A stretch of 64,000 nucleotides of DNA from Lutibacter citreus (GTDB lineage: Bacteria > Bacteroidota > Bacteroidia > Flavobacteriales > Flavobacteriaceae). A program made the position numbers and the translations under genes. The stretch lies in NCBI RefSeq assembly GCF_003260195.1, contig NZ_QEIH01000003.1, positions 434,001-498,000 of the forward strand, in the 5' to 3' direction. The notes below the pieces were generated by a model. The model saw only the letters and a list, made by a program, of their open reading frames with translations. It was not told the DNA's origin and made no database searches. The number at the start of each line of letters is the position of its first letter. Position 1 is the stretch's first letter. Below are positions 1 through 64,000 of this stretch, piece by piece.

Positions 1-2277
1 TATCAAAGAACTGAAGAGCAAAATACAAGAGCAGAACTTTCAACGCTGTTTATTAATCTTTTTGATTACGGTGTGGATCAAGGAATTGATACAGGAGCAG
101 GGCTTATGTGGATACATCACTATGCATATCGTTTAGGTAAAATGCCAATTTCTATTTTTTTAATGCGTAAAGTACTTGAAGAAGAAGGTCGTCTTGATAA
201 AGCTATTGAAATTACGAAATGGTTTTTCGGCTTTAATCAGGTATACAATGAATCTGTTGTGTATGGTGTAGAAGGTAGAAAAGGAATTGATGCTGATGAT
301 GCTCATGGTATTTTATTAGGTAAATTATTAAGTGCAATGTCAATGCCTAATTCAGCAGAAAAAGATCGTGATTTAAGACAATTTTCATCTTATTTTACAA
401 ATGTTGCTGCACATACTAGTAATGGAATTGATGATGGTTTAAAACCAGATGGAACCGCATTTCATCACGCTATTCACATATTGAGTTATGGAGGTCGGTT
501 AATAACATCCATGGGAACTATGCTCTATTTATTATCAGATACTCCTTATCGCGCTGGTAAATCTGCTCATGTAAATATTAAAAGAGCCGTTAACACCCTA
601 TTTCATATACAGGGGCCAACAGCACTTTCTGCACCCACTACTTATGCAACAACTCGCTTTAAGATAGAAGAACTTCCTAAAGAAACTCATTTACTTCCTG
701 CATATTTAGCACTCTGTGGAAACCCTGAAACTAATGATGTTATTGATAAAGAAATGGCTGATTATGCTTTTTCAGTTCTCGAAAAATCTGAGAATGGTTA
801 TTTTCATTATTATGATAAAAGACGTACTAATAAGAATGCAAATTCAGAAAAAAATGTAAAAGTTGTAAACCCTGTTTTTGAAAAATTTAGAAGTAAAATT
901 AAAGTGAAATACCCAAAGGTAAAAGCAACAAATTATAATGGGATTAAAATACTTCCTTTCTCAGCAAGCGCATCCAAAAGGTTAGAAAACACGTGGCTTA
1001 CATCAGTAAGAGCGCATAGTAAATATGTAGTGCCCTTTGAAAGTTGGGCAACAACCTATTTTGGGTATCCGTTATTTATTGCAAATGGTTATTTGGATGT
1101 AGCTTACCCAAATAGCATAGACAGTACTACGCCACATTCAGATGAAAAGAAATGGTTTGATGGTTACGATTGGCATAATTGGCCAGGAACTACAACAGTA
1201 AGGTTACCGTTTAAAGAAATGGTAACTTCACCAGAAAGCATTAGGGATGAAGGAGGAGAGTACTTATTTTCAGATCAATCATTTTGTGGTGGTGTAAGTT
1301 CAAATAATGGAAATGGTATCTTTTCTTTTATACTTAAGGGACACGATAAATACAACTTAGAATCATTAAGAGCAAAGAAAAGTTACTTTATGTTTGGAGA
1401 TAAAATAATTTGCCTAGGTTCAGATATTCAATCAGATTTATCAGGATTACCTGTAGAAACCACGCTATTTCAAGATGCTCTTACAATTGCTAAAAATCCG
1501 ACACAGACCAATTTTATGGGTGATGTAAGTGATTTCCCAGTAAATAAAACAATTTTAAAAGCAAATAACCAATGGTTTCTAGATAGCAGAGGAAGTGGGT
1601 TTTATGTTAACAGCATTGAAGGAAACAGTAAATTAAAATTTGATAGAACCAAGCAAACAGCACCCAATGTATTTGCAGAAAAGGAGGTAAGCGGAAACTT
1701 TGCTAAAGCTTATTTTGATCACGGTACACAACCAAAAGCAGCCAAGTATGCTTACACGGTAATTCCTTATGCGAATAAAGACAAGTTGAATATTTTTGCT
1801 GAAGAAATGGCATCTAAAAAGCCACCTATAAAAATAATTCAACAAGACGAAAAAGCGCACGTAGTTCATTCAACTAAATTAAATACAACTGGCTATGCAA
1901 CCTTTATTAATAGAGTAGATTTTAAAAAAGGGATTGTAAAGAGTATTGAAAGTCCTTCAATACTAATGGTTGAAGAAAAAAGTAAACACAAAATAGAACT
2001 CAATGTGGTTAACCCAGATTTGAATATTTATGACGGACAGGATGACTTGCTACCAAACGGAAAACGAACAGAATTATCAATATATGAACGAGAATGGTTT
2101 TTTTGGCCTTCACGACCAACATATACAACTATAACCCTCAAGGGAATTTGGAAAATTGAAGAAGGTGAAAAGCATTCACAAAACATAAAAGAAATAATTT
2201 ATTCAAAAAAGAATTCTTTATTGCGTGTTATGAGTTTAAATGGTATTTCTGAAACAGTTGTTTTGGTGAAGAAGTAA
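1..2277 (+). CDS. PL8 family polysaccharide lyase (chondroitinase ABC-like), 5' truncated
   Basis: The reading frame is open from base 1, so the true start lies outside the window; the GTG at 73 is internal. The visible 758 residues resemble the alpha/alpha-toroid plus beta-sandwich core of family 8 lyases, which cleave uronic-acid glycosaminoglycan-type chains by beta-elimination. Seen in the sequence: a PDGTAFHHAIHILSYGG stretch (codons near 450-500) that would carry the catalytic His and Tyr, a following TTRF that could give the Arg, and further on YDWHNWPGTTTVRLPF and DQSFCGGVSSNNGNG, typical of the central beta-domain of chondroitinase ABC-like enzymes. The substrate cannot be told from this; chondroitin, hyaluronan or an algal polyuronide are all possible. 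The N-terminal signal peptide is not visible. No SusC/D pair is in view, so any polysaccharide utilisation locus would lie to the left. Confidence 0.8.
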   Translation, partial: YQRTEEQNTRAELSTLFINLFDYGVDQGIDTGAGLMWIHHYAYRLGKMPISIFLMRKVLEEEGRLDKAIEITKWFFGFNQVYNESVVYGVEGRKGIDADDAHGILLGKLLSAMSMPNSAEKDRDLRQFSSYFTNVAAHTSNGIDDGLKPDGTAFHHAIHILSYGGRLITSMGTMLYLLSDTPYRAGKSAHVNIKRAVNTLFHIQGPTALSAPTTYATTRFKIEELPKETHLLPAYLALCGNPETNDVIDKEMADYAFSVLEKSENGYFHYYDKRRTNKNANSEKNVKVVNPVFEKFRSKIKVKYPKVKATNYNGIKILPFSASASKRLENTWLTSVRAHSKYVVPFESWATTYFGYPLFIANGYLDVAYPNSIDSTTPHSDEKKWFDGYDWHNWPGTTTVRLPFKEMVTSPESIRDEGGEYLFSDQSFCGGVSSNNGNGIFSFILKGHDKYNLESLRAKKSYFMFGDKIICLGSDIQSDLSGLPVETTLFQDALTIAKNPTQTNFMGDVSDFPVNKTILKANNQWFLDSRGSGFYVNSIEGNSKLKFDRTKQTAPNVFAEKEVSGNFAKAYFDHGTQPKAAKYAYTVIPYANKDKLNIFAEEMASKKPPIKIIQQDEKAHVVHSTKLNTTGYATFINRVDFKKGIVKSIESPSILMVEEKSKHKIELNVVNPDLNIYDGQDDLLPNGKRTELSIYEREWFFWPSRPTYTTITLKGIWKIEEGEKHSQNIKEIIYSKKNSLLRVMSLNGISETVVLVKK

Positions 2278-2658
2278 TGGAATAATTAATACATACAGAA
2301 AAGTAAATATCGTTTAGGTAATGTGAGTTATTATAGATTGTTGATAAAAAAATATCTACTGTTTTTTTTTAGTTTATATCGGATTATTATCTACTTATGA
2401 ATGATATAAAGAACAAGATTTCATAAAATTAGAACTAAAAATCTTTGATTTAGAGTTAATTTTAAAAAACCAATAGGTGTTATATTAAAGTTTATTTAAA
2501 GAATTTTAAGAGCTCCTATAAATGATTTTTAGCTTCAGTCTCTTTATGTTTATTAAACTTTCAATATCGATAATAGTTTCTTTTATAAGTAGATTAGTGT
2601 ATTTATTTAAATAATAAGTTTAAGACTATATTAAATGTAAATGTATTTTTTCTTTAAA
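2278..2658. other. 381-bp AT-rich spacer between convergent genes
   Basis: This spacer separates the ends of the PL8 gene and the Nudix regulator. It is very AT-rich with many stops in all frames. I see no convincing hairpin terminator, repeat copy or small gene in it. Confidence 0.5.
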
Positions 2659-3396
2659 TCATATATTAATTAAATAGTTTTTCTGAAACATTTTTTCATA
2701 AATATCTTTACTAAACATATATAATCTTGCAGGCTTATTTGTTACACCAACTTGTTTTTCATCTAGAGGAATAATATACTTCTTATTTATTAACTTTCGT
2801 CTAAAGTTGCGGTTATCAATTTCTATTTCTAGAATAGATTGATATAGATCTTGTAAATCATTAATTGTAAATTTATCAGGTAATAATTCAAAAACTATAG
2901 GTTTATAAGTTGCTTTTGATTTTAAATCTTCATAAGCTTGATTGATAATTTCTAGGTGATCAAAACCTAATTCAGGAAGATTTTTTATTGGAAACCATTT
3001 CGCATTGTGCTTGTTATCTTTTAAATTCACTTCATAAGTTTGAAGTAGAAAATAATAAGCAACTGTTATAGTTCTTAAATTAAAATTTTCGCTTTTCGCC
3101 CAAATAATATCCTTTTCATTTAATAATCTGTTTGGATTTCCAAAAGATTTAAATTGTTTTTTATATAGATTATCTAGCCCTGTTAGTTCTTTTAAAATTC
3201 TAGTTGCTGTTTCATCAAGTCTTTCGTTTTCATAAACATGATATCCAGTAAGTACATAATCATTAACTAATAATTCATTCGTTTCTTTATCTTTTAATTG
3301 ACGTTGTATTAACAATACGTTTAAAGATTTGGTTTTAGCATCATAACCAAAAACTACACAATCTACAGATACATTTGGAATTATTTTAGGAGTCAT
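2659..3396 (-). CDS. NrtR-family Nudix-domain transcriptional regulator
   Basis: A 245-residue protein with an N-terminal Nudix-fold domain (about residues 5-150) and a C-terminal winged helix (about 165-235, with LLPDKFTINDLQDLYQ, DNRNFRRKL and KPARLYMF, all typical of NrtR proteins). The Nudix box (GYHVYENERLDETATRILKELTGL region) lacks the REUXEE catalytic glutamates, which fits a ligand sensor and not a hydrolase. NrtR relatives in Bacteroidetes are known to control sugar pathways. The gene is divergent from the OMP-permease-mannitol dehydrogenase-fructokinase operon, and two palindromic operator candidates lie in the shared 326-bp gap, so it most likely controls that operon and perhaps itself. 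The ligand is not known; a mannitol or fructose catabolite is an inference. Confidence 0.85.
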   Translation of the reverse strand: MTPKIIPNVSVDCVVFGYDAKTKSLNVLLIQRQLKDKETNELLVNDYVLTGYHVYENERLDETATRILKELTGLDNLYKKQFKSFGNPNRLLNEKDIIWAKSENFNLRTITVAYYFLLQTYEVNLKDNKHNAKWFPIKNLPELGFDHLEIINQAYEDLKSKATYKPIVFELLPDKFTINDLQDLYQSILEIEIDNRNFRRKLINKKYIIPLDEKQVGVTNKPARLYMFSKDIYEKMFQKNYLINI

Positions 3397-3498
3397 ATTA
3401 TATAAATTTTAAATAATAATTTATTCTATAATTATTTTTTTTGCAATATTAATAATAGTTTTTTTTATAAAAAAACAAAGCTTTAAAAAGATAGTAAA

Positions 3499-3511
3499 CG
3501 TCAGTATAACG
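3499..3511. promoter_or_regulatory. Operator candidate 1 for the Nudix regulator
   Basis: The sequence CGTCAGTATAACG is an imperfect palindrome, embedded in TAAACG...CGCT exactly like the second site at 3651-3663. The two centres are 152 bp apart. This copy is closer to the regulator start (3396) and could serve autoregulation or looping. Confidence 0.55.
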
Positions 3512-3650
3512 CTATATTTTACTCAATCTGCCGTAAAATTAAGAAAACGTTTAAGTATATCAAAATAGCCTATTATATTGCTAATATAGAACATATATTT
3601 CCAAAAAATTAGGTTTATCAAAATAATTTTATTTACATTTGAACTATAAA

Positions 3651-3663
3651 CGTCATTATGACG
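3651..3663. promoter_or_regulatory. Operator candidate 2 (perfect palindrome CGTCATTATGACG)
   Basis: This 13-bp perfect palindrome in the context TAAACGTCATTATGACGCT repeats the site at 3499-3511. It lies 15 bp upstream of the TAnnTTTG element at 3679-3686, that is, over the expected -33 region of the operon promoter. Bound there, the Nudix protein could repress or activate. Confidence 0.65.
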
Positions 3664-3678
3664 CTAACTAATGAAAAG

Positions 3679-3686
3679 TAATTTTG
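3679..3686 (+). promoter_or_regulatory. Promoter -7 element TAATTTTG of the mannitol operon
   Basis: TAATTTTG fits the Bacteroidetes consensus TAnnTTTG and lies 36 bp before the ATG at 3723. No clear -33 TTTG is seen at the expected distance. That place is taken by the palindrome at 3651-3663, which fits a regulated promoter. Confidence 0.5.
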
Positions 3687-3722
3687 AGCGAGCAGAATGT
3701 TTTAATTAAAAAAAGATAATTT

Positions 3723-4583
3723 ATGTTACCTTCATTTAAAAATTCAATAAAGCAACATTCTATTAAATGTGCTACAATTAATTTCAAAAATATACTGTTA
3801 TTATTAATAGTAATGCAAAATATTAGTTTTGTAAATGCTCAAGAAAAGGAAATGGTTTCATACAAACCTTTTAAAGCTAATGCACATTTAAAAAATATGC
3901 ATACTTGGCATGGTTCCGTGGTGCATCCAGGAGCCATTTTTGCAACAAGCTTAGAATACAATTCTCGTAATTCAAAATTTACATTAGGTGTGTGGGGTGG
4001 AGCAGGTTTTTCAAGTACAGATGTATACAATAGTTATACACAAGAAAATGTAAGTGCTAATTATAAAGAATTTTCAATGTATGCAGTTTATCATTTTTCA
4101 GATAACTTTTTTATTGAAGCGGTTTCACATAATAATTATACAGGTGTTGAAGAAAGAGGAGATAAATTACATTTCTGGAGTTATGATAAAACGCAAGGTT
4201 ATAATTTTGTAGATTTAAACTTTGGAGTTAATGTTTCAAAAAATACATCACTATATTTAGCTACAATATTAGGCGGAGGATCAGGAGATTATGAAGTGGA
4301 AACAAATGGTTCTTATAAAGATTCTTGGACACATTATTTAGAAATAAAAAGTAAAGTTTGGGAAAAAGAGGATTCTAAATTATCGCTTTTTGCTGGTGGC
4401 GCCTGGTCTTTTATAACTGATAAAACATTTTATACCGAAGGTAAAGGGAATTTTATTAATGTAGGAGCAACTTTTGGTCAAAACATTAATTTGGGTAGCT
4501 ATAATATGCCAGTGGAAGTTATGGCTATGTGGAATCCTGAAAAGCAAAAAACAATTCTTCAGCTTGATTTAACCATATTCTAG
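3723..4583 (+). CDS. Probable outer-membrane beta-barrel protein of the mannitol locus
   Basis: A 286-residue protein with an N-terminal hydrophobic signal (about residues 20-40, ending VNAQ) and then alternating amphipathic strands rich in Tyr, Trp, Phe and Gly, ending in a C-terminal Phe (DLTIF). This is the usual look of a small outer-membrane barrel. I do not recognise a named family. As first gene of the operon, 50 bp before a permease, it could form the outer-membrane pore through which the permease substrate enters. This replaces the SusC/D-type import expected for oligosaccharides and fits a small solute such as mannitol. Confidence 0.6.
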   Translation: MLPSFKNSIKQHSIKCATINFKNILLLLIVMQNISFVNAQEKEMVSYKPFKANAHLKNMHTWHGSVVHPGAIFATSLEYNSRNSKFTLGVWGGAGFSSTDVYNSYTQENVSANYKEFSMYAVYHFSDNFFIEAVSHNNYTGVEERGDKLHFWSYDKTQGYNFVDLNFGVNVSKNTSLYLATILGGGSGDYEVETNGSYKDSWTHYLEIKSKVWEKEDSKLSLFAGGAWSFITDKTFYTEGKGNFINVGATFGQNINLGSYNMPVEVMAMWNPEKQKTILQLDLTIF

Positions 4584-4633
4584 AAGCATATAAATAATGC
4601 CAAATATAAATAAGAATCTCAAAAACAAATAGT

Positions 4634-6349
4634 ATGGACACATCCAATAATTACCAGCAGTTTAACAACTTAGAAGCAGAGCAATTACCAGTTGCAAAGC
4701 ATAAATTACATAATTGGACTCATTTTGCAGGTCTATATGCCGCTGAGCATGTTGCCGCTACCGAGTTTGTTATTGGAGCCACTTTTGTAGCTTTAGGAGC
4801 AACAACTAAAGATATTATTTTAGGTTTATTAATAGGTAATATTTTAGCTGTTTTAAGCTGGACACTTATTACTTCGCCAATTGCGGTTGACACACGTTTA
4901 AGTTTATACACTTACTTAAATAAAATAGCAGGAGATTCAATGACCAAGCTTTACAATTGGGCTAATGTTATTATTTTCACGGTTATCTCTGCTGCTATGA
5001 TTACGGTATCTGCAACAGCAGTTCGTTTTGCATTTAATATTCCTGCACAACTAAATTGGTATCCAACCAATTTATGGTTTATAGTAATAGTTTTAATTGT
5101 GGGGTCCGTTGTGGTTTCTATAGCCATATACGGTTTTAAAGCAGTCTCAGAGTTTTCTGGAATTTGTGCACCTTGGTTGTTTGTAATGTTTACTTGTGGA
5201 GCCTTTGTATTGTTACCTGCTTTATCTTTAGAGGTGTTAGGAAAACCAATACCAGATGGTTGGAATGATTTTATAACCTTAGGCGACAAATCTATATGGA
5301 CTGGAATTAATAGTAACGGAGAAGCAGGAATTGGATTAACAGAAGTTATTGGTTTTGCTTGGGCTGCAAATACTATTACACATTTTGGCCTTATAGATAT
5401 GGCTTTATTGCGTTTTGCTAAAAAGAAATCATACGGATTAGCTACAAGTACAGGAATGATGTTTGGGCATTATGTTGCTTGGATTTCAGCAGGAATTATG
5501 GGAGCTGGAGCTGCAGTAATTATTGGAAAATCTATTGTTGAACTTGATCCAGGTGATGTTGCTTATTATGCATTAGGTTGGTCTGGATTTGTTATTGTAA
5601 TTGTAGCTGGTTGGACCACTGCCGTTGCTAATCTTTACCGAGCAGGTTTGGCAGCACAAGCTATTTTCAAAAATCATACACGTAAAAAAACTACTATAGT
5701 AGTTGGTTTGGTAACTATGATAGTTGCTTGTTTTCCTTTTGTGTTTTCTCAAATACTTCCGCTTCTAACGTATGCTGGATTACTAGTAGTTCCAGTTGGG
5801 GGTATTGTATTTGCAGAACATCAAATTTTTCCTAGAATTGGGTATACAAGATATTGGGCACAGTATCGTGAATTAACTTTTAGCACTCCTGCAATAGCAT
5901 CTTGGGGTTTAGGACTTATATTCGGTTTTGGTTTAAACGCTTTAAATGTAATGTCTTTCTTTTATCTATTTATACCAACTTGGATATTCACCATAATTAT
6001 CTATACTTTTTTAGCGGGACGTTATGGAGCTAAAAGAAAATATCCTGAAGCAGCAGAAAAAGAAAAATTACGCAATATAAATATTGAAAAATTTCAAGAA
6101 GAACAAGCAAAAGAAGAAACTGTACATGTAAAAGACACTTCGCTTTTTACAAAAGTTTTAAGAAGCATTTCATTACTTGTTTTACTTATTACTATAGCCT
6201 TGGCGTGTAAAGTTTTATTTGGAAGTTCAGATGAAGCTAATTATATAAAAAACCGTGAACTATTTTATCAATATGCATTTATATGTACGTTAACTTATTT
6301 TGTTACTGCATATTGGGCGCTTAAACGTGGAAAAATTCAAAACTCATAA
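4634..6349 (+). CDS. NCS1-like (purine-cytosine permease-type) transporter, predicted mannitol permease
   Basis: A 571-residue integral membrane protein with about 12 hydrophobic segments. The start (HNWTHFAGLYAAEHVAATEFVIGATFVALG) and the helix with SWTLITSPIAVDTRLSLYTYL are like nucleobase-cation symporter-1 proteins, although it is longer than CodB (about 420 residues), with a charged linker near residues 470-500 and two extra C-terminal helices. NCS1 proteins usually carry nucleobases, hydantoins or vitamins. Here the next gene, starting four bases after the stop, is a mannitol dehydrogenase, followed by fructokinase, so mannitol or another polyol is the likely substrate. Some Bacteroidetes are reported to have a predicted mannitol permease before M2DH-FK in place of an ABC importer. 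The substrate is inference. Confidence 0.75.
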   Translation: MDTSNNYQQFNNLEAEQLPVAKHKLHNWTHFAGLYAAEHVAATEFVIGATFVALGATTKDIILGLLIGNILAVLSWTLITSPIAVDTRLSLYTYLNKIAGDSMTKLYNWANVIIFTVISAAMITVSATAVRFAFNIPAQLNWYPTNLWFIVIVLIVGSVVVSIAIYGFKAVSEFSGICAPWLFVMFTCGAFVLLPALSLEVLGKPIPDGWNDFITLGDKSIWTGINSNGEAGIGLTEVIGFAWAANTITHFGLIDMALLRFAKKKSYGLATSTGMMFGHYVAWISAGIMGAGAAVIIGKSIVELDPGDVAYYALGWSGFVIVIVAGWTTAVANLYRAGLAAQAIFKNHTRKKTTIVVGLVTMIVACFPFVFSQILPLLTYAGLLVVPVGGIVFAEHQIFPRIGYTRYWAQYRELTFSTPAIASWGLGLIFGFGLNALNVMSFFYLFIPTWIFTIIIYTFLAGRYGAKRKYPEAAEKEKLRNINIEKFQEEQAKEETVHVKDTSLFTKVLRSISLLVLLITIALACKVLFGSSDEANYIKNRELFYQYAFICTLTYFVTAYWALKRGKIQNS

Positions 6350-6353
6350 TATC

Positions 6354-7847
6354 ATGAAAAATATAATAAACCTTAATCAAAATAATTTGGCTAAAATTGC
6401 CAATCGTATTGCTTGTCCTAAATACAATAGAACTGACATAAAAACAGGAATAGTACATGTTGGTATTGGTGGCTTTCATAGAGCTCACGAAGCTTTTTAT
6501 ACAGATCAATTATTACATGATGAATCCGTTAAAGAATGGGGAATTTGTGGTGTAGCTTTGTTAGATTTTGATACTAAAATTTACAATACACTTAAAGAAC
6601 AAGATGGTCTATACACTTTAATTGTAAAAGAATTAGATGGTTCTTTAACAAAAAGAGTTATTGGTTCTATTGTTGAATATTTATTTGCACCAGAAAATCC
6701 TTCAAAAGTAATTGAAAAAATGGCGAGTCCAGATGTTAAAATTATAACATTAACTATTACTGAAGGTGGTTATAATTATAATGAAGCAACAAGAGCCTTT
6801 GATTTCGAGAACCCTTTAATTCAACATGATTTAGAGCATTCACAAGCACCAAAAACTATTTTTGGATACTTAACCGAAGCGTTAAAATTAAGACAACAAA
6901 GAGGTTTAAAAGGTGTAACTATTCAATCTTGTGATAATATACAAGGTAACGGACATATGGCTAAAAAAATGCTATTGAGTTATGTTGAAAAAGCAGCGCC
7001 AGAATTGGTTTCTTGGATAGAAAAAAATGTGTCGTTTCCAAATAGTATGGTAGATAGAATTACGCCTGCAACATCGCCAACAGATATTTCAAATTTATTA
7101 GAAACATCGGGAATTGAAGATGCTTGGCCAGTAGTTTGTGAACCGTTTAAACAATGGGTTATTGAAGATGATTTTATTGCAGGAAGACCTGCTTGGGAAA
7201 CTGTTGGCGCTCAATTTGTTGAAGATGTAGTTCCGTTTGAAAAAATGAAATTGAGTTTGTTAAATGCCGGACATTCTGTATTAGGTATTTTAGGCGATTT
7301 AATGGGCTACGCAACTATAGATGAGTCGGTTCATAATAATGAAATAAATAGGTTTTTAACAAATTATATGAATATTGAAGTAACACCAACTTTAGCTGGT
7401 TTAGAAGGTGTTAACTTAGATGAATACAAACAATCTTTATTACAACGATTTGGAAATATTTATATAAAAGATCAAATAGACAGAATTTGTTCAGAAAGTT
7501 CAGCCAAATTTCCAATATTTATTTTGCCAACGGTAAATAAACAATTAGAAAAAAACGGACCTGTTGAATTTGCATCATTTGTAGTCGCTGCTTGGGCAAT
7601 TTATAGCTTAGGAAAAAATGAAAATGGAAAACCATTACTTATTAAAGATGCTATGAAAGCTATTTTAAATGAAAAAGCAATCTTGGCAAAAGAAAATCCA
7701 GAAGCGTTTTTAGAAATAGCATCCATTTTTGGAAAATTAAATGATTCTAAAATATTTGTAAATGCATATACAACAGCATATAATAATATTGTTAAATATG
7801 GAGTTGAAAAATGTGTTATAGCTATTAATAATAAGGTTATTAAATAA
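6354..7847 (+). CDS. Mannitol 2-dehydrogenase (PSLDR family)
   Basis: Oxidises D-mannitol to D-fructose with NAD+. I use the ATG at 6354, directly after the permease stop (497 residues, normal for the family); the longer frame from 6300 overlaps the permease gene by 50 bases and adds 18 unlikely residues. Motifs of polyol-specific long-chain dehydrogenases are present: the N-terminal VGIGGFHRAHEAFYTDQLL nucleotide-binding region, TITEGGYNYN, and the catalytic KLSLLNAGH with the Lys, Asn and His of the family. Fructuronate reductase and mannonate or altronate dehydrogenases share the fold, but the downstream fructokinase makes mannitol 2-dehydrogenase the best reading. The product feeds the next gene. 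Confidence 0.88.
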   Translation: MKNIINLNQNNLAKIANRIACPKYNRTDIKTGIVHVGIGGFHRAHEAFYTDQLLHDESVKEWGICGVALLDFDTKIYNTLKEQDGLYTLIVKELDGSLTKRVIGSIVEYLFAPENPSKVIEKMASPDVKIITLTITEGGYNYNEATRAFDFENPLIQHDLEHSQAPKTIFGYLTEALKLRQQRGLKGVTIQSCDNIQGNGHMAKKMLLSYVEKAAPELVSWIEKNVSFPNSMVDRITPATSPTDISNLLETSGIEDAWPVVCEPFKQWVIEDDFIAGRPAWETVGAQFVEDVVPFEKMKLSLLNAGHSVLGILGDLMGYATIDESVHNNEINRFLTNYMNIEVTPTLAGLEGVNLDEYKQSLLQRFGNIYIKDQIDRICSESSAKFPIFILPTVNKQLEKNGPVEFASFVVAAWAIYSLGKNENGKPLLIKDAMKAILNEKAILAKENPEAFLEIASIFGKLNDSKIFVNAYTTAYNNIVKYGVEKCVIAINNKVIK

Positions 7848-7854
7848 TTATTTT

Positions 7855-8745
7855 ATGAAAAATTTAGTTTGTTTTGGTGAGGTTTTATGGGATGTATTTC
7901 CAAATCATAAAAAAATTGGAGGTGCACCTTTAAACGTAGCTTTAAGATTGCAATCTTTAGGTAATAATGTTTCTATAATTACAAGAATAGGAGATGATTC
8001 CGAAGGAATGGAAATAAAAGAATTTATTAAAGAACGAGGTGTACAAATAGAAAACATTCAAATTGATGCAACATTAAAAACAGGTGAAGTAGCTGTTGTG
8101 TTGAATGAAAAAGGTTCCGCAACTTACACTATAAATTCTCCTAGAGCTTGGGATAATATCCAATTAACAGAGAGCGCTAAAGAAATTATTAAAAAATCTG
8201 ATGCTTTTATATTTGGAAGTTTAATTGCTAGAAATGATGTTTCAAAAAATACGTTGTATCAGCTTTTAAAAATTGCGAAATACAAAATTTTCGACATTAA
8301 TTTAAGAGCACCTCATTACACCTTAGAAGTACTGAATTACTTAATGAATGAAGCCGATTTTATTAAGTTTAATGATGATGAGATTTTTGAAATAGCAGAA
8401 GAGTTAAATTTTAAAAATGAATCTTTAGAGGAAACAATTAAATTTATTGCAACGCAAACAAACACAAAATCTATTTGCGTTACAAAAGGTCGTCACGGAG
8501 CAATATTGTACTGTAATAATACCTTTTATTGCAATAATGGTTATAAAATAGTTGTTGTGGATACAGTAGGAGCAGGAGATTCTTTTTTAGCTTCATTAAC
8601 AAATAAATTATTAAAAGGAACTTCGCCTCAAGAAGCATTAAATTTTGCGTGTGCCGTTGGAGCAATTGTAGCAAGTAAAGAAGGTGCAAACCCTATAATA
8701 ACTGAAGAGGCTATTGAAAATTTTATTTTTACAGCCAAAAAATAA
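7855..8745 (+). CDS. PfkB-family fructokinase
   Basis: Phosphorylates fructose, here produced from mannitol, to fructose 6-phosphate. The 296 residues show the PfkB features: N-terminal CFGEVLWDVFP with GGAPLNVALRL (sugar-binding and dimer lid), and the C-terminal signature DTVGAGDSFLASLTNKLL with the catalytic Asp of GAGD. It starts seven bases after the dehydrogenase stop, so the two are cotranscribed. The M2DH-fructokinase order matches the mannitol operon described in Zobellia galactanivorans. A hairpin follows at 8758-8790. Confidence 0.9.
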   Translation: MKNLVCFGEVLWDVFPNHKKIGGAPLNVALRLQSLGNNVSIITRIGDDSEGMEIKEFIKERGVQIENIQIDATLKTGEVAVVLNEKGSATYTINSPRAWDNIQLTESAKEIIKKSDAFIFGSLIARNDVSKNTLYQLLKIAKYKIFDINLRAPHYTLEVLNYLMNEADFIKFNDDEIFEIAEELNFKNESLEETIKFIATQTNTKSICVTKGRHGAILYCNNTFYCNNGYKIVVVDTVGAGDSFLASLTNKLLKGTSPQEALNFACAVGAIVASKEGANPIITEEAIENFIFTAKK

Positions 8746-8757
8746 AAGTATCGTTCG

Positions 8758-8790
8758 TCATTTCCAAAGTTCACAAGACTTTGGAAATGA
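8758..8790. terminator. 12-bp perfect hairpin closing the mannitol operon
   Basis: Arms 8758-8769 (TCATTTCCAAAG) and 8779-8790 (CTTTGGAAATGA) pair perfectly around a 9-base loop, 12 bp after the fructokinase stop. There is no following T-tract, so it may work as an mRNA 3'-end stabiliser more than as an intrinsic terminator. The rest of the gap to 9095 is AT-rich and holds nothing else I can name. Confidence 0.6.
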
Positions 8791-9094
8791 TTCGGTAAAA
8801 GGTAGACCAGATATTAAATACTTCTAGAATATTTAGCATAATTTACAATTAAAAGCATCAATTACTTTTGTAAATACGAATACCGAAAACAAAAGAAATG
8901 AATAAGTAAATTACATAAAAAGGTATAAAAATAAAAATTGTTTAATTTCTATTAAATTACCTCACCAAATGAGGAAAGTTAAATATTTGTAGAATGGTTT
9001 AGAAAATAATTATTCTTTTGAAATTTAGATTTCATATCAAGAGTGTTTGAATGTAAATAATATTTACCTTTAGCTATTTTTTAAATGTATTAAG

Positions 9095-10792
9095 ATGACT
9101 GATTATAATGAAGAGCCTTTTACTCCTTTTGAAAGTATTGGGCTTTGTTTTAGTGGTGGTGGTTATCGCGCTACTTTTTTTGCTCTAGGTGTTGTTTCAT
9201 ATTTAAATAAAATTAAATATAAGGAGGTTTCATTACTTGAAAATGTTGAAGCTTTAAGTACAGTAAGTGGAGGTACCCTTCTAGGGGTGGCTTACTCTAA
9301 AGCTACTCAAGAACCTGATTTTAATTTTGAATTATTTTTTAAAAAATTCTATAGTTTATTCGAACCAGAGAATGATCAATTACTAAAAACGGCCATATCT
9401 AAATTAGAAGATGATGAAGTTTGGAGAAAGAATCCCTACAAAAAAAGGTCGCTAATTAATGCATTTGCACTTACGTATGCTGAAATGGATATATTTAAAG
9501 GAGATTTTAAGCTCTTTAAAAATACAACCTCCAAACATCTAAAACATGTATGTTTTAATGCCACAGATTTTTCTTTTGGCTTAGCCTTTAGGTTTCAAAA
9601 TACAGGGCTTTTTGGTAATAAAATATTAAATAATTCTCATATTAATAAATTAAAATACAATATAGAATTAGGTGATATTGTAGCATCATCTTCATGTTTT
9701 CCTTTAGGTTTTGAACCTTTAATATTTCCCGATGATTATTTTAAAAATCAAAACACAACAGATTATAAATCCCTTAAAAGTTTAGACCGCTTTATAAATG
9801 GTGTTGGAATAATGGATGGTGGTATTACCGATAACCAAGGTATTGGTAGTATGATGAATATTAGCGAGCAAAGTAGTAGAAAACGGAGGCTCGATTTAAT
9901 TATTATAAACGACGTGGGAACATTTAAAATGGAACCTTGGGAGTCTGATACATCTTCTATAAATAATGGTTTAAGTTTAAAACATAACGTTTCTAAAATC
10001 CTTAACTATTTTGAAATAAAGCCATTGTATTGGCTTATCCTATTATTTGGTATCTCCATTATAGTTCTTAATTCTTTAGAATTAATTAATAATACAGCGT
10101 GGGTTTCGCTTTATATTTTAGGAAGTATTATTACAGGTATCGGGCTTACCTTAACCTTTTTAGGTATTATAACAGGCATCGCAAAAAAAGTTGGCGCAAG
10201 CTGGTTTAGTAATATATTTAAAAAAAATGTACCCAAAGTAATTTTAGATGATTTAGTAAGTTTTAATAATTTAAATATTAATCTTGTGCAACGTATGCTT
10301 AAAGATCGGGTAACCTCTTCAGTTAAAATGGTTAACGAAATATTCCTAATACAAATACGACGTTTAAATTACGATTTATTGTACACCAAACCGTCTATAA
10401 AAAACAAAATTATAGCTTCAACAGTCTATGAACTAAACGGAAAAAAAACAGCATATACAAACACCTTTAAGTACAATAGAGCTATTGAACCAGCACCAAG
10501 TAAATTATTAAAAAGTATTGGGCTCACAGCTTCTGAAACACCTACAACACTGTGGTGGGACAAAACAGATATAGCTAAAAACAGAATGGATACACTTATT
10601 TCCTGTGGACAATTTACAACTTGCTATAAATTGCTAGATTATATTTTAGAATTAAAAAAAGATGCTGAAATACAAAATATTGATACTGTAGCTATTGATA
10701 AGTTGTATAAATTACTTTTAGAAGATTGGAAATCCTTTAATGAAAACCCTCTGTTTATGGTGGAAAAGTTGAAAGCTAATGAGAATGATTAG
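9095..10792 (+). CDS. Patatin-like phospholipase with C-terminal membrane segments
   Basis: A lipid acyl hydrolase of the patatin type, 565 residues. Seen: the oxyanion-hole motif SGGGYR (residues 20-25), the nucleophile region STVSGGT with Ser58 (the usual GXSXG has Thr for its first Gly), and the Asp of the dyad in MDGGITDNQG (Asp241). Two strongly hydrophobic helices follow at about residues 308-360, so the protein is anchored to a membrane, with about 200 further residues of unknown type behind them. It has no signal peptide. It appears to be a single gene; a convergent orphan gene lies downstream across repeat copy A. Substrate unknown. Confidence 0.82.
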   Translation: MTDYNEEPFTPFESIGLCFSGGGYRATFFALGVVSYLNKIKYKEVSLLENVEALSTVSGGTLLGVAYSKATQEPDFNFELFFKKFYSLFEPENDQLLKTAISKLEDDEVWRKNPYKKRSLINAFALTYAEMDIFKGDFKLFKNTTSKHLKHVCFNATDFSFGLAFRFQNTGLFGNKILNNSHINKLKYNIELGDIVASSSCFPLGFEPLIFPDDYFKNQNTTDYKSLKSLDRFINGVGIMDGGITDNQGIGSMMNISEQSSRKRRLDLIIINDVGTFKMEPWESDTSSINNGLSLKHNVSKILNYFEIKPLYWLILLFGISIIVLNSLELINNTAWVSLYILGSIITGIGLTLTFLGIITGIAKKVGASWFSNIFKKNVPKVILDDLVSFNNLNINLVQRMLKDRVTSSVKMVNEIFLIQIRRLNYDLLYTKPSIKNKIIASTVYELNGKKTAYTNTFKYNRAIEPAPSKLLKSIGLTASETPTTLWWDKTDIAKNRMDTLISCGQFTTCYKLLDYILELKKDAEIQNIDTVAIDKLYKLLLEDWKSFNENPLFMVEKLKANEND

Positions 10793-10833
10793 TTTTATAC
10801 TAAAACTTTTGTAATACAAACGTTTGTTGAACA

Positions 10834-10883
10834 GGTGTTATGTTAGCTTATAAAAGGAGGGAAGCGTAATTTGTGTAAAATGG
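10834..10883. repeat. Dispersed repeat family 1, copy A (short)
   Basis: Contains GTGTTATGTTAGC, then GGAGGGAAGCGTAAT (10856-10870) and TTGTGTAAAATGG. Compared with copies C, D and E it lacks about 100-200 bp of the middle. It sits between the convergent ends of the patatin gene and the orphan gene, touching the stop codon region of the latter. Confidence 0.6.
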
Positions 10884-10886
10884 CAT

Positions 10887-12116
10887 TTAAGAATAAGGAG
10901 TAAAATTAATAGTTAAAGTTCCATTTACCAACCTGTTTTCATTATCAATACCACTAAAAACACCAGTTTGATTGTATTCTTCACCTTTTAAATAATAAGT
11001 TTTTAGATAAAAATTTACTCTTTCTAGAGCAATAATTCCTGTAAAAGTAAACCTTAAATTTATAACAGAACCTTTATTAATAAGCTCTAATCTGTCTTTT
11101 TCTATGTAAACATTTTCGGTTAACGTAATTATTTTATAGCTATTTGGTAAAATTTGAAAATTTATAATTTCTTTAATATTGTCTTCTAATTGAAATGTGA
11201 TCTCATAGGCTCCTGGTATTTTTTCATAGATTGATGCATAGGGACTTTTTTCAGACAATTCTAGAAAGTGCCTAGGAACATTGTTGTTATTTACTATACG
11301 TTTATTACGTATTTCCATAGCGATGTAAGGTGGTATGTATGGAGATTTAGCTTTTTGTTCCATATCATCTTTACCATCACATTTTTCAAGAATCGATCGT
11401 CCAGCTACTGTATTGTTATAAATGTCAAAGTTGCAATAAGTTCCTACCAAATAATTAATATTTGATGGTGCTTTATTACCAATGTAATAAATTTCACTAG
11501 CACCCTCTAAAAAACGTTTGCCAGAGGGTGTTTGTGTTTTAATAGTTATAGTATCTTCTTGTCTGTTTACTGTTCCAAGAGTATAAATTTCCCTAAAAGA
11601 GCCATCTTCAAGAGGATAAAAAAATATGTGTTGAATTTTTTTCCAGTTATTTGAAATAATTGTTTTCCCTTTAATAATGCTATTATTATCCTCGTCAAAA
11701 TAATAATTTAAATAGTAGTATGTAGCATCTTCATGGTTTGTTAATAAAGAAAGTTGTCTCTCTTTGTCTTCATCTGTTGATTTTCTGGTATTTATAAAAT
11801 CCACAAAGTTATCATAACCAATGTATAATAATATAACAGACTTATAGTATTTATTAATTTTAATTAGAGGTTTTCCTTTTTCAAATTCACGCGTTTTATC
11901 ATAGAGATACTTCCCATTAATAAATTCGTTTCCAACTTCTTCAAAGTCATTTTTTAAATTAGGTTTACTTTCATCAAAAGATCCATAGCCATATAGTTGA
12001 AAAGTCCTTGGAATGTTAGTTATCTCGTGCTTATGAATAAATATATCCAGTATTTTATCTAATACTAATTTAAAGTACTCTGATGTTAAAACTAATGATT
12101 CTGATTTTGCCTCCAT
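10887..12116 (-). CDS. Hypothetical protein, 409 residues, family not recognised
   Basis: An acidic, soluble-looking protein without signal peptide or membrane helices. The N-terminal third is helical (TSEYFKLVLDKILDIFIHKHEITNIP), while the rest is rich in beta-strand patterns and aromatic residues, ending with alternating strands (RLVNGTLTINFTPYS). There is one Cys-containing stretch (GTYCNFDIYNN...EKCDGKDD). I know no family that fits. It is monocistronic, divergent from the TonB receptor gene, with repeat copy A just behind its stop. That setting suggests an accessory gene. Confidence 0.6.
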   Translation of the reverse strand: MEAKSESLVLTSEYFKLVLDKILDIFIHKHEITNIPRTFQLYGYGSFDESKPNLKNDFEEVGNEFINGKYLYDKTREFEKGKPLIKINKYYKSVILLYIGYDNFVDFINTRKSTDEDKERQLSLLTNHEDATYYYLNYYFDEDNNSIIKGKTIISNNWKKIQHIFFYPLEDGSFREIYTLGTVNRQEDTITIKTQTPSGKRFLEGASEIYYIGNKAPSNINYLVGTYCNFDIYNNTVAGRSILEKCDGKDDMEQKAKSPYIPPYIAMEIRNKRIVNNNNVPRHFLELSEKSPYASIYEKIPGAYEITFQLEDNIKEIINFQILPNSYKIITLTENVYIEKDRLELINKGSVINLRFTFTGIIALERVNFYLKTYYLKGEEYNQTGVFSGIDNENRLVNGTLTINFTPYS

Positions 12117-12192
12117 AAATTCCTAAAATAATATTAAAATTATTGATAATATTAATAATATCCAAAATTAATCTGAATTAATTATAAGATTC

Positions 12193-12200
12193 TAATTTTG
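12193..12200 (+). promoter_or_regulatory. Promoter -7 element TAATTTTG of the TonB receptor gene
   Basis: It fits TAnnTTTG. Transcription would start near 12207, leaving a leader of about 40 bases before the ATG at 12248 but only about 8 before the ATG at 12215. This favours 12248 as the start. Confidence 0.5.
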
Positions 12201-12247
12201 TTATTGTTAAAAAAATGAATTTTAATTATAAAAAATCATATATTATT

Positions 12248-14569
12248 ATGAAAAAAGCTATTCTATTTCTTGCTCTATTAGTTGCAACCTTTGGTTTTGC
12301 TCAAAAAAATGTATCAGGTAAAATTAGTGATAAAAATGGTGAAACATTACCTGGAGCAACAATTATTGAAAAAGGAACTTCAACAGGTGTTGTTACAGAT
12401 TTTAATGGAAATTATGAAATTTCAGTTTCATCAAATGATGCTATTCTAGTTTTTTCATTTGTAGGGTTTGAAACTAAAGAAATTAATGTTCAAGGCAAAA
12501 ATTTGTTGAATATAGAATTAGCAGAATCTGCTGAGTCTTTAAATGAAGTTACCGTACAAGGTTTTACTGGAGTTATGGGTAAAGCTAGAAAACGTACTGA
12601 ATCTGTACAAAGTATACCAGAATCTGTAACAGCATTTAATAGTGAAGGAATTGAAAAAACAGGAATCAATAATGTTGCAAGTTTCGCAAATTTAGTACCT
12701 AACTTAAAGTTAAGCGAAAGTCAAGCAGTTGGTGTAAACTCTTTAGTGATTAGAGGTATACCACAAATAAGAAATACGGATGCACCCGTTGCATTTGTTT
12801 TTGATGGAGTTACTATTGCAGATCCAAGTTTGCTAAATCAAGAATTGTTTGACATTGCTTTAATTGAAGTTGTTAAAGGACCACAAGGAGCGTTATATGG
12901 TAAAAATGCTATTGGTGGTGCCATCAACATCTATTCTAAAGAACCAACAAATGTAAGTAAGAACAGGTTTTCTATCGGTTATGGAAATGGAAATGCATTA
13001 ACCTCTAGTTTTATTTCTTCTGGCGCTTTAAAGAAAGATAAAGTATTCTATCGTTTTTCTTCTCAGTATAAAAACTTTGATGGTTTATTAACGAATGATT
13101 TTTTAAATAAAAAAGTAGATTTTAGAAAAGAACTTACGCTAAGAGGGCAATTAAAATTTAAAATTACACCTAAATTTAAAGCAAGTACTACTTTACAATA
13201 TATAGATTCTGAAGGAGGAGCAACACACTATTCAATAAGTCCGGAGGATGCAGCAAGTGGAAATGGATGGACAACGTATTTAGATCCGAATCCTACAAAA
13301 GGAAATAATGTTATTTTTCAAGATGTTTTTGGAGAATCTGATATGACAAACTTATATACAAACCTAAACCTAGAGTATACTTTAGATAACGTAAAACTAC
13401 AAGCAATAACTTCTTACAGTAAAGTAGACAGGTCTACTATTGGTGATTTAGATTTTACAAGTGTAGATATTTTTAACGGAGGTTTAGACCAAGGAGAAAC
13501 AAATGATACAAAGTCTTTTAACCAAGAACTTCGTTTAAGAAATAGAAAAACAAATACTAAATTCGACTGGAGTTTAGGTGGGTTTTATCAAAATGTAGAG
13601 CGTTCTTTTTTTCAAAGTGATTTAACATTTAGTAATGAATGGGCAGTTACAGATTATGTTGTTAATTTTAATACGGTTGCATTATTTGGTTTTGTAGATT
13701 ATAAATTGACGGATAAGCTTACTGCTTCTGCTGGTTTACGTTATGATATTGATAAAATAGAGTTAGATGATTCTTTAAATGCTCAAAAAGATGAAAAGGA
13801 AAAAAATGTATTACAGCCTAAACTTTCTTTAGCATACCAAGCAACTAAAAACACTTTATTGTATACAAATTATGGTCGTGGTTACAGAAATGGTGGATTT
13901 AACCCAGTTGCAACCGATTTATTTGATCGTGGTTTTGAAGCAGAAATTTCTGAAAATTATGAACTAGGTTTTAAAACTTCTTCTTGGGGAAATAGATTTA
14001 TTATTAACGGAGCTGTTTTTTATTCTGACTTTACAAACAGACAACAGTTTGCAACTACAAGCGACTTCTTTATTCCAGGAAACTTCAACTACGATAAAAG
14101 TACAATTGTTGGTTTTGAGGTTGATACTAAAACAAGAGTTTCAAAATATTTAGATGTATTGTTTAACTATGGTTTTGTAAAGTCTCAAATTAAAGATGGT
14201 GGTACTTTAGAAAGTGGAAGAGATTTAAATGAATTTAATGATAAAAACACCTCATTAGTACCTCAAAATAACTTCAACTTTGGATTAGAATCTAGCTTTC
14301 CTTTAAATGAGGTTTCAACCTTAGATTTAAGTGTAAATTATAATGGAACAGGTAAAATATATTGGACAGATTCTAATGATAGTAGTTTAACTTCTAATGC
14401 TTACCAGTTATTAGACGCTAAAGCGACATTAACACATAAAAAAATAAAAGTATCTCTTTGGGCTAGAAATATTTTAGACCAACAATATTACTTAGAATAT
14501 CAAGATTATGGTTTTGGTTGGAGAGGAACTCCTGCAACTATTGGGACCACTTTTACAGTAAACTTTTAA
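12248..14569 (+). CDS. TonB-dependent outer-membrane receptor
   Basis: Energy-dependent outer-membrane uptake channel. From the ATG at 12248 it has a clean signal peptide (MKKAILFLALLVATFGFAQ); an in-frame ATG at 12215 would add 11 residues but is too near the promoter. Then come a carboxypeptidase-regulatory-like domain (about residues 20-95, VSGKISDKNGETLPGATI...), a plug domain (about 105-225, with VKGPQGALYGKNAIGGAINI) and a 22-strand-type barrel ending in ATIGTTFTVNF. There is no SusD partner, so the ligand is probably not a glycan. The genes 80 bp downstream (metalloenzyme, two NCS1 permeases, dipeptidase) suggest a peptide or nitrogen heterocycle. Confidence 0.9.
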   Translation: MKKAILFLALLVATFGFAQKNVSGKISDKNGETLPGATIIEKGTSTGVVTDFNGNYEISVSSNDAILVFSFVGFETKEINVQGKNLLNIELAESAESLNEVTVQGFTGVMGKARKRTESVQSIPESVTAFNSEGIEKTGINNVASFANLVPNLKLSESQAVGVNSLVIRGIPQIRNTDAPVAFVFDGVTIADPSLLNQELFDIALIEVVKGPQGALYGKNAIGGAINIYSKEPTNVSKNRFSIGYGNGNALTSSFISSGALKKDKVFYRFSSQYKNFDGLLTNDFLNKKVDFRKELTLRGQLKFKITPKFKASTTLQYIDSEGGATHYSISPEDAASGNGWTTYLDPNPTKGNNVIFQDVFGESDMTNLYTNLNLEYTLDNVKLQAITSYSKVDRSTIGDLDFTSVDIFNGGLDQGETNDTKSFNQELRLRNRKTNTKFDWSLGGFYQNVERSFFQSDLTFSNEWAVTDYVVNFNTVALFGFVDYKLTDKLTASAGLRYDIDKIELDDSLNAQKDEKEKNVLQPKLSLAYQATKNTLLYTNYGRGYRNGGFNPVATDLFDRGFEAEISENYELGFKTSSWGNRFIINGAVFYSDFTNRQQFATTSDFFIPGNFNYDKSTIVGFEVDTKTRVSKYLDVLFNYGFVKSQIKDGGTLESGRDLNEFNDKNTSLVPQNNFNFGLESSFPLNEVSTLDLSVNYNGTGKIYWTDSNDSSLTSNAYQLLDAKATLTHKKIKVSLWARNILDQQYYLEYQDYGFGWRGTPATIGTTFTVNF

Positions 14570-14601
14570 ATTATTTATTTGAATTAGTAAATTACCTTTT
14601 G

Positions 14602-14630
14602 AAGAGGGGAGTATAAATTATTCCCTTCTT
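14602..14630 (+). terminator. Hairpin between the receptor and the catabolic operon
   Basis: AAGAGGGG (14602-14609) pairs with CCCTTCTT (14623-14630) with one G-U pair and a 13-base loop, followed by TAATTT. It is probably a partial terminator that lowers expression of the downstream operon relative to the receptor. Confidence 0.5.
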
Positions 14631-14648
14631 TAATTTAAACAAAAAATT

Positions 14649-15695
14649 ATGGCAGATTATTTTTTAGAGCGAGCAAAAGTCGCTAAAGTAATGATAGAAG
14701 ATATGTTTAAAGTGAAACCTGGTGAAACTGTAGCTATTACAGGTGATTCAGGTTCAGACAGAGATTTTGCAGATGCATTGGCAGCTGCAGCTTATTCAGT
14801 TAGAGGTTTACCTTTAATATTATGGACACCAAAAGCTTCACAAGATGGACAAGCAGGTATTAACGATTGGCCAGCAAAACCCTTAACAGCAGCACTTTGT
14901 AAAGTAGATGTTTGGATAGAATTACAATCTACCATCATCTTATATTCTCATATTTGGGAAACTGCGATGGCTAAAAACAAAAAATTAAGATATTTAATAA
15001 TCGCAGATAGTTCTATTCAATCTTTAATGAGAACGTTTGTTGGTTTTGATATTAGTACTTTAGATCAATTTCTTGTACAAGTTAAAGACATGGCAATGAA
15101 ATCTAAAGTCGTAAAAATTACAAGTCCCAATGGTACAAATGTGTCTTATGAGACCGATTTAAATTACTCTTTTGATATCGATAGTGGCGATTACTCTAAA
15201 CCTTTATTTGGTACCGCACCAGGGTATGTAAATTTAGTGCCTAAGCTTGAAAGCATGAATGGAAATATCGTTTTCGATTTATTAATGAATGCCAAAGTAT
15301 ATGGTACAGATAATCACGTTGAATTTATTATGAAAGATGGTAGAATTGACGATGTAATAGGTGGGAGTGAAGCTGAAAATTTTAAAAAGTATTTAGCCTC
15401 TTTTGAGGATCCAAATATGTATAAAATATCTCATAATATGTTTGGCTTTAATCCTAATGTTCATAAAATGTGTGGGGAAGTTGTAGAAGATGAACGTATT
15501 TGGGGTGGCGTAGATTTTGGTTTCGGACATACAAGTCCTATGGATATGCCTCCTTTTGGGCAAGTTGCTAAATCTCATTTTGATGGTATTGTTGGTAAAG
15601 CAAGTATCTTTTTAGATGATATTCAAATTGTAGATGATGGAAATGTTTGTCATCCAGATTTAAAATCATTAGCTTACAAATTAATAGGAAATTAA
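14649..15695 (+). CDS. M29-type metalloenzyme (aminopeptidase T / NicX dioxygenase superfamily)
   Basis: A 348-residue cytoplasmic protein of the superfamily that contains M29 aminopeptidases and the ring-cleaving 2,5-dihydroxypyridine dioxygenase NicX. Possible metal ligands lie in the C-terminal half: His272, Glu277, GFGH294 and the SH310-F-D312 motif, which parallels the His-x-Asp pair known in both branches. I cannot tell peptidase from dioxygenase by eye. A PepD dipeptidase in the operon favours peptide breakdown; two NCS1 permeases favour a nitrogen heterocycle. The genes for the rest of a nicotinate pathway are not here. Seven bases separate it from the next gene. Confidence 0.65.
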   Translation: MADYFLERAKVAKVMIEDMFKVKPGETVAITGDSGSDRDFADALAAAAYSVRGLPLILWTPKASQDGQAGINDWPAKPLTAALCKVDVWIELQSTIILYSHIWETAMAKNKKLRYLIIADSSIQSLMRTFVGFDISTLDQFLVQVKDMAMKSKVVKITSPNGTNVSYETDLNYSFDIDSGDYSKPLFGTAPGYVNLVPKLESMNGNIVFDLLMNAKVYGTDNHVEFIMKDGRIDDVIGGSEAENFKKYLASFEDPNMYKISHNMFGFNPNVHKMCGEVVEDERIWGGVDFGFGHTSPMDMPPFGQVAKSHFDGIVGKASIFLDDIQIVDDGNVCHPDLKSLAYKLIGN

Positions 15696-15701
15696 GAATA
15701 A

Positions 15702-16970
15702 ATGGACACCAATAACCTACAAGAAACAGATGATTATACAAGAACAAAAGTTCCAGAAAACAAAACGGTTCACGGTATAAACATAGCGTCTATTATTGTT
15801 GGTATTGGTGTAACACTTCCCACATTTTATGTTGGTGGAGAAGTAGCACAAGCTATAGGTTTGTCAAAATCTTTATGGGTTTTTATTCTTGTAAATCTGG
15901 TGTTAGGTATTTTATGTGCTATCACTGCAATTATTGGTAATAGAACTCGATTATCTACCTATATGTTATTGCATTTTTCTTTTGGAAAAAAAGGAACCCT
16001 TTTTATCAACTTCTTAATAGGAATCACACTTTTAGGTTGGTATGCAGTAACTGTAGAAATATTTGGTGAAGCGTTAACAGATGCTTTTAAACATTTATTA
16101 AACATAAATGTACCCATTTCAATTAGTATTATTGTTGGGAGTGTTTTAATGACGATAACAGCCATTTTTGGCTTTAAAATAGTAGAACGTTTTTCTGCTT
16201 TAGCAGTGCCTTTAATGATTATATTCTTAATTTATGTATTATACATTACTATTGGTTCACAGAGTATAGAAAGTTTATTGAGTATAAAAGGAAATGGTAA
16301 TATGTCTATTACTGAAGCTATTTCTGCAATTGTAGGATTGACTATTTTAACGCCTGTTTTAATGCCCGATTTCTCAAGGTTTGCGCGTACAGATAAGGAT
16401 AGTTTAATTTCTGTTTCAGCATTAGTTATCGGTTTTCCCATTATACTTTTAGCAGGTGCAATACCTAGTTTAATTACGGGTGAAATAGACATTATGAAAA
16501 TAATGATCAGTTTAAGTTTAACAATTCCTGCGTTTATCATATTGGTTTTTTCTACTTGGACTACAAATACATCCAATTTATATTCAACACAATTAACGCT
16601 TTCAACCATTTTTAAAAAACAAAAAATGGCGACGCTTGGTATTATAGCAAGTGTGGTTGGTACCTTGGTTGCGGTGATTGGAATTGCAACTCATTTTATA
16701 GAATTATTAAGTATTTTAAGTGTATTAATTCCCCCAATTTCTGCAATTTTTATAGCAGATTTTTTCTTTATTAAAAAGCAAAAATATGATTTAAACGATT
16801 TTGATAAACTCCCAGATTTCGGTGTTCCGGCTATTATAAGTTGGGTTGTAAGTTGTGTGGTAGCATACCTTGCTAATTACAACTATATCAGCCTTACATC
16901 TATTTCGTTTTTCGATTCGTTTATTGTAGCATTTATTGCTTATTTACTCCTAAAAAAAATTATTAAATAA
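15702..16970 (+). CDS. NCS1-family permease (CodB-like), first copy
   Basis: A 422-residue transporter with 12 predicted helices and the CodB-type pattern: GVTLPTFYVGGEVAQAIGL in helix 1, IGNRTRLSTYMLLHFSFGKKG, GWYAVTVEIFGEAL, and PDFSRFARTDKD in the cytoplasmic loop. NCS1 proteins bring in nucleobases, hydantoins, allantoin or related compounds with Na+ or H+. It is tightly coupled with the M29/NicX-like gene upstream and PepD downstream. Its sequence is clearly paralogous to the protein at 18429-19685, but the two are not recent duplicates. Confidence 0.82.
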   Translation: MDTNNLQETDDYTRTKVPENKTVHGINIASIIVGIGVTLPTFYVGGEVAQAIGLSKSLWVFILVNLVLGILCAITAIIGNRTRLSTYMLLHFSFGKKGTLFINFLIGITLLGWYAVTVEIFGEALTDAFKHLLNINVPISISIIVGSVLMTITAIFGFKIVERFSALAVPLMIIFLIYVLYITIGSQSIESLLSIKGNGNMSITEAISAIVGLTILTPVLMPDFSRFARTDKDSLISVSALVIGFPIILLAGAIPSLITGEIDIMKIMISLSLTIPAFIILVFSTWTTNTSNLYSTQLTLSTIFKKQKMATLGIIASVVGTLVAVIGIATHFIELLSILSVLIPPISAIFIADFFFIKKQKYDLNDFDKLPDFGVPAIISWVVSCVVAYLANYNYISLTSISFFDSFIVAFIAYLLLKKIIK

Positions 16971-16980
16971 ATAGTGAACT

Positions 16981-18420
16981 ATGAAAATTAGTGAATTAAA
17001 CCCTAAAAGCGTTTGGAAACATTTTGAAGCTATAAATGCAATTCCAAGAGCTTCAACCAAAGAAGAACACATTATTGAGTATATGATTTCTTTTGGTGCC
17101 TCTTTATTGCTTGAAACAATTGTTGATGCTACTGGAAATGTAATCATAAAAAAACCAGGAACTGCAGGAAGAGAAAACGATACTGCGATTGTTTTACAAG
17201 GGCATTTAGATATGGTGCATCAAAAAACAGTGACTTCTAATTTTGATTTTGATACCCAAGGTATAGAGATGTATATTGATAACGATTGGGTAAAAGCAAA
17301 AGAAACAACTTTAGGTGCAGATAATGGCATTGGTGTTGCCGCAATTATGGGAGTACTATCTTCTAATGAAATTGAGCATCCACCAATAGAAGCGTTGTTT
17401 ACCATTGATGAAGAAATGGGAATGACAGGAGCGATGGCATTAACAAATGAGCAATTAAAAGGTACAATTCTTTTAAATTTAGATTCTGAAGAAGATGACG
17501 AAATTACGATTGGTTGTGCAGGAGGAGTAGATGTTGAAATTACTGGAAATTACCATCAAGAAACAATAAATAACGATTATCAATACTATGAAATTAGTGT
17601 TTCAGGTTTAGCAGGAGGACATTCTGGTGTAGACATTCATTTGAATCACGGAAATACGATTCGGATTTTCGCTAATTATGCACTAGCATTAAAAAAAGGG
17701 ATTTATCTTAAAGTCAGTAGAATCTTAGCAGGAACATTAACCAATGTAATTCCAAGAGATCTAACAAGTACTGTTGCCATTAGAAAAACGGACGTTTCTG
17801 AATTTGAAAAAACGCATAAAAGTATTGTTGCAATTATTCAAGCAAAATATCAATCAACTGATAAAAATCTAAACATAACAATGAAACCTATTAATGGTTC
17901 GTTTTCTGTTGTGGAAGACAACTTTTTAAAACAACTTTTAGAAGGAATACAAACAATGCCAAATGGTGTTTTTTCAATGACTGAAGGAATGGACGATTTG
18001 GTACAAACATCTAACAGTGTTGCGAAGATAAATGTGCAAAAAGGTGCATTTAGTATTGCTTGTCATACAAGAAGTTCTGTTGATGCAGAACGTGATGTGG
18101 TTGTAAAAAAAATAAGAGAAAGTTTTCCGAATGGTAAAACTGAAGAAATAGGACCTTATCCTGGTTGGGAACCAAATCCTAAAAGCAAACTATTGAGCGT
18201 TGCTAAGAAATGTTATCAAGAAATAAATGGAGTAGCACCCGCAGTAAAATCTATTCATGCAGGTTTGGAATGTGGTATTATTTCAGAAATTTATCCAACA
18301 ATGGAAATGATTTCTTTTGGACCAAATATATTAGGAGCACATTCGCCCGAAGAACGTTTACAAATTAGTTCTACACAGAAATTTTGGAAGTTTTTAACAT
18401 CACTTTTAAAAGAATTATAA
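16981..18420 (+). CDS. pepD: Aminoacyl-histidine dipeptidase PepD (M20C)
   Basis: A cytosolic dinuclear zinc dipeptidase that splits Xaa-His and other dipeptides such as carnosine. The 479 residues carry the complete M20 metal site: H75-L-D77, D114 in GADNGIG, E144-E145 (general base and ligand) in TIDEEMG, D168 in LNLDSEE and a C-terminal His in LGAHSPEER. Length and motifs match PepD throughout. It lies between two NCS1 permease genes with gaps of 10 and 8 bases, so it is translated from the same message. This context suggests use of an imported dipeptide or amide. Confidence 0.92.
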   Translation: MKISELNPKSVWKHFEAINAIPRASTKEEHIIEYMISFGASLLLETIVDATGNVIIKKPGTAGRENDTAIVLQGHLDMVHQKTVTSNFDFDTQGIEMYIDNDWVKAKETTLGADNGIGVAAIMGVLSSNEIEHPPIEALFTIDEEMGMTGAMALTNEQLKGTILLNLDSEEDDEITIGCAGGVDVEITGNYHQETINNDYQYYEISVSGLAGGHSGVDIHLNHGNTIRIFANYALALKKGIYLKVSRILAGTLTNVIPRDLTSTVAIRKTDVSEFEKTHKSIVAIIQAKYQSTDKNLNITMKPINGSFSVVEDNFLKQLLEGIQTMPNGVFSMTEGMDDLVQTSNSVAKINVQKGAFSIACHTRSSVDAERDVVVKKIRESFPNGKTEEIGPYPGWEPNPKSKLLSVAKKCYQEINGVAPAVKSIHAGLECGIISEIYPTMEMISFGPNILGAHSPEERLQISSTQKFWKFLTSLLKEL

Positions 18421-18428
18421 ATTAAATT

Positions 18429-19685
18429 ATGACGGAAGACAATCAATATACAACAACGAAAGTGCAACCTAAAGATTTTACTTCAGGTTGGCTTATTGGT
18501 ATATTAATTGCAGGAACAGGATTAACATTACCAATTCTGTTTTTAGGATCTGAAGTTGCTTTAGCTGTTGGGTTTAAAAAGGCTTTGTGGGCCTTCGGAA
18601 TTTCAACCTTTGTACTTACAATTATGTGTATGGCAACCACAGTTATAGGCAATAGATCGCGATTATCTACCTATATGATAATGCATTTTAGCTTTGGTAG
18701 AAAAGGAGCCAAGATTATGAATTTTATCTTCGGAATCACTTTGTTAGGTTGGTTTTCGGTAGCGTTAGAATTGTTAGCCATAGCAGTAAAGGACACCGCT
18801 TTACAAACATTACAAATTAATTTATTAGAATGGCCTATTATAATAATTGTTAGTGCGTTAATTATAACCACAACAATTTATGGGATAAAAAGTTTAGAGC
18901 GATTGGCAAATTTTGCAGTACCAGTTTTAACTATCTTTTTAGGTTATGTTGTTTATAAATCTATTTCAGGAACTTCTTTTCAGGAAATAGTAAATTTTGT
19001 TCCAGAAAACCCAACTATGTCATTATTTGAAGCTACATCAATATTAGTAGGCTCATCTATATTGTTTCCGGTTTTAATGGCTGATTTTTCAAGGTTTATT
19101 TACAATGATAAACAAAGTTTAATAGCGGTTTTAGGGATTGCCATTGGGTTTCCTATTGCATTGTTGTTTAGCGCAATACCATCTATTCAATCAGGTGAAG
19201 TTGATATTATAAAAGTTATGGAAAGTTTGGATCTAGTAGTTCCTGCCTTTGTACTATTATTTGTTTCAACTTGGGTTGGTAATGCATCCAATTTATATTC
19301 AACAGTATTAACATTTTCAACCGTTAAAACAGATTGGTCATTTAAAAAAATGGCTATAATTACAGGAGTTATAGGCACAATTGCCGCAATATTGGGATTC
19401 TCGGATTATCTTTTTGATTTTTTAAACTTCCTGGGTATTTTAGCGCCTTCAATTTCTTCTATCTATATCATCAATTTTTTCTGGGTGAGAAAGCAAGATT
19501 ATAATTTAAATGAAATTTCTGAATGGGAATTTGAAGCTTTAATAAGTTGGGTTATAAGCTCTGTAATAGCTACGTTTACTTATTTTAATGTTTTTCAATT
19601 AACACATGCTTATTTCATTGATTCTCTCTTATTAGGGGGGATTATATATTTAATTTTGAAGAGAAAAGTTATATTTAAAAAATAA
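18429..19685 (+). CDS. NCS1-family permease (CodB-like), second copy
   Basis: A 418-residue, 12-helix transporter of the same type as that at 15702-16970, with matching motifs (GTGLTLPILFLGSEVALAVGF, IGNRSRLSTYMIMHFSFGRKG, MADFSRFIYNDKQ). It is the last gene of the operon and is followed by a hairpin. Two related permeases in one operon suggest two substrates of one pathway, or import of a substrate and export of a product. Substrate not determinable from sequence. Confidence 0.82.
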   Translation: MTEDNQYTTTKVQPKDFTSGWLIGILIAGTGLTLPILFLGSEVALAVGFKKALWAFGISTFVLTIMCMATTVIGNRSRLSTYMIMHFSFGRKGAKIMNFIFGITLLGWFSVALELLAIAVKDTALQTLQINLLEWPIIIIVSALIITTTIYGIKSLERLANFAVPVLTIFLGYVVYKSISGTSFQEIVNFVPENPTMSLFEATSILVGSSILFPVLMADFSRFIYNDKQSLIAVLGIAIGFPIALLFSAIPSIQSGEVDIIKVMESLDLVVPAFVLLFVSTWVGNASNLYSTVLTFSTVKTDWSFKKMAIITGVIGTIAAILGFSDYLFDFLNFLGILAPSISSIYIINFFWVRKQDYNLNEISEWEFEALISWVISSVIATFTYFNVFQLTHAYFIDSLLLGGIIYLILKRKVIFKK

Positions 19686-19708
19686 TTTCTAATCCTTCAA
19701 AAAAAAAC

Positions 19709-19730
19709 ACCTGTCTGTTGTAAGGCAGGT
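19709..19730. terminator. Bidirectional terminator between convergent genes
   Basis: ACCTGTC (19709-19715) pairs with GGCAGGT (19724-19730) with one G-U pair. An A-run of nine lies before it and TTTAAAACTTT after it, so it can serve both the permease operon and the opposing phosphoesterase gene. Confidence 0.7.
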
Positions 19731-19758
19731 TTAAAACTTTCTTTACCCAATAGAAAGG

Positions 19759-21330
19759 CTACAGATTATCCAAAGATTTTAAAATATTCTTCATATGATC
19801 TATAGATTCTCCTATTTTTATTTCTTCTTTTAATGCTCCTACATTCGCTAAATCTTTTGCTAATTCATGTGCCATACCTAAAATAGCTTTTTGTAAATCA
19901 TTAAGTGGAGAGTATAAATTGTTATTATTCTTTGAGCCTTTAGGCTGATCGATAGATTTAAAACAAGGCCATTCATTACCAGGCAAAGGACTGGTTCTAT
20001 TAAAGATTTCTAGAAAATCAGGGGCGGAGGCATCTCTATCTGTTAAATGCTTAAAATTCCACTTCATACCAAGTGTTTTAAGCATAGAAGTATGCTGTTT
20101 TTGAGAGTTAATTACCTGTGGATCTGACCAAGCCGAGATTATAATAGTAGGAACTCTAATACCCAAACGATCAAAAGGGAAGCCCATTTCATGCATAGAT
20201 CCATCATTAGGCGGTGTAGCGCATTTTGGCGGAGATACATGATCATAACAGCCACCATGCTCATCATAAGTTATGCAAAGTAACGTGTTTTCTGAGTTAC
20301 TGCTATTTGATTTTTGGCTCTTAGAATTTTTAACGGCAGTATAAACCTCATTCACCAATTCTTCACCAGCGGTTACTGAGGAGGGCTGAGGAATATCCAG
20401 AATCTTAATTGGTGGATGCATGTCATTATGATTAAAGAATAACCTTGGCTCAATGAAAGAATAAGCTGGCAACTCTCCGTTTTCAACATCTTTATGGAAA
20501 TCTTCCATATGTCTAAAATGTTGTTTCCGTTGCTTTTTTTCTTTAAAAAAAGGCCAGAGCTTTTGAAAGTGGATTAGTAGTGTTAACGGAAAGACATCAT
20601 TTTTATCATAATAGATAACCCAAGGTTTACCTTGTTCTTCAAGACGGTTAAAGATTGTATCACGATTAAAATCTTTTTTCAACCATTTTAAATATTTAGT
20701 GTTAACCACCTGACCGTTAGATGTACCAGCGTTAAAAAATGAACGATTGCAAAAAGTTTGGCTAGGCACGGCACAATGCCAACGGTCAAAAACCGCAAAA
20801 CTCTTGGCTAGCCCGGTCATAACAGGTACTTTCTCAGCTGCAAAGCATTCCATAATAATGCTATATTCATTACTATGTGGTGTATGGAAGATACCCATAG
20901 TGCTATTAATTTTATTATAATAATCTTGTACAAAACCCGTCATTGGAGCAGGATAAGGCAACTCTGTACACGCTACTGACTTAGGACTCCCAGTAACAGG
21001 TTGATTGTAAGGTGCTTTAAAATCTTTTTGTTTTGTAGAAAAGGCGTTTTTTGATGGGTGTACACAATTATACAGTTGTGTATTTATATGAGGAAAGTAC
21101 TCTCCAGGATCTGGATTAGGATTATCCATAGTTGTACCTGGCCTAACCTTAATAGGTCCGCCACCACCGTGAACTTTTTCACCGTCCGTTCGGGTAGGAG
21201 AAGGATTTGAAAGATTTTTTCCTATTACACCATCAAATTTTTCGGAGGCATAACCTAAAATATTATCAAAAGAGCGGTTCTCTAACATTAGAACAATTAC
21301 GTGGTCAAAGCAATCTAGTTTATTTTTCAT
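19759..21330 (-). CDS. Phospholipase C / AcpA-type phosphoesterase
   Basis: A 523-residue protein of the bacterial phosphoesterase family that holds phospholipase C and acid phosphatase AcpA. Seen: the N-terminal metal motif VLMLENRSFDNILGY, a catalytic-region stretch with CNRSFFNAGTSNG, EPRLFFNHNDMHPP and the late metal motif TYDEHGGCYDHVSPP. These enzymes are usually secreted, but this protein begins MKNKLDCFDHVIVLMLEN with no signal peptide, so either it is cytoplasmic or it leaves by an unknown route. Six or more Cys residues are spread over the chain. It is a single gene; no lipid or phosphate genes are next to it. Confidence 0.82.
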   Translation of the reverse strand: MKNKLDCFDHVIVLMLENRSFDNILGYASEKFDGVIGKNLSNPSPTRTDGEKVHGGGGPIKVRPGTTMDNPNPDPGEYFPHINTQLYNCVHPSKNAFSTKQKDFKAPYNQPVTGSPKSVACTELPYPAPMTGFVQDYYNKINSTMGIFHTPHSNEYSIIMECFAAEKVPVMTGLAKSFAVFDRWHCAVPSQTFCNRSFFNAGTSNGQVVNTKYLKWLKKDFNRDTIFNRLEEQGKPWVIYYDKNDVFPLTLLIHFQKLWPFFKEKKQRKQHFRHMEDFHKDVENGELPAYSFIEPRLFFNHNDMHPPIKILDIPQPSSVTAGEELVNEVYTAVKNSKSQKSNSSNSENTLLCITYDEHGGCYDHVSPPKCATPPNDGSMHEMGFPFDRLGIRVPTIIISAWSDPQVINSQKQHTSMLKTLGMKWNFKHLTDRDASAPDFLEIFNRTSPLPGNEWPCFKSIDQPKGSKNNNNLYSPLNDLQKAILGMAHELAKDLANVGALKEEIKIGESIDHMKNILKSLDNL

Positions 21331-21710
21331 AATTTTTTTAAAAAGTTAGTAGTTCTCTGTAAGTTAGGGTTTTAATTATAAATAAAATAATATGGTTAAA
21401 GAATTTAGAAGAGTATGGCAATCACAAACACTGAATTAAATAATAAATTCATGATTTAGATTATGTATTACTAAAGTTGTATTCCATTGTAATTATTTAT
21501 TTTTATAGATAAATTTAATAACCGCTTCGGTAAATAAAACGGGTTCATTAGTAATTAATGGCCAAAAGAATTGTTTAAAATAAAAAAGAGGCTCACTATT
21601 TTCACTTTCCATTATAGATATTGTTAATATATCTTAACACTATGTTAATAACTCTCAACATATAAGCTCTATATTTTCTCTAAATTTACGTGTACTAAAA
21701 AATTAAAAAT
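21331..21710. other. 380-bp divergent intergenic region
   Basis: It holds the promoters of the phosphoesterase (minus) and the nuclease (plus). Close to the nuclease start there is a TAAATTTA at about 21678, one base off the TAnnTTTG element, and a small AGATAT/ATATCT inverted repeat near 21625. No gene, repeat copy or strong hairpin was found. Confidence 0.4.
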
Positions 21711-24700
21711 ATGAAACACAATTACTTAAGTAAACATTTATTTTTATTTGTTTTAATTCTTTTTATGAGTATAAATGAAAATTTATTTGCTCAAACAGTT
21801 TTTATTAATGAAATTCATTATGACAATGTTAATGGAGATGAAGGTGAGGCAATTGAAATTGCCGGTCCTGCAGGAACAGATCTTACAAATTGGAGTATTG
21901 TTTTATATAATGGAGGAAATGGTGCAGCATACAAAACTACATCATTATCAGGTTCAATTCCAGATTTAGGGGATGGGTATGGAGTGGTTGCAGTAAATTA
22001 CCCTGTAAATGGAATTCAAAATGGTGCACCAGATGCAATAGCTTTAGTAAATAACGCTACAGTTATTCAATTTATAAGTTATGAAGGCTCTTTAACTGCT
22101 GTTAATGGACCTGCAATTGGTATGACAAGTACAGATATTGGAGTTTCTGAAACTGGCACTACATTAATTGGTAATTCAATCCAGTTAATTGGATCAGGTT
22201 TATTATATACTGATTTTACCTGGCAATCACCTTCACTTAGTAATTTTGGGAGTATTAATTTTGGGCAAAGTTTTTCAGGTTCTATAGTTATTGATACAGA
22301 AGCACCAACCATACCTACAAATTTATCAACTTCAAACATTACACAAAGCACAGTAGATTTATCGTGGGATGCTTCAACAGATAATGTTGGAGTAGTTGCT
22401 TATCAAATTTTTGAAGGAGTAAATCAAGTTGGAACAACAAATAATACTATATTTCAAATAACAGGACTAACTGATAATACGATATATAGTTTATCCGTGA
22501 AAGCGGTAGATGCAACAGGAAATGTTTCTTTAGCTAGTGCGAGTGTTGAAATAACAACATTAGAAAACACAACTCCACCAATAACAGCTGGAGCGGTATT
22601 TATTAATGAAATTCATTATGATAATGCAGGAAGTGATAGTGGTGAAGGTGTTGAAATTGCTGGTCCGGCAGGAACAGATTTAACAGGTTGGACAATTGTA
22701 CAATATAACGGAAATGGAGGAGCTTCTTATGGAACTACAAATTTATCAGGAGTAATTTTAGATCAATTAAATGGATATGGTACAATAGCTGTTTCTATAA
22801 GTGGCTTACAAAACGGATCTCCTGATGGGGTAGCTTTAGTAGATAATAACGGTACAACTGTTCAATTTTTAAGTTATGAAGGAACTTTTACAGCTACAAA
22901 TGGTCCGGCATCTGGACTGGAAAGTACAGACATTGGTATTTCAGAATCAAGTTCTGAAGCAGTTGGTAATTCACTTCAATTAACAGGTAAAGGAAAAGTA
23001 TATAACGATTTTACATGGCAAATAGTAGAAAATACATTTGGTGCTATAAACACAGATCAAAAATTTGGAGATTTGGTATTTATCAATGAAATGCACTATG
23101 ATAATGCAAGTACGGATACAGGAGAAGGTGTTGAAATTGCAGGTTATTCGGGAACAGATTTAACAGATTGGAGTATTATATTATACAATGGAAGTAACGG
23201 AACATATTATGGAACAATTTCATTATCAGGTATAATCCCTGAACAAATGAATGGATATGGAACCCTTTCTTTTTCTAAAAGTGGTTTACAAAACGGTTCA
23301 CCTGATGGTTTAGCATTAGTAAATAATAATGGTGTTGTAATTCAGTTTTTAAGTTATGAAGGAACTATTACAGCTACAAACGGTGCTGCATCTGGTATTG
23401 AAAGTACAGATATAGGCGTTGTAGAAACAGGTAGTACAATTGTAGGGACTTCACTCCAATTAATTGGTACAGGTTTAATATATTCAGATTTTACTTGGGA
23501 AACTGCTGATAATACTTTTGGAGCAGTTAACACTATGCAAATATTTGCTGATCCTAGCTCTGTAACACCAGAAATAGAATTATCAACAATTGCTGAAGCA
23601 CGTGTTGTTGCCGATGAAACTACAGTAAAAATAACAGGAGTCTTAACAGTGTCCGATCAATTTGCTGGTTCTGCCTATGTTCAGGATGAAACTGGAGCGG
23701 TTGCCGTTTTTGATCCTTTAGTGCATGGAGATGGTTTATTTCAAATTGGAGATGTAATTACAATTACAGGAGTTAAAAGTTCTTATAATGATCAAATTCA
23801 AATTAGCCCAGTGAGTTTAGTTGAGCTTAATTTAGAATCAACTTTAACTATTGAGCCAGTAACTATTACATTAAATGAAATGGTAAATCACCCTTCTGAA
23901 TTGGTACGAATTTTAGATCCAAATTTTCCAAAACCAGGTGATATTATGTTTGGTAATGCTAATTATGTGTTAACAGATGTAAGCGGAACAGGTGAATTAA
24001 GAATTGATTATGATGTTGAAGAAATTGTAGGTTTAGGGCAACCTGAGACTTGTAGTGAGCTTATAGGTGTTGTAGGAAGATATTTTGAAACGTATCAATT
24101 ATTACCTAGACAAAAATCAGATATTTCTTGTGCCGGACCTTATGAACAATCTGGAAGTGATTTATCAATTTCTAAAGATAAAACATTAGATATAGTTACA
24201 TGGAATATAGAATGGTTTGGTGATGAAGCTAATTCACCAGCAGCTGGAAATCCTGATTCAGATCAAATTCAAAAAGAAAGTGTTAAAAATGTACTTCAGC
24301 AATTAAATGCAGATATCTATGGTGTAGAAGAAGTGTCGGACGATGCATTATTTGCTCAAATGGTAAGTGAAATGCCAGGATATGATTTTGTGCTTTCAGA
24401 AGCAACTTCATACCCAAATGATACGGAAGGTGTTAAACAAAAACTAGGTTTTATTTATAACACAAATACTGTTGAAGTTGTTTCAACTAAAGTATTATTA
24501 GAATCTATACATCCTTATTACAATGGAGGTGATGAAAGTGCTTTAACAGATTTTCCAGATCCTGATAAATCACGTTTTTATGCAAGTGGTAGATTACCTT
24601 TTATGTTAACTGCGAATGTAACAATTGATGGTACTACGGAACAAATAAATGTGATAGACCTTCATTCAAGAGCAAATACAGGTGATAATTTGTTAAAATA

Positions 24701-25961
24701 TAATATGCGTAAGTATGATATTGAAATGTTAAAAGACTCATTAGATGTATATTATCCAGATGCTAATGTAATTATGATAGGGGATTATAATGACGATGTA
24801 GATGAAACAGTAGCTAATGTTGCTCCAATAACAGATTCAACATTTAAGGCTTTTGTTGATGATTCAGAAAATTACAATGTGTTAACTGGTATTTTAAGTG
24901 AAGAAGGCTTTAGATCTTATGTTTCTTATGAAAATATGATTGATCATATTATGGTTACAAATGAACTTTCAGATAAATATATAAATGAGTCTGCAAGGGT
25001 ACATTACGAATTTTATAGCAGTACTTATACACGAACAGCTTCAGATCATTTCCCTGTTTCTGCAAGATTACAGCTAAAATTATTAACTCTTGACGAAAGT
25101 ATTTCAACAGATGTAACTTGTAATGGAGATTCTAATGGAACAGCTACAGTTAAAGTTTCTGGAGGAATTACGCCTTATACTTATGAATGGAGTGATGGCC
25201 AAAATACTTCAACAGCAATAGGTTTTTCTGCTGGTATTTATAATGTAACTGTAACTGATGGATTAGGAGCAACAATAACTCAGGAATTTTCTATAAATGA
25301 ACCAGATGCTTTGGAAGTATTAACCTCTGAAAATAGTACGGTTTATCTTGGTTATGCTCCAGAGGAATGTACAACACTTTCTGTAACTGAAACTTTAGGA
25401 GGAACAGCACCTTATACTTACATATGGAGTACAGGTGAAACTAATGAAGTATTAGAAGTTTGCCCAGAAGAAAATACAACTTATACGGTAACTGTAACAG
25501 ATGCTAATGGATGCACTGCAACAGCAGATATTAATATAACCGTTGAAAATATAACTTGTGGCAATAATTCTAAAAACCCAAAAGTAGAAATTTGTCATAA
25601 TGGAAAATCAATTTGTGTATCTAAGAATTCAGTTCAGGCTCATTTAAATCATGGAGATAGCTTAGGATCTTGTTATTCTTCAAAAACCTCTGAGGAAAGT
25701 TTAATTATAGCGAACTTTAAAACATACCCAAATCCGATTAGAAATTTTATGAATATTAGTTTTGACAGCAATCAAAATTTAAGCTCTGATTTACTTGTAT
25801 TCGATTTTAGAGGTCAACTAGTAAACCAATCTGCGCTGCAAATTAATGAAGGTAAAACAGAATCTAAAGTGAATTTAAGTAGTTTAGGAAGTGGTTTTTA
25901 CTTTGTTAAAATTTTAGTTAATGGAGAAGTTAAAGAGGTTAAATTCATATATAAAGAATAA
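21711..25961 (+). CDS. Secreted modular nuclease: three lamin-tail domains, EEP nuclease, T9SS sorting domain
   Basis: A 1416-residue extracellular DNase-type protein. Order: signal peptide (1-28, FAQ), lamin-tail-like domain 1 (28-190), fibronectin III domain (196-285), lamin-tail domains 2 (296-452) and 3 (454-612), an OB-fold-like segment (about 620-800), an endonuclease/exonuclease/phosphatase domain (823-1122), two SprB-type repeats (about 1130-1275) and a C-terminal type IX sorting domain (YPNPIRNFMNISFD...GFYFVKI). EEP motifs present: TWNIEWFG, GVEEV, IDLHSRAN, MIGDYNDD and SDHFPV. It would be secreted through T9SS and held at the surface or released, digesting DNA or dinucleotides for nutrients, or as a weapon. 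A strong terminator follows. Confidence 0.88.
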   Translation: MKHNYLSKHLFLFVLILFMSINENLFAQTVFINEIHYDNVNGDEGEAIEIAGPAGTDLTNWSIVLYNGGNGAAYKTTSLSGSIPDLGDGYGVVAVNYPVNGIQNGAPDAIALVNNATVIQFISYEGSLTAVNGPAIGMTSTDIGVSETGTTLIGNSIQLIGSGLLYTDFTWQSPSLSNFGSINFGQSFSGSIVIDTEAPTIPTNLSTSNITQSTVDLSWDASTDNVGVVAYQIFEGVNQVGTTNNTIFQITGLTDNTIYSLSVKAVDATGNVSLASASVEITTLENTTPPITAGAVFINEIHYDNAGSDSGEGVEIAGPAGTDLTGWTIVQYNGNGGASYGTTNLSGVILDQLNGYGTIAVSISGLQNGSPDGVALVDNNGTTVQFLSYEGTFTATNGPASGLESTDIGISESSSEAVGNSLQLTGKGKVYNDFTWQIVENTFGAINTDQKFGDLVFINEMHYDNASTDTGEGVEIAGYSGTDLTDWSIILYNGSNGTYYGTISLSGIIPEQMNGYGTLSFSKSGLQNGSPDGLALVNNNGVVIQFLSYEGTITATNGAASGIESTDIGVVETGSTIVGTSLQLIGTGLIYSDFTWETADNTFGAVNTMQIFADPSSVTPEIELSTIAEARVVADETTVKITGVLTVSDQFAGSAYVQDETGAVAVFDPLVHGDGLFQIGDVITITGVKSSYNDQIQISPVSLVELNLESTLTIEPVTITLNEMVNHPSELVRILDPNFPKPGDIMFGNANYVLTDVSGTGELRIDYDVEEIVGLGQPETCSELIGVVGRYFETYQLLPRQKSDISCAGPYEQSGSDLSISKDKTLDIVTWNIEWFGDEANSPAAGNPDSDQIQKESVKNVLQQLNADIYGVEEVSDDALFAQMVSEMPGYDFVLSEATSYPNDTEGVKQKLGFIYNTNTVEVVSTKVLLESIHPYYNGGDESALTDFPDPDKSRFYASGRLPFMLTANVTIDGTTEQINVIDLHSRANTGDNLLKYNMRKYDIEMLKDSLDVYYPDANVIMIGDYNDDVDETVANVAPITDSTFKAFVDDSENYNVLTGILSEEGFRSYVSYENMIDHIMVTNELSDKYINESARVHYEFYSSTYTRTASDHFPVSARLQLKLLTLDESISTDVTCNGDSNGTATVKVSGGITPYTYEWSDGQNTSTAIGFSAGIYNVTVTDGLGATITQEFSINEPDALEVLTSENSTVYLGYAPEECTTLSVTETLGGTAPYTYIWSTGETNEVLEVCPEENTTYTVTVTDANGCTATADINITVENITCGNNSKNPKVEICHNGKSICVSKNSVQAHLNHGDSLGSCYSSKTSEESLIIANFKTYPNPIRNFMNISFDSNQNLSSDLLVFDFRGQLVNQSALQINEGKTESKVNLSSLGSGFYFVKILVNGEVKEVKFIYKE

Positions 25962-26001
25962 TAATATTTTTAAAATTTACTTTTTTTAAGTTTTAAATTA
26001 G

Positions 26002-26039
26002 AAAAAAGCCATCAAGAGATTACATTTGATGGCTTTTTT
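26002..26039 (+). terminator. Strong intrinsic terminator after the nuclease gene
   Basis: AAAAAAGCCATCAA (26002-26015) and TTGATGGCTTTTTT (26026-26039) form a 14-bp perfect stem with a 10-base loop and a T-run. Confidence 0.9.
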
Positions 26040-26152
26040 TATTTATTAAGATTTATTATCAATGATATAAGTGTGTTTCCATTTATAAGTCTGTTTTAAT
26101 TTAAAATCACATTTACAGTGTATTTGCCTTAAAATGTGACAAATACAAACCA

Positions 26153-26186
26153 ACGAAAGGAGGGAAGTTTAAAGAGCGTGGAATGG
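26153..26186. repeat. Dispersed repeat family 1, copy B (partial)
   Basis: CGAAAGGAGGGAAG (core GGAGGGAAG at 26159-26167) followed by GCGTGGAATGG. It corresponds to the right end of copies C and E; the left end with GCGTTATGTTAC is missing. Confidence 0.55.
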
Positions 26187-26218
26187 AAAAATAGTTCTAA
26201 ATAAATCCTTTTTTTTTA

Positions 26219-26226
26219 TATTTTTG
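26219..26226 (+). promoter_or_regulatory. Promoter -7 element TATTTTTG
   Basis: It matches TAnnTTTG and would start transcription near 26233, before both the 20-codon leader frame (26248) and the royal-jelly-type gene (26325). Confidence 0.5.
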
Positions 26227-26247
26227 CGCTAAATACTACACTATTAA

Positions 26248-26310
26248 ATGGCTACTGCAGAAGCACGTAAAGAACATCAAAACCTTGTAGAAGAGTTTTA
26301 TAGTATCTAA
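26248..26310 (+). CDS. Possible 20-codon leader ORF or 5' gene remnant
   Basis: ATG to TAA encoding MATAEARKEHQNLVEEFYSI. The composition (Ala, Glu, Lys, few Ile/Asn runs) looks like a true protein N-terminus and not random AT-rich DNA. It lies just behind a promoter and ends 14 bases before the next ATG. Two readings: a leader peptide coupled to the downstream gene, or the first codons of a gene whose body was lost when the present downstream gene arrived. Confidence 0.35.
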   Translation: MATAEARKEHQNLVEEFYSI

Positions 26311-26324
26311 AAAAAATAAATAAA

Positions 26325-27431
26325 ATGAAAAAAATTAGTTTCTTATTAATTATAATCACATCAGTTATGTCAATACAGGCACAAAATACATTAACTGAAG
26401 CAGAAGTTTTTACAACCACAGAACAGGCTGTTGGTAATATTACGTTTACCAATTCTGGAGATTTAGTGTATAGTCATCATCCATTTTTTGCGCCAGAAAA
26501 TAGAGTGATGCTTATGGATGCTAAAACAAAAACAAGCAAGCCTTATCCAAATAAAGCTTGGAATACACCAAGAGCCACCGATGATAATTATTTAAGTAAT
26601 GTTCTAGGTATTAGAAACGATAAAAACGGTATTGTTTGGATGTTAGATATGGCACAACGTGATAACGTAACACCTAAAATAGTGGGTTGGAACACAAAAA
26701 ACAATCAGTTAGAGCGTATTTATTATTTACCAAAATCAACAGTACCAACGCATTCTCAGCCAAATGATATGGTTGTAGATACTAAACATGGTTATTTTAT
26801 AATTGCCGATGAAGGTATTGGAAACGGGGGTGATGGTACTAGTGCAGCATTTATTATTGTTGATATGAAAACTGGTGTAACACGTAGATTATTAGAAGGT
26901 ACACGTACCACGTTACCAGAAAATACACCAACTGTAATAAATGGAAAACATTTAGCTGTAAATGGTACTGATTTATTAGTTGGAAACGACGGAATTACTG
27001 CTGATGCAAATTTTGAATACATTTATTACGGTCCGTTAAACGGAACAAAAATTTACAGAATTAAAACGTTAGATTTAGTAAATGAAGCGTTTACTGAAAC
27101 AGAATTAGATAGTAAAATTGAAACCTATTCCGAAAAACCAAACAATGGTGGAATGAGTATAGATAAAGAAGGAAATATTTACTTAACAGCATTAGAAACC
27201 AATAGTGTAGCTGTAGTTTTAGCAAAAGATAAAAGTGTAAAAACTATGATAAAAGCCAGTAAAATGGTTTGGCCAGATGGTGTAAGTTATAATCATGTTG
27301 ATGGTTACATGTATGTGTCTGCAGCACAAGTAAATAAAGGAGCTGTTTTTAATAATGGAGAAGATTTATCTACAAAGCCATTTTACATTTTCAGGTTTAA
27401 ACCCATTACAAAAGGAGTTTCATTTAGATAA
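26325..27431 (+). CDS. Exported royal-jelly/SMP-30-type beta-propeller protein
   Basis: A 368-residue protein with a signal peptide (MKKISFLLIIITSVMSIQAQ) and the fold signs of the major royal jelly protein / gluconolactonase group: SQPNDMVVDTKHGYFIIADEG, GNDGITADANFEYIYYGPLNGTKIYRI, NNGGMSIDKEGNIYLTALE and WPDGVSYNHVDGYMYVSAAQ, which are blades of a six-bladed propeller. Bacterial members are often called dopachrome-tautomerase related, but their reaction is not established, and I give none. It acts in the periplasm or outside. A hairpin follows. Confidence 0.8.
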   Translation: MKKISFLLIIITSVMSIQAQNTLTEAEVFTTTEQAVGNITFTNSGDLVYSHHPFFAPENRVMLMDAKTKTSKPYPNKAWNTPRATDDNYLSNVLGIRNDKNGIVWMLDMAQRDNVTPKIVGWNTKNNQLERIYYLPKSTVPTHSQPNDMVVDTKHGYFIIADEGIGNGGDGTSAAFIIVDMKTGVTRRLLEGTRTTLPENTPTVINGKHLAVNGTDLLVGNDGITADANFEYIYYGPLNGTKIYRIKTLDLVNEAFTETELDSKIETYSEKPNNGGMSIDKEGNIYLTALETNSVAVVLAKDKSVKTMIKASKMVWPDGVSYNHVDGYMYVSAAQVNKGAVFNNGEDLSTKPFYIFRFKPITKGVSFR

Positions 27432-27470
27432 TTTAAATTTTGACAATAACTCCTAATTAATGATTAATAG

Positions 27471-27505
27471 TAGTAAAAAGTTACTATTTTAAGGGGCTTT
27501 TACTA
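27471..27505 (+). terminator. Hairpin terminator after the propeller gene
   Basis: TAGTAAAAAG (27471-27480) pairs with CTTTTACTA (27497-27505) with one bulged A and is followed by TTTTC. Confidence 0.55.
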
Positions 27506-27685
27506 TTTTCAAATAAGTAAAATAAAAAAGTTAGTAGTACCTTTCTAAAATTATTCGAAAAGTACAATTCCAATAATCAAGATTGCTCAAAATGAGAAAA
27601 ATAGGTTTAAGTAACAGCTCTTAAAAAACTATAAATTAAGTAATTATAAGTGTAAATTAATACTCATCATAAAATATATGTACAT

Positions 27686-29026
27686 ATGATATTTCCGATT
27701 AGAATTTCAAAATTAATGAAACAGATGAATCTTAAGGAGTTCATAAAGCTAAGAACACTTCTATTATTAATTACTTGTTTAATATCATTTAATCAACTAG
27801 AGGCTCAAAATATAATATTTGAAGAACATTTTGAAGAGGCTACATTAAGATTTGATTATCACCATGCTGGTACAGATACTTCTGAAGTTATATATCCTGA
27901 AGAATATATTAAGGAAAGATATTGGTCTGGGAGTAAAAAGCATTTAATTTCTCCTTTTGATTATGGCAAGTATAAAGTTGTTATTAAAGATGCAGAAACT
28001 AAAACAACAATATATTCAAATGGTTACTCTACTTTATTTATGGAATGGCAAACAATGCCAGAGGCAAAGAAAAAAAAGAGATCATATTATGAAAGTGTAA
28101 ATGTTCCATTTCCTAAGAATAAGGTAATTATAGAGATAAATAGTATAGATAAAAGCCAAAAATGGACCAATATTTATTCAGAAGAAATAGATCCAGCAGA
28201 CTATTTTATAAAAAAAGAAAGAGAATTTAAATATAAGGTTGAAGAAATTCAAGTAAACAAATCCCCAAACAAAGCACTCGATATATTATTTATACCAGAG
28301 GGATATACAGTGAATGAAATGGATAAATTTATAGCAGACGTTACTAGATTAAAGTCTTCCTTATTTAAAGTTAGTCCTTTTAATAAATTCAAAAAGAGTA
28401 TTAATATTAGAGCCGTGCTAGCTCCTTCTGAAGAAAGTGGTACTGATATTCCAGGACAAGGAATTTGGAAAAAAACTATTTTAAACACTAATTTCTATAC
28501 TTTTAATAGTGAACGTTATTTAACTACAAAAGACATAAAAGCAATAAAAGATATAGCTGGAGTTAGTTATTACGATCAAATATACATACTCGTAAATACC
28601 GAAAAATATGGTGGCGGAGCTATTTATAATTTCTATAATTTATGTACGTCTGATAATAAATTTACAGAAGAAGTTTTTACCCATGAATTTGGACATGGAT
28701 TAGCTTGGCTAGCAGACGAATACTATTATGATGATGATATGAGTTCTTTTTATGATAAAACTTTAGAACCCAGAGAAGAAAATATAACAACACTGGTTAA
28801 TTTTGATAAAAAATGGAAGAATAAACTACCAAAAAAATTAGAAATCCCAACAACAGCATCACCTAAAAACATAAATAAAATAGGTGTATATGAAGGAGCT
28901 GGCTATACATCAAAGGGAGTTTATAGAGCTTTTCAAGAATGTAAAATGAAATCTAACAGCACCAAAGAATTTTGTGAAGTTTGTGAAGAAACGATAATAA
29001 AGGTATTGGAATATTACAGAGAATAA
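27686..29026 (+). CDS. Exported M64-type metallopeptidase
   Basis: A zinc peptidase of the M64 (IgA peptidase) group, which splits proteins outside the cell. Up to 446 residues: signal peptide, a beta-rich N-terminal M64 domain (about residues 45-185), then the catalytic domain. The zinc motif is HEFGHGLAWLADEYY (His333, Glu334, His337, with Asp344 as probable third ligand), and DILFIPEGYTVNEMDKFIADV is the usual start of the M64 catalytic domain. The start is uncertain: ATG 27686 leaves a long signal region, while 27716 or 27725 (MNLKEFIKLRTLLLLITCLI) give a more normal signal peptide. Single gene. Confidence 0.85.
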   Translation: MIFPIRISKLMKQMNLKEFIKLRTLLLLITCLISFNQLEAQNIIFEEHFEEATLRFDYHHAGTDTSEVIYPEEYIKERYWSGSKKHLISPFDYGKYKVVIKDAETKTTIYSNGYSTLFMEWQTMPEAKKKKRSYYESVNVPFPKNKVIIEINSIDKSQKWTNIYSEEIDPADYFIKKEREFKYKVEEIQVNKSPNKALDILFIPEGYTVNEMDKFIADVTRLKSSLFKVSPFNKFKKSINIRAVLAPSEESGTDIPGQGIWKKTILNTNFYTFNSERYLTTKDIKAIKDIAGVSYYDQIYILVNTEKYGGGAIYNFYNLCTSDNKFTEEVFTHEFGHGLAWLADEYYYDDDMSSFYDKTLEPREENITTLVNFDKKWKNKLPKKLEIPTTASPKNINKIGVYEGAGYTSKGVYRAFQECKMKSNSTKEFCEVCEETIIKVLEYYRE

Positions 29027-29337
29027 TACCGGAGTATCTAAATTAAACGAGAGTTTTCTTTAGAAATGGATTAGCATTCATGAGTTTCTTTAATAAGCAA
29101 TTGAAATGAATTAGTAAATGGCTAAAAGAAGATCAAAGCTTTAAAAAAAAAGGCTTGTAGACCGTTTTAGCGAATGCCCCAGTTGGCACTTTAGTAAAAT
29201 ACAGTTGCTTGAAAAGTTTTATGCCAAAACGTTACTTTTTCACTCTTTTTGTAATACTAATTTAAAAAGTTAATCACATATTTATTGGTATTGAAAATCC
29301 TATATTTGTCTATCGTAATTTGAATTGTATTATATAA
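29027..29337. other. 311-bp spacer with the promoter of the Nudix-helicase operon
   Basis: The gap is mostly AT-rich. TATATTTG at 29301-29308 fits TAnnTTTG and lies 30 bp before the Nudix ATG. A fragment around 29150-29230 is somewhat GC-richer but has no open frame that I can assign. Confidence 0.45.
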
Positions 29338-29733
29338 ATGAAAAAAATAGAGGTTGTAGCAGCAATACTTTGCTTTGATGATAAAATTTTATGTACTCAA
29401 AGAGCAAAAAATAAATTACCATATATTTCTGAAAAATTTGAATTCCCTGGAGGTAAGATCGAGCAAGGAGAATCAAAAAAAGAAGCTTTAAAAAGGGAGT
29501 TAATGGAAGAATTAAATATCACTCCAATTATTGAAAATGAATTTCTTACAGTAATCCATAATTATCCAGATTTTGAATTGACAATGCATAGTTTTATTTG
29601 TAAAATTGATAAAGTAAACATAAAACTTAATGAACATATTTCATCTATTTGGCTTTCAAAACAAGATTTGATGAAACTCGATTGGGCTGCTGCCGATTTA
29701 CCTATTGTAAAAAAACTTATGAGCAATGAGTGA
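29338..29733 (+). CDS. MutT-type Nudix nucleoside-triphosphate pyrophosphohydrolase
   Basis: A 131-residue Nudix hydrolase with an intact box, GGKIEQGESKKEALKRELMEELNI (G-x5-E-x7-REL-x-EE), so it should be active. Close relatives hydrolyse 8-oxo-dGTP, dCTP or other (d)NTPs to the monophosphate. Its last 8 bases overlap the start of the helicase gene (ATGAGTGA), so translation is coupled and the two products probably work together, for example by changing nucleotide pools during attack or damage while the helicase-nuclease acts on DNA. The specific substrate is not determinable. Confidence 0.88.
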   Translation: MKKIEVVAAILCFDDKILCTQRAKNKLPYISEKFEFPGGKIEQGESKKEALKRELMEELNITPIIENEFLTVIHNYPDFELTMHSFICKIDKVNIKLNEHISSIWLSKQDLMKLDWAAADLPIVKKLMSNE

Positions 29734-32700
29734 TGGTTTACTAAATCAATTTCAAGAAAGTTTGCACACCGGGTTTATTGATAAAATACTAAAGTCTGAG
29801 GTTCTTTACCAACCTAAATTACTCGTTAATAAAAAAAAGCCTAAAACGAAGGTTTTGTCTACAATTCTTCATGAATTACAAAACTGTAATGAGTTTTATA
29901 TTTCAGTTGCATTTGTTACCACAAGTGGAGTTGCAACAATAATAAACACTTTAAAACACCTCGAAAGTAGAGGGATTAAAGGGAAAATTCTTGTTTCTCA
30001 ATATTTGAACTTTACACAACCTGAGGCTTTAAAAAAACTATTACGATTTAAGAATATAGATTTAAGAATTTTAACTTCTGAAAATTCACATTCTAAAGGT
30101 TATATTTTTAAAACAACATCTCATTATAATTTAATAATAGGTAGTAGTAACCTTACTGCATCGGCCTTAGCAACAAATAAAGAGTGGAATTTAAAGGTTT
30201 CGGCACTTAATGAAAGTGGTTTAGTTGATAAGGTATTAAGTGAATTTAATGCAGACTTTAAAAAAGGAGTTGTAGTTACAGAAAAATATATTTCTGATTA
30301 TGAAATAATTTATAATAAGCAGCATATACTCAATCAAGAAAATTCATTTCAAAATTTGGTAAATGATTTCGTTGATATTATTCCAAATGAAATGCAAATA
30401 GCTGCTTTAAAAAACCTTAATAAACTAAGACTTGAAAATAAAAATAAAGCGCTTTTAATATCAGCAACTGGAACTGGAAAAACCTATTTATCAGCTTTTG
30501 ATGCTAAAGCTTTTCAACCAAAAAAGTTACTATTTGTTGTTCATAGATTAACCATAGCAAAAAATGCTTTGAAAACGTTTCAAAATATTTTTGGAATAGA
30601 AACATCTATGGGCTTGTATTCTGGGCAGCATAGAGAATTAGAAAAAGATTTTTTATTTTCAACTATTCAAACTATTTCAAAGCAAAATCATTTAGATCAA
30701 TTTGATAAACATTATTTTGATTATATTATAATTGACGAATCTCATCGGTCTGGAGCAGAATCATATCAACGTTTAGTCGCTTATTTTGAGCCAAAATTTT
30801 TATTGGGTATGACAGCTACACCTGAGAGAACAGATGGAAATGATATTTTTAGCATTTTTGATCATAATATTGCTTATGAAATCAGGTTGAATCAAGCAAT
30901 GGAAGAGGATATGTTGAGTCAGTTCCATTATTATGGCGTAACAGATATCTCTTTAAATAATCAAGTACTTGAAGACACGAGTGATTTTAATTTATTAACG
31001 TCTAATGAACGTATTGAGCATATAATTAATCGTGCAGAATTTTATGGTAGTGATAATGGAATTATTCGAGGTTTGGCATTTTGTTCTCGTGTAGAAGAAG
31101 CAAAAACTCTTTCAGAATTATTTAATCAGCGAGGTTATAGAACAATTACACTTAGTGGAGCAAGTTCTGAAGAAGAAAGAAAAGATGCAATTGATAGATT
31201 GGAGTCTGATAGTTTATCGCAAAAGCTAGATTATATTTTTACAGTTGATATTTTTAATGAAGGTGTTGATATCCCAAAAGTGAATCAAATATTAATGATT
31301 AGACCTACTGAATCTGCTATTATTTTTATTCAACAATTAGGTCGAGGATTGCGAAAAGCCGAAGGAAAAGGCTACTTAACCGTAATTGATTTTATTGGGA
31401 ATTATAAAAATAACTATTTAATTCCTATAGCTTTATATGGAGACAAATCTTACAATAAAGATTCTTTAAGAAGAATCATTTCACAAGGAAGTAGAACCAT
31501 TCCTGGAGCATCAACAATAAATTTTGATGAGATTACAAAAGAGCGCATTTTTAAATCCATAGACTCTGCAAATTTAAGATTGTTGACAGATTTAAGGAAT
31601 GACTATAAACTTTTGAAATATAAATTAGGAAGGTTTCCTTTAATGATGGATTTTATGGAACATGGAGAACGAGACCCTTTTTCGTTTGTTGAATATTCTA
31701 AATCCTATTATAACTTTCTAAATAAAATAGAAACGGACCTAAACTTCACGTTAAATAAAAAAGAAATAACCTTTTTAGAGTATTTTTCTAAAGAAATTAA
31801 TAATTCAAAAAGGGTAGAAGAAAGCATCATTCTTAAATATCTAATTTTAGAAGGAAGTATTGAGATTTCTAAATTAAAAGACATTATATCTGCAAGTTAT
31901 GATTATATTCCAACAGAAGAAACTATTCAATCTTGTATAGTAAATCTTAACTTTAATTTTATAAAAAAAGATTATAGAAATGTTTATAGAGCTGGTGATT
32001 TAATACAATGTGATGTTGATTTAAAGGAAATTTTATCTAATTTGAATTTTAAAAATTTCCTGATGGATTCGGTGGAATATTCTATTAAGAGTTTTACCGA
32101 TTTATATGATAAAAACAATTATAAAGATGGTTTAATTAGATATAACAAGTATAGTAGAAAGGATGTTTGTAGGTTAATCAATTGGCCAAAAGATTTAAGC
32201 AGTACAGTTTATGGATATCGTACAAATAATGAAATTACACCATGTTTTGTAACCTATCATAAATCATCTGATATAGATGGTGACATTAAATACAACGATC
32301 ATTTTATAACACCGTCTTTATTTGCTTGGGAATCACGTTCTAACAGGAAATTAGAAAGTCAAGAAATTCAAAAAGTAATAGCTTCTAAACGAATATTACT
32401 TTTTGTAAAAAAAGAAGATGGAGAAGGAACTGATTTTTATTATTTGGGAGATGCATCTATAGTTAAAGATTCTGTTAAGCAAGATAAAATGGAGGATTCA
32501 GGTTCTCCTGTGGTTCATTTTACATTTGAGCTCGATGAACCTGTTACCGAAACACTTTATAATTATTTAACGAAAAACGATGTTTTAGAAAACAACAAAA
32601 CGCTACAAAAAGATGAGATTACTTTAATAAATGAAGAACCTGAAGTTGTGATAACTAAGGAAAATGAAATTCCATTTTATAATTTTTATGCTGCTGCAGG

Positions 32701-33100
32701 TTCATTTAGTGAAATGCAATCAGATAAAGATTTTGAGCTAATATCAGTTCCTGAAAAATATAAGTCTAAAGAAGATTATTTTGCCTGCAAAATTAAAGGA
32801 GAATCTATGAATAAAGTTATTCCTAACAATTCTATTTGTATTTTCAAAAAGTATACAGGAGGTTCTAGGAATGGCAAAATTGTTTTGATTGAAAATCAAG
32901 ATATTCAAGATCCTGATTTTAATTCCTCATTTACTGTAAAAACATATTCTAGTGAAAAAATAGTTACAGATGAAGGTTGGCAGCATGTATCAATAGTACT
33001 AAGACCAAATTCTTATGACTCAAAATTTGAAGATATTATTATAGACGAGTATAATGGTTCTAATATGAATGTTGTCGGTGAATTTGTTGCTGTGTTATAA
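29726..33100 (+). CDS. PLD nuclease-SF2 helicase-DUF3427-like protein with C-terminal LexA-type autoprotease
   Basis: A 1124-residue cytoplasmic multidomain protein. PLD-type phosphodiesterase domain (about residues 40-185) with SH122-x-K124 and GSSN142LT, one HKD motif. SF2 helicase (about 222-570): Walker A ATGTGKT 247-253, DESH 337-340, TAT 363-365, QQLGRGLRK 537-544. A DUF3427-like region fills about 570-960. At the end is an S24 module: YAAAGSF with the Ala991-Gly992 bond, KGES1027MNKVI with the nucleophile and FTVK1072 with the general base. The Gly992-Ser1027 distance of 35 is as in UmuD, so self-cleavage is plausible. Coupled to the Nudix gene. Likely role: DNA defence or damage response. 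Domains are clear; function is inference. Confidence 0.85.
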   Translation: MSDGLLNQFQESLHTGFIDKILKSEVLYQPKLLVNKKKPKTKVLSTILHELQNCNEFYISVAFVTTSGVATIINTLKHLESRGIKGKILVSQYLNFTQPEALKKLLRFKNIDLRILTSENSHSKGYIFKTTSHYNLIIGSSNLTASALATNKEWNLKVSALNESGLVDKVLSEFNADFKKGVVVTEKYISDYEIIYNKQHILNQENSFQNLVNDFVDIIPNEMQIAALKNLNKLRLENKNKALLISATGTGKTYLSAFDAKAFQPKKLLFVVHRLTIAKNALKTFQNIFGIETSMGLYSGQHRELEKDFLFSTIQTISKQNHLDQFDKHYFDYIIIDESHRSGAESYQRLVAYFEPKFLLGMTATPERTDGNDIFSIFDHNIAYEIRLNQAMEEDMLSQFHYYGVTDISLNNQVLEDTSDFNLLTSNERIEHIINRAEFYGSDNGIIRGLAFCSRVEEAKTLSELFNQRGYRTITLSGASSEEERKDAIDRLESDSLSQKLDYIFTVDIFNEGVDIPKVNQILMIRPTESAIIFIQQLGRGLRKAEGKGYLTVIDFIGNYKNNYLIPIALYGDKSYNKDSLRRIISQGSRTIPGASTINFDEITKERIFKSIDSANLRLLTDLRNDYKLLKYKLGRFPLMMDFMEHGERDPFSFVEYSKSYYNFLNKIETDLNFTLNKKEITFLEYFSKEINNSKRVEESIILKYLILEGSIEISKLKDIISASYDYIPTEETIQSCIVNLNFNFIKKDYRNVYRAGDLIQCDVDLKEILSNLNFKNFLMDSVEYSIKSFTDLYDKNNYKDGLIRYNKYSRKDVCRLINWPKDLSSTVYGYRTNNEITPCFVTYHKSSDIDGDIKYNDHFITPSLFAWESRSNRKLESQEIQKVIASKRILLFVKKEDGEGTDFYYLGDASIVKDSVKQDKMEDSGSPVVHFTFELDEPVTETLYNYLTKNDVLENNKTLQKDEITLINEEPEVVITKENEIPFYNFYAAAGSFSEMQSDKDFELISVPEKYKSKEDYFACKIKGESMNKVIPNNSICIFKKYTGGSRNGKIVLIENQDIQDPDFNSSFTVKTYSSEKIVTDEGWQHVSIVLRPNSYDSKFEDIIIDEYNGSNMNVVGEFVAVL

Positions 33101-33574
33101 ATTAAACTAAAAAGGATAAACTAGGCTTTATTTCTAATTGCTTCAATATCTATTTCTGATGAATTAATGTACAGAATATTGCAAAGAAATTAAAGACGTT
33201 TAGGATATGAGATAATTGTTCATTTCTTTATTATTTTAAAATGTTGAATTCACGAATCTCCTAAAGTTAATTTGCTATTGATATAAATCTATATCTATTG
33301 TACTTCCTCATTTACTCAAATTGAGTATTGGAAATAATAAATTATTTAGTCAAATTTGATGTATATAATTGAAATTAGAATAATGAATTCTTTTAGTAAA
33401 TTATAGTTACAATTGATCACAGGATTTTAATTCTACGAAAAACACAATCAATTCATGAGCGCTTAATAAAATAATAAAGCGATAATTATTTAACATTTTT
33501 AAGCAACTATTTAGGAGTGTAGTGAAATTAGACATTAAGAACACTTAATTTAATAATAATTCAATTTTAAACGG
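33101..33574. other. 474-bp AT-rich spacer
   Basis: It contains CACGAATCTCCT at about 33252, the reverse complement of AGGAGATTCACG found inside repeat copy D (near 42112) and, less exactly, in copy C. This marks an inverted, decayed repeat fragment. No gene, strong hairpin or consensus promoter was seen. Confidence 0.45.
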
Positions 33575-33988
33575 ATGCCTTTTAAAGTTTGTACTACATG
33601 TTCTGGAACTGGTCAAATAGGAAATGCTTTTTCCTCTGAAATAACATATTCTATTTGTTATAAATGTGGAGGGAGTGGGCAAATAATGTATTCTGAACCT
33701 ATACCTAAAACTCAACAAAGAAATAAACGTCAAACAAGAGGAACACATCAAGTAAAGCAATCACCAAACACCACAAAATCAGAAAATAAAGGCTTACATA
33801 CTATTTTAGTAATAGGAGGAGGACTTATTGGTTATTTTCTTTCAATAATGTACATAACAAAAAGTTTAATAATAGCAGGAATAATTGGAATTATTACAGC
33901 TCTGATAATTTATAAGTGGGGACAGAAATTATTAATAATTGTTACCATAGCTGGATTTATCTATTTCTTTTTTATAAAGGATAAATAA
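33575..33988 (+). CDS. Small membrane protein with a DnaJ-type zinc finger
   Basis: 137 residues. The N-terminus has two CxxCxGxG repeats (CTTCSGTG and CYKCGGSG, residues 6-38), the zinc-binding unit of DnaJ proteins, but there is no J domain. A basic, Gln/Thr-rich linker (45-72) leads to two or three hydrophobic helices (about 75-135) ending with FFFIKDK. It may tether a redox- or chaperone-like zinc finger to the inner membrane. I know no named family. It stands alone between repeat-bearing spacers, which suggests an accessory gene. Confidence 0.6.
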   Translation: MPFKVCTTCSGTGQIGNAFSSEITYSICYKCGGSGQIMYSEPIPKTQQRNKRQTRGTHQVKQSPNTTKSENKGLHTILVIGGGLIGYFLSIMYITKSLIIAGIIGIITALIIYKWGQKLLIIVTIAGFIYFFFIKDK

Positions 33989-34259
33989 CTTGACTTTTTT
34001 TAAGAAATATGTTTTTTTATTAACCTTTTAGTAAAGTTGTGGTAGTTATATATCACTATATTACAGTAGCTTAAGATAAGTTTATTAAATCAAATGCAGG
34101 AATAGACTTTTGGATAAAATAAATACATTTTTAATATTGAATAAAAGATGTAATAATATGTATCATATAAATATGTAGTATAGCAAGAATTTACTGTATT
34201 TTATTCTTACTTTTTTATTAAAATTAAACAAGAAAACATTATTAATTAAAAATATACAA

Positions 34260-34859
34260 ATGGCATTATTAAACTGTTTTGATTGTAAAAAAGAAATATC
34301 TATAACTGCTATTAGCTGTCCTGAATGTGGTTTTGAACTAGCAAATTATTTTAAAACAAATTTATCCAATAAAACAATTGGAGTTCCATTATCCCCAATT
34401 TTGTACTGGGAAAATTGGCATTTGGGCTATTTTATGAAACGGATAGGAAAACCGACAAATAAAGCGTGGGTAAATAAGGGTGATCCAATTTACGTCTTTG
34501 GTGATAGGTTTTGTATTCTTTCACCTATATCTGGAAGACTCGTGAATTATAACAAAAAAACAAGTAGAAGTTATGATATAAAATATTTCTTAGAGTGCAA
34601 GGAGTTTATAGAAATTCAACCACTTATTAATTCAGATTTACACGAAGAAATAGTTTATTCTAAAATGAGGGATTACCTAATTGATTTGGACAATCAATTA
34701 GCGTTAAAAAGAACATTTTGGATAAGATTTGAAGAAGCTTGTTTTGGAAAACAGAGTTACCCTTTGTACACTATTGATTGTAAGCGAAAATTTAATTCTA
34801 AAGAGGCTTTGTTCGATACTATCAATGACCTTGACAATGTTAAATGTATTACTTTTTAA
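34260..34859 (+). CDS. Hypothetical protein with N-terminal zinc ribbon
   Basis: 199 residues. Residues 6-24 form a C-x2-C...C-x2-C zinc ribbon (CFDCKKEISITAISCPECG). The middle, GDPIYVFGDRFCILSPISGRLV, resembles the half-motif of a lipoyl/biotinyl-type barrel-sandwich domain, but no modified Lys is evident. The C-terminal half is helical. There is no signal peptide or membrane helix. Function unknown; it is a lone gene, with a palindrome and repeat copy C starting directly after its stop. Confidence 0.55.
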   Translation: MALLNCFDCKKEISITAISCPECGFELANYFKTNLSNKTIGVPLSPILYWENWHLGYFMKRIGKPTNKAWVNKGDPIYVFGDRFCILSPISGRLVNYNKKTSRSYDIKYFLECKEFIEIQPLINSDLHEEIVYSKMRDYLIDLDNQLALKRTFWIRFEEACFGKQSYPLYTIDCKRKFNSKEALFDTINDLDNVKCITF

Positions 34860-34869
34860 ATTTTCTCAC

Positions 34870-34931
34870 TAACATAACGTTTTATTAAATCTAAAAGCTA
34901 GCTTTTATTAAGAGTTGGCCGCGTTATGTTA
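34870..34931. repeat. Long imperfect palindrome (possible cruciform)
   Basis: Outer arms TAACATAACG (34870-34879) and CGTTATGTTA (34922-34931) are exact inverted repeats. Inside lies a perfect 16-bp palindrome, TAAAAGCTAGCTTTTA (34892-34907). The right arm is also the left end of repeat copy C. Confidence 0.7.
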
Positions 34932-35168
34932 CTTTTCTTTACATCTTTTTTTTATTATTCTAAATTTTAAATAAACGAATTTTCATTAAATTCATAGCTG
35001 GCAAAACCAGCTATTTATTAATAAAATAGACCATTCTTATGTTTATTAATACTTGAGTTTCATAGAATATTTATGGTAGTGACTGTAGGAGATTCAAGAG
35101 TTCATTAATGAGAAATCACTTTTTTTGTTGACTGGCGAAAGGAGGGAAGAGTAATGTGTGTATTATGG
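34921..35168. repeat. Dispersed repeat family 1, copy C
   Basis: It begins GCGTTATGTTAC and ends GGCGAAAGGAGGGAAG (core 35141-35149) plus GTAATGTGTGTATTATGG. In between it carries GTAGGAGATTCAAGAG (near 35084), as in copy D. It lies in the 476-bp gap before the GH42-like gene. Confidence 0.6.
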
Positions 35169-35186
35169 TAAATATACTACTTGAAT

Positions 35187-35216
35187 TTTATATATTAGAG
35201 GTTTAATAAAACAGAG
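35187..35216. repeat. Dispersed repeat family 2, fragment
   Basis: TATATTAGAGGTTTAATAAA then ACAGA, matching CATATTTTAGAGGTTTAGTAAAACAGA in the copy at 41782-41888. It lies directly behind family-1 copy C, so the two families travel together. Confidence 0.5.
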
Positions 35217-35335
35217 GACAGGTTATCATTTACCATCCTTTAAACTGTCTTTTTAAGGCTATTAATAATTGAAAAATTACTTAGAGTTAAGACCGTTTTT
35301 AAATAAGGTTAACTCATAAAATATAGATAATAACA

Positions 35336-37672
35336 ATGAGAAAATATTACACTAGAGCACTACTGGTGCTGCTACTTATTTCAAATTTTTCTGTAAACGC
35401 TCAAGAATTAAATAAAAAAGCTAAGAAAAAAATAGTTCAGCTAGAGAAATTGATGTCACAAGCTCAAAAAAAAGGATTTGATGTAACCCGAGAAGAAACT
35501 GTAATATGGTTTTCTAAAGAGTTTTTAAAAATTGCAAAATGGGATGAAAACAACACTCCTTTTATACAGGATGCTTTTGAAAAATTTACGCCTTTAAAAG
35601 GTGATAAAGCTGCAATGGCAAAGAACCTTCCTAATTTTGAACGCCAAAAAGTAATTGAAATTTTAGATAATGGAATTAATAATCTTACTTTGGTTATAAA
35701 TGGAACCATTGTAAGACGACCAGTAGCAAAAGTAGATTGGGAAAATATAAAAGTTGAAAAAGATCAGTTTACTAGCAATGGAAAACCCGTATTTTTATAT
35801 GATTATTTTTCAAAATCAATGGGCAATCCTACTTCAGATACCAGAATATATAATGATCACCTAGGAAATATTGATCATATAGGTGGTTTTACGCCTCAAT
35901 TATTAAAAGAAGATGGCACTTTTGTTCAGCGTACATTAGATAAAATATCCAATCATCCAGATACAAAAGTAGGCTATGCGTTACTTTGGAATACAAACGT
36001 TCCTAAATGGGTTAAGGAACAAGATCCCGAGGTGACTAAAGGAAGATGTACTTTTATAGGTTTTGATATTGATAATCCGCTAATGCGTGAAATTTGGAGC
36101 GATATATTACAGAAAACAGGCGAAATAACAAAAGGAAAAAAAGGAGTACAGCTAGGTTATATTTTGGCTAACGAACCTCATTGGTTATCAGAGAAAGGCA
36201 ACTGGGCGTTTAAGCGTGGTGAAATGAATGAACTTTCATCGTACACATTAAACAAGTTTAACAATTGGCTAAGCAAAAAATATAAAAATAACATTACAGA
36301 GCTTAATAAAAACTGGAATACAAAATTTAGCTCTTTCGAAGACGTTACGTTTATTTTTCCACTAGAAAAACATACAAAAGGAACTCCGTTAAGATACGAT
36401 TGGGATCGCTTTAATATGGATAGAGTAGTTGAGTGGTTTTCTTTTTTGCAAACAGAATTACATAAAACAAACCCAGAAGGTGATACTCATATTAAGCTTA
36501 TAACACACTTTTTTTCTGATGATGATCGTTCTCATGGAATTGACATTGAATCATTGACCGAATTAACAACAATGATAGGTGATGATGCAAAAACAAGAGA
36601 AAGAGATATCCGTTATGATAAATTAGAACCTTGGGAAAAACACTACTCTTATAATTGGGAAGAGCTTTGTGTTTCGTATGATTTTATGGAGTCAGTAGCA
36701 CCTGATAAAATACATGTTAATTCAGAAACCCACTTCTTATCCAGTGTTGCTTGGCGAAAACTAGATACTTCACCCGAATATATTAGAAATAACTTTTGGT
36801 TAGCTACATTACATGGTATGGATGCAGGCTTATCGTGGTTTTGGGCAAGAGATCCTGATGGTTCTCCTGAAGCTAGATTCGAAAATAATGTTAATTCAAA
36901 AGATAAGGCTTTAACTAAATCTTTTGCAGCATCAGTTAACATGCAACCACAAGTAGCAAATGAACTTACCCAGGTAATGATGGATTTAAATAGCTTTTCA
37001 GAGGAAATTATGGCGTTACGTCGTCAGCGAAAACCAATACGGTTATTTCACTCCGAAACATCAGCCATTAATAAAAAACATCATATGACTGAACAATATG
37101 ATTTGTACGAATCATTGTTTTTTGAAGGTTTTCCCGTTGGATATGCTACAGAAAAAATCATTAAAAAACAGGATAACAGCAATTGGGATGTTATAGTTGT
37201 TTACAAAACAGAATACGTAACTGATACAGAGTTTGAAACATTACAAAATTACCTAAACAACGGAGGAACTGTTATTATTGATAATAATGCCAGTCTTTCA
37301 ATGAACGAATATGGACAAAAACGTTCTAAAACACTTGTAAACGGTAAAGGAGCTTTACATACCTTAAACACAAATAATTATGAAGATTTAAAATTATTTG
37401 CATTAGAATTAATAAAAGACAAATTACCAGAAGTTGTTTTAGCAGAAACAAATGGCCTAACAAATAAAGGTTGTAATTGGAGAATAGCCCCAAATAATAA
37501 AGGAGGCTATATAATGACAATTATTAATTTGGGAAAAAATAAAGCACAGCTAAAAGTTTCAATGAAAAATGGTGATAGCGTTAAATGTACAAACATGCTT
37601 ACCAAGCAACTATTAGGTTCAGCATTTGAACTTGATGTTCATGGAGTTTTATTACTTGAAATAGAAAAATAA
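35336..37672 (+). CDS. Exported GH42-like glycoside hydrolase
   Basis: A 778-residue protein with a signal peptide (MRKYYTRALLVLLLISNFSVNAQ). The central TIM barrel is like beta-galactosidase family 42: GYILANEPHW holds the probable acid/base Glu, FNNWLSKKYKNNITELNKNWNTKFSSFEDVTF is the GH42-type sequence after it, and HVNSETHFLSS would hold the nucleophile Glu. A C-terminal Rossmann-like domain (RLFHSETSAI...WDVIVVYKTEYVTDTEFETLQNYLNNGGTVIIDN) corresponds to the trimerisation domain. The N-terminal 130 residues are helical and unusual. Its substrate is probably a beta-galactoside or similar marine glycan. No other carbohydrate genes are adjacent. Confidence 0.75.
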   Translation: MRKYYTRALLVLLLISNFSVNAQELNKKAKKKIVQLEKLMSQAQKKGFDVTREETVIWFSKEFLKIAKWDENNTPFIQDAFEKFTPLKGDKAAMAKNLPNFERQKVIEILDNGINNLTLVINGTIVRRPVAKVDWENIKVEKDQFTSNGKPVFLYDYFSKSMGNPTSDTRIYNDHLGNIDHIGGFTPQLLKEDGTFVQRTLDKISNHPDTKVGYALLWNTNVPKWVKEQDPEVTKGRCTFIGFDIDNPLMREIWSDILQKTGEITKGKKGVQLGYILANEPHWLSEKGNWAFKRGEMNELSSYTLNKFNNWLSKKYKNNITELNKNWNTKFSSFEDVTFIFPLEKHTKGTPLRYDWDRFNMDRVVEWFSFLQTELHKTNPEGDTHIKLITHFFSDDDRSHGIDIESLTELTTMIGDDAKTRERDIRYDKLEPWEKHYSYNWEELCVSYDFMESVAPDKIHVNSETHFLSSVAWRKLDTSPEYIRNNFWLATLHGMDAGLSWFWARDPDGSPEARFENNVNSKDKALTKSFAASVNMQPQVANELTQVMMDLNSFSEEIMALRRQRKPIRLFHSETSAINKKHHMTEQYDLYESLFFEGFPVGYATEKIIKKQDNSNWDVIVVYKTEYVTDTEFETLQNYLNNGGTVIIDNNASLSMNEYGQKRSKTLVNGKGALHTLNTNNYEDLKLFALELIKDKLPEVVLAETNGLTNKGCNWRIAPNNKGGYIMTIINLGKNKAQLKVSMKNGDSVKCTNMLTKQLLGSAFELDVHGVLLLEIEK

Positions 37673-37798
37673 ATATTAGGAAATATTACAACTTACAAAT
37701 ATAATTTAGAACTATAAGCCTCAATTGCTTTTAACATAATTATTTATAGTTTTCATGTATTTTTTATAAAATCACTGAAAAGAATAAAAGAGTTATAT

Positions 37799-37806
37799 TA
37801 TTTTTG
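37799..37806 (+). promoter_or_regulatory. Promoter -7 element TATTTTTG
   Basis: It fits TAnnTTTG and lies 31 bp before the TTG at 37838, which supports that codon as the start of the next gene. Confidence 0.5.
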
Positions 37807-37837
37807 TGTTTTATTTATTTTATATAAATCCTGAAAT

Positions 37838-38437
37838 TTGTTAAAGAAAACTCAACAATTACCCCAAGAACAATTTATAGATACAGATTATTTCATTTAC
37901 TGTTTAGAAGCTGTTTATGATATAGAAACGGACAAGGTTACCGAAGCACAAAAAAGATTAGAACATTTGACCATGCAATATGGAGTAGCCAGTATTTATA
38001 AAACATGCGACACCATTGAAGGTTTAGAAACTAGCTTAAATGCATTGGTCTTGGATGATCATAATTTTAAGGACTATGAAATAATCTATTTTGTTATAAC
38101 AGGTGAAGCAAATACTATTTGTTTAAATAACTACTACTATAGTTTGCAAGAAATTGCAGAAATTTTTGAAGGAAGATTAGAAGGTAAGATTTTACATTTT
38201 TCAAATGCAAAAGTTCTAGATTTAGACGAAGAAGAAGCACAATATTTTTTGGATATTACTGGTGCAAAAGCTGTTTCTGGGTACGGTAATGAATGCAATG
38301 GAATAACTAGTTCAAATCTTGATATGGCATTTTTTAATTTATTTAACGAAAATGAGAATATGTTAGATGTTGTAGAAGAGTTGCATCAAAGACATTACAA
38401 AGTATGTAAACTACTTGATTTTAGATTGTATTATTAA
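37838..38437 (+). CDS. Hypothetical protein, possible degenerate caspase-like fold, TTG start
   Basis: 199 residues. The only upstream start possible is TTG at 37838, because an in-frame TGA lies two codons before it and the first ATG would remove 40 residues of good coding sequence. The alternating strands and helices recall a short caspase/CHAT-like domain: DYEIIYFVITGEANTICL, GKILHFSNAKVLDL and AKAVSGYGNE...SSNLDMAFFNLF correspond in order to the His strand, the Cys strand and the final GY region. The catalytic His is replaced by Thr and the Cys by Asn, so a protease function is unlikely. The similarity is by eye and weak. Single gene. Confidence 0.6.
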   Translation: MLKKTQQLPQEQFIDTDYFIYCLEAVYDIETDKVTEAQKRLEHLTMQYGVASIYKTCDTIEGLETSLNALVLDDHNFKDYEIIYFVITGEANTICLNNYYYSLQEIAEIFEGRLEGKILHFSNAKVLDLDEEEAQYFLDITGAKAVSGYGNECNGITSSNLDMAFFNLFNENENMLDVVEELHQRHYKVCKLLDFRLYY

Positions 38438-38522
38438 ACTAAGATCTATAAATACCCCAAACCCGTGACAGAGCTTAGGGAATACTAATTATAAATTTAG
38501 GACTTCAATGTCGTTAAACTAA

Positions 38523-41240
38523 TTATTTCTTTATTATAGCCCGCAATATTTCAAGATTTTGACAACCTGTTCTTTTATATTCCACAATAACCTCTTTATC
38601 AGATTTAAATGCTTCTCTAAATAAATTAAGCATACCCTTATTTACTTCTGAATTTTCACCTGATTTAAGGTTAAATCCAAATGATTTGTCATTAATACCT
38701 TCTAATTGAAAAATTACTTCGGTGTTCAAATTATCATAAGCTGGACCATATCCTGTGCCTGTTTCATGTACCCTTAAAAGTTTAACTTTACCATGAGAAG
38801 AAATTATTTGCCCAATACCAGCATTCGAGTGAGGAGGCAAATTGCTAATTTTAAGTAGACCACGATTGTTTGTTGATACGTAAAGTGCTTGATTACATGG
38901 GTCAGTATAGGTGTCATAATACCCATTGTTTACTCTCATTGGCATGGCTTCACTTAAAACTAAATGTTTCCAATCTTCTCCATTAATAGTATAAAACACT
39001 CCTGCGGGACTAAAGGCAAAGCGATATCCTTCACGATATGGATCGAATAGCATGTCGAGAATTAACGCTTTCCCTGGGTTTGGACTATTTCGAATATCAA
39101 CAGGATATTTACCATTTACAGTAAGATTGTTTCTTAAATCTATATCTATTATCCAATTGTCACCACCATCTACAGATTTATAAACGTTAGTATTATCTTG
39201 AGCATAAAGAATATCTTTTCTATAGGGATCAACAAAAAACCGTCTGATGTTGTTAGGAGATGGGTTATTAGCAGCAGGTATTATTTGCTCCCATGCTGTC
39301 ATACCTTGTTGCCATTTCCATAAATTACCATTGCCACTTGGTATATCTCTAAAATCTACATTACTAACATAGTATGTTGGGTTTTCGTGGCCTCCAGAAG
39401 CCTGAACAACTGTCATATCCTGATCCGGTAAATCGGGGCCTTCTTGAAATACTAACGCACCTGAAGCTTCTGTAGTCGCAGTTGTGATCCAATTATTAGG
39501 ATTGTCTATTAAATCTAGTTTGGTAGTTCGTAACAAAACCGCGCTATTTGACTTTCTTAAAATGGTAATAAAATCACCTCGAGGCTTTGGTTTCTTAAGA
39601 GCTAAGGTTTGTATAAGTGGTCTATATCCAACATTATAGTAAGGGCTAGATGCAATCCAAGAACTAACGGTACCGCTTGCTCTAATAACTCTTTTAGGAA
39701 ACGGAGCCGGAACAGTAGTCCGATCGTTGGTTCCAAAAGCACCGTTTGGAATACCATTAGGTTTTGAGTATAGAAAAATTGCCCCTCCTTGATGGCGAGG
39801 TGCAAAAACTAAGAGTCTTGATGGCTGATTGGGATCACTAAATGTACAATCATTATCACCACCTCTATAATCTTGGGTAATCCAGTTTTTTCCTCCATTG
39901 GCGCTAAAAAAACCATTATTATCTCCCATTCCAATACAAATACTTGGCAGTGCTCCGTTCGTTTTGGGTAAAATAGCAACGTTAACAAGTCCTAAGGTTG
40001 TAAGTTGATCTCCAAGAGTCCAATCTGTTCCTCCATTTGTACTTACTACTATACCGCCATCATTAATTAGAAAAACCTTTCCTATTCCAGAACCTGATGT
40101 GCTTTTATGTTGAAAATCAGAAGTTACGCTAATACTTCGCGGATCGACATGTATATTTTGATTGTCAAATCTCTTCCAACTATTTGTAGTTACAGGGTCT
40201 CCTTTAGAAATGTGTACTGTTCGCCGGTCTGAGGCTATTATGTAAAAGTCTCCATTTGGAGCTATATGAGGATAAATAAAATTTGTGCCGCTAGCCGTTG
40301 TGCCTGAAAAATCATGAGAAAAAGTAGGTAATTGTGTCCATACTCCATTTCCATTTGTGAAATCACCTTTCCAAATTTCTGCCAGGCTAGGTTCATTTGG
40401 CGCAGGATTGAGGTCATTTCTTATTACGTAAAGAATTTCTGGTTTTGATGGATGAATTGCCACCGCTTTAGAACTGACTCCCAGACCATCTGCGGGAAAG
40501 GGTAAGGAGAAATTAAAAGGATCTTGGTTCCAAGTGCTTGCTCCATCCACTGAATACCAAATTCGAGAACCCACAGCATAAACACGTCTTCTATTTCCTT
40601 CTATTGGACCTATTTCTACGTAACTAATTGTTTGAGAACTCACGGTAGAAGGAAAACTTTGAGTCCAAGTATCACCTGCATCGGTACTGATTCCGACTGA
40701 AAATTGGCCTGCTGCAACTAATAAGGAAGGGTTATCGACGGCAAAGTCTATATCACCCACGCGCCCTACAGCACCTGAACTATTTTGAAATTGAAATACA
40801 TTCTCCCAAGTTAATGCACCGTCTTGAGAACGATAGATACCATCTTCTTTTGGATTTCGCACATCATTTCCGGTGGCAGCAAAGACAAGGGCTGGGTTTT
40901 CATTTGATACGGCAAGGTCATAAATATTTGGGGATAGCAAACTGCCAGGTATGCCTGTAATAGAATCTGTAGGATTAGGATAATTAAACCCATGCCAATT
41001 AAGTCCACCATTAACAGATCTCCACACTCCAGAATTTCCACCTATATAAACAGTTTCTCCATCTTTAGAAATGGCCATGCTATGAGCTTTACCAGATATT
41101 GATTGATGATTAGGCGGGAATTTAAATGTTGTATTCCCTTTTAGAGGACTTATATTCTCAATATGAACCTGAGCCTGTAATGGCATATAACAAAATGATG
41201 TCAATAATAGCACTGAAAAATATAATCGAAAGTTGGTCAT
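38523..41240 (-). CDS. Exported BNR/VPS10-type beta-propeller protein with a novel C-terminal module
   Basis: 905 residues with a signal peptide (to LQAQ, about 24). Repeated SxDGGxTW-type Asp-box motifs (RSVNGGLNWHGF, RSQDGALTWENV, STDAGDTWTQS, STNGGTDWTLGD, SANGGKNWITQ, KSVDGGDNWIID) show a sortilin/BNR-like multi-bladed propeller similar to GH74-type folds, but no catalytic Asp pair can be assigned. Residues 817-905 (GKVKLLRVHETGTGYGP...) form a separate module that is paralogous to the small protein encoded 12 bp upstream. It has no type IX sorting domain, so this module may be the anchoring or recognition part. It probably binds a surface or extracellular polymer. Confidence 0.75.
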   Translation of the reverse strand: MTNFRLYFSVLLLTSFCYMPLQAQVHIENISPLKGNTTFKFPPNHQSISGKAHSMAISKDGETVYIGGNSGVWRSVNGGLNWHGFNYPNPTDSITGIPGSLLSPNIYDLAVSNENPALVFAATGNDVRNPKEDGIYRSQDGALTWENVFQFQNSSGAVGRVGDIDFAVDNPSLLVAAGQFSVGISTDAGDTWTQSFPSTVSSQTISYVEIGPIEGNRRRVYAVGSRIWYSVDGASTWNQDPFNFSLPFPADGLGVSSKAVAIHPSKPEILYVIRNDLNPAPNEPSLAEIWKGDFTNGNGVWTQLPTFSHDFSGTTASGTNFIYPHIAPNGDFYIIASDRRTVHISKGDPVTTNSWKRFDNQNIHVDPRSISVTSDFQHKSTSGSGIGKVFLINDGGIVVSTNGGTDWTLGDQLTTLGLVNVAILPKTNGALPSICIGMGDNNGFFSANGGKNWITQDYRGGDNDCTFSDPNQPSRLLVFAPRHQGGAIFLYSKPNGIPNGAFGTNDRTTVPAPFPKRVIRASGTVSSWIASSPYYNVGYRPLIQTLALKKPKPRGDFITILRKSNSAVLLRTTKLDLIDNPNNWITTATTEASGALVFQEGPDLPDQDMTVVQASGGHENPTYYVSNVDFRDIPSGNGNLWKWQQGMTAWEQIIPAANNPSPNNIRRFFVDPYRKDILYAQDNTNVYKSVDGGDNWIIDIDLRNNLTVNGKYPVDIRNSPNPGKALILDMLFDPYREGYRFAFSPAGVFYTINGEDWKHLVLSEAMPMRVNNGYYDTYTDPCNQALYVSTNNRGLLKISNLPPHSNAGIGQIISSHGKVKLLRVHETGTGYGPAYDNLNTEVIFQLEGINDKSFGFNLKSGENSEVNKGMLNLFREAFKSDKEVIVEYKRTGCQNLEILRAIIKK

Positions 41241-41252
41241 AATATTAAAGAT

Positions 41253-41630
41253 TTACTTAGTTATCCATAATCTGAGTATTTCTCCATTCTTATCTGGTGG
41301 TCTGACATCGTTTCCTTTACGTGCCGTAAAATTGATAGTGACTTTATAGTCTTTATCAAAAGCATCACGCAAAAGATCTAACATTCCTTGATGTACCAAA
41401 CTATTTTTATCATTTCGTAATTGGAAACCAAAAGCCATATTGGTGTTATTTGCAAATTTAATTATGACTTCAGAATCAATACTATCACTATTTGGCCCAA
41501 AACCAGACCCAACTTCATTAATTCGTAAGAAAGATAATTTACCCGAAGTCTGTTGTAATGATTGCCCAAAAATTTCTGGCATTATTGCAAATAGTAAAAG
41601 AGCACAAAGAATTATAGTTGTATTTTTCAT
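41253..41630 (-). CDS. Small exported protein, stand-alone version of the BNR protein C-terminal module
   Basis: 125 residues: signal peptide (1-22, IFGQ) and one domain (30-125). Aligned without gaps to residues 817-889 of the neighbouring BNR protein it shows about 29 identities in 73 positions, including LR..E.G.G.GP..D, SEVI/TEVI, FGF.L and GML.L.R.AF. The two genes are cotranscribed, with this one first. I know no named domain. The likely role is a secreted beta-sandwich partner or regulator of the large protein. Confidence 0.7.
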   Translation of the reverse strand: MKNTTIILCALLLFAIMPEIFGQSLQQTSGKLSFLRINEVGSGFGPNSDSIDSEVIIKFANNTNMAFGFQLRNDKNSLVHQGMLDLLRDAFDKDYKVTINFTARKGNDVRPPDKNGEILRLWITK

Positions 41631-41781
41631 ATTAATTGGTTTAATTCCAGTAATATACGTTATTTTATTTGTTAAAAAAAAATATCCATATTATTCAATT
41701 CTCAAGTGCTTGTAATAAGGGATCTCCATGGTTAGAATGAGAACTATGTTCTTAATTCTTTACATTATCAAAAATAGAATA

Positions 41782-41888
41782 TCGATGCTAAACTCAACCT
41801 TATAAAATTTTGGTAAAACAATAGGAGAAATGAGCCTACATATTTTAGAGGTTTAGTAAAACAGATTCTTTTATTTTGGCGTTGGCGT
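41782..41888. repeat. Dispersed repeat family 2, copy at 41.8 kb
   Basis: It contains TATCGATGCTAAACTCAACC, AAAATTTTGGTAAAACAATAGG, CTACATATTTTAGAGGTTTAG and TTTTATTTTGGCGTTGGC. The same blocks in the same order are found at 58417-58492 with the last at about 58943-58960; partial copies are at 57401-57440 and 35187-35216. It lies in the 684-bp gap between the small exported protein and the gene at 42315. Confidence 0.65.
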
Positions 41889-41899
41889 AATTACTTTTA

Positions 41900-41989
41900 A
41901 CATAATATCTACCGATATAGACCTAAAGGCACTATATCTGATATTATGTGTAAATAGCCTGAAATACGGCTATACAGCAATTACTGTAT
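41900..41989. repeat. Series of hairpins with recombination-site-like folding
   Basis: Hairpin 1: ACATAATATC (41900-41909) with GATATTATGT (41940-41949), and inside it GATATAG/CTATATC, with an asymmetric bulge of TACC against T. Hairpin 2: ATAGCC/GGCTAT (41954-41973). Hairpin 3: ATACAG/CTGTAT (41972-41989). They lie between the family-2 copy and family-1 copy D. Confidence 0.65.
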
Positions 41990-42007
41990 ATTTGTATTAT
42001 AATGTTA

Positions 42008-42210
42008 GCGTTATGTTACTTTGCTTGGGTAAAAGCAAAATATTACTTTTCATTTTATTAAAAGTTTTATACTAAAAAGTTACTTCTACAATGTTAATGA
42101 AATCGACGATAGGAGATTCACGAGGACTTATTTGTAAAATATAAGAGACGCGAGTAAACACTTATTATGTTGACTGACAGAAGGATGGAAGTGTAATATG
42201 TGTGGAATGT
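42008..42210. repeat. Dispersed repeat family 1, copy D
   Basis: It begins GCGTTATGTTACTTTGCTTG and ends AGAAGGATGGAAG (core 42183-42191, one change against GGAGGGAAG) plus GTAATATGTGTGGAATG. It includes GATAGGAGATTCACGAGG near 42108. Next gene start is at 42315. Confidence 0.65.
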
Positions 42211-42272
42211 TATAAATTATTGAGGTTTCAATCAACTCCAATTTTTGCTAAACCTAATTCTTACAAATTCAC

Positions 42273-42280
42273 TATATTTG
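42273..42280 (+). promoter_or_regulatory. Promoter -7 element TATATTTG
   Basis: It fits TAnnTTTG, with a TTTG at 42244-42247 as a possible -33 element, though the 25-base spacer is rather long. It would drive the three-gene run beginning at 42315. Confidence 0.45.
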
Positions 42281-42314
42281 ATTATTCTCTTAATTAATAT
42301 TAAAAAACCAACGC

Positions 42315-42899
42315 ATGTATATTAATATAAAATTAGAACAACACGGAACAGATTTACCTTCAATACCATTTAAAATAGAACTAGACGAGCTTCAAGATGC
42401 TTTAGAAAATTGTTACATGCAATTAGGAACACCTTATGATCCTATTAAGATAGATAATTTTGTAACTGTCGGTAAAAATGCATTTTCTCAAATCGATAAA
42501 AAAACAAAAGTTTCAATAAGCTTAGAAACAGATCAAAATGAGGATGATTTATCTAAAATTATTGAACACAAACTTGTGTGTTGTAAAGTTAAAAATGTAG
42601 ATAAAACATTTATAAACGAAGAAAGTTTACTTAACCATTGGGAAAAAATATTTGAATACAATAAAGAGTTCGTTTATAGCGCTCCAGATGGCACCTTATA
42701 TATCTCGCCAAATAAAGATGGAAAATGTGTGATTTCTACAAAAAATACGACTCATGATTATAACGTATCATACAGTATTTTAATATCCATGAAGATAAAA
42801 CTTGAGCATCAAAAGCCACGTCAATTTTATTTAATACTCGATCCTTTGGTAAAAGTTAGTTCTACCCAAGGGACTAGACCACCTGATGAAGATTCATAA
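42315..42899 (+). CDS. Hypothetical protein upstream of the TPR histidine kinase
   Basis: 194 residues, no signal peptide or membrane helix. The first 90 residues have an alternating beta/helix pattern (MYINIKLEQHG...FKIELDELQDALENCYMQLG), and the last third is beta-rich (YSAPDGTLYISPNKDGKCVIST...QFYLILDPLVKVSS). It ends with a hydrophilic tail, STQGTRPPDEDS. Its end overlaps the kinase start by 14 bases, so the pair is translationally coupled and this protein may be an input or modulator of the kinase. Family not recognised. Confidence 0.6.
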   Translation: MYINIKLEQHGTDLPSIPFKIELDELQDALENCYMQLGTPYDPIKIDNFVTVGKNAFSQIDKKTKVSISLETDQNEDDLSKIIEHKLVCCKVKNVDKTFINEESLLNHWEKIFEYNKEFVYSAPDGTLYISPNKDGKCVISTKNTTHDYNVSYSILISMKIKLEHQKPRQFYLILDPLVKVSSTQGTRPPDEDS

Positions 42900-44697
42900 A
42901 GTTTTGATATGTAATTATAAAAATAACATCTTATTTTCTGTATTTGTTGCTCTTGTATTTATTGCAAGCTCTTTTGCGCAAAATATTACTGTTGCTGATA
43001 GTCTTGTGAAAATTTTAAAGGAGAATAATCTTTCTAAAGAAGAAAGGTCTAGAATATTGAGCAAAATATCTTATAATCATATGGATATAGATTCTTCTCT
43101 ATTTTTTGCTAAGCGTGCACTAGCTATAGCTAAAGATATAGACAACCTTTCTTTGCAAGCCGTTGCTTGGGAAGAAATTAGTCATATTGAACGTCGTTTA
43201 GGTAACAATTCAAATTCACTTGAAGCTTCTTTAACAGCTTTACATATTTATGATTCCTTAAGTTTAAAAGAACGTAAAGCGGCTTCATATGTACAATTGG
43301 GAAGTAATTCTATAAGTGATGAAGATTACATTTCAGCAATCAAATATCTAAAAAATGCAGAACATATTTATACTATTTCTGATAAAAGAGGGAACCTAAT
43401 ATTAACCAAACTCAATCTTGGCGAAGCCTATCGTTTAGCTGGAAAACTCGATAGTGCTGCTATCTACTTTAAAGAAACTCTAAAAAAAAATAAAACACTA
43501 AATAGCGATATTGTACAAAGTTATTCATTAGGTAATTTGGGTATGGTACTGTCTGCCCAAGGCAATTATGAAGCTGGGAAACAGCATCTTAATGAGGCTA
43601 TTAAAATTCTAACACCTCTAGATGATTTTTATTCTACATCTATATATACTGCTGAGCTAGGTGATATTTATGTGAAAGAACAAAACTGGAGTTTAGGGGA
43701 GTCAAAACTGCTAAAAGCTTATAATTTGGCTATAAACTCTGGTTTAAAAGAACAAATAAGAGATTTTAGTAGAAAACTTACCGATTTTTATAAAACGCGA
43801 AAACACTATGATAAAGCGTTAAGCTACTTAGAGGTAAATCGTATATACCAAGACAGCTTGGTCAATAAAGCCTCAATACAAAAAGTTGAGCAACTTAAGG
43901 CTAATTATGAAATAGGCAAAAAAGAAACAGAAATAAAATTACTAAACACAATTAATACCAATCAAAAAAACCAATTGATTTTACTAATCATTAGTGTTTT
44001 TATATTTAGCCTTTTAGCTTACATGTTGTTTAGAAGTAATAAAGCCATTAAAAAGGTAAATAAACGCGTATCTTCTCAAAATGTGATTATAGAAAAACGA
44101 GAACAAGAAAAAGTACTATTATTAAAAGAATTAAATCATCGTGTAAAGAATAATTTGCAAATGATTTCGAGTCTTTTAAACTTACAGAGTCGAGAGCTTA
44201 GTGGGCACCCAGCTCAAGAAGCCTTAATAACAGGGAAGAATAGAGTAGAGGCACTGTCCTTAGTGCACAGGAAATTATATCAAGAAGGCTCTGAAACAAA
44301 AGTTTTTTTAAAGGATTATATAGAAGAATTAGTGTTAGGTCTTTTTTACAGTTATAATATAACTTTTAAACCAAATTTAAATATTGACAACTCAAGCATT
44401 TCTATAGATAAAGCAATTCCACTTGCATTGATTGTTAATGAACTTGTAGTTAATTCCATAAAATATGCCTATAAAGATATAAAGAATCCAATTTTTAAAA
44501 TACAGGTTAAAGAAGTAAACGATAAGTTAGAAATAGACATTAGTGATAATGGCATTGGTTTTACTGAAAAAGAAGAAGATAAAGCAAATTCTTTTGGTAT
44601 AAAGCTTATAACTTCCTTAACTGAACAGTTAGATGGCAGTATTAAAAGATTATTATCTCATGGTACACATTGGAAAATAATAATAAAAGGCGCTTAA
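42886..44697 (+). CDS. TPR-containing sensor histidine kinase (HisKA_2/HWE type)
   Basis: 603 residues. Signal peptide or signal anchor at 13-33 (SFAQ), a periplasmic tetratricopeptide array (about 35-330), a coiled segment, one membrane helix (about 372-392), then the phosphoacceptor helix LLKELNHRVKNNLQMISSLLNLQ with His418 and an ATPase domain (ALIVNELVVNSIKYAY N-box, DISDNGIGF, SFGIKLI). This is the HisKA_2 type found with LytTR or output-free regulators in Bacteroidetes. Four bases after its stop the response regulator begins, its obvious partner. The signal is unknown; protein or peptide binding by the TPRs is likely. Confidence 0.88.
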   Translation: MKIHKVLICNYKNNILFSVFVALVFIASSFAQNITVADSLVKILKENNLSKEERSRILSKISYNHMDIDSSLFFAKRALAIAKDIDNLSLQAVAWEEISHIERRLGNNSNSLEASLTALHIYDSLSLKERKAASYVQLGSNSISDEDYISAIKYLKNAEHIYTISDKRGNLILTKLNLGEAYRLAGKLDSAAIYFKETLKKNKTLNSDIVQSYSLGNLGMVLSAQGNYEAGKQHLNEAIKILTPLDDFYSTSIYTAELGDIYVKEQNWSLGESKLLKAYNLAINSGLKEQIRDFSRKLTDFYKTRKHYDKALSYLEVNRIYQDSLVNKASIQKVEQLKANYEIGKKETEIKLLNTINTNQKNQLILLIISVFIFSLLAYMLFRSNKAIKKVNKRVSSQNVIIEKREQEKVLLLKELNHRVKNNLQMISSLLNLQSRELSGHPAQEALITGKNRVEALSLVHRKLYQEGSETKVFLKDYIEELVLGLFYSYNITFKPNLNIDNSSISIDKAIPLALIVNELVVNSIKYAYKDIKNPIFKIQVKEVNDKLEIDISDNGIGFTEKEEDKANSFGIKLITSLTEQLDGSIKRLLSHGTHWKIIIKGA

Positions 44698-44701
44698 ATT
44701 T

Positions 44702-45487
44702 ATGCAAACAGATAAAATGTTTAATAGTATTTCTAAAGTAAAATTACTAATTGTAGAAGACGAAATTTTATTAGCAAATGATATCGCTAATAAGCTTAGT
44801 GATAATAATTATCACATTGTGGGTATCGCAGATACCGCTAAAAAAGCATTAGAAATATTAGCCAAAAATCATGATATAGATATGATATTGATAGATATTA
44901 TTCTAAAAGGTGAATTTGATGGTATAGAGCTTGCTCGTTTAGTAAATGATAAATATAGTATTCCATTTCTTTTTCTAACATCTCATGCGGACAGTTATAT
45001 TATTGAACGAGCTAAAAGTGTTAAGCCACATGCTTATTTACTTAAACCATTTAACAATCGCCAAGTCTGTATTGCAATTGAACTCGCTTTAAAAAACTTT
45101 TCTAATAAATTTTCTGAAAATGAAATACTAGATAAAAGGGATTTTGACTCTTCAGAAAATCAAGTGCTTAACATTAAAGATAGTTTGTTTCTTAAAAAAA
45201 ATCATCATTTTGAACGCGTTCGCTTACAAGAGATTCTCTTTTTAAAAGCAGACAGTAATTATTGTACTATACATACTAATTCAGACCGTTTTATCTACTC
45301 AGTTGGACTAAACAAAGTAGAAGAACAACTACCAGTTAAACGTTTTATGAGAGTTCATCGAAGCTATGTTGTTAATATCAGTTCTGTAAATGGCTTCGAG
45401 GGTAATATGCTTTTTATTGGTGATAATAAAATCCCCGTTAGTAAAGCTCATAAAGACGAAGTCTTCAAACTTTTTAGAACTATCTAA
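44702..45487 (+). CDS. LytTR-family response regulator
   Basis: 261 residues: receiver domain (12-130) with acidic pocket VEDE (18-21), phosphoacceptor Asp65 (MILIDIIL), Thr/Ser switch FLTSH and Lys LLKPF; then a LytTR DNA-binding domain (about 160-258; ILFLKADSNYCTIHT, FMRVHRSYVVNIS, IPVSKAHKDEVFKLF). It is encoded directly after the TPR kinase and should bind paired 9-bp direct repeats near its target promoters; targets are not evident. ATG 44702 gives a short tail before the receiver; 44717 would also serve. Confidence 0.88.
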   Translation: MQTDKMFNSISKVKLLIVEDEILLANDIANKLSDNNYHIVGIADTAKKALEILAKNHDIDMILIDIILKGEFDGIELARLVNDKYSIPFLFLTSHADSYIIERAKSVKPHAYLLKPFNNRQVCIAIELALKNFSNKFSENEILDKRDFDSSENQVLNIKDSLFLKKNHHFERVRLQEILFLKADSNYCTIHTNSDRFIYSVGLNKVEEQLPVKRFMRVHRSYVVNISSVNGFEGNMLFIGDNKIPVSKAHKDEVFKLFRTI

Positions 45488-45657
45488 AATATATCACATC
45501 ATTTTTATAGTTCACAATTAATTATTTTTTACTTACTCATAAATTTTGGCTGTTTACTAAAATAATCTGCCCATTCACTCATCTATTTTTATTTAAAGGA
45601 TTTGTTTTATCAGATTTGAGAAACGAAAACAAATATTAATCTTTAAATAAAAGTATC

Positions 45658-47070
45658 ATGAAAAGAACATTAAACGTTTCTGGGCAATCTATAAGCCAAT
45701 GGGCTGGAGTCCAGGTTTGGCAGGGAAACCGTGGAATTTTTCGCAATATTACAGCTTATTGGAATTGGTCTAGGACTTTTCATCAACATTACGAAGTTGT
45801 TAGATACGATGATGGTTCGTTTTGGGTGCCAGCATCAACAAATCCGCCTGCAGTTTGGGGAGGATATACTCAAATAGTTGGCACAGTACCTACAGGCGTT
45901 CAGCCAGTTAATCCAAATGGCACAGAATTTAGACCAGATACAACCTATATCTGGATTCCATATAGAAGCATTCCACAACATATAATACCTGGTATAACAA
46001 CCAATCAAGTTGTGTGTGGATATCCGCTTTATCCACCAATTCATTTATTAGAATTTTCAGTAAACCAAAATAAATTAATTAAATCAAAAACAATGAAAAA
46101 TCAAAAAATTATTGCCACGCACAATCTTCTTGATGCTATTTTAGCACCAGAAGAAAACAGTCAATCCAATTTTCAGGATAAAGACGGATTAATCTCATTT
46201 GTAAACCTAAGTAGCTCCTTTGTTAAAGATAATAAAGAGTTTGAGTTAGGTCAACAAACGTGTGATAAGATTTCAAATTTTATAGCAACTTTGAGAACAA
46301 AGGTATTTGATAAATTATCTAGTGGAGCTTTAAAACCAGTAGGTGGTGATCCTAAGCCAAAAACACAGTGGGATAAAGCAGTTACACACTACATGTTTTA
46401 TTTACTTACAGAAATGGGAGGACTAACCAATTTCAGTATAACTTCTGAAACATATTCCGTAACTCAATTTGTTATGGATTTTAACACTGCATTTGTAAAA
46501 ATATTATTTGATGCGGCAGTAGTACCAGAGGCGATAATTGGAGATATTTCTAGTTTTATTGGTGGCGTAGGTGAATCATTACGTTTTAGTTGGGATGATA
46601 AAAAAAGAACATACAATAATGTCCTTCTAGGGCAATGTCATGAGGCTGTTCCTATGGATTCAACTGGAGATTATCGCTATTTTCCAAAAATTAAATACTA
46701 TCATATTGTTATAGATTCTTCGCAGCAAGAATTTACTACACCTTGTACTGATACTAAAAAAGTAACATTTAACTTTAAATATGAGTATTATGTAACCGGA
46801 TTAAATTCAGATTTATTTGACAAAAAGTCTCAACTTTACAAAGATTTTAATGCGTTTCTAGATAAAGCTCAACAGACAAATGCTAAGGATGCTAATAATA
46901 AATTAGATCAAATATTAGATGGAACAGTATCAGATGGTCTAAATGCTAAGCCAAGTGTTTTAGGCGCGATTATAGATCCAGATGTAAATGTATTTGGCGT
47001 TGATTTGAACCAATATCCTAAAGTTAAAATTCAACCTGAATCAGCTATACAATCAATTTTAAATCATTAA
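45658..47070 (+). CDS. Hypothetical protein, possible fusion of two genes
   Basis: 470 residues, no signal peptide. Residues 1-140 are unusual: very rich in Trp, Tyr, Pro and Asn (ISQWAGVQVWQGNRGIFRNITAYWNWSRTFHQHYEV), probably a small beta-domain. An internal ATG at 46093 (MKNQKIIATHNLLDAI), preceded by an AT-rich AAATTAATTAAATC stretch that looks like an intergenic leader, starts a second, mainly helical part of 325 residues with a beta-rich end. The frame runs through without a stop. It may be two proteins joined by loss of a stop codon, or one protein with an internal start. No family recognised. Two terminators follow. Confidence 0.55.
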   Translation: MKRTLNVSGQSISQWAGVQVWQGNRGIFRNITAYWNWSRTFHQHYEVVRYDDGSFWVPASTNPPAVWGGYTQIVGTVPTGVQPVNPNGTEFRPDTTYIWIPYRSIPQHIIPGITTNQVVCGYPLYPPIHLLEFSVNQNKLIKSKTMKNQKIIATHNLLDAILAPEENSQSNFQDKDGLISFVNLSSSFVKDNKEFELGQQTCDKISNFIATLRTKVFDKLSSGALKPVGGDPKPKTQWDKAVTHYMFYLLTEMGGLTNFSITSETYSVTQFVMDFNTAFVKILFDAAVVPEAIIGDISSFIGGVGESLRFSWDDKKRTYNNVLLGQCHEAVPMDSTGDYRYFPKIKYYHIVIDSSQQEFTTPCTDTKKVTFNFKYEYYVTGLNSDLFDKKSQLYKDFNAFLDKAQQTNAKDANNKLDQILDGTVSDGLNAKPSVLGAIIDPDVNVFGVDLNQYPKVKIQPESAIQSILNH

Positions 47071-47093
47071 GAGTATCATAGTAGTATTATTTT

Positions 47094-47132
47094 AATTGAG
47101 TTATAATCTTTCTCTAAGGTTATAACTCAATT
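47094..47132 (+). terminator. Strong terminator after 47070
   Basis: AATTGAGTTATAA (47094-47106) and TTATAACTCAATT (47120-47132) form a perfect 13-bp stem with a 13-base loop, then TTTTAT. Confidence 0.85.
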
Positions 47133-47201
47133 TTATACTAAGATAAAAGCGAATGTTATAATTCTTCTTCGTTATAACTTATCTAAAAAGTAAAACAACT
47201 C

Positions 47202-47239
47202 AAAGAAAGCATTTAGGCTTAAACCTAGAGGCTTTCTTT
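47202..47239 (+). terminator. Second terminator with T-run
   Basis: AAAGAAAGC (47202-47210) pairs with GCTTTCTTT (47231-47239), with inner pairs TAGG/CCTA and a T-run. Two terminators in 110 bp with no gene between them suggest that a gene was lost here. Confidence 0.75.
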
Positions 47240-47251
47240 TTGTGATAATAG

Positions 47252-47443
47252 CACCATTTAAAACTGATTTTATTAGGCGCTTACTATGGTTTTAATAGAA
47301 ATAACAGCCCAGTAATTGGTAAATTAATTCTTGAACAAGTACCAGATAAAGAAGCTCAAAGTTTAAAAGTAAAATTTAAAGATATAAATCCAGTTTTTCA
47401 TCATTATTTATATTCGCAGCGTATAAATATCCAAATACCTTAA
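47252..47443 (+). pseudogene. Coding remnant of about 63 codons
   Basis: A frame without ATG that runs from an in-frame TAG at 47249 to the TAA at 47441-47443. It reads LKLILLGAYYGFNRNNSPVI, then GKLILEQVPDKEAQSLKVKF and KDINPVFHHYLYSQRINIQIP. The codon use and amino-acid mix are protein-like, unlike the flanks. Probably the 3' end of a lost gene; the family is not recognised. Confidence 0.4.
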
Positions 47444-47646
47444 AATTTTAATGATTACTAATACGTAGACCCGAGGAGAATGATTCTAATGAAGTTAGTA
47501 TGACTGTGGGATATTTGACATAGTATATAATTATAGCTATCATTTTAATAATAGTGCTAAATACAATATAATCGCCAGCGCCATCATTCTTAAATATTGC
47601 TTCATCTACTGGATAAACCAATATTGTAAAATGTATTATAATGTTA
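47444..47646. other. Non-coding stretch before repeat copy E
   Basis: It holds ATATTTGACATAGTATATAA (near 47508-47530), a degenerate match to the TATTTTACATAA arm of the palindromes at 41.9 and 59.2 kb, and an AT-rich inverted region up to copy E. No gene seen. Confidence 0.4.
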
Positions 47647-47790
47647 GCGTTATGTTACTTTGCTTTGGCTAAAAGCGAAAGTTTATCTACAGTTTCTTAA
47701 AAAAATTTATTCTCAAATGTTTCTTCTTCAATGTAATGATACACTTTTTATGCGACGACGTAGGAGGGAAGCATAATGTGTGTGGAATGG
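47647..47790. repeat. Dispersed repeat family 1, copy E
   Basis: It begins GCGTTATGTTACTTTGCTTT (the first 19 bases as in copy D) and ends GTAGGAGGGAAG (core 47763-47771) plus CATAATGTGTGTGGAATGG. It ends four bases before the stop codon of the LytTR gene on the other strand. Confidence 0.65.
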
Positions 47791-47793
47791 TAA

Positions 47794-48498
47794 TTAACTG
47801 CCATATAGTTTATTAATACTGCTTTTGTATGTTTGACCAATTGGAATTTTTTGCTCATTGATTAAAATACGATTACCCTCTATGAATTTTATTTTATCAA
47901 TCGCAACAATAAATGATTTGTGAACTCGTAAAAAGTTAGAAGGATTTAATAAATCTTCATAGTGAGAAATCTTTTCATGACTCACAATCATTCCATCTTT
48001 CAAAAACAGTTTGGTGTAATTTCCGTAGGCTTCTATGTATAATAAATCACTCAAGTCAATTTGATGGTGTTTTTTATCTCCTTTTACAAAAAACCGAGTA
48101 GAGCTTTCTGATGATCTTGAAACCTCTTTAATAACGGTCCTTGGAGCCTGAACATCTGAAACTTTATTTACAGCTTTAACCAAACGATCAAAACTAAAAG
48201 GTTTTAAAATATAATCAACTACGTTTAGTTCAAAGCCTTCTATAGCATGTTCTTTATAAGCAGTAGTAATAATGGTTTTTGGTGGTTTTGTCAATGTTTT
48301 TAAAAATTCTAAACCTCTAAGTTTTGGCATATTGATATCTAAAAACATAAAATCTACAGTGTTTTCATTTAAAAACTGCATGGCTTCCATGGCATTATAA
48401 CAATTTTCTTCTAACTGTACATGTGGTAGCATACTACAAAACTCTTCAATAATTTCATGTGCTAGCGGCTCATCATCAATGATTATATATTTAAGCAT
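47794..48498 (-). CDS. LytTR-family response regulator
   Basis: 234 residues: receiver (1-120; DDE at 8-10, phosphoacceptor Asp54 in FMFLDINMP, Lys in ILKPF) and LytTR DNA-binding domain (about 135-232; LLYIEAYGNYTKLF, FLRVHKSFIVAIDKI, IPIGQTYKSSINKL). Its start overlaps the kinase gene by 8 bases, giving a classical LytS/LytR-like pair. The pair is divergent from the ABC-peptidase cluster that begins at 49784, which is its likely target. Confidence 0.9.
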   Translation of the reverse strand: MLKYIIIDDEPLAHEIIEEFCSMLPHVQLEENCYNAMEAMQFLNENTVDFMFLDINMPKLRGLEFLKTLTKPPKTIITTAYKEHAIEGFELNVVDYILKPFSFDRLVKAVNKVSDVQAPRTVIKEVSRSSESSTRFFVKGDKKHHQIDLSDLLYIEAYGNYTKLFLKDGMIVSHEKISHYEDLLNPSNFLRVHKSFIVAIDKIKFIEGNRILINEQKIPIGQTYKSSINKLYGS

Positions 48499-49456
48499 GT
48501 TTAGAGATTTTTAAAGTTACTTTATAAGTATTGTTTTCTTGACAGCTATCAAGTTCGTATTTTTTCTGATAAATTAAAGCCAATCTACCTTTTAGATTTG
48601 TGAGTCCAATTCCATTAGTTTCACTAATTTCTTTAGGATCAAAATTATTCTCTATTTCAAAATTAATGAACTCTTTATCTTCATACAATTTGATATGAAT
48701 AAAGGCATTTTCTGTAAGGGTTTCAATACCATGTTTAAAAGCATTTTCTAAAAGAATGATGAACAATAATGGTGCTATTGATAAACTCGTGTCTATTTCG
48801 TGTTTAAAACTAATGTCTACGGTTTTTTTATACCGAATTTTATGAAGTTCTATATAATTATTTAAGTATTCAATTTCATCTCCAAGCTTAACGGTTTCTT
48901 TTTCACCTTCATAAATGGTGTAACGCATCATGTCCGATAATTTCAAAATAACATTTGGAGCTTGTTTAGAATTTTTAATAGTTAAAGCATATAAGTTGTT
49001 TAAAGTATTGAAAAAGAAATGTGGATTTATTTGCGCTCTAAGTAATGACAATTCTGTTTTAGATTTTTCGGCTTTTAGGTTTTGCACCCATTTCCATTGC
49101 TGATATATCCATAGACATAAACCCAAAAATAGAGGAAGTGGAACTAAGAGGAACAAAAAATGAATGTCTTCTTTAATTTTCGCATAAGCCTCAAAATCAA
49201 CTGAAAACAAACGAATATAAGTAAAAAACAGAAGAAGAGGCACATAAAAAAGTACAATTAACTTCCAGTATTTCTTTACGAAAGAAGGCTTTAACAAATA
49301 CACAAATCCAATCCAAAAGAATGCTAATAGTACAATTGTTATAGGATTATCGCGAAAGCTCATTAACCTGTCTATGGCCAAAGTTATTAAGAATAATAGG
49401 ATCAAAGCTAAGACACCTATAATAGCCCTCTTGCGTTTTTTTAAAAATGAAATCAT
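48491..49456 (-). CDS. LytS/YehU-type membrane histidine kinase
   Basis: 321 residues with four membrane helices in the first 120 residues and a short coil; then the His_kinase motif LSLLRAQINPHFFFNTLNNLYAL with His146, and a C-terminal ATPase domain (LLFIILLENAFKHGI N-box; NGIGLTNLKGRL G-box). There is no extracellular domain of note, so it may sense membrane state or small hydrophobic compounds through its helices. First gene of the two-component operon on the minus strand. Confidence 0.9.
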   Translation of the reverse strand: MISFLKKRKRAIIGVLALILLFLITLAIDRLMSFRDNPITIVLLAFFWIGFVYLLKPSFVKKYWKLIVLFYVPLLLFFTYIRLFSVDFEAYAKIKEDIHFLFLLVPLPLFLGLCLWIYQQWKWVQNLKAEKSKTELSLLRAQINPHFFFNTLNNLYALTIKNSKQAPNVILKLSDMMRYTIYEGEKETVKLGDEIEYLNNYIELHKIRYKKTVDISFKHEIDTSLSIAPLLFIILLENAFKHGIETLTENAFIHIKLYEDKEFINFEIENNFDPKEISETNGIGLTNLKGRLALIYQKKYELDSCQENNTYKVTLKISKHA

Positions 49457-49666
49457 ACTTCAAATTTACTGATGTTAAGTTGTTCTCACAAAGTTATTGA
49501 TATACACTATTCAAATTAGTACAAACACAGGTATTTCCCGGATGAACTGAATTGAGAGTGATTATAGGCTAATGGGACTCCATTATTATCGGCTTTGTCA
49601 TATTTAATTCTGTAGCCTAAACTAAGGACATATGTTTGTATCAAGTTAATATTAAAACTAAAAATT

Positions 49667-49753
49667 ATGAGAACATTAAGCAACACACAATTTAGAATTA
49701 GAGTAAATGCGTCTAACAGTAATACATGGAATTCAAAAAGACGTTTTAGATAA
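49667..49753 (+). CDS. 28-codon small ORF ahead of the ABC-peptidase cluster
   Basis: ATG-TAA frame encoding a basic peptide, MRTLSNTQFRIRVNASNSNT followed by WNSKRRFR (six Arg, one Lys). It is preceded by an AT-rich leader (TTAATATTAAAACTAAAAATT) of the same type as that before the next gene, and TATGTTTG at 49631-49638 fits TAnnTTTG. It ends 30 bases before the ABC ATPase start. It could be a secreted or sensed peptide, a leader peptide, or chance; conservation would decide. Confidence 0.4.
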   Translation: MRTLSNTQFRIRVNASNSNTWNSKRRFR

Positions 49754-49783
49754 TTAAACACATCAATTAAAAAGCTAACAATT

Positions 49784-50668
49784 ATGAATACATTAAAAAT
49801 TAATAATCTAACCAAGACCTATCCTAACGGAGTAAAGGCTCTAAACGGAATTAATTTGGAAATCACCAATGGAATGTTTGGTTTATTAGGACCAAATGGT
49901 GCAGGAAAATCATCATTGATGAGAACGTTAGCGACATTACAAGAAGCTGATAGTGGTACTGTCACCTTAGATGGTATTGATATACTCAATCAACCAGAAG
50001 AGCTTAGAAAAGTTTTAGGATATCTACCTCAAGAATTTGGAGTATATCCTGGAATAACTGCCGAACAACTTTTGGATCACATGGCAATTCTAAAAGGAAT
50101 AATCAATTCAAAAGAAAGAAAACAACTAGTAGATTACTTATTAGATAAAGTAAATCTTTATGAAAAGAGAAAAAAGAATGTAAAAAGTTTTTCTGGAGGA
50201 ATGAAACAACGTGTTGGAATTGCTCAAGCGTTAATTGGTAATCCTAAATTAATCATTGTAGATGAGCCTACTGCTGGTTTAGATCCTGGAGAGAGAAATC
50301 GTTTTTATAATTTGTTATCCGAAGTTGGAAAAAAAGTAATCGTTATACTTTCTACTCATATTGTTGATGATATACGTGAGTTATGTACCAAAATGGCTGT
50401 TATGAATTCTGGCCAAATTGTATACCAAGGAACTCCACAAAATGCTATTGATGATTTAGACGGAAAGGTATTTCAAAGAATTGTGGCTCGAGAAGATCTA
50501 GAAACATATGCGAATAACTATTCTATTATTTCGAACAAAATGGTAGGAGGGCAGCCATTAATTCATGTGTTTAGTGAAACCAACCCTGAAAATGGATTTG
50601 AGTTAGTGAACCCTAGTTTGGAAGATGTTTTCTTTTCCAGAATAAACACATCAAACACTTTAGTTTAA
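49784..50668 (+). CDS. ABC transporter ATP-binding subunit
   Basis: 294 residues with all motor motifs: Walker A GPNGAGKS (36-43), Q-loop YLPQEFG, signature SFSGGMKQR, Walker B LIIVDEPTAGLDP and switch His STHIVDD. The type is the ABC-2 exporter ATPase (CcmA/DRA family). It is followed after 17 bases by the fused permease-peptidase, its membrane partner. The pair should export a substrate or act as a membrane-stress device. It is divergent from the LytS/LytTR pair. Confidence 0.92.
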   Translation: MNTLKINNLTKTYPNGVKALNGINLEITNGMFGLLGPNGAGKSSLMRTLATLQEADSGTVTLDGIDILNQPEELRKVLGYLPQEFGVYPGITAEQLLDHMAILKGIINSKERKQLVDYLLDKVNLYEKRKKNVKSFSGGMKQRVGIAQALIGNPKLIIVDEPTAGLDPGERNRFYNLLSEVGKKVIVILSTHIVDDIRELCTKMAVMNSGQIVYQGTPQNAIDDLDGKVFQRIVAREDLETYANNYSIISNKMVGGQPLIHVFSETNPENGFELVNPSLEDVFFSRINTSNTLV

Positions 50669-50685
50669 TTTAAAAATTATTTATC

Positions 50686-53600
50686 ATGTTCATGACTTTC
50701 TTCTTTTCAGAATTAAAATATGCTTTCAAACGACCGATGATTTACATCTTTTTAGGATTAATGACTCTCTTAACCTTTGGAATTACAGCAAGCGGTATTC
50801 CATTTTTTGATACCATTGGCAATGCTTATGTAAACGCGCCTCACACCATTACAGTTTACACAACTTTTTTGACCCTTTTTGGTTTAATGATTGCTGCTTC
50901 ATTTTTTAATAATGCTGCTTTAAAAGATCATGAGAATAATTTTAATGAGATTTTATTTAGTGCTCCAATAAGTAAATCAGGTTATTTCTTCGGAAGATTC
51001 TTTGGCGCATTAGTTTTGGCAACGATACCTATGTTAGGTATCTTTTTTGGGGTTATATTAGGTACTATACTTGCACCTGCTTTGGGCTGGGTTGATCCTG
51101 AACGTTTTGGAAATTTCTATTTGGAAACATTTATAAACAACTATTTCCTTATCATTTTACCAAATATGTTTTTTGCAGGAACTATCATTTTCACAATAGC
51201 GAACAAGTGGAAAAGTACTGTAATTTCATTCGTTGGGTCATTAATCATTATCATTGGCTATATCGTTTCTGGAGCATTCATTTCAGATATTGACAATGAG
51301 ACAATCGCAGCTTTAACTGATACTTTCGGGATTAGAGCTTACGGATTGTATGCAAAATACTTCACATCAATTGAGAAAAACACCCTAAGTCCTTCTTTTT
51401 CTGGACTACTAATTCTTAACAGACTGTTATGGACTATAACAGGAGTAATTATTCTTGCCATTTCTTATTTTAGTTTTTCATTCCGAACTAAAAACACAAA
51501 GTTTAAAGCTCCTAAAGAAGATATTATAAAGTCCAAAGGAACATTTATACTTCCTGAATTAAATCCTATTTATGGTGCAAAAACAGAATGGACTCAATTC
51601 AAAAGTTTCTTTCTGATTAATTTCTTAAACATTGTAAAAAGCGCCGCGTTCAAAATATTATTTCTCTTTAGTGCTATAATTTTAATCGCAACCTTGTTTG
51701 GAGGAGCAGAATATTACGGACTGAAATCGTACCCTCTTACTTATAAAGTAATAGACACTATAAGAATATCAACAGAGATATTTGTGATTATTATTTTGGT
51801 ATTTTTTAGTGGTAATTTAATATGGAGAGATCGAGAAAGTAAAATCAATGAAGTAATTGATGCTACACCACATACGTCCTTAATTTCACTATCTACAAAA
51901 GCACTTTCATTAGTAAGTATTGCCACGATGATACATGTGTTTTTCATTATCTGCGGGATATTTTATCAATTGGCAAGTGGGTTTTATAACATAGAATTAG
52001 ACATTTACTTTTTAGACTTTCTTTACACGAGTTTAATGACTTACATCGTTTGGAGTGGAGTCATGATCATGATTCAAGTGCTTTTAAGCAATAAATATAT
52101 AGGGTATTTTGTGTCTATTTTGGTAGTATTTCTTTGGAGTTACCTATTATCAATTTTTGATGTAGAATCTAATATGCTTTCAATTGGCGGTGTACCAACA
52201 ATGATCTACTCAGATATGAATGCATTTGGGCCATCTTTAAAAGGAGTAATGTGGTTCAATTTGTATTGGGTTCTATTTTCTTTTATTTGCTTATTGATTG
52301 CTGGAGCGTTATGGAATAGAGGCGCTATTAGTTCTTTAAAAGAGCGAATTCAAATTGCAAAAAAACAAATACCAAAGAACTATCGAATAATTGTTTTTGG
52401 AACAGTTTTTTGTTGGATTGCAGTTGCAAGTTTTGTGTTTTATAATACTCAAGTATTGAACAAATATAAAACAAGTAGAGAGCTTGTACAATTGGCTGCT
52501 AATTATGAAAATGAATACAAAAAGTATAAAGATAATGAACAACCAAAAATTAGTGAAATAAAGTACTATGTTGATATATTTCCTTACAATAGAAATGCGC
52601 TTGTAAAAGCTACAATGACGCTTGTTAATGAATCTGAATCTATTATTGATTCTATTCATTACAGTATCGATTCACGTTGGGAACCTGAAATTAAGATACC
52701 TAATTCCAAATTGGTTTTAGACGACAAGAAGCTTGAATATAGAATTTACAAATTGTCAAAGCCAATGAATCCTGGAGATGAAATAAATATTGAAATAAAC
52801 ACGCAATACATATCAAAAGGATTTGAAAATGGAATTGGAAATACACGAATTATAAACAATGGTACGTTCTTAAATGAATCACGAGTCTTACCTTCACTTG
52901 GATACCAGTCCAGAAATGAAATAAGTGATAAAAACACACGTAAAGAATACGGTTTAAAACCGAGAATTGGTATCCCAGAATTAGAATCTGTGGATTCTCA
53001 TTACCGCATGAAAAACGATCTAACAAATGGTACTGCTGATTTTATTAACATTGAGGCTATAGTCTCAACCTCAGGTGATCAGATCGCTATTGCACCAGGC
53101 TCTTTATTAAAAAAATGGGAAGATAATGGACGTAATTATTACCACTATAAAGTAGATCATCCATCTCAGCATTTCTACTCTTTTATGTCTGCAAAATATG
53201 AAGTAAAAACACGTAAATGGAACGATATAGATATAGAAGTTTACTATGACAAAAAACATCCTCAAAATGTAACTATGATGTTGGATGCTATGGAAAGATC
53301 GCTTGATTATTATACCAAAAACTTTGGTCCATACATGCATAAACAATGCAGAATAATTGAATTTCCTAGATATGCGAATTTTGCACAAGCTTTCCCAGGT
53401 ACAATGCCATATTCTGAAGGTCTTGGTTTTATAATAAACTTAGAAGACGAAGAAGGAAACAATATAGTGGATGCAATCATTGCTCACGAGATGTCTCATC
53501 AATGGTGGGCACATCAGGTAGTAGGTGCTAAAATGCAAGGATCCACTATGCTCAGTGAAAGTTTTGCCGAATATTCTTCTTTAATGACTATGAAGAGTAT

Positions 53601-54276
53601 TGTCAAAAAACCAATGAAAATGCGTAAATTCTTAAAGTACAATCACGATAGATATTTAAGTGGTAGAAGTAATGATTCGGATAAAGAGTTACCACTTTAT
53701 AAGGTAGAAAATAAAATGCATATTCATTATGGGAAGGGAAGTGTAATTCTTTATGCATTACAAAATTATATTGGTGAAGAAAAGGTGAATACCGCCATGC
53801 GAAACTTCTTAGAAGAATTTAAATATAGAAAACCACCTTATCCTACTTCTTTAGATTTTATGAAACATTTGGAACCTCAGGTTCCTGATTCCTTAAAATA
53901 CTTAGTAAACGATTGGTTTAAAGAAATCACCTTATATGATAACCGATTAGAAAAAGCTTCCTATAAAAAATTAGAAAATGGAAGGTATCAAATCACGATG
54001 GATATCGAGGCTAAGAAATTATTAGCTGATACTATGGGAAATGAAACACCCATGCAATTAAACGATTGGATTGATGTAGGTGCTTTTGCTGATTCAGGTG
54101 AAGAGAGATTACTATTTGTAAAAAGAGTAAAGATGGATAGGCCTGAAATGACATTCAACTTTGAAATTGATTCGATCCCTGCAAAATTAGCTATAGATCC
54201 CTTTCATTTATTAATAGATAGAGTATATGAAGACAATATAAAAACTGCAATAAAAATTATGCTTAACAACAAATAA
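50686..54276 (+). CDS. ABC-2 permease fused to an M1-family aminopeptidase
   Basis: 1196 residues. The N-terminal 600 residues hold about 12 membrane helices in two ABC-2 permease halves. After a last helix near residues 565-585 the remaining 600 residues form an M1 (gluzincin) aminopeptidase facing the periplasm: zinc motif HEMSHQWWAHQ (His934, Glu935, His938), the downstream third ligand in MLSESFAEY, and a GTMPYSEGLGF stretch like the exopeptidase GxMEN region with Ser-Glu in place. Such fusions are known from Bacteroidetes. Export and peptide trimming may be coupled, for example processing an exported peptide or destroying an incoming antimicrobial peptide. Confidence 0.9.
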   Translation: MFMTFFFSELKYAFKRPMIYIFLGLMTLLTFGITASGIPFFDTIGNAYVNAPHTITVYTTFLTLFGLMIAASFFNNAALKDHENNFNEILFSAPISKSGYFFGRFFGALVLATIPMLGIFFGVILGTILAPALGWVDPERFGNFYLETFINNYFLIILPNMFFAGTIIFTIANKWKSTVISFVGSLIIIIGYIVSGAFISDIDNETIAALTDTFGIRAYGLYAKYFTSIEKNTLSPSFSGLLILNRLLWTITGVIILAISYFSFSFRTKNTKFKAPKEDIIKSKGTFILPELNPIYGAKTEWTQFKSFFLINFLNIVKSAAFKILFLFSAIILIATLFGGAEYYGLKSYPLTYKVIDTIRISTEIFVIIILVFFSGNLIWRDRESKINEVIDATPHTSLISLSTKALSLVSIATMIHVFFIICGIFYQLASGFYNIELDIYFLDFLYTSLMTYIVWSGVMIMIQVLLSNKYIGYFVSILVVFLWSYLLSIFDVESNMLSIGGVPTMIYSDMNAFGPSLKGVMWFNLYWVLFSFICLLIAGALWNRGAISSLKERIQIAKKQIPKNYRIIVFGTVFCWIAVASFVFYNTQVLNKYKTSRELVQLAANYENEYKKYKDNEQPKISEIKYYVDIFPYNRNALVKATMTLVNESESIIDSIHYSIDSRWEPEIKIPNSKLVLDDKKLEYRIYKLSKPMNPGDEINIEINTQYISKGFENGIGNTRIINNGTFLNESRVLPSLGYQSRNEISDKNTRKEYGLKPRIGIPELESVDSHYRMKNDLTNGTADFINIEAIVSTSGDQIAIAPGSLLKKWEDNGRNYYHYKVDHPSQHFYSFMSAKYEVKTRKWNDIDIEVYYDKKHPQNVTMMLDAMERSLDYYTKNFGPYMHKQCRIIEFPRYANFAQAFPGTMPYSEGLGFIINLEDEEGNNIVDAIIAHEMSHQWWAHQVVGAKMQGSTMLSESFAEYSSLMTMKSIVKKPMKMRKFLKYNHDRYLSGRSNDSDKELPLYKVENKMHIHYGKGSVILYALQNYIGEEKVNTAMRNFLEEFKYRKPPYPTSLDFMKHLEPQVPDSLKYLVNDWFKEITLYDNRLEKASYKKLENGRYQITMDIEAKKLLADTMGNETPMQLNDWIDVGAFADSGEERLLFVKRVKMDRPEMTFNFEIDSIPAKLAIDPFHLLIDRVYEDNIKTAIKIMLNNK

Positions 54277-54321
54277 ACGCCATTCCCGCCTGCCGGACGG
54301 GCTGGAAAACAGGTGTTTATT
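54272..54321 (+). terminator. Terminator hairpin with an inserted GC-rich palindrome
   Basis: AATAAACGCC (54272-54281) pairs with GGTGTTTATT (54312-54321) with one G-U pair. Inside is CCCGCCTGCCGGACGGG (54285-54301), far richer in GC than its surroundings. The outer stem is of the same sequence family as the terminator at 57353-57385. The left arm overlaps the stop codon of the fusion gene. Confidence 0.65.
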
Positions 54322-54363
54322 CAAACCAATACCAACAATAATTAGTTAAATTAAAAACGTGTT

Positions 54364-55560
54364 ATGAAAAATTTTATATTTTTTTCAATTAAAATTATCG
54401 CTGTATTCTTTACGTGCTATAGTAATTTATTCGCCCAATCAAAATTAGAAATCAAATTTCAGCCGGATGAGTCAATTTATGTTTATGAAACCAAAGGTTC
54501 CGGAACTCCAATTGATTTATATAGTGCTGTAATTCAAAATATAGCAATTATTAACCACTCAAATGAGGACGCAATTATCGATGACGTTGCGATTATAGTA
54601 ACGCGAGACGGAAAGGAATTACAGCGATATAAAGTCCAAGACACCATTTTGAAACAATCTGCTAAAAAATTCAAAACCTACCAAGAGAAAGGAATTTTGC
54701 AATATTATGATTTTCAATTCCAAACGAGTAGATATCTAAAAGACATCACTTTCTCCGAAAGCACAACTTTATCAAATGAACAAGCGATTGTAATTACTCA
54801 TCGAACAATGCTTTTTCAAACATTGCCTGATTTGGTTACTGTTGTGGTAAAAGCGCATGACCCTATTGGAAAGTCCATAATAGGAAAAGGTAGTTTGAAG
54901 GTTATCAATCACAAATCAAAGAACGAGTATCACTTTCCACTTAAAGGTACATGGCAAGCCTTGGGCGCACCATCATTAATAAGCCATCACAGATGGGGGA
55001 GTATCCAAGAGTTTGCACTTGATCTCGTAAAGATTGGCAGCGATGGTACCACTCACATAGGCGACGGGGAGAAACTCAACGATTACTATGCTTATGGAGA
55101 ACCTGTCTACTCAATTGGTGATGGTAAAGTAATCTCTACTTCTTCTGAAGCCACCGAGTCAAACAAGAATCTGAAACAAGCGAATGAAACTAGTGACGAA
55201 TATTCGGAAAGGTCAGTTGCAGATCAAGGAAAGCTTTTAGCAAAAGGATTCTCATATGTAATGGGTAATCATGTCATTATCCAACATGACAATGGCGAAT
55301 ATTCTTATTATCTACATTTAAAACAAGGAAGCTTAACGGTTAAACCTAGTGATATCATAAAAAGAGGTCAGCACATTGCCAGCTTAGGGCATACTGGGAA
55401 TAGTACAGAACCACATTTGCATTTTCATGTTACGGATGGGCCAGATATGGCTTACTCCAGAAGCATTCCAGTTTCTTTTAAGAATATTTCCATCTATCCA
55501 GACGATAGTCCCAATATTCGTCACATACATTATGGACAGTTAATAATAACCAAAGATTAA
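54364..55560 (+). CDS. Exported M23-family peptidase
   Basis: 398 residues with a signal peptide (to FAQ, about 26), a beta-rich domain of about 160 residues that recalls an Ig-like fold, and a C-terminal LytM/M23 domain. Zinc ligands: His and Asp in SHHRWGSIQEFALD, and the HLHFH motif in GHTGNSTEPHLHFHVTDG; the GNHVIIQHDNGEYSYYLHL stretch is typical of M23. It is intact, so it should be an active metallopeptidase on cell wall or Gly-containing peptides. It lies in the ABC-M1 cluster, behind a hairpin that may reduce read-through. Confidence 0.88.
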   Translation: MKNFIFFSIKIIAVFFTCYSNLFAQSKLEIKFQPDESIYVYETKGSGTPIDLYSAVIQNIAIINHSNEDAIIDDVAIIVTRDGKELQRYKVQDTILKQSAKKFKTYQEKGILQYYDFQFQTSRYLKDITFSESTTLSNEQAIVITHRTMLFQTLPDLVTVVVKAHDPIGKSIIGKGSLKVINHKSKNEYHFPLKGTWQALGAPSLISHHRWGSIQEFALDLVKIGSDGTTHIGDGEKLNDYYAYGEPVYSIGDGKVISTSSEATESNKNLKQANETSDEYSERSVADQGKLLAKGFSYVMGNHVIIQHDNGEYSYYLHLKQGSLTVKPSDIIKRGQHIASLGHTGNSTEPHLHFHVTDGPDMAYSRSIPVSFKNISIYPDDSPNIRHIHYGQLIITKD

Positions 55561-55591
55561 AATAAATGTTGGTAACAATAGATAAATAAAC

Positions 55592-57343
55592 ATGAAAAAA
55601 GCAAACATTAAAAAAGTAAACATTGCGAGTCTGGTCTTATTAATTTTTCTTAATATCTCTTATGCTTTTTCCCAAACGGGAAACAGCAATATAGAAAGCA
55701 AAATAGAATACTTTCAACAGAGAAACGAGGCAATAAGTTTAGTCAATAATGAACAATGGCAAGAGGCGATTCCAATTTTAGAGAACCTAACAGGACTCTA
55801 TCAAAGCGATTCAGATTTGTTTTATGTACTAGGACTTTCCTATTATCAAGATGAGCAGTATCAAAACGCCATTACGGCACTAAAGAAAACTCTTGACCTT
55901 GGCGGAACTATCTTAACAGGAATTCCGACAGGTTCAGCGCCTTCAAATGATATTATGATAAAAATTGCCGAAGCTTATGCTGAAGATGGAGATAAAGATA
56001 ACGCTTTGTTATGGCTGCGAAAAGGTTTTGCAGCACGTTATGACGAAAAACCCTTCATAAAAGGCAGTTCTGCTTTTAAAAGCTTCAATGAAGATGAAGA
56101 TTTTCTAGCGCTATTTGGGAATGATACTCAAAAAGATATAACAAGAGAAGAAGCTTGGTCTAGAGATATTACATATTTAGAGAAACGAATTAATGAGTTA
56201 CGGTATAGCTCTAAAGCTATTTCAAAAACAGATTTATCAAAAGAAATTATAGATATAAAAACAAATATAGCGTCATTATCCGATGAACAAATAATTTTCA
56301 AAATAATTAAACTATTCGGAGCTTTAGGAAGTGGCCATAATTTTATTTTACCTACATCTCCAAGTAAAGGTGCTTTAAAAAAACTACCCGTTCAGTTTTA
56401 TCAGTTTAATGATGGGTTATTTATTGTTGATGCTGAGGAAGGTTTCGAACAATGGATTGGCTTTAAAGTAGATTTGATTGAAAATACACCTGTTGAAGTG
56501 GCACTTCAAAAAACAAATGCTGTAAATGCAAGGGATAATGATATGCAAATACTTTGGTTAGGGCCTTATTATTTGGGATTACCCGATGTATTAGAAGGTT
56601 TAGGAATTATTAAGAACGCGAATCAAGTAACAATAACCATAAGTGATAAAGAAGGAAAATCTAAAAAAGTAACCATGAATCCGATTTCTTGGAAGTTTAC
56701 GGGTATGCCAATATTACCAAAGCTAAAAACAGAAAATCAACCTTTATTTTTATCAAAAAAAGAAGATAATTATTGGGCAAAAACATTGCCTAAGTATAAT
56801 GCAATGTATATACAATTTAACGTAGTCCAACAAAAAGAAGGACTGACTTTGTTGGATTTTAATTTGAAACTTCGAGAAAACATAAAGCAAAGCAATTCTC
56901 AAAATTTAATTTTGGACATGCGGTTTAATAGCGGTGGAGATGGTTCTATATTTCCTCCCATGCTAAAAACATTAATCGAATTTGAAATTCTAAATCCGAA
57001 AGGAAAAATTTTCGTTTTGGTCAGTAGAGAAACATTTTCTGCGGCTCAAAATTTATTGACTGAAATAACAAAGTTCACAAATGCAATTTTAATGGGTGAG
57101 CCTAGTGGATCAAGACCAAGTTTTATTGGAGAAGCAGGATGGTTCAAATTACCATATTCAGGTTTAATGGGAATTGTAGCTTCACAATATCATCAAACTT
57201 ATAAAGCAGAAGACCATCGTAACTGGATCGCTCCTCATATTCCAATTAGTTTATCATCGATAGATTATTTCACTGGAAATGACAAGGTTTTGAATGTTAT
57301 AATGGAAGTTATAAAAGCTTCTGAAATAAAAAATAAAGACTAG
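55592..57343 (+). CDS. Exported TPR protein with S41-type peptidase domain
   Basis: 583 residues with a signal peptide (to FSQ, about 28), tetratricopeptide repeats (about 45-170: AIPILENLTGLYQSDSDLFYVLGLSYYQDEQYQNAITALKKTL) and a C-terminal clan SK (S41/tail-specific protease-like) domain. The domain has LILDMRFNSGGDGS and VLVSRETFSAAQNLLTEI with the probable nucleophile Ser; a matching Lys is not obvious, so activity is uncertain. It is 31 bases behind the M23 gene and is the last gene of the cluster, closed by a strong hairpin. It probably handles periplasmic peptides together with M1 and M23. Confidence 0.75.
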   Translation: MKKANIKKVNIASLVLLIFLNISYAFSQTGNSNIESKIEYFQQRNEAISLVNNEQWQEAIPILENLTGLYQSDSDLFYVLGLSYYQDEQYQNAITALKKTLDLGGTILTGIPTGSAPSNDIMIKIAEAYAEDGDKDNALLWLRKGFAARYDEKPFIKGSSAFKSFNEDEDFLALFGNDTQKDITREEAWSRDITYLEKRINELRYSSKAISKTDLSKEIIDIKTNIASLSDEQIIFKIIKLFGALGSGHNFILPTSPSKGALKKLPVQFYQFNDGLFIVDAEEGFEQWIGFKVDLIENTPVEVALQKTNAVNARDNDMQILWLGPYYLGLPDVLEGLGIIKNANQVTITISDKEGKSKKVTMNPISWKFTGMPILPKLKTENQPLFLSKKEDNYWAKTLPKYNAMYIQFNVVQQKEGLTLLDFNLKLRENIKQSNSQNLILDMRFNSGGDGSIFPPMLKTLIEFEILNPKGKIFVLVSRETFSAAQNLLTEITKFTNAILMGEPSGSRPSFIGEAGWFKLPYSGLMGIVASQYHQTYKAEDHRNWIAPHIPISLSSIDYFTGNDKVLNVIMEVIKASEIKNKD

Positions 57344-57352
57344 GCATAGCAC

Positions 57353-57385
57353 TAAATAAACACAATTAAAACAGGTGTTTATTTA
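57353..57385 (+). terminator. Terminator closing the ABC-peptidase cluster
   Basis: TAAATAAACAC (57353-57363) and GTGTTTATTTA (57375-57385) form a perfect 11-bp stem with an 11-base loop. The sequence AACAGGTGTTTATT is shared with the hairpin at 54272-54321. Confidence 0.75.
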
Positions 57386-57400
57386 AACCGTTAGAATTTA

Positions 57401-57440
57401 GATGTTTAACTTGGCCTCATGAAATTTTGGTTAAAACAGG
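57401..57440. repeat. Dispersed repeat family 2, partial copy
   Basis: GATGTTTAACTTGGCCTCAT then GAAATTTTGGTTAAAACAGG. It matches the start of the copies at 41782 and 58417. Confidence 0.55.
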
Positions 57441-57448
57441 AGTTTTAA

Positions 57449-57580
57449 TATTTGATTAATACATCAATTATTAAAATCTGCCAGTTGATGCGGTTGGAAA
57501 AATTGCCTAAATTTATTGTTATAGACCCCTATGGAACGCGATCTGATGAAAACTTTACAGATAATTTAATAAGTGTATAA
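57449..57580 (+). pseudogene. Remnant of a thioredoxin-like protein C-terminus
   Basis: A frame open from after the TAA at 57446 to the TAA at 57578-57580. From the ATG at 57488 it encodes MRLEKLPKFIVIDPYGTRSD then ENFTDNLISV. LPKFIVIDPYG looks like the cis-Pro strand region of TlpA/thioredoxin-like proteins. The body of the gene is missing, and repeat family 2 lies directly before it. Confidence 0.4.
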
Positions 57581-57623
57581 TGTTCATTTATAGTTAAATA
57601 AATGATAAAAAAACTCAAATAAT

Positions 57624-58355
57624 ATGACAACATTAGTAGTAGGTGCAAGTGGTGCAACAGGAATGAAATTAGTTGAACAACTTCTTATTAGAGAACAAAA
57701 CGTAAAAATAGTTGTAAGATCTGCTGAAAAGTTACCTGAATCATGGAAAAATAATGAACGGTTACATATTATGACTGCAAGTATTTTAGATCTTAGTGAC
57801 TTAGAGATGACCAAATATGTTCATGGTTGCAACGCAGTTGTTTCATGTCTTGGACATAATATGAATTGGAATGGAATTTATGGACAACCCAGAAAACTTG
57901 TTACAGATACAGCACGTAGACTATGCAGCGCGATTAAAGAAAATGCTCCAGAGCATCCTGTAAAGTATGTCTTAATGAATACTACTGGGAATCGTAACCG
58001 AGATTTAAAGGAACCTATTTCATTTGGCCAAAAGTGCGTTATTGGGCTTATAAGGTTACTTTTACCACCTCAAGTTGATAATGAAAATGCGGCAGATTAT
58101 TTACGAACCGAAATCGGACAAGATAACCATTGTATTGAGTGGGTTGCTGTGCGACCAGACGGTTTAATTAATGAAGATGAAGTAACCGATTATATAATTT
58201 ACCCTTCTCCAATTAGAAGTGCTATTTTTGACGCTGGTAAAACTAGTCGTATAAATGTTGGTCATTTTATGACAAATCTAATTTGTGATGGTGATTTATG
58301 GAATAAATGGAAAGGGCAAATGCCAGTAATTTATAATCAATCTACTAAGAATTAG
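57624..58355 (+). CDS. NAD(P)-binding atypical SDR-type oxidoreductase
   Basis: 243 residues with an N-terminal Rossmann motif GASGATGMKLVEQLL (7-21), a second strand VVRSAEKLP that contacts the cofactor phosphate, CNAVVSCLGHN at the end of strand 4 and a C-terminal VAVRPDGLIN region, as in NmrA-like / NAD(P)H-binding epimerase proteins. A catalytic YxxxK is not seen, so the role may be a reductase of the quinone/flavin type or a redox sensor. Single gene between repeat-bearing spacers. Confidence 0.75.
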   Translation: MTTLVVGASGATGMKLVEQLLIREQNVKIVVRSAEKLPESWKNNERLHIMTASILDLSDLEMTKYVHGCNAVVSCLGHNMNWNGIYGQPRKLVTDTARRLCSAIKENAPEHPVKYVLMNTTGNRNRDLKEPISFGQKCVIGLIRLLLPPQVDNENAADYLRTEIGQDNHCIEWVAVRPDGLINEDEVTDYIIYPSPIRSAIFDAGKTSRINVGHFMTNLICDGDLWNKWKGQMPVIYNQSTKN

Positions 58356-58416
58356 TAATTTTTCAGTTTGCATATTACAAATTTTGCTTTCTTCAATACA
58401 TTTCTGTTTTAAAATT

Positions 58417-58492
58417 ATCGATGTTAAACTTGACCTCATAAAATTTTGGTAAAACAATAGGTGAGTGGAGCGTACATATTTTAGGGGTTTAG
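58417..58492. repeat. Dispersed repeat family 2, long copy
   Basis: ATCGATGTTAAACTTGACC, AAAATTTTGGTAAAACAATAGG and CGTACATATTTTAGGGGTTTAG. It matches 41782-41862 block for block at roughly 85 percent by eye. Confidence 0.65.
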
Positions 58493-59158
58493 AAGCATTC
58501 TTGCCAACGGCATCAACCCGCTCAAAATTGCAAAGATTCTCAATCTTTTCAATTTGTGCCGCCTAAAATATAGCGAATGAGCAGTTAATTGTTTCCGAAA
58601 TTATATGCAGTCTTGATTTTTTTGTTTCTTTTTTTATCAAGAAAAAAAGAATTAATAAAAACTTTATAAGTTCAAATCTTGAATTTCTATTTTACATAAT
58701 ATTAAATAGTTGCAATCAGAAAAAGATTAAATAATAATTAGAGAATATAGTAAGTGCTTAGAATTTTATTTTTACTCACTTATTTAATTATTTGCAGAAA
58801 CTTCAAATGTGTTCGTGAATCTCCTAAAAAGTCGATTTCATAAAATTTAAGCTCTTGTGGCAATCCATGAGAATCGTCTAAAATTTTTTATTACGTACAT
58901 TTTATCGAAGACGCGATTTTTAATAAGTGTAAAAAGGTTAGCTTTTATTTTGGCGTTGGCAAGCGATGGATAATTGTGTGTAAAATAAATTGCCAGAGCA
59001 ATTTGATTTTATAAAACAATCGAGCGCTTGGTAGCGGCTATTTTACATAACGGCTAATTATAGATACATAATGTTTTAAAAAACTCTGCGAAGCAAACCG
59101 ATTATTAGTTTAATGACCCAAGTTCCAATTATTCTTATGAAAACAAATGCTTCTGGGA
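58493..59158. other. Non-coding stretch rich in decayed repeat pieces
   Basis: No gene is visible. Pieces: TCTTGAT/ATCAAGA hairpin around a T-rich loop (58611-58642); TATTTTACATAAT arms at 58688-58700 and 59039-59050; CGTGAATCTCCT at about 58812 (inverted against copy D of family 1); TTTTATTTTGGCGTTGGC at about 58943-58960 as in the 41.8-kb copy of family 2; TTGTGTGTAAAATA at 58974-58987. It looks like several overlapping, degenerate insertions. Confidence 0.55.
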
Positions 59159-59254
59159 TATTTTACATAATACTACATTATAGCTATCAAATGGACTTCT
59201 CTCTTAAATAACCAAATGATAACATTTGTACTATAATTTATATTATGTTAAATA
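59159..59254. repeat. 96-bp imperfect palindrome, attC-like
   Basis: Arms TATTTTACATAATA (59159-59172) and TATTATGTTAAATA (59241-59254) match with one mismatch. Inner arms ATTATAG/CTATAAT and CAAATG/CATTTG continue the pairing with small asymmetric bulges. The right arm contains GTTAAAT, which fits the integron core GTTRRRY; the left has ATTTTAC, one base off RYYYAAC. Confidence 0.6.
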
Positions 59255-59272
59255 GAATATTTTACTTCAGCC

Positions 59273-59872
59273 CTAACTCTTTTTTAGAACCAATGTAGTC
59301 ATACATCTTTTATTTTGTACAATAGTAGTTTTAACGTCCTCTAGCAAAGTAAAATTAAATTTATTCTGAATATACTCTAAAATTTCAGTAGTTAATAAAA
59401 ACCTTGTTGAGCCATCTGGTAATTTATAATTCCCATTGTTTAAATATTCCACTTGGTTTTCCATACCAAAATTAGAAGCCATTCTAATAAATAAACTTCC
59501 TTCAGGTTTTAATATTCTGAGTAATTCTTCAAACATTTCTAAAAAACGGCTTAAATCTTTTGCAAAATGTAAAACTGCATTGCATATAACATGATTGAAA
59601 TAATTAGTTTCAAAAGGAATATTTTCTACAACTGCTTGTTTAAAATGATTTTTTTGATTTGAGTACGTATTTTTACAATATTCTATATTATCCAATTTTT
59701 GATCAATTCCATAAATTGTAAATCCTGAATTGTAAAACCATTTTAAATTTCTACCATTTCCACAACCTGCATCTACTATTTTAGTTTTTGCTTGGTAACG
59801 ATTTTTTAAAATCTGATCTAATAAATAAATATCAATTCCTTCAATAGAATCTTTTAATAACTGTACAGGCAT
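59273..59872 (-). CDS. Class I SAM-dependent methyltransferase
   Basis: 199 residues with methyltransferase motif I VDAGCGNGRNLKWF (33-46), motif II acidic residue in IYGIDQKLDN, motif III VENIPFETNYFNHVICNAVLHF and motif post-I LRILKPEGSLFIRMAS. It belongs to the UbiE/Methyltransf_11-like group; the GSTRFLLTTEIL region resembles tellurite/thiopurine-type relatives, but the substrate cannot be given. Single gene, divergent from the efflux gene. Confidence 0.85.
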   Translation of the reverse strand: MPVQLLKDSIEGIDIYLLDQILKNRYQAKTKIVDAGCGNGRNLKWFYNSGFTIYGIDQKLDNIEYCKNTYSNQKNHFKQAVVENIPFETNYFNHVICNAVLHFAKDLSRFLEMFEELLRILKPEGSLFIRMASNFGMENQVEYLNNGNYKLPDGSTRFLLTTEILEYIQNKFNFTLLEDVKTTIVQNKRCMTTLVLKKS

Positions 59873-59940
59873 AAATTAATTTTGTTGTTGCAAATTACAA
59901 ATTCTAATAGTACAATTACTTTTTATTATAATAAAACTGC

Positions 59941-59969
59941 TTGGCAATGGTTAAGTTCATGTAGATTTG
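59941..59969 (+). promoter_or_regulatory. Complete Bacteroidetes-type promoter, leaderless
   Basis: TTGG at 59941-59944 as -33 element and TAGATTTG at 59962-59969 as -7 element, 18 bases between TTG and TA. Transcription should begin at about 59974-59976, the ATG of the efflux gene itself. Confidence 0.6.
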
Positions 59970-59973
59970 CGCA

Positions 59974-61182
59974 ATGCAAAAAAAGAAAATCTCTCAATTT
60001 GAATTTATAGCCTTAATGGCATCTTTAATGTCGGTTGTAGCACTTGCAATTGATGCTTTACTCCCAGCTTTAGATGTTATTGGACACTCTATAGGGACTG
60101 AATCTGATAGTGAGAATCAACTTTTAATTATTATGATATTTTTAGGTTTGGGAATTGGTCCTTTATTATTTGGTCCTATTTCAGACTCAGTAGGCAGAAA
60201 ACCAATAGTTTACGTGGGTTTTGTGATCTTTATAATTGCTAGTTTTATTTGTTTAAATGCCTCATCTATTGAAGTTATGGTAATAGGTAGAATTCTTCAA
60301 GGAATTGGGCTTTCTGCAGCAAGAACAATAAGTATTGCAATTGTTAGAGATACTTTTAGTGGAGATTACATGGCAAGAATCATGTCTTTTATTACAGTTA
60401 TGTTTTTATTAGTACCAACCTTCGCTCCTGCTTTAGGTAAATTGGCGCTTGACATTTATAATTGGGAAGCCATCTTTTATTTTCAGCTAGTTTTTGTAAT
60501 TGTAATTTCTGTTTGGTTTTGGTTGCGACAACCAGAGACTTTACATCCTGAATATAGAATAAAATTCTCAAAAACATTAATTTTAGATGGTACAAAAGAA
60601 TTGTTTAAATACAAACAAACCATTGGTTATACTATTATTTCAGGTTTTATAACAGGTTCTTTTATGGTGTATTTAAGTACAGCTCAACAAATATTTCAAC
60701 ATCAATATAAATTAGTTGATGAATTTCCATATCTATTTTCTGGATTGGCTATTGCAATGGCAGCCTCTAGCCTTTCTAATGGATCTATAGTTGTTAAATT
60801 TGGGATGAAAAAAATTGCAACTATAGCATTGTATATGTTTTTTACAGTTTCTTTACTTTATATAGTACTGTTTTATAATAGTAAAAACCCTAGTATTGAA
60901 ATTCTTTTAGCATTTTTTGCGCTTCAATTCTTTTCAATTGGATTTCTATTTGGAAATTTAAGAGCATTAGCAATGCAGCCAATTGCTCATATTGCTGGTA
61001 TTGGCGCAGCAGTAACTGGTTTTATTTCTACAATTATGGCAGTACCTATAAGTGCTATTATTGGGCGAAATATTAACGGTACAGCTCTACCTCTATTTGT
61101 AGGTTTTTTAGTTTGTAGTAGCTTGGCTATTATTGTTTTAAAAATAATAAACAGCTACCTTAAGAAAAATAATTTAAGCTAA
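59974..61182 (+). CDS. Bcr/CflA-type MFS multidrug efflux transporter
   Basis: 402 residues, 12 membrane helices, drug-proton antiporter. Motif A GPISDSVGRKPIVYVG in the loop between helices 2 and 3; SVVALAIDALLPALDVIG in helix 1, like the DMYLPALP region of Bcr; helix 4 GRILQGIGLSAARTISIAIVRD; helix 5 PTFAPALGKLA. Typical of exporters of bicyclomycin, sulfonamides or other small compounds. The ATG at 59974 is needed to keep helix 1, although it lies at the expected transcription start (leaderless message). Confidence 0.88.
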   Translation: MQKKKISQFEFIALMASLMSVVALAIDALLPALDVIGHSIGTESDSENQLLIIMIFLGLGIGPLLFGPISDSVGRKPIVYVGFVIFIIASFICLNASSIEVMVIGRILQGIGLSAARTISIAIVRDTFSGDYMARIMSFITVMFLLVPTFAPALGKLALDIYNWEAIFYFQLVFVIVISVWFWLRQPETLHPEYRIKFSKTLILDGTKELFKYKQTIGYTIISGFITGSFMVYLSTAQQIFQHQYKLVDEFPYLFSGLAIAMAASSLSNGSIVVKFGMKKIATIALYMFFTVSLLYIVLFYNSKNPSIEILLAFFALQFFSIGFLFGNLRALAMQPIAHIAGIGAAVTGFISTIMAVPISAIIGRNINGTALPLFVGFLVCSSLAIIVLKIINSYLKKNNLS

Positions 61183-61220
61183 TTATCTTTAATTTAAAGG
61201 AGGTTTTATTGTTAAAATTA

Positions 61221-61610
61221 TTAATAAGGAACAATAAGATAAGCCTTGTTTAATAAGAAAAAACCTATTATAAAAAGTGCCACTAATATATATGGTGTCA
61301 TTTTAACATTAAGGGCATTCAATGTTTTTAAAGAAGTTCTTGGAAAAGAAAAACGGACAATTCCTTCTAATAAAAAAGCCCAACCAATAAGTGTAATAAT
61401 TAGTTTCCAATTAGCTTCCCATATATTATGAATTAAAATATTAAGTAAGCCTATTATAATTGCTAATAAAGATGTTAAAACCAAATGTTTTTCATCTTCA
61501 ACAAAAGTTAATAGCTGTGCCATTCTTTTGGGTCTTACAATAAGTAAACTACAGAAAATTACAATATACCATCCCCAAAATTGTGCTAAAAAAACAGATA
61601 TATCAGTCAT
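61221..61610 (-). CDS. Small integral membrane protein, four helices
   Basis: 129 residues with four hydrophobic helices (about 5-25, 45-62, 68-85, 103-122) and the pattern WGWYIVIFCSLLIVRPKRM...EDEKHLVLTSLLAIIIGLLNILIHNIWEANWKLIITLIGWAFLLEGIVRFSFP. It looks like a common bacterial integral membrane family of unknown function. It ends about 40 bases from the stop of the convergent efflux gene. Confidence 0.65.
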   Translation of the reverse strand: MTDISVFLAQFWGWYIVIFCSLLIVRPKRMAQLLTFVEDEKHLVLTSLLAIIIGLLNILIHNIWEANWKLIITLIGWAFLLEGIVRFSFPRTSLKTLNALNVKMTPYILVALFIIGFFLLNKAYLIVPY

Positions 61611-61693
61611 AATTATATTTTTGAAATCCTATACTAAGATACGTAATTATTAACTTACTTCAAATTTATAAAACTGAATAAAACGGTTGTTTT

Positions 61694-62008
61694 TTAAACA
61701 CTTTCTGAATCAAAAATTAAAACTTTTCCCCATAATTTAGAGGCTTCAGCAATAAATAATTTATGAGCTGGTTCTATTTGATATTTATCGTGTTCTTCAA
61801 TATTTTCAAAAGTTACTTTTAAACAATATGTATAACTACTATCAACAACAGGTCTGTTGGTTTTAGCAGGTACTCCAAAATGTTTGTTTTTGGCATAAAC
61901 TGAAGTCTCTAAAAATTTATTTATTGCTTTTTCAAATTCTAGTTTATCAGTTGCATCTGTTGGGTTTTTTAACCAAAAGAAAACCATATGTATAAATTTT
62001 TCGTCCAT
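61694..62008 (-). CDS. Dabb-domain (stress-responsive alpha/beta barrel) protein
   Basis: 104 residues, dimeric alpha/beta-barrel ferredoxin-like fold. Seen: the N-terminal HMVFFWLKNPTDATDKLEFEKAINKFLE strand-helix and the C-terminal TFENIEEHDKYQIEPAHKLFIAE, both marks of the Dabb family (His near residue 7 and the HxxY...PxH pattern). Members bind small hydrophobic or phenolic compounds; the precise role is unknown. Separate transcription unit. Confidence 0.82.
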   Translation of the reverse strand: MDEKFIHMVFFWLKNPTDATDKLEFEKAINKFLETSVYAKNKHFGVPAKTNRPVVDSSYTYCLKVTFENIEEHDKYQIEPAHKLFIAEASKLWGKVLIFDSESV

Positions 62009-62221
62009 AGTAATATGTTAATTTTTTATTTGTTAAATATTTCTGTAAAAATAGGGATTAGAAAATAAATCAACTCTTCTTTAATAAAAATGTTACTACA
62101 ATAAAATACTTAAATTTTTAAATGACATAAACAATTACAACGTATTTAATTACAGTTTTTTACACGTTTTAAAATAACATATTTACTCTTGTTGAAAATA
62201 AAAAAATAGTTACTTTATTTT

Positions 62222-62866
62222 TTAGAACAATCCAAATTGCCCGTTATCTTTTTCGGTGCTTTTTGCAATTAATTTACACGTATATGGGTATGCAAAATCC
62301 TTGTAATCTGTACCGTTTAGCCAGTTTAATTCGTCTTCTTCTTTTAATATTACGGGCATACGTTTTTTTGTATTGTGTATGGTACTCATTAATTCATTTG
62401 CCTGTGTAGTTACTATTGAATATGTATTTGTAGTATTGCCTTTAAAATCTACCCATTGGGAATAAATTCCAGCAAAAGCAAACAATTTTTCATTTGGAAG
62501 TGTAATTAAATACTTCTCTTTTTTATATCCAGATTTGTTTTTCCATTGCCATTCGTAAAAACCATCAGCAATAATTAAACAACGGTTTTTAACCACATTT
62601 TTAAAAGAAGCTTTTTCTGATAATGTTTCAATTCTGGCATTTAATGTGTACTGTTTAATTTCTTCACTTTTAGACCATTGAGGTATTAATCCCCAATTAA
62701 AAAATTTTATTTCAGAAGGGTTTTCTTTTGTAATAACAGGTGTTTTGGGATAATTAAATGCCTTACAAAACTCAATAGGTTCATAATCATTTAACGCATC
62801 AATTTCTGTATTGAATCGCTCTGCAATTTCTTCTCTTTTTTTAATTAAACGAGTTTGGTAACACAT
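62222..62866 (-). CDS. SRAP-family abasic-site DNA-protein crosslink protein (YedK/HMCES)
   Basis: 214 residues with all conserved residues of the family: Cys2 (forms the thiazolidine bond with abasic sites in single-stranded DNA), Asn76 in LNARIE, Glu105 in DGFYEW and His164 in IHNTKKRMPVIL. It shields abasic sites at stalled forks. It lies 10 bases behind the XRE regulator gene, which it follows in one operon, and opposite a DnaE-type polymerase gene. This points to a DNA-damage or mutagenesis module. Confidence 0.92.
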   Translation of the reverse strand: MCYQTRLIKKREEIAERFNTEIDALNDYEPIEFCKAFNYPKTPVITKENPSEIKFFNWGLIPQWSKSEEIKQYTLNARIETLSEKASFKNVVKNRCLIIADGFYEWQWKNKSGYKKEKYLITLPNEKLFAFAGIYSQWVDFKGNTTNTYSIVTTQANELMSTIHNTKKRMPVILKEEDELNWLNGTDYKDFAYPYTCKLIAKSTEKDNGQFGLF

Positions 62867-62876
62867 AAGCTATAAT

Positions 62877-63095
62877 CTATTGCTCTAATTTATCTAAATT
62901 TTCTTTAACTAAGGTATCTATACTCAATTTTGAATATTCAGATAGTTTAATTATAAATTCTAAGGTTGGTATTGCTTTATTACACTCGTATGCACAAATA
63001 CGACCTCTGGTAACGCTTAAATCATCTGCAAAGAGCTCTTGAGAAACACCTCTTTGCTTTCTAATATACCGTATGTTTTTTGTTAAAATTTTCAT
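62877..63095 (-). CDS. Cro/C1-type (XRE) transcriptional regulator
   Basis: 72 residues, almost all one helix-turn-helix domain (IRYIRKQRGVSQELFADDLSVTRGRICAYECNKAIPTLEFIIKLSEYSKLSIDTLV). No sensor or peptidase domain, so its control must come from dosage, a partner or degradation. First gene of the XRE-SRAP operon, divergent from dnaE. GCTAA-type palindromes start two bases upstream of its ATG, so it very likely represses itself and probably the polymerase gene. Confidence 0.88.
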   Translation of the reverse strand: MKILTKNIRYIRKQRGVSQELFADDLSVTRGRICAYECNKAIPTLEFIIKLSEYSKLSIDTLVKENLDKLEQ

Positions 63096-63096
63096 A

Positions 63097-63146
63097 TTGC
63101 TAAATATATTAGCAACACTCGCTAAATATATTGGCTAATTTAGCAA
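63097..63146. promoter_or_regulatory. Operator array of GCTAA palindromes
   Basis: O1 TTGCTAA-ATATA-TTAGCAA (63097-63115) is a perfect palindrome. O2 GCTAA-ATATA-TTGGC (63121-63135) has one mismatch and the same spacer. O3 GCTAA-T-TTAGC (63134-63144) has a short spacer. O1 covers the leader of the regulator gene; O3 contains TAATTTAG, near the -7 consensus, before dnaE. Confidence 0.75.
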
Positions 63147-63179
63147 AAAATAAATTCAAACAATAATTTTTAAGAATTG

Positions 63180-64000
63180 ATGTATCTTAATACGCACACA
63201 TATTACAGTTTACGGTATGGAACTATAGCTCCTAAAGAACTTATTTCAAGTTTATTAGATCAAAATGTAACGTCGGTTTGTTTAACTGATATTAATAGTA
63301 CATCATCTAATTTAGAGTTTGTTCGTTTAGCTTCAAAAAACGCAATAAAACCAATACTTGGTGTCGATTTTAGAAATAAAGCTGCTCAAAAGTTTATAAT
63401 TCTTGCAGCAAATAATAAAGGGTACCACAGTATCAATAATTACCTTTCTGAATTTTTGCACACAAAAGATTTTAAAATTCCAAATAAAGCAAAAAAACTA
63501 GCAAACACCTTTGTCATCTACCCTTTTAAAAATAATATTACAGAATTAAATGAAAATGAATATATAGGTATTAAACCTTCTGATTTAAATCAATTACGAC
63601 TTTCTAAATGGAGACATCAACAAGAAAAATTAGTGATTTTAAAAACGGTTTCATTTCAAAATAAAAAAGGATTTAATACACATCGGCTTTTAAGAGCTAT
63701 TGATAATAATACCTTATTAAGTAAACTTCCTAAATCTGAAGAAGGTTCTGAAAATGATGTATTTATACCTGAAAATGTATTAAAAAGTATTTATAAAGAA
63801 TATCCTATAATTATTAATAACACACTAAAATTAATGAATGCTTGTAGTATTTCATTTAATTTTTCGGGTACAAAACCTAAAAATCAAGAAACATATACTG
63901 GCAATAAGGAGTTAGATTTTAAACTGTTGAAAAAATTGGCTTATAAAGGCTTAAATTATAGGTATAAACGAATTGGAAAACGGGTATTTGAACGTTTAGA
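63180..64000 (+). CDS. DNA polymerase III alpha subunit-like (DnaE), 3' truncated
   Basis: The frame starts at the ATG at 63180 and is open to the window end (273 codons). The N-terminus MYLNTHTYYSLRYGTIAPKE, then DQNVTSVCLTDINST and PILGVDFR, is the PHP domain of bacterial replicative-type polymerases; later IDNNTLLSKLPKSE and the FIPENVLKSIYKEYPIIINNT stretch also fit DnaE. Its place beside an XRE-SRAP operon, with shared operators, suggests the damage-inducible second DnaE (error-prone type) and not the main replicase, but the palm domain that would help decide is outside the window. Confidence 0.8.
   Translation, partial: MYLNTHTYYSLRYGTIAPKELISSLLDQNVTSVCLTDINSTSSNLEFVRLASKNAIKPILGVDFRNKAAQKFIILAANNKGYHSINNYLSEFLHTKDFKIPNKAKKLANTFVIYPFKNNITELNENEYIGIKPSDLNQLRLSKWRHQQEKLVILKTVSFQNKKGFNTHRLLRAIDNNTLLSKLPKSEEGSENDVFIPENVLKSIYKEYPIIINNTLKLMNACSISFNFSGTKPKNQETYTGNKELDFKLLKKLAYKGLNYRYKRIGKRVFERL

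Follow-up and report, generated by a model that had tools for sequence, protein, structure and literature searches.

A LexA/UmuD-type S24 peptidase module on a SauUSI-type restriction enzyme encoded beside a Nudix hydrolase in Lutibacter citreus

The 64,000-nucleotide stretch of Lutibacter citreus DNA analysed here (the window) encodes a restriction enzyme that resembles SauUSI but has a feature that SauUSI lacks: a disordered linker leads to an S24 (LexA/UmuD-type) module at its C-terminus. This tail on a SauUSI-type body is new, while the body family and the candidate model matched by the neighbouring Nudix gene are already known; among the matches listed in a search of open-licence PMC literature, titles and abstract openings gave no pointer to S24 domains on restriction enzymes. 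Both reading frames stand as first described, the Nudix gene (131 aa) at 29338-29733 and the nuclease gene (1124 aa) at 29726-33100, and their 8-base overlap makes translational coupling probable. The same spacing of -8 recurs in many tail-bearing relatives when neighbours are compared across homologue loci. The Pfam scan covered five ORFs between 29338 and 38437 and the PADLOC scan the Nudix and nuclease genes only. The features of the locus are:

29338..29733, plus strand: Nudix hydrolase, 131 aa, NudG/3gwy-like (ORF list, Pfam, PADLOC PDC-S07, alignments)
29726..29733, plus strand: gene overlap, 8 bases (ORF coordinates)
29726..33100, plus strand: SauUSI-type type IV restriction enzyme with C-terminal S24 tail, 1124 aa
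29726..30295, plus strand: PLD-type nuclease domain, residues 1-190 (Pfam; domain border from the available part of PMC7913695)
30296..31576, plus strand: SF2 helicase-like ATPase and dsDNA translocase, residues 191-617 (Pfam, SauUSI alignment)
31577..32125, plus strand: coupler, the N-terminal part of DUF3427, residues 618-800 (Pfam, SauUSI alignment)
32126..32572, plus strand: SRA-type target recognition domain, residues 801-949 (SauUSI alignment)
32573..32668, plus strand: variable linker, residues 950-981 (952-978 with pLDDT <50)
32669..33097, plus strand: S24 (LexA/UmuD-type) peptidase module, residues 982-1124 (Pfam, model, fold match, alignment)
32696..32701, plus strand: predicted scissile bond Ala991-Gly992 (tail alignments)
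32804..32806, plus strand: catalytic Ser1027 (tail alignment)
32939..32941, plus strand: catalytic Lys1072 (tail alignment)

As judged from its sequence, the nuclease body is a member of the SauUSI family, ATP-driven type IV restriction enzymes for DNA containing 5-methyl- or 5-hydroxymethylcytosine. Residues 4-949 match SauUSI (PDB 7clg) over its full length at E 1e-227, and the order of PLD nuclease, SF2 ATPase, coupler, and SRA domain is the same by Pfam and alignment. Pfam reports PLDc_2, ResIII with Helicase_C, and DUF3427 (686-949, 253.9 bits), bearing out the nuclease, helicase, and DUF3427 parts of a preliminary description that could not reveal the resemblance of residues 4-949 to SauUSI. 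In the PLD nuclease domain His122, Lys124, Asn142, and Glu153 are invariant in alignment A2, and four of the six named residues that read 5mC/5hmC in the SRA pocket (Tyr831, Phe841, Asp858, and Trp868) are identical to SauUSI, the remaining two being different (Ile842 to Val, Met829 to Tyr). An undescribed helicase-nuclease is ruled out by the 7clg match, and the suggestion of an undescribed defence system is not supported, since the body belongs to a known family (the gene also matches PADLOC mREase_IV) and the Nudix gene falls under PDC-S07, an existing candidate model; the link of the pair to defence lies in HMM resemblance to these PADLOC models. For SauUSI, others have established SRA binding of modified DNA, ATPase activation, translocation, and PLD cutting, and the available part of that mechanism work has the enzyme active without any tail. 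ATP-dependent cutting of modified DNA that requires two sites marks the SauUSI type. A text search of the SauUSI mechanism paper found no mention of SOS, alleviation, protease, or peptidase.

The tail is a complete S24 module, as had been proposed. Pfam Peptidase_S24 matches residues 988-1074 with 29.7 bits (cut-off 23.3), and when the tail was modelled with AlphaFold (pLDDT 77.9, pTM 0.75) and searched by fold, the first 38 PDB matches were all LexA, lambda CI, or UmuD (best 3k2z, E 8.6e-6); unlike the fold search, a profile of the tail against PDB sequences gave no match at E 0.1. Ala991-Gly992, Ser1027, and Lys1072 line up with the catalytic positions of LexA/CI/UmuD-type proteases. The Gly-to-Ser distance is 35 residues in the window protein, confirming the spacing first noticed, and 33-35 across the 32 tails measured. 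Gly992, Ser1027, and Lys1072 are each kept in 46/46 aligned tails, so the S24 match is not due to chance, and Ala991 is kept in 45, with Cys in the remaining one; this set (45 different sequences) counts in L152, which is broken, and L162, a fragment, but not L239-L242 from viral contigs or L243, a copy on a Halomonas plasmid. In the three pairs for which dN/dS of both tail and body could be computed, the tail has values of 0.092, 0.184, and 0.095 against 0.095, 0.073, and 0.082 for the body, with 0.38, 0.64, and 0.10 for the linker, and by these ratios the S24 tail is under purifying selection.

As a partner the Nudix gene is genuine, but it goes with the nuclease and not with the tail. It is adjacent in 70/80 loci, including all 27 with a tail, but the coupling first described is not specific to S24: 43/53 tail-less SauUSI homologues carry the gene as well, which rules it out as a partner of the tail. 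With the gene present in most related loci, the S24 fold found, and its key residues conserved, none of the three outcomes that the preliminary description had named as refuting it came about. The reported catalytic intactness of the Nudix protein is likewise borne out, the six positions checked in the Nudix box, which starts at residue 39, being kept in 70/70 partner genes. Asp120 stands at the NudG-type position, presumably that of the base-reading residue, where MutT has Asn, and Asp is again found in 70/70 partners. The best PDB match is 3gwy (Q5LBB1, Bacteroides fragilis), with 64/129 aligned residues identical (~50%) and with Ala-Asp-x-Pro and YPDFE stretches in common. In the available part of PMC5158307, Q5LBB1 has kcat/Km values of 4.8e6 (5-Me-dCTP) and 4.4e6 (5-MeOH-dCTP, read here as hydroxymethyl), with values ~50-fold lower on 5-OH-dCTP and much lower on canonical NTPs; in PMC5389931, 3gwy still stands as undetermined. 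By analogy, the window Nudix protein is likely a 5-methyl/5-hydroxymethyl-dCTP pyrophosphatase. Since the substrates of its relative are the bases that SauUSI attacks, there would be a physiological reason for such an enzyme beside a 5mC/5hmC-dependent nuclease, and a text search of PMC5158307 found "restriction" only in one reference title. A general MutT-type cleaner of 8-oxo-dGTP, or a hitch-hiker unlinked to cytosine modification, would agree with the similar NCBIfam scores for PRK08999, NudG, and MutT (83.8, 79.3, and 76.2 bits), but we consider it quite improbable in view of the adjacency to the nuclease, the Asp in place of the MutT Asn, and the preference of the closest solved relative for 5-substituted cytidine triphosphates (PMC5158307, as far as available). 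The protein shares the Asp position with Escherichia coli NudG but falls below the equivalog cut-off of 156 bits (PRK10546), and for NudG there is also genetic evidence for 2-OH-dATP (PMC5158307, same portion). The match to PDC-S07 has an E-value of 8.2e-46; this model is a candidate, tabulated for Streptococcus thermophilus in the part of PMC11514479 available.

With somewhat less than even confidence, we propose that the locus encodes a SauUSI-like type IV restriction enzyme, dependent on modified cytosine and equipped with two safeguards, cleansing of the dNTP pool by the Nudix protein and RecA-triggered cleavage of the tail followed by degradation. By homology, the SRA domain would bind 5mC- or 5hmC-containing DNA and switch on the ATPase, and the enzyme would translocate and cut with its PLD nuclease. 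The co-translated Nudix protein would degrade 5-methyl- and 5-hydroxymethyl-dCTP, keeping the bases that mark DNA for attack out of the host's own. Were host DNA attacked or damaged, the S24 tail would dock on the resulting RecA-ssDNA filaments and cut itself at Ala991-Gly992, releasing the C-terminal 133 residues as foreseen from the start, and the nuclease with its new C-terminus ...NFYAAA would be degraded by ClpXP or a protease of that sort, the outcome being restriction alleviation within one protein. We infer the damage-triggered switch, and sequence features suggest the OFF direction. Because tail-less SauUSI is active, cleavage alone would not turn the body off, and the OFF reading depends on degradation through the degron. 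The tmRNA (ssrA) tag of the host, GEDNYALAA, is close to the predicted cleaved end. The host also has an HTH-S24 regulator that by eye resembles the CI-type LexA of Bacteroidetes (PMC8565304, in the part available). P2-P1 is Ala-Ala in 44/46 tails as against 17/31 other S24 proteins, a control set that consists of the best 30 of more than 150 matches plus L002 and leans to LexA-like proteins, with cleavage sites taken by motif search (the spacing in L226 is odd). Sorted by eye on their N-termini (L217 on its site only), 15 of the 17 Ala-Ala controls are LexA-like. What the protease prefers to cut, or an origin from LexA-type domains, may be all that lies behind the exposed Ala-Ala ends. In the 250 bases preceding the window operon there is no Bacteroidetes SOS box (CTAA-N5-TTAG with at most one mismatch, or GGA-N5-TCC exactly); such boxes are also absent upstream in 24 other loci of 27, with one-mismatch matches at L070 and L085.

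The opposite direction has arguments of its own. The tail could keep the nuclease inactive or misassembled until RecA filaments on phage or damaged DNA provoke a cleavage that frees the SauUSI architecture: residues 1-991 would be left as a complete SauUSI-like body, which in SauUSI needs no tail, and UmuD, which is activated through such self-cleavage, provides a precedent. However, restriction must act immediately on incoming DNA, the exposed Ala-Ala end looks like that of degraded products, and the full-length model (pTM 0.43), in which the linker is disordered and the tail not confidently docked on the body, argues weakly in the same sense, so that an ON switch appears rather unlikely to us.

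S24 tails are found on 27 of the 80 SauUSI-type homologues, which remain from 86 loci considered (the window, 5, and 80) after setting aside six whose best ORF covers fewer than 800 residues of the body (L088, L091, L097, L112, L118, and L131); L033, L035, L036, and L038 were omitted as copies of L088, L054, L053, and L039, respectively. The body tree, a quick tree with SH-aLRT support only, needs three changes of tail state, as against a mean of 22.5 in shuffled data, with 0/500 shuffles as low. The tails of SauUSI-type enzymes form a single group in 1% of bootstrap trees, and there were probably two gains on these enzymes, as far as sequences can tell, although a single origin is compatible with the well-supported branches taken alone. 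At L066 the tail appears to have been lost from an intact body: no ORF of at least 50 aa at the locus matches the tail, and no S24-like frame was seen by eye in the 1450-base downstream stretch (first 300 codons, three same-strand frames). The same tail occurs on GIY-YIG-Schlafen helicases, on predicted PD-(D/E)XK-like Schlafen helicases, and on type I HsdR subunits. By this distribution the S24 module is a portable add-on gained by several different ATP-driven restriction-type nucleases, and each carrier protein pairs a nuclease with an NTPase motor, which fits what would be expected of a damage limiter. Tails were found in many separate assemblies of Bacteroidota, Balneolota, and Pseudomonadota (there on SLFN-type proteins), which together with the purifying selection rules out a chance fusion or assembly artefact, an explanation of negligible probability. 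In a Bacillota sample 0/249 genomes had a tail (a search without positive control), and no tail came up in those regions of the divergent DUF3427 group that were searched.

Not all of these modules can be self-cleaving, since in two type III Res subunits (L239 and L241) Ser and Lys are kept while the scissile Gly is replaced by Thr; no further type III Res tails turned up in viral contigs or in the 198 Bacteroidota genomes searched. These two tails would agree with a non-proteolytic role, in which the domain serves for dimerisation, as the S24 C-terminal domains of LexA, CI, and UmuD dimerise, or as a RecA/ssDNA-docking module that recruits the enzyme, cleavage being vestigial or unused. Docking alone, however, would not call for Gly, Ser, and Lys to be invariant as they are in the aligned tails, and we regard such a role as unlikely.

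Translocating nucleases, and type IV enzymes without a matching methylase, endanger their own cell. The S24 domain may be a fuse that keeps DNA-cutting defence enzymes from destroying the cell that makes them, and a RecA-sensing, self-cleaving tail would explain how a restriction motor can be informed that the DNA under attack is the wrong one. It is possible, though we would not presume it, that the tail is a general, mobile RecA-coupled device of this kind on SauUSI-type enzymes, both Schlafen types, and HsdR (non-cleavable on Res), which together with a Nudix or MazG-like hydrolase would make up a three-part safety design. The hydrolase would be MazG-like for the Schlafen types and the Nudix-family 5-methyl/5-hydroxymethyl-dCTPase for SauUSI, and, next to nucleases that recognise modified DNA, would prevent the host from incorporating modified dNTPs. 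Self-inflicted breaks would then stop restriction (or phage-made ssDNA start it) within minutes and free of transcription, widening LexA-type signalling from gene regulation to the direct control of effector enzymes. The pairing of the Nudix protein with a 5mC-dependent nuclease is a second idea, independent of whether the tail cleaves.

Three known systems frame the enzyme. With SauUSI it shares the PLD nuclease, SF2 translocase, coupler, and SRA target domain over residues 4-949, but SauUSI has 953 residues and no S24 tail, whereas the window enzyme has 1124 residues and carries one. With the autoproteases LexA, UmuD, and CI it shares the fold, the Ala-Gly site, the Ser-Lys dyad, and their spacing; those, however, are small proteins with a repressor N-terminus or, as a polymerase subunit, a UmuC partner, whereas here the S24 module ends a restriction motor of ~950 residues, and the Pfam list for the whole protein contains no repressor-type DNA-binding domain or HTH. 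ClpXP-dependent restriction alleviation is known for type I enzymes, and the likeness to EcoKI HsdR lies in the proposed outcome, destruction of a motor that endangers the host chromosome (PMC4231737 and PMC12707154, in the parts available). As EcoKI alleviation has been argued to act on single translocating complexes rather than through a general SOS response (PMC4231737, same part), the parallel with the S24 tail is limited to that outcome. In those parts the EcoKI degron had not been found (PMC4231737, PMC12707154) and no S24 domain is mentioned; in the window enzyme the protein itself would contain both trigger and degron.

The preliminary description had put the large protein and its Nudix gene forward as the window's best candidate for an undescribed defense system, a claim not supported by the alignment of residues 4-949 of the large protein with Staphylococcus aureus SauUSI (E 1e-227) and the PADLOC label mREase_IV for residues 5-949 (E 2.5e-236); body and Nudix hydrolase alike are already known to databases.

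29338-29733: Nudix hydrolase, 131 aa
29726-33100: SauUSI-type protein, 1124 aa, overlapping the Nudix gene
Residues 982-1124 of the SauUSI-type protein: S24 module, from Pfam and fold matches of the tail model

A fold search with the protein's model returned 7clg first. Work by others describes the C-terminal TRD of SauUSI as an SRA domain reading 5mC and linked by a coupler to a dsDNA-translocating ATPase (PMC7913695), and names 5-methyl- and 5-hydroxymethylcytosine as the two cytosine modifications cut (PMC3874153). Of the SRA residues named for SauUSI, Tyr831, Phe841, Asp858, and Trp868 are identical and identically numbered in the window protein, with Val for Ile842 and Tyr for Met829. The window SRA domain (32126-32572) shares 71% identity with relatives L035 and L036 but only 39-41% with L037, L033, and L041, where nuclease, ATPase, and S24 tail keep 57-72%; the L037 SRA domain is 71% identical to those of both L033 and L041, and the pattern looks like a target-domain swap. 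Downstream of the operon lie two small ORFs and a DUF6642 gene (33575-33988, 34260-34859, 37838-38437), the two ORFs resembling zinc-ribbon or DnaJ-type cysteine families only weakly, at sub-threshold scores. A putative secreted protein of 1416 aa at 21711-25961 was judged by eye to contain three N-terminal segments that resemble one another and a central part like an endonuclease/exonuclease.

SauUSI ends after 953 residues, whereas the window protein extends beyond that point into the S24 module that the preliminary description had placed at its C-terminus, rightly: the Pfam match scores 29.7 bits (cut-off 23.3), and the first 38 PDB folds matched by the tail model (pLDDT 77.9, pTM 0.75) are LexA, lambda CI, and UmuD. 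In the tail model pLDDT falls below 50 at residues 991-1001, starting with the scissile Ala, and in the full-length model at linker residues 952-978; the linker also varies most in sequence (0-34% identity to five relatives vs 57-72% for the tail). The catalytic positions named in the preliminary description are kept in homologues: Gly992, Ser1027, and Lys1072 are invariant in all 46 aligned tails (45 different) and Ala991 is present in 45, the exception (L174) having Cys; the UmuD cleavage site is given as Cys-Gly (PMC8565304). In the three computable pairs of close relatives, dN/dS was 0.092, 0.184, and 0.095 for the tail and 0.095, 0.073, and 0.082 for the body, two other pairs having saturated dS in body or tail. 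Among the matches listed in a literature search, titles and abstract beginnings held no mention of an S24 tail on restriction enzymes, and a term search for S24 in the texts of PMC7913695, PMC3874153, PMC7159879, PMC12707154, and PMC12839542 found none.

The tail recurs on other proteins. A tail-only search matched 18 of 395 Bacteroidota genomes (six SauUSI-type proteins, nine GIY-YIG/Schlafen-group-3 (SLFN) helicases including one broken copy, and three HsdR-type ends), four of 349 genomes of the Vibrio intestinalis phylum (two GIY-YIG-SLFN and two PD-(D/E)XK-like-SLFN helicase proteins), and none of 249 genomes of the Bacilliculturomica phylum. The HsdR-type ends comprise the full proteins L160 (Pfam-checked) and its homologue L161, and a contig-end fragment (L162) assigned by its tail; GIY-YIG was over the Pfam cut-off in L159 and L082 and below it in L171, the remaining proteins being assigned by similarity; and the N-terminal region of the PD-type pair appears PD-(D/E)XK-like, Pfam giving only a weak NERD match in relative L174. 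A Halomonas plasmid carries a PD-type SLFN copy divided over two frames. On viral contigs, Ala-Gly, Ser, and Lys are all intact in an HsdR protein (L240), but in two type III Res subunits (L239, with a Pfam S24 match, and L241, with none given), both adjoining N6/N4 methylases, Ser and Lys are retained and the scissile Gly is replaced by Thr. The module therefore sits on several kinds of ATP-driven restriction-type nucleases. The Thr cases argue against self-cleavage as its sole use and favor a non-proteolytic role of the tail, which we nevertheless consider quite unlikely.

Several of these loci have further features. The type III genes lie at L239:3277-6435, followed by a Fic gene, and L241:2896-6432; at L160:5327-9570, a PtuB-like HNH gene (PADLOC E 4.9e-81) immediately precedes the HsdR-S24 gene. 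At L082:9589-15452, a tail-less SauUSI with Nudix is directly followed by MazG and GIY-YIG-SLFN-S24, two nuclease/pyrophosphohydrolase pairs side by side, and contig C17 of genome G223 (L157, L038, L039) combines GIY-YIG-SLFN-S24, a divergent DUF3427 protein, and a tail-less SauUSI with Nudix. The broken copy (L152:5796-7982) is decayed into 481-aa and 203-aa frames. The window's genome (G000) has two more SLFN-group-3 helicases (C7:4404-5588 and C33:76519-77574; 813- and 609-aa frames), and no S24 tail was found on the C7 protein. A fourth viral candidate, L242, was rejected as a restriction enzyme, being by eye an HTH-S24 regulator.

DUF3427 matches occur in 47 of the 395 genomes of the window's phylum, and full SauUSI-type proteins at nine loci, six of them tailed, including the window. 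A wider contig scan, which used the best 80 of 471 relatives and so leans to close kin, gave with five further loci and the window 86 loci; the 80 whose body was near-complete were retained (27 with tail, 53 without). Tailed loci with a taxon label are Bacteroidota or Balneolota; tail-less ones are also labeled Bacillota, Mycoplasmatota, Pseudomonadota, Cyanobacteriota, and archaea (many MAGs). The tail label requires three changes on the body tree (shuffled mean 22.5), most simply suggesting two gains and one loss (L066). In the tail tree the smaller SauUSI clade (L071, L073, L076) stands apart from the main clade's tails, and SauUSI tails form a single group in 1% of bootstrap trees; the well-supported branches alone are compatible with one group. 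Within the window's genus the enzyme occurs in one of 38 genomes (29 near-complete), the window's own, and another three carry no more than a divergent DUF3427 protein (31-35% identity).

S24 modules are known to fire by RecA-stimulated cleavage. Tail-less SauUSI is active, so tail removal would stop the enzyme only if the remainder is removed too; the same activity argues for an on switch, in which cleavage of the tail would free an active nuclease, a reading that we regard as unlikely. Over this and a non-proteolytic role we favor, tentatively and at less than even odds for the whole chain, an off switch, in which RecA-stimulated self-cleavage would leave a new C-terminus ...NFYAAA and the cleaved nuclease would then be degraded. 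The host tmRNA tag is GEDNYALAA, LexA fragments end in ...VAA, and after cleavage they are reportedly ClpXP substrates. Ala-Ala at P2-P1, found in 44 of 46 tails and 17 of 31 other S24 proteins (15/16 sorted as LexA-like, 2/15 others), fits a product destined for degradation, but the pattern would look no different if the tails descend from LexA-like domains. No known Bacteroidetes SOS box was found upstream of the window operon, leaving transcriptional SOS control without support. Restriction alleviation is described as established for type I enzymes (PMC4231737, PMC12707154).

With a partner defined as a same-strand gene -120 to +300 bases upstream, Nudix accompanies 27/27 tailed and 43/53 tail-less loci in that sample, drawn mainly from the best 80 of 471 relatives; a Nudix gene also adjoins 4 of 9 fetched divergent DUF3427 loci (L043-L051). 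The proposed partnership thus holds for most related loci, and the Nudix gene goes with the nuclease rather than with the S24 tail. A MazG-like gene, by a profile built from five of the SLFN-adjacent genes themselves, neighbors all 11 intact S24-bearing GIY-YIG-SLFN loci (a 65-aa frame in L170), the broken L152, the sole S24-free GIY-YIG locus (L203), 3/3 S24-bearing PD-type loci (downstream in L173), and 5/7 S24-free ones. Human DCTPP1 is described as a MazG-type enzyme (PMC4491611) and named as a 5-methyl-dCTP hydrolase (PMC10742078). The portable S24 module and the matched nucleotide-cleaning partner are the features that might go beyond what is already described.

The closest solved relative of the window Nudix is Bacteroides fragilis 3gwy (Q5LBB1; 64/129 aligned residues identical, counted on the HMMER match line), followed by 5x1x, 3hhj, NudG 2rrk, and MutT 1mut. 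Asp120 of the window Nudix, conserved in 70/70 Nudix partners, corresponds to NudG Ala-Asp-Ile-Pro, whereas MutT has Ala-Asn-Glu-Pro. Others assayed Q5LBB1 against 74 compounds and report kcat/Km of 6.7e6 for 5-Me-CTP, 4.8e6 for 5-Me-dCTP, and 4.4e6 for 5-MeOH-dCTP (which we read as hydroxymethyl-dCTP), with large errors, about 50-fold lower on 5-OH-dCTP and much lower on canonical NTPs; 'restriction' occurs once in that paper, in a reference (PMC5158307). Because of this preference, a general MutT-type 8-oxo-dGTP cleaner or hitch-hiker with no link to cytosine modification is, in our view, quite unlikely. The Nudix may instead protect the host: the preferred dCTP substrates reported for Q5LBB1 carry the same two cytosine modifications that SauUSI is described as cutting.
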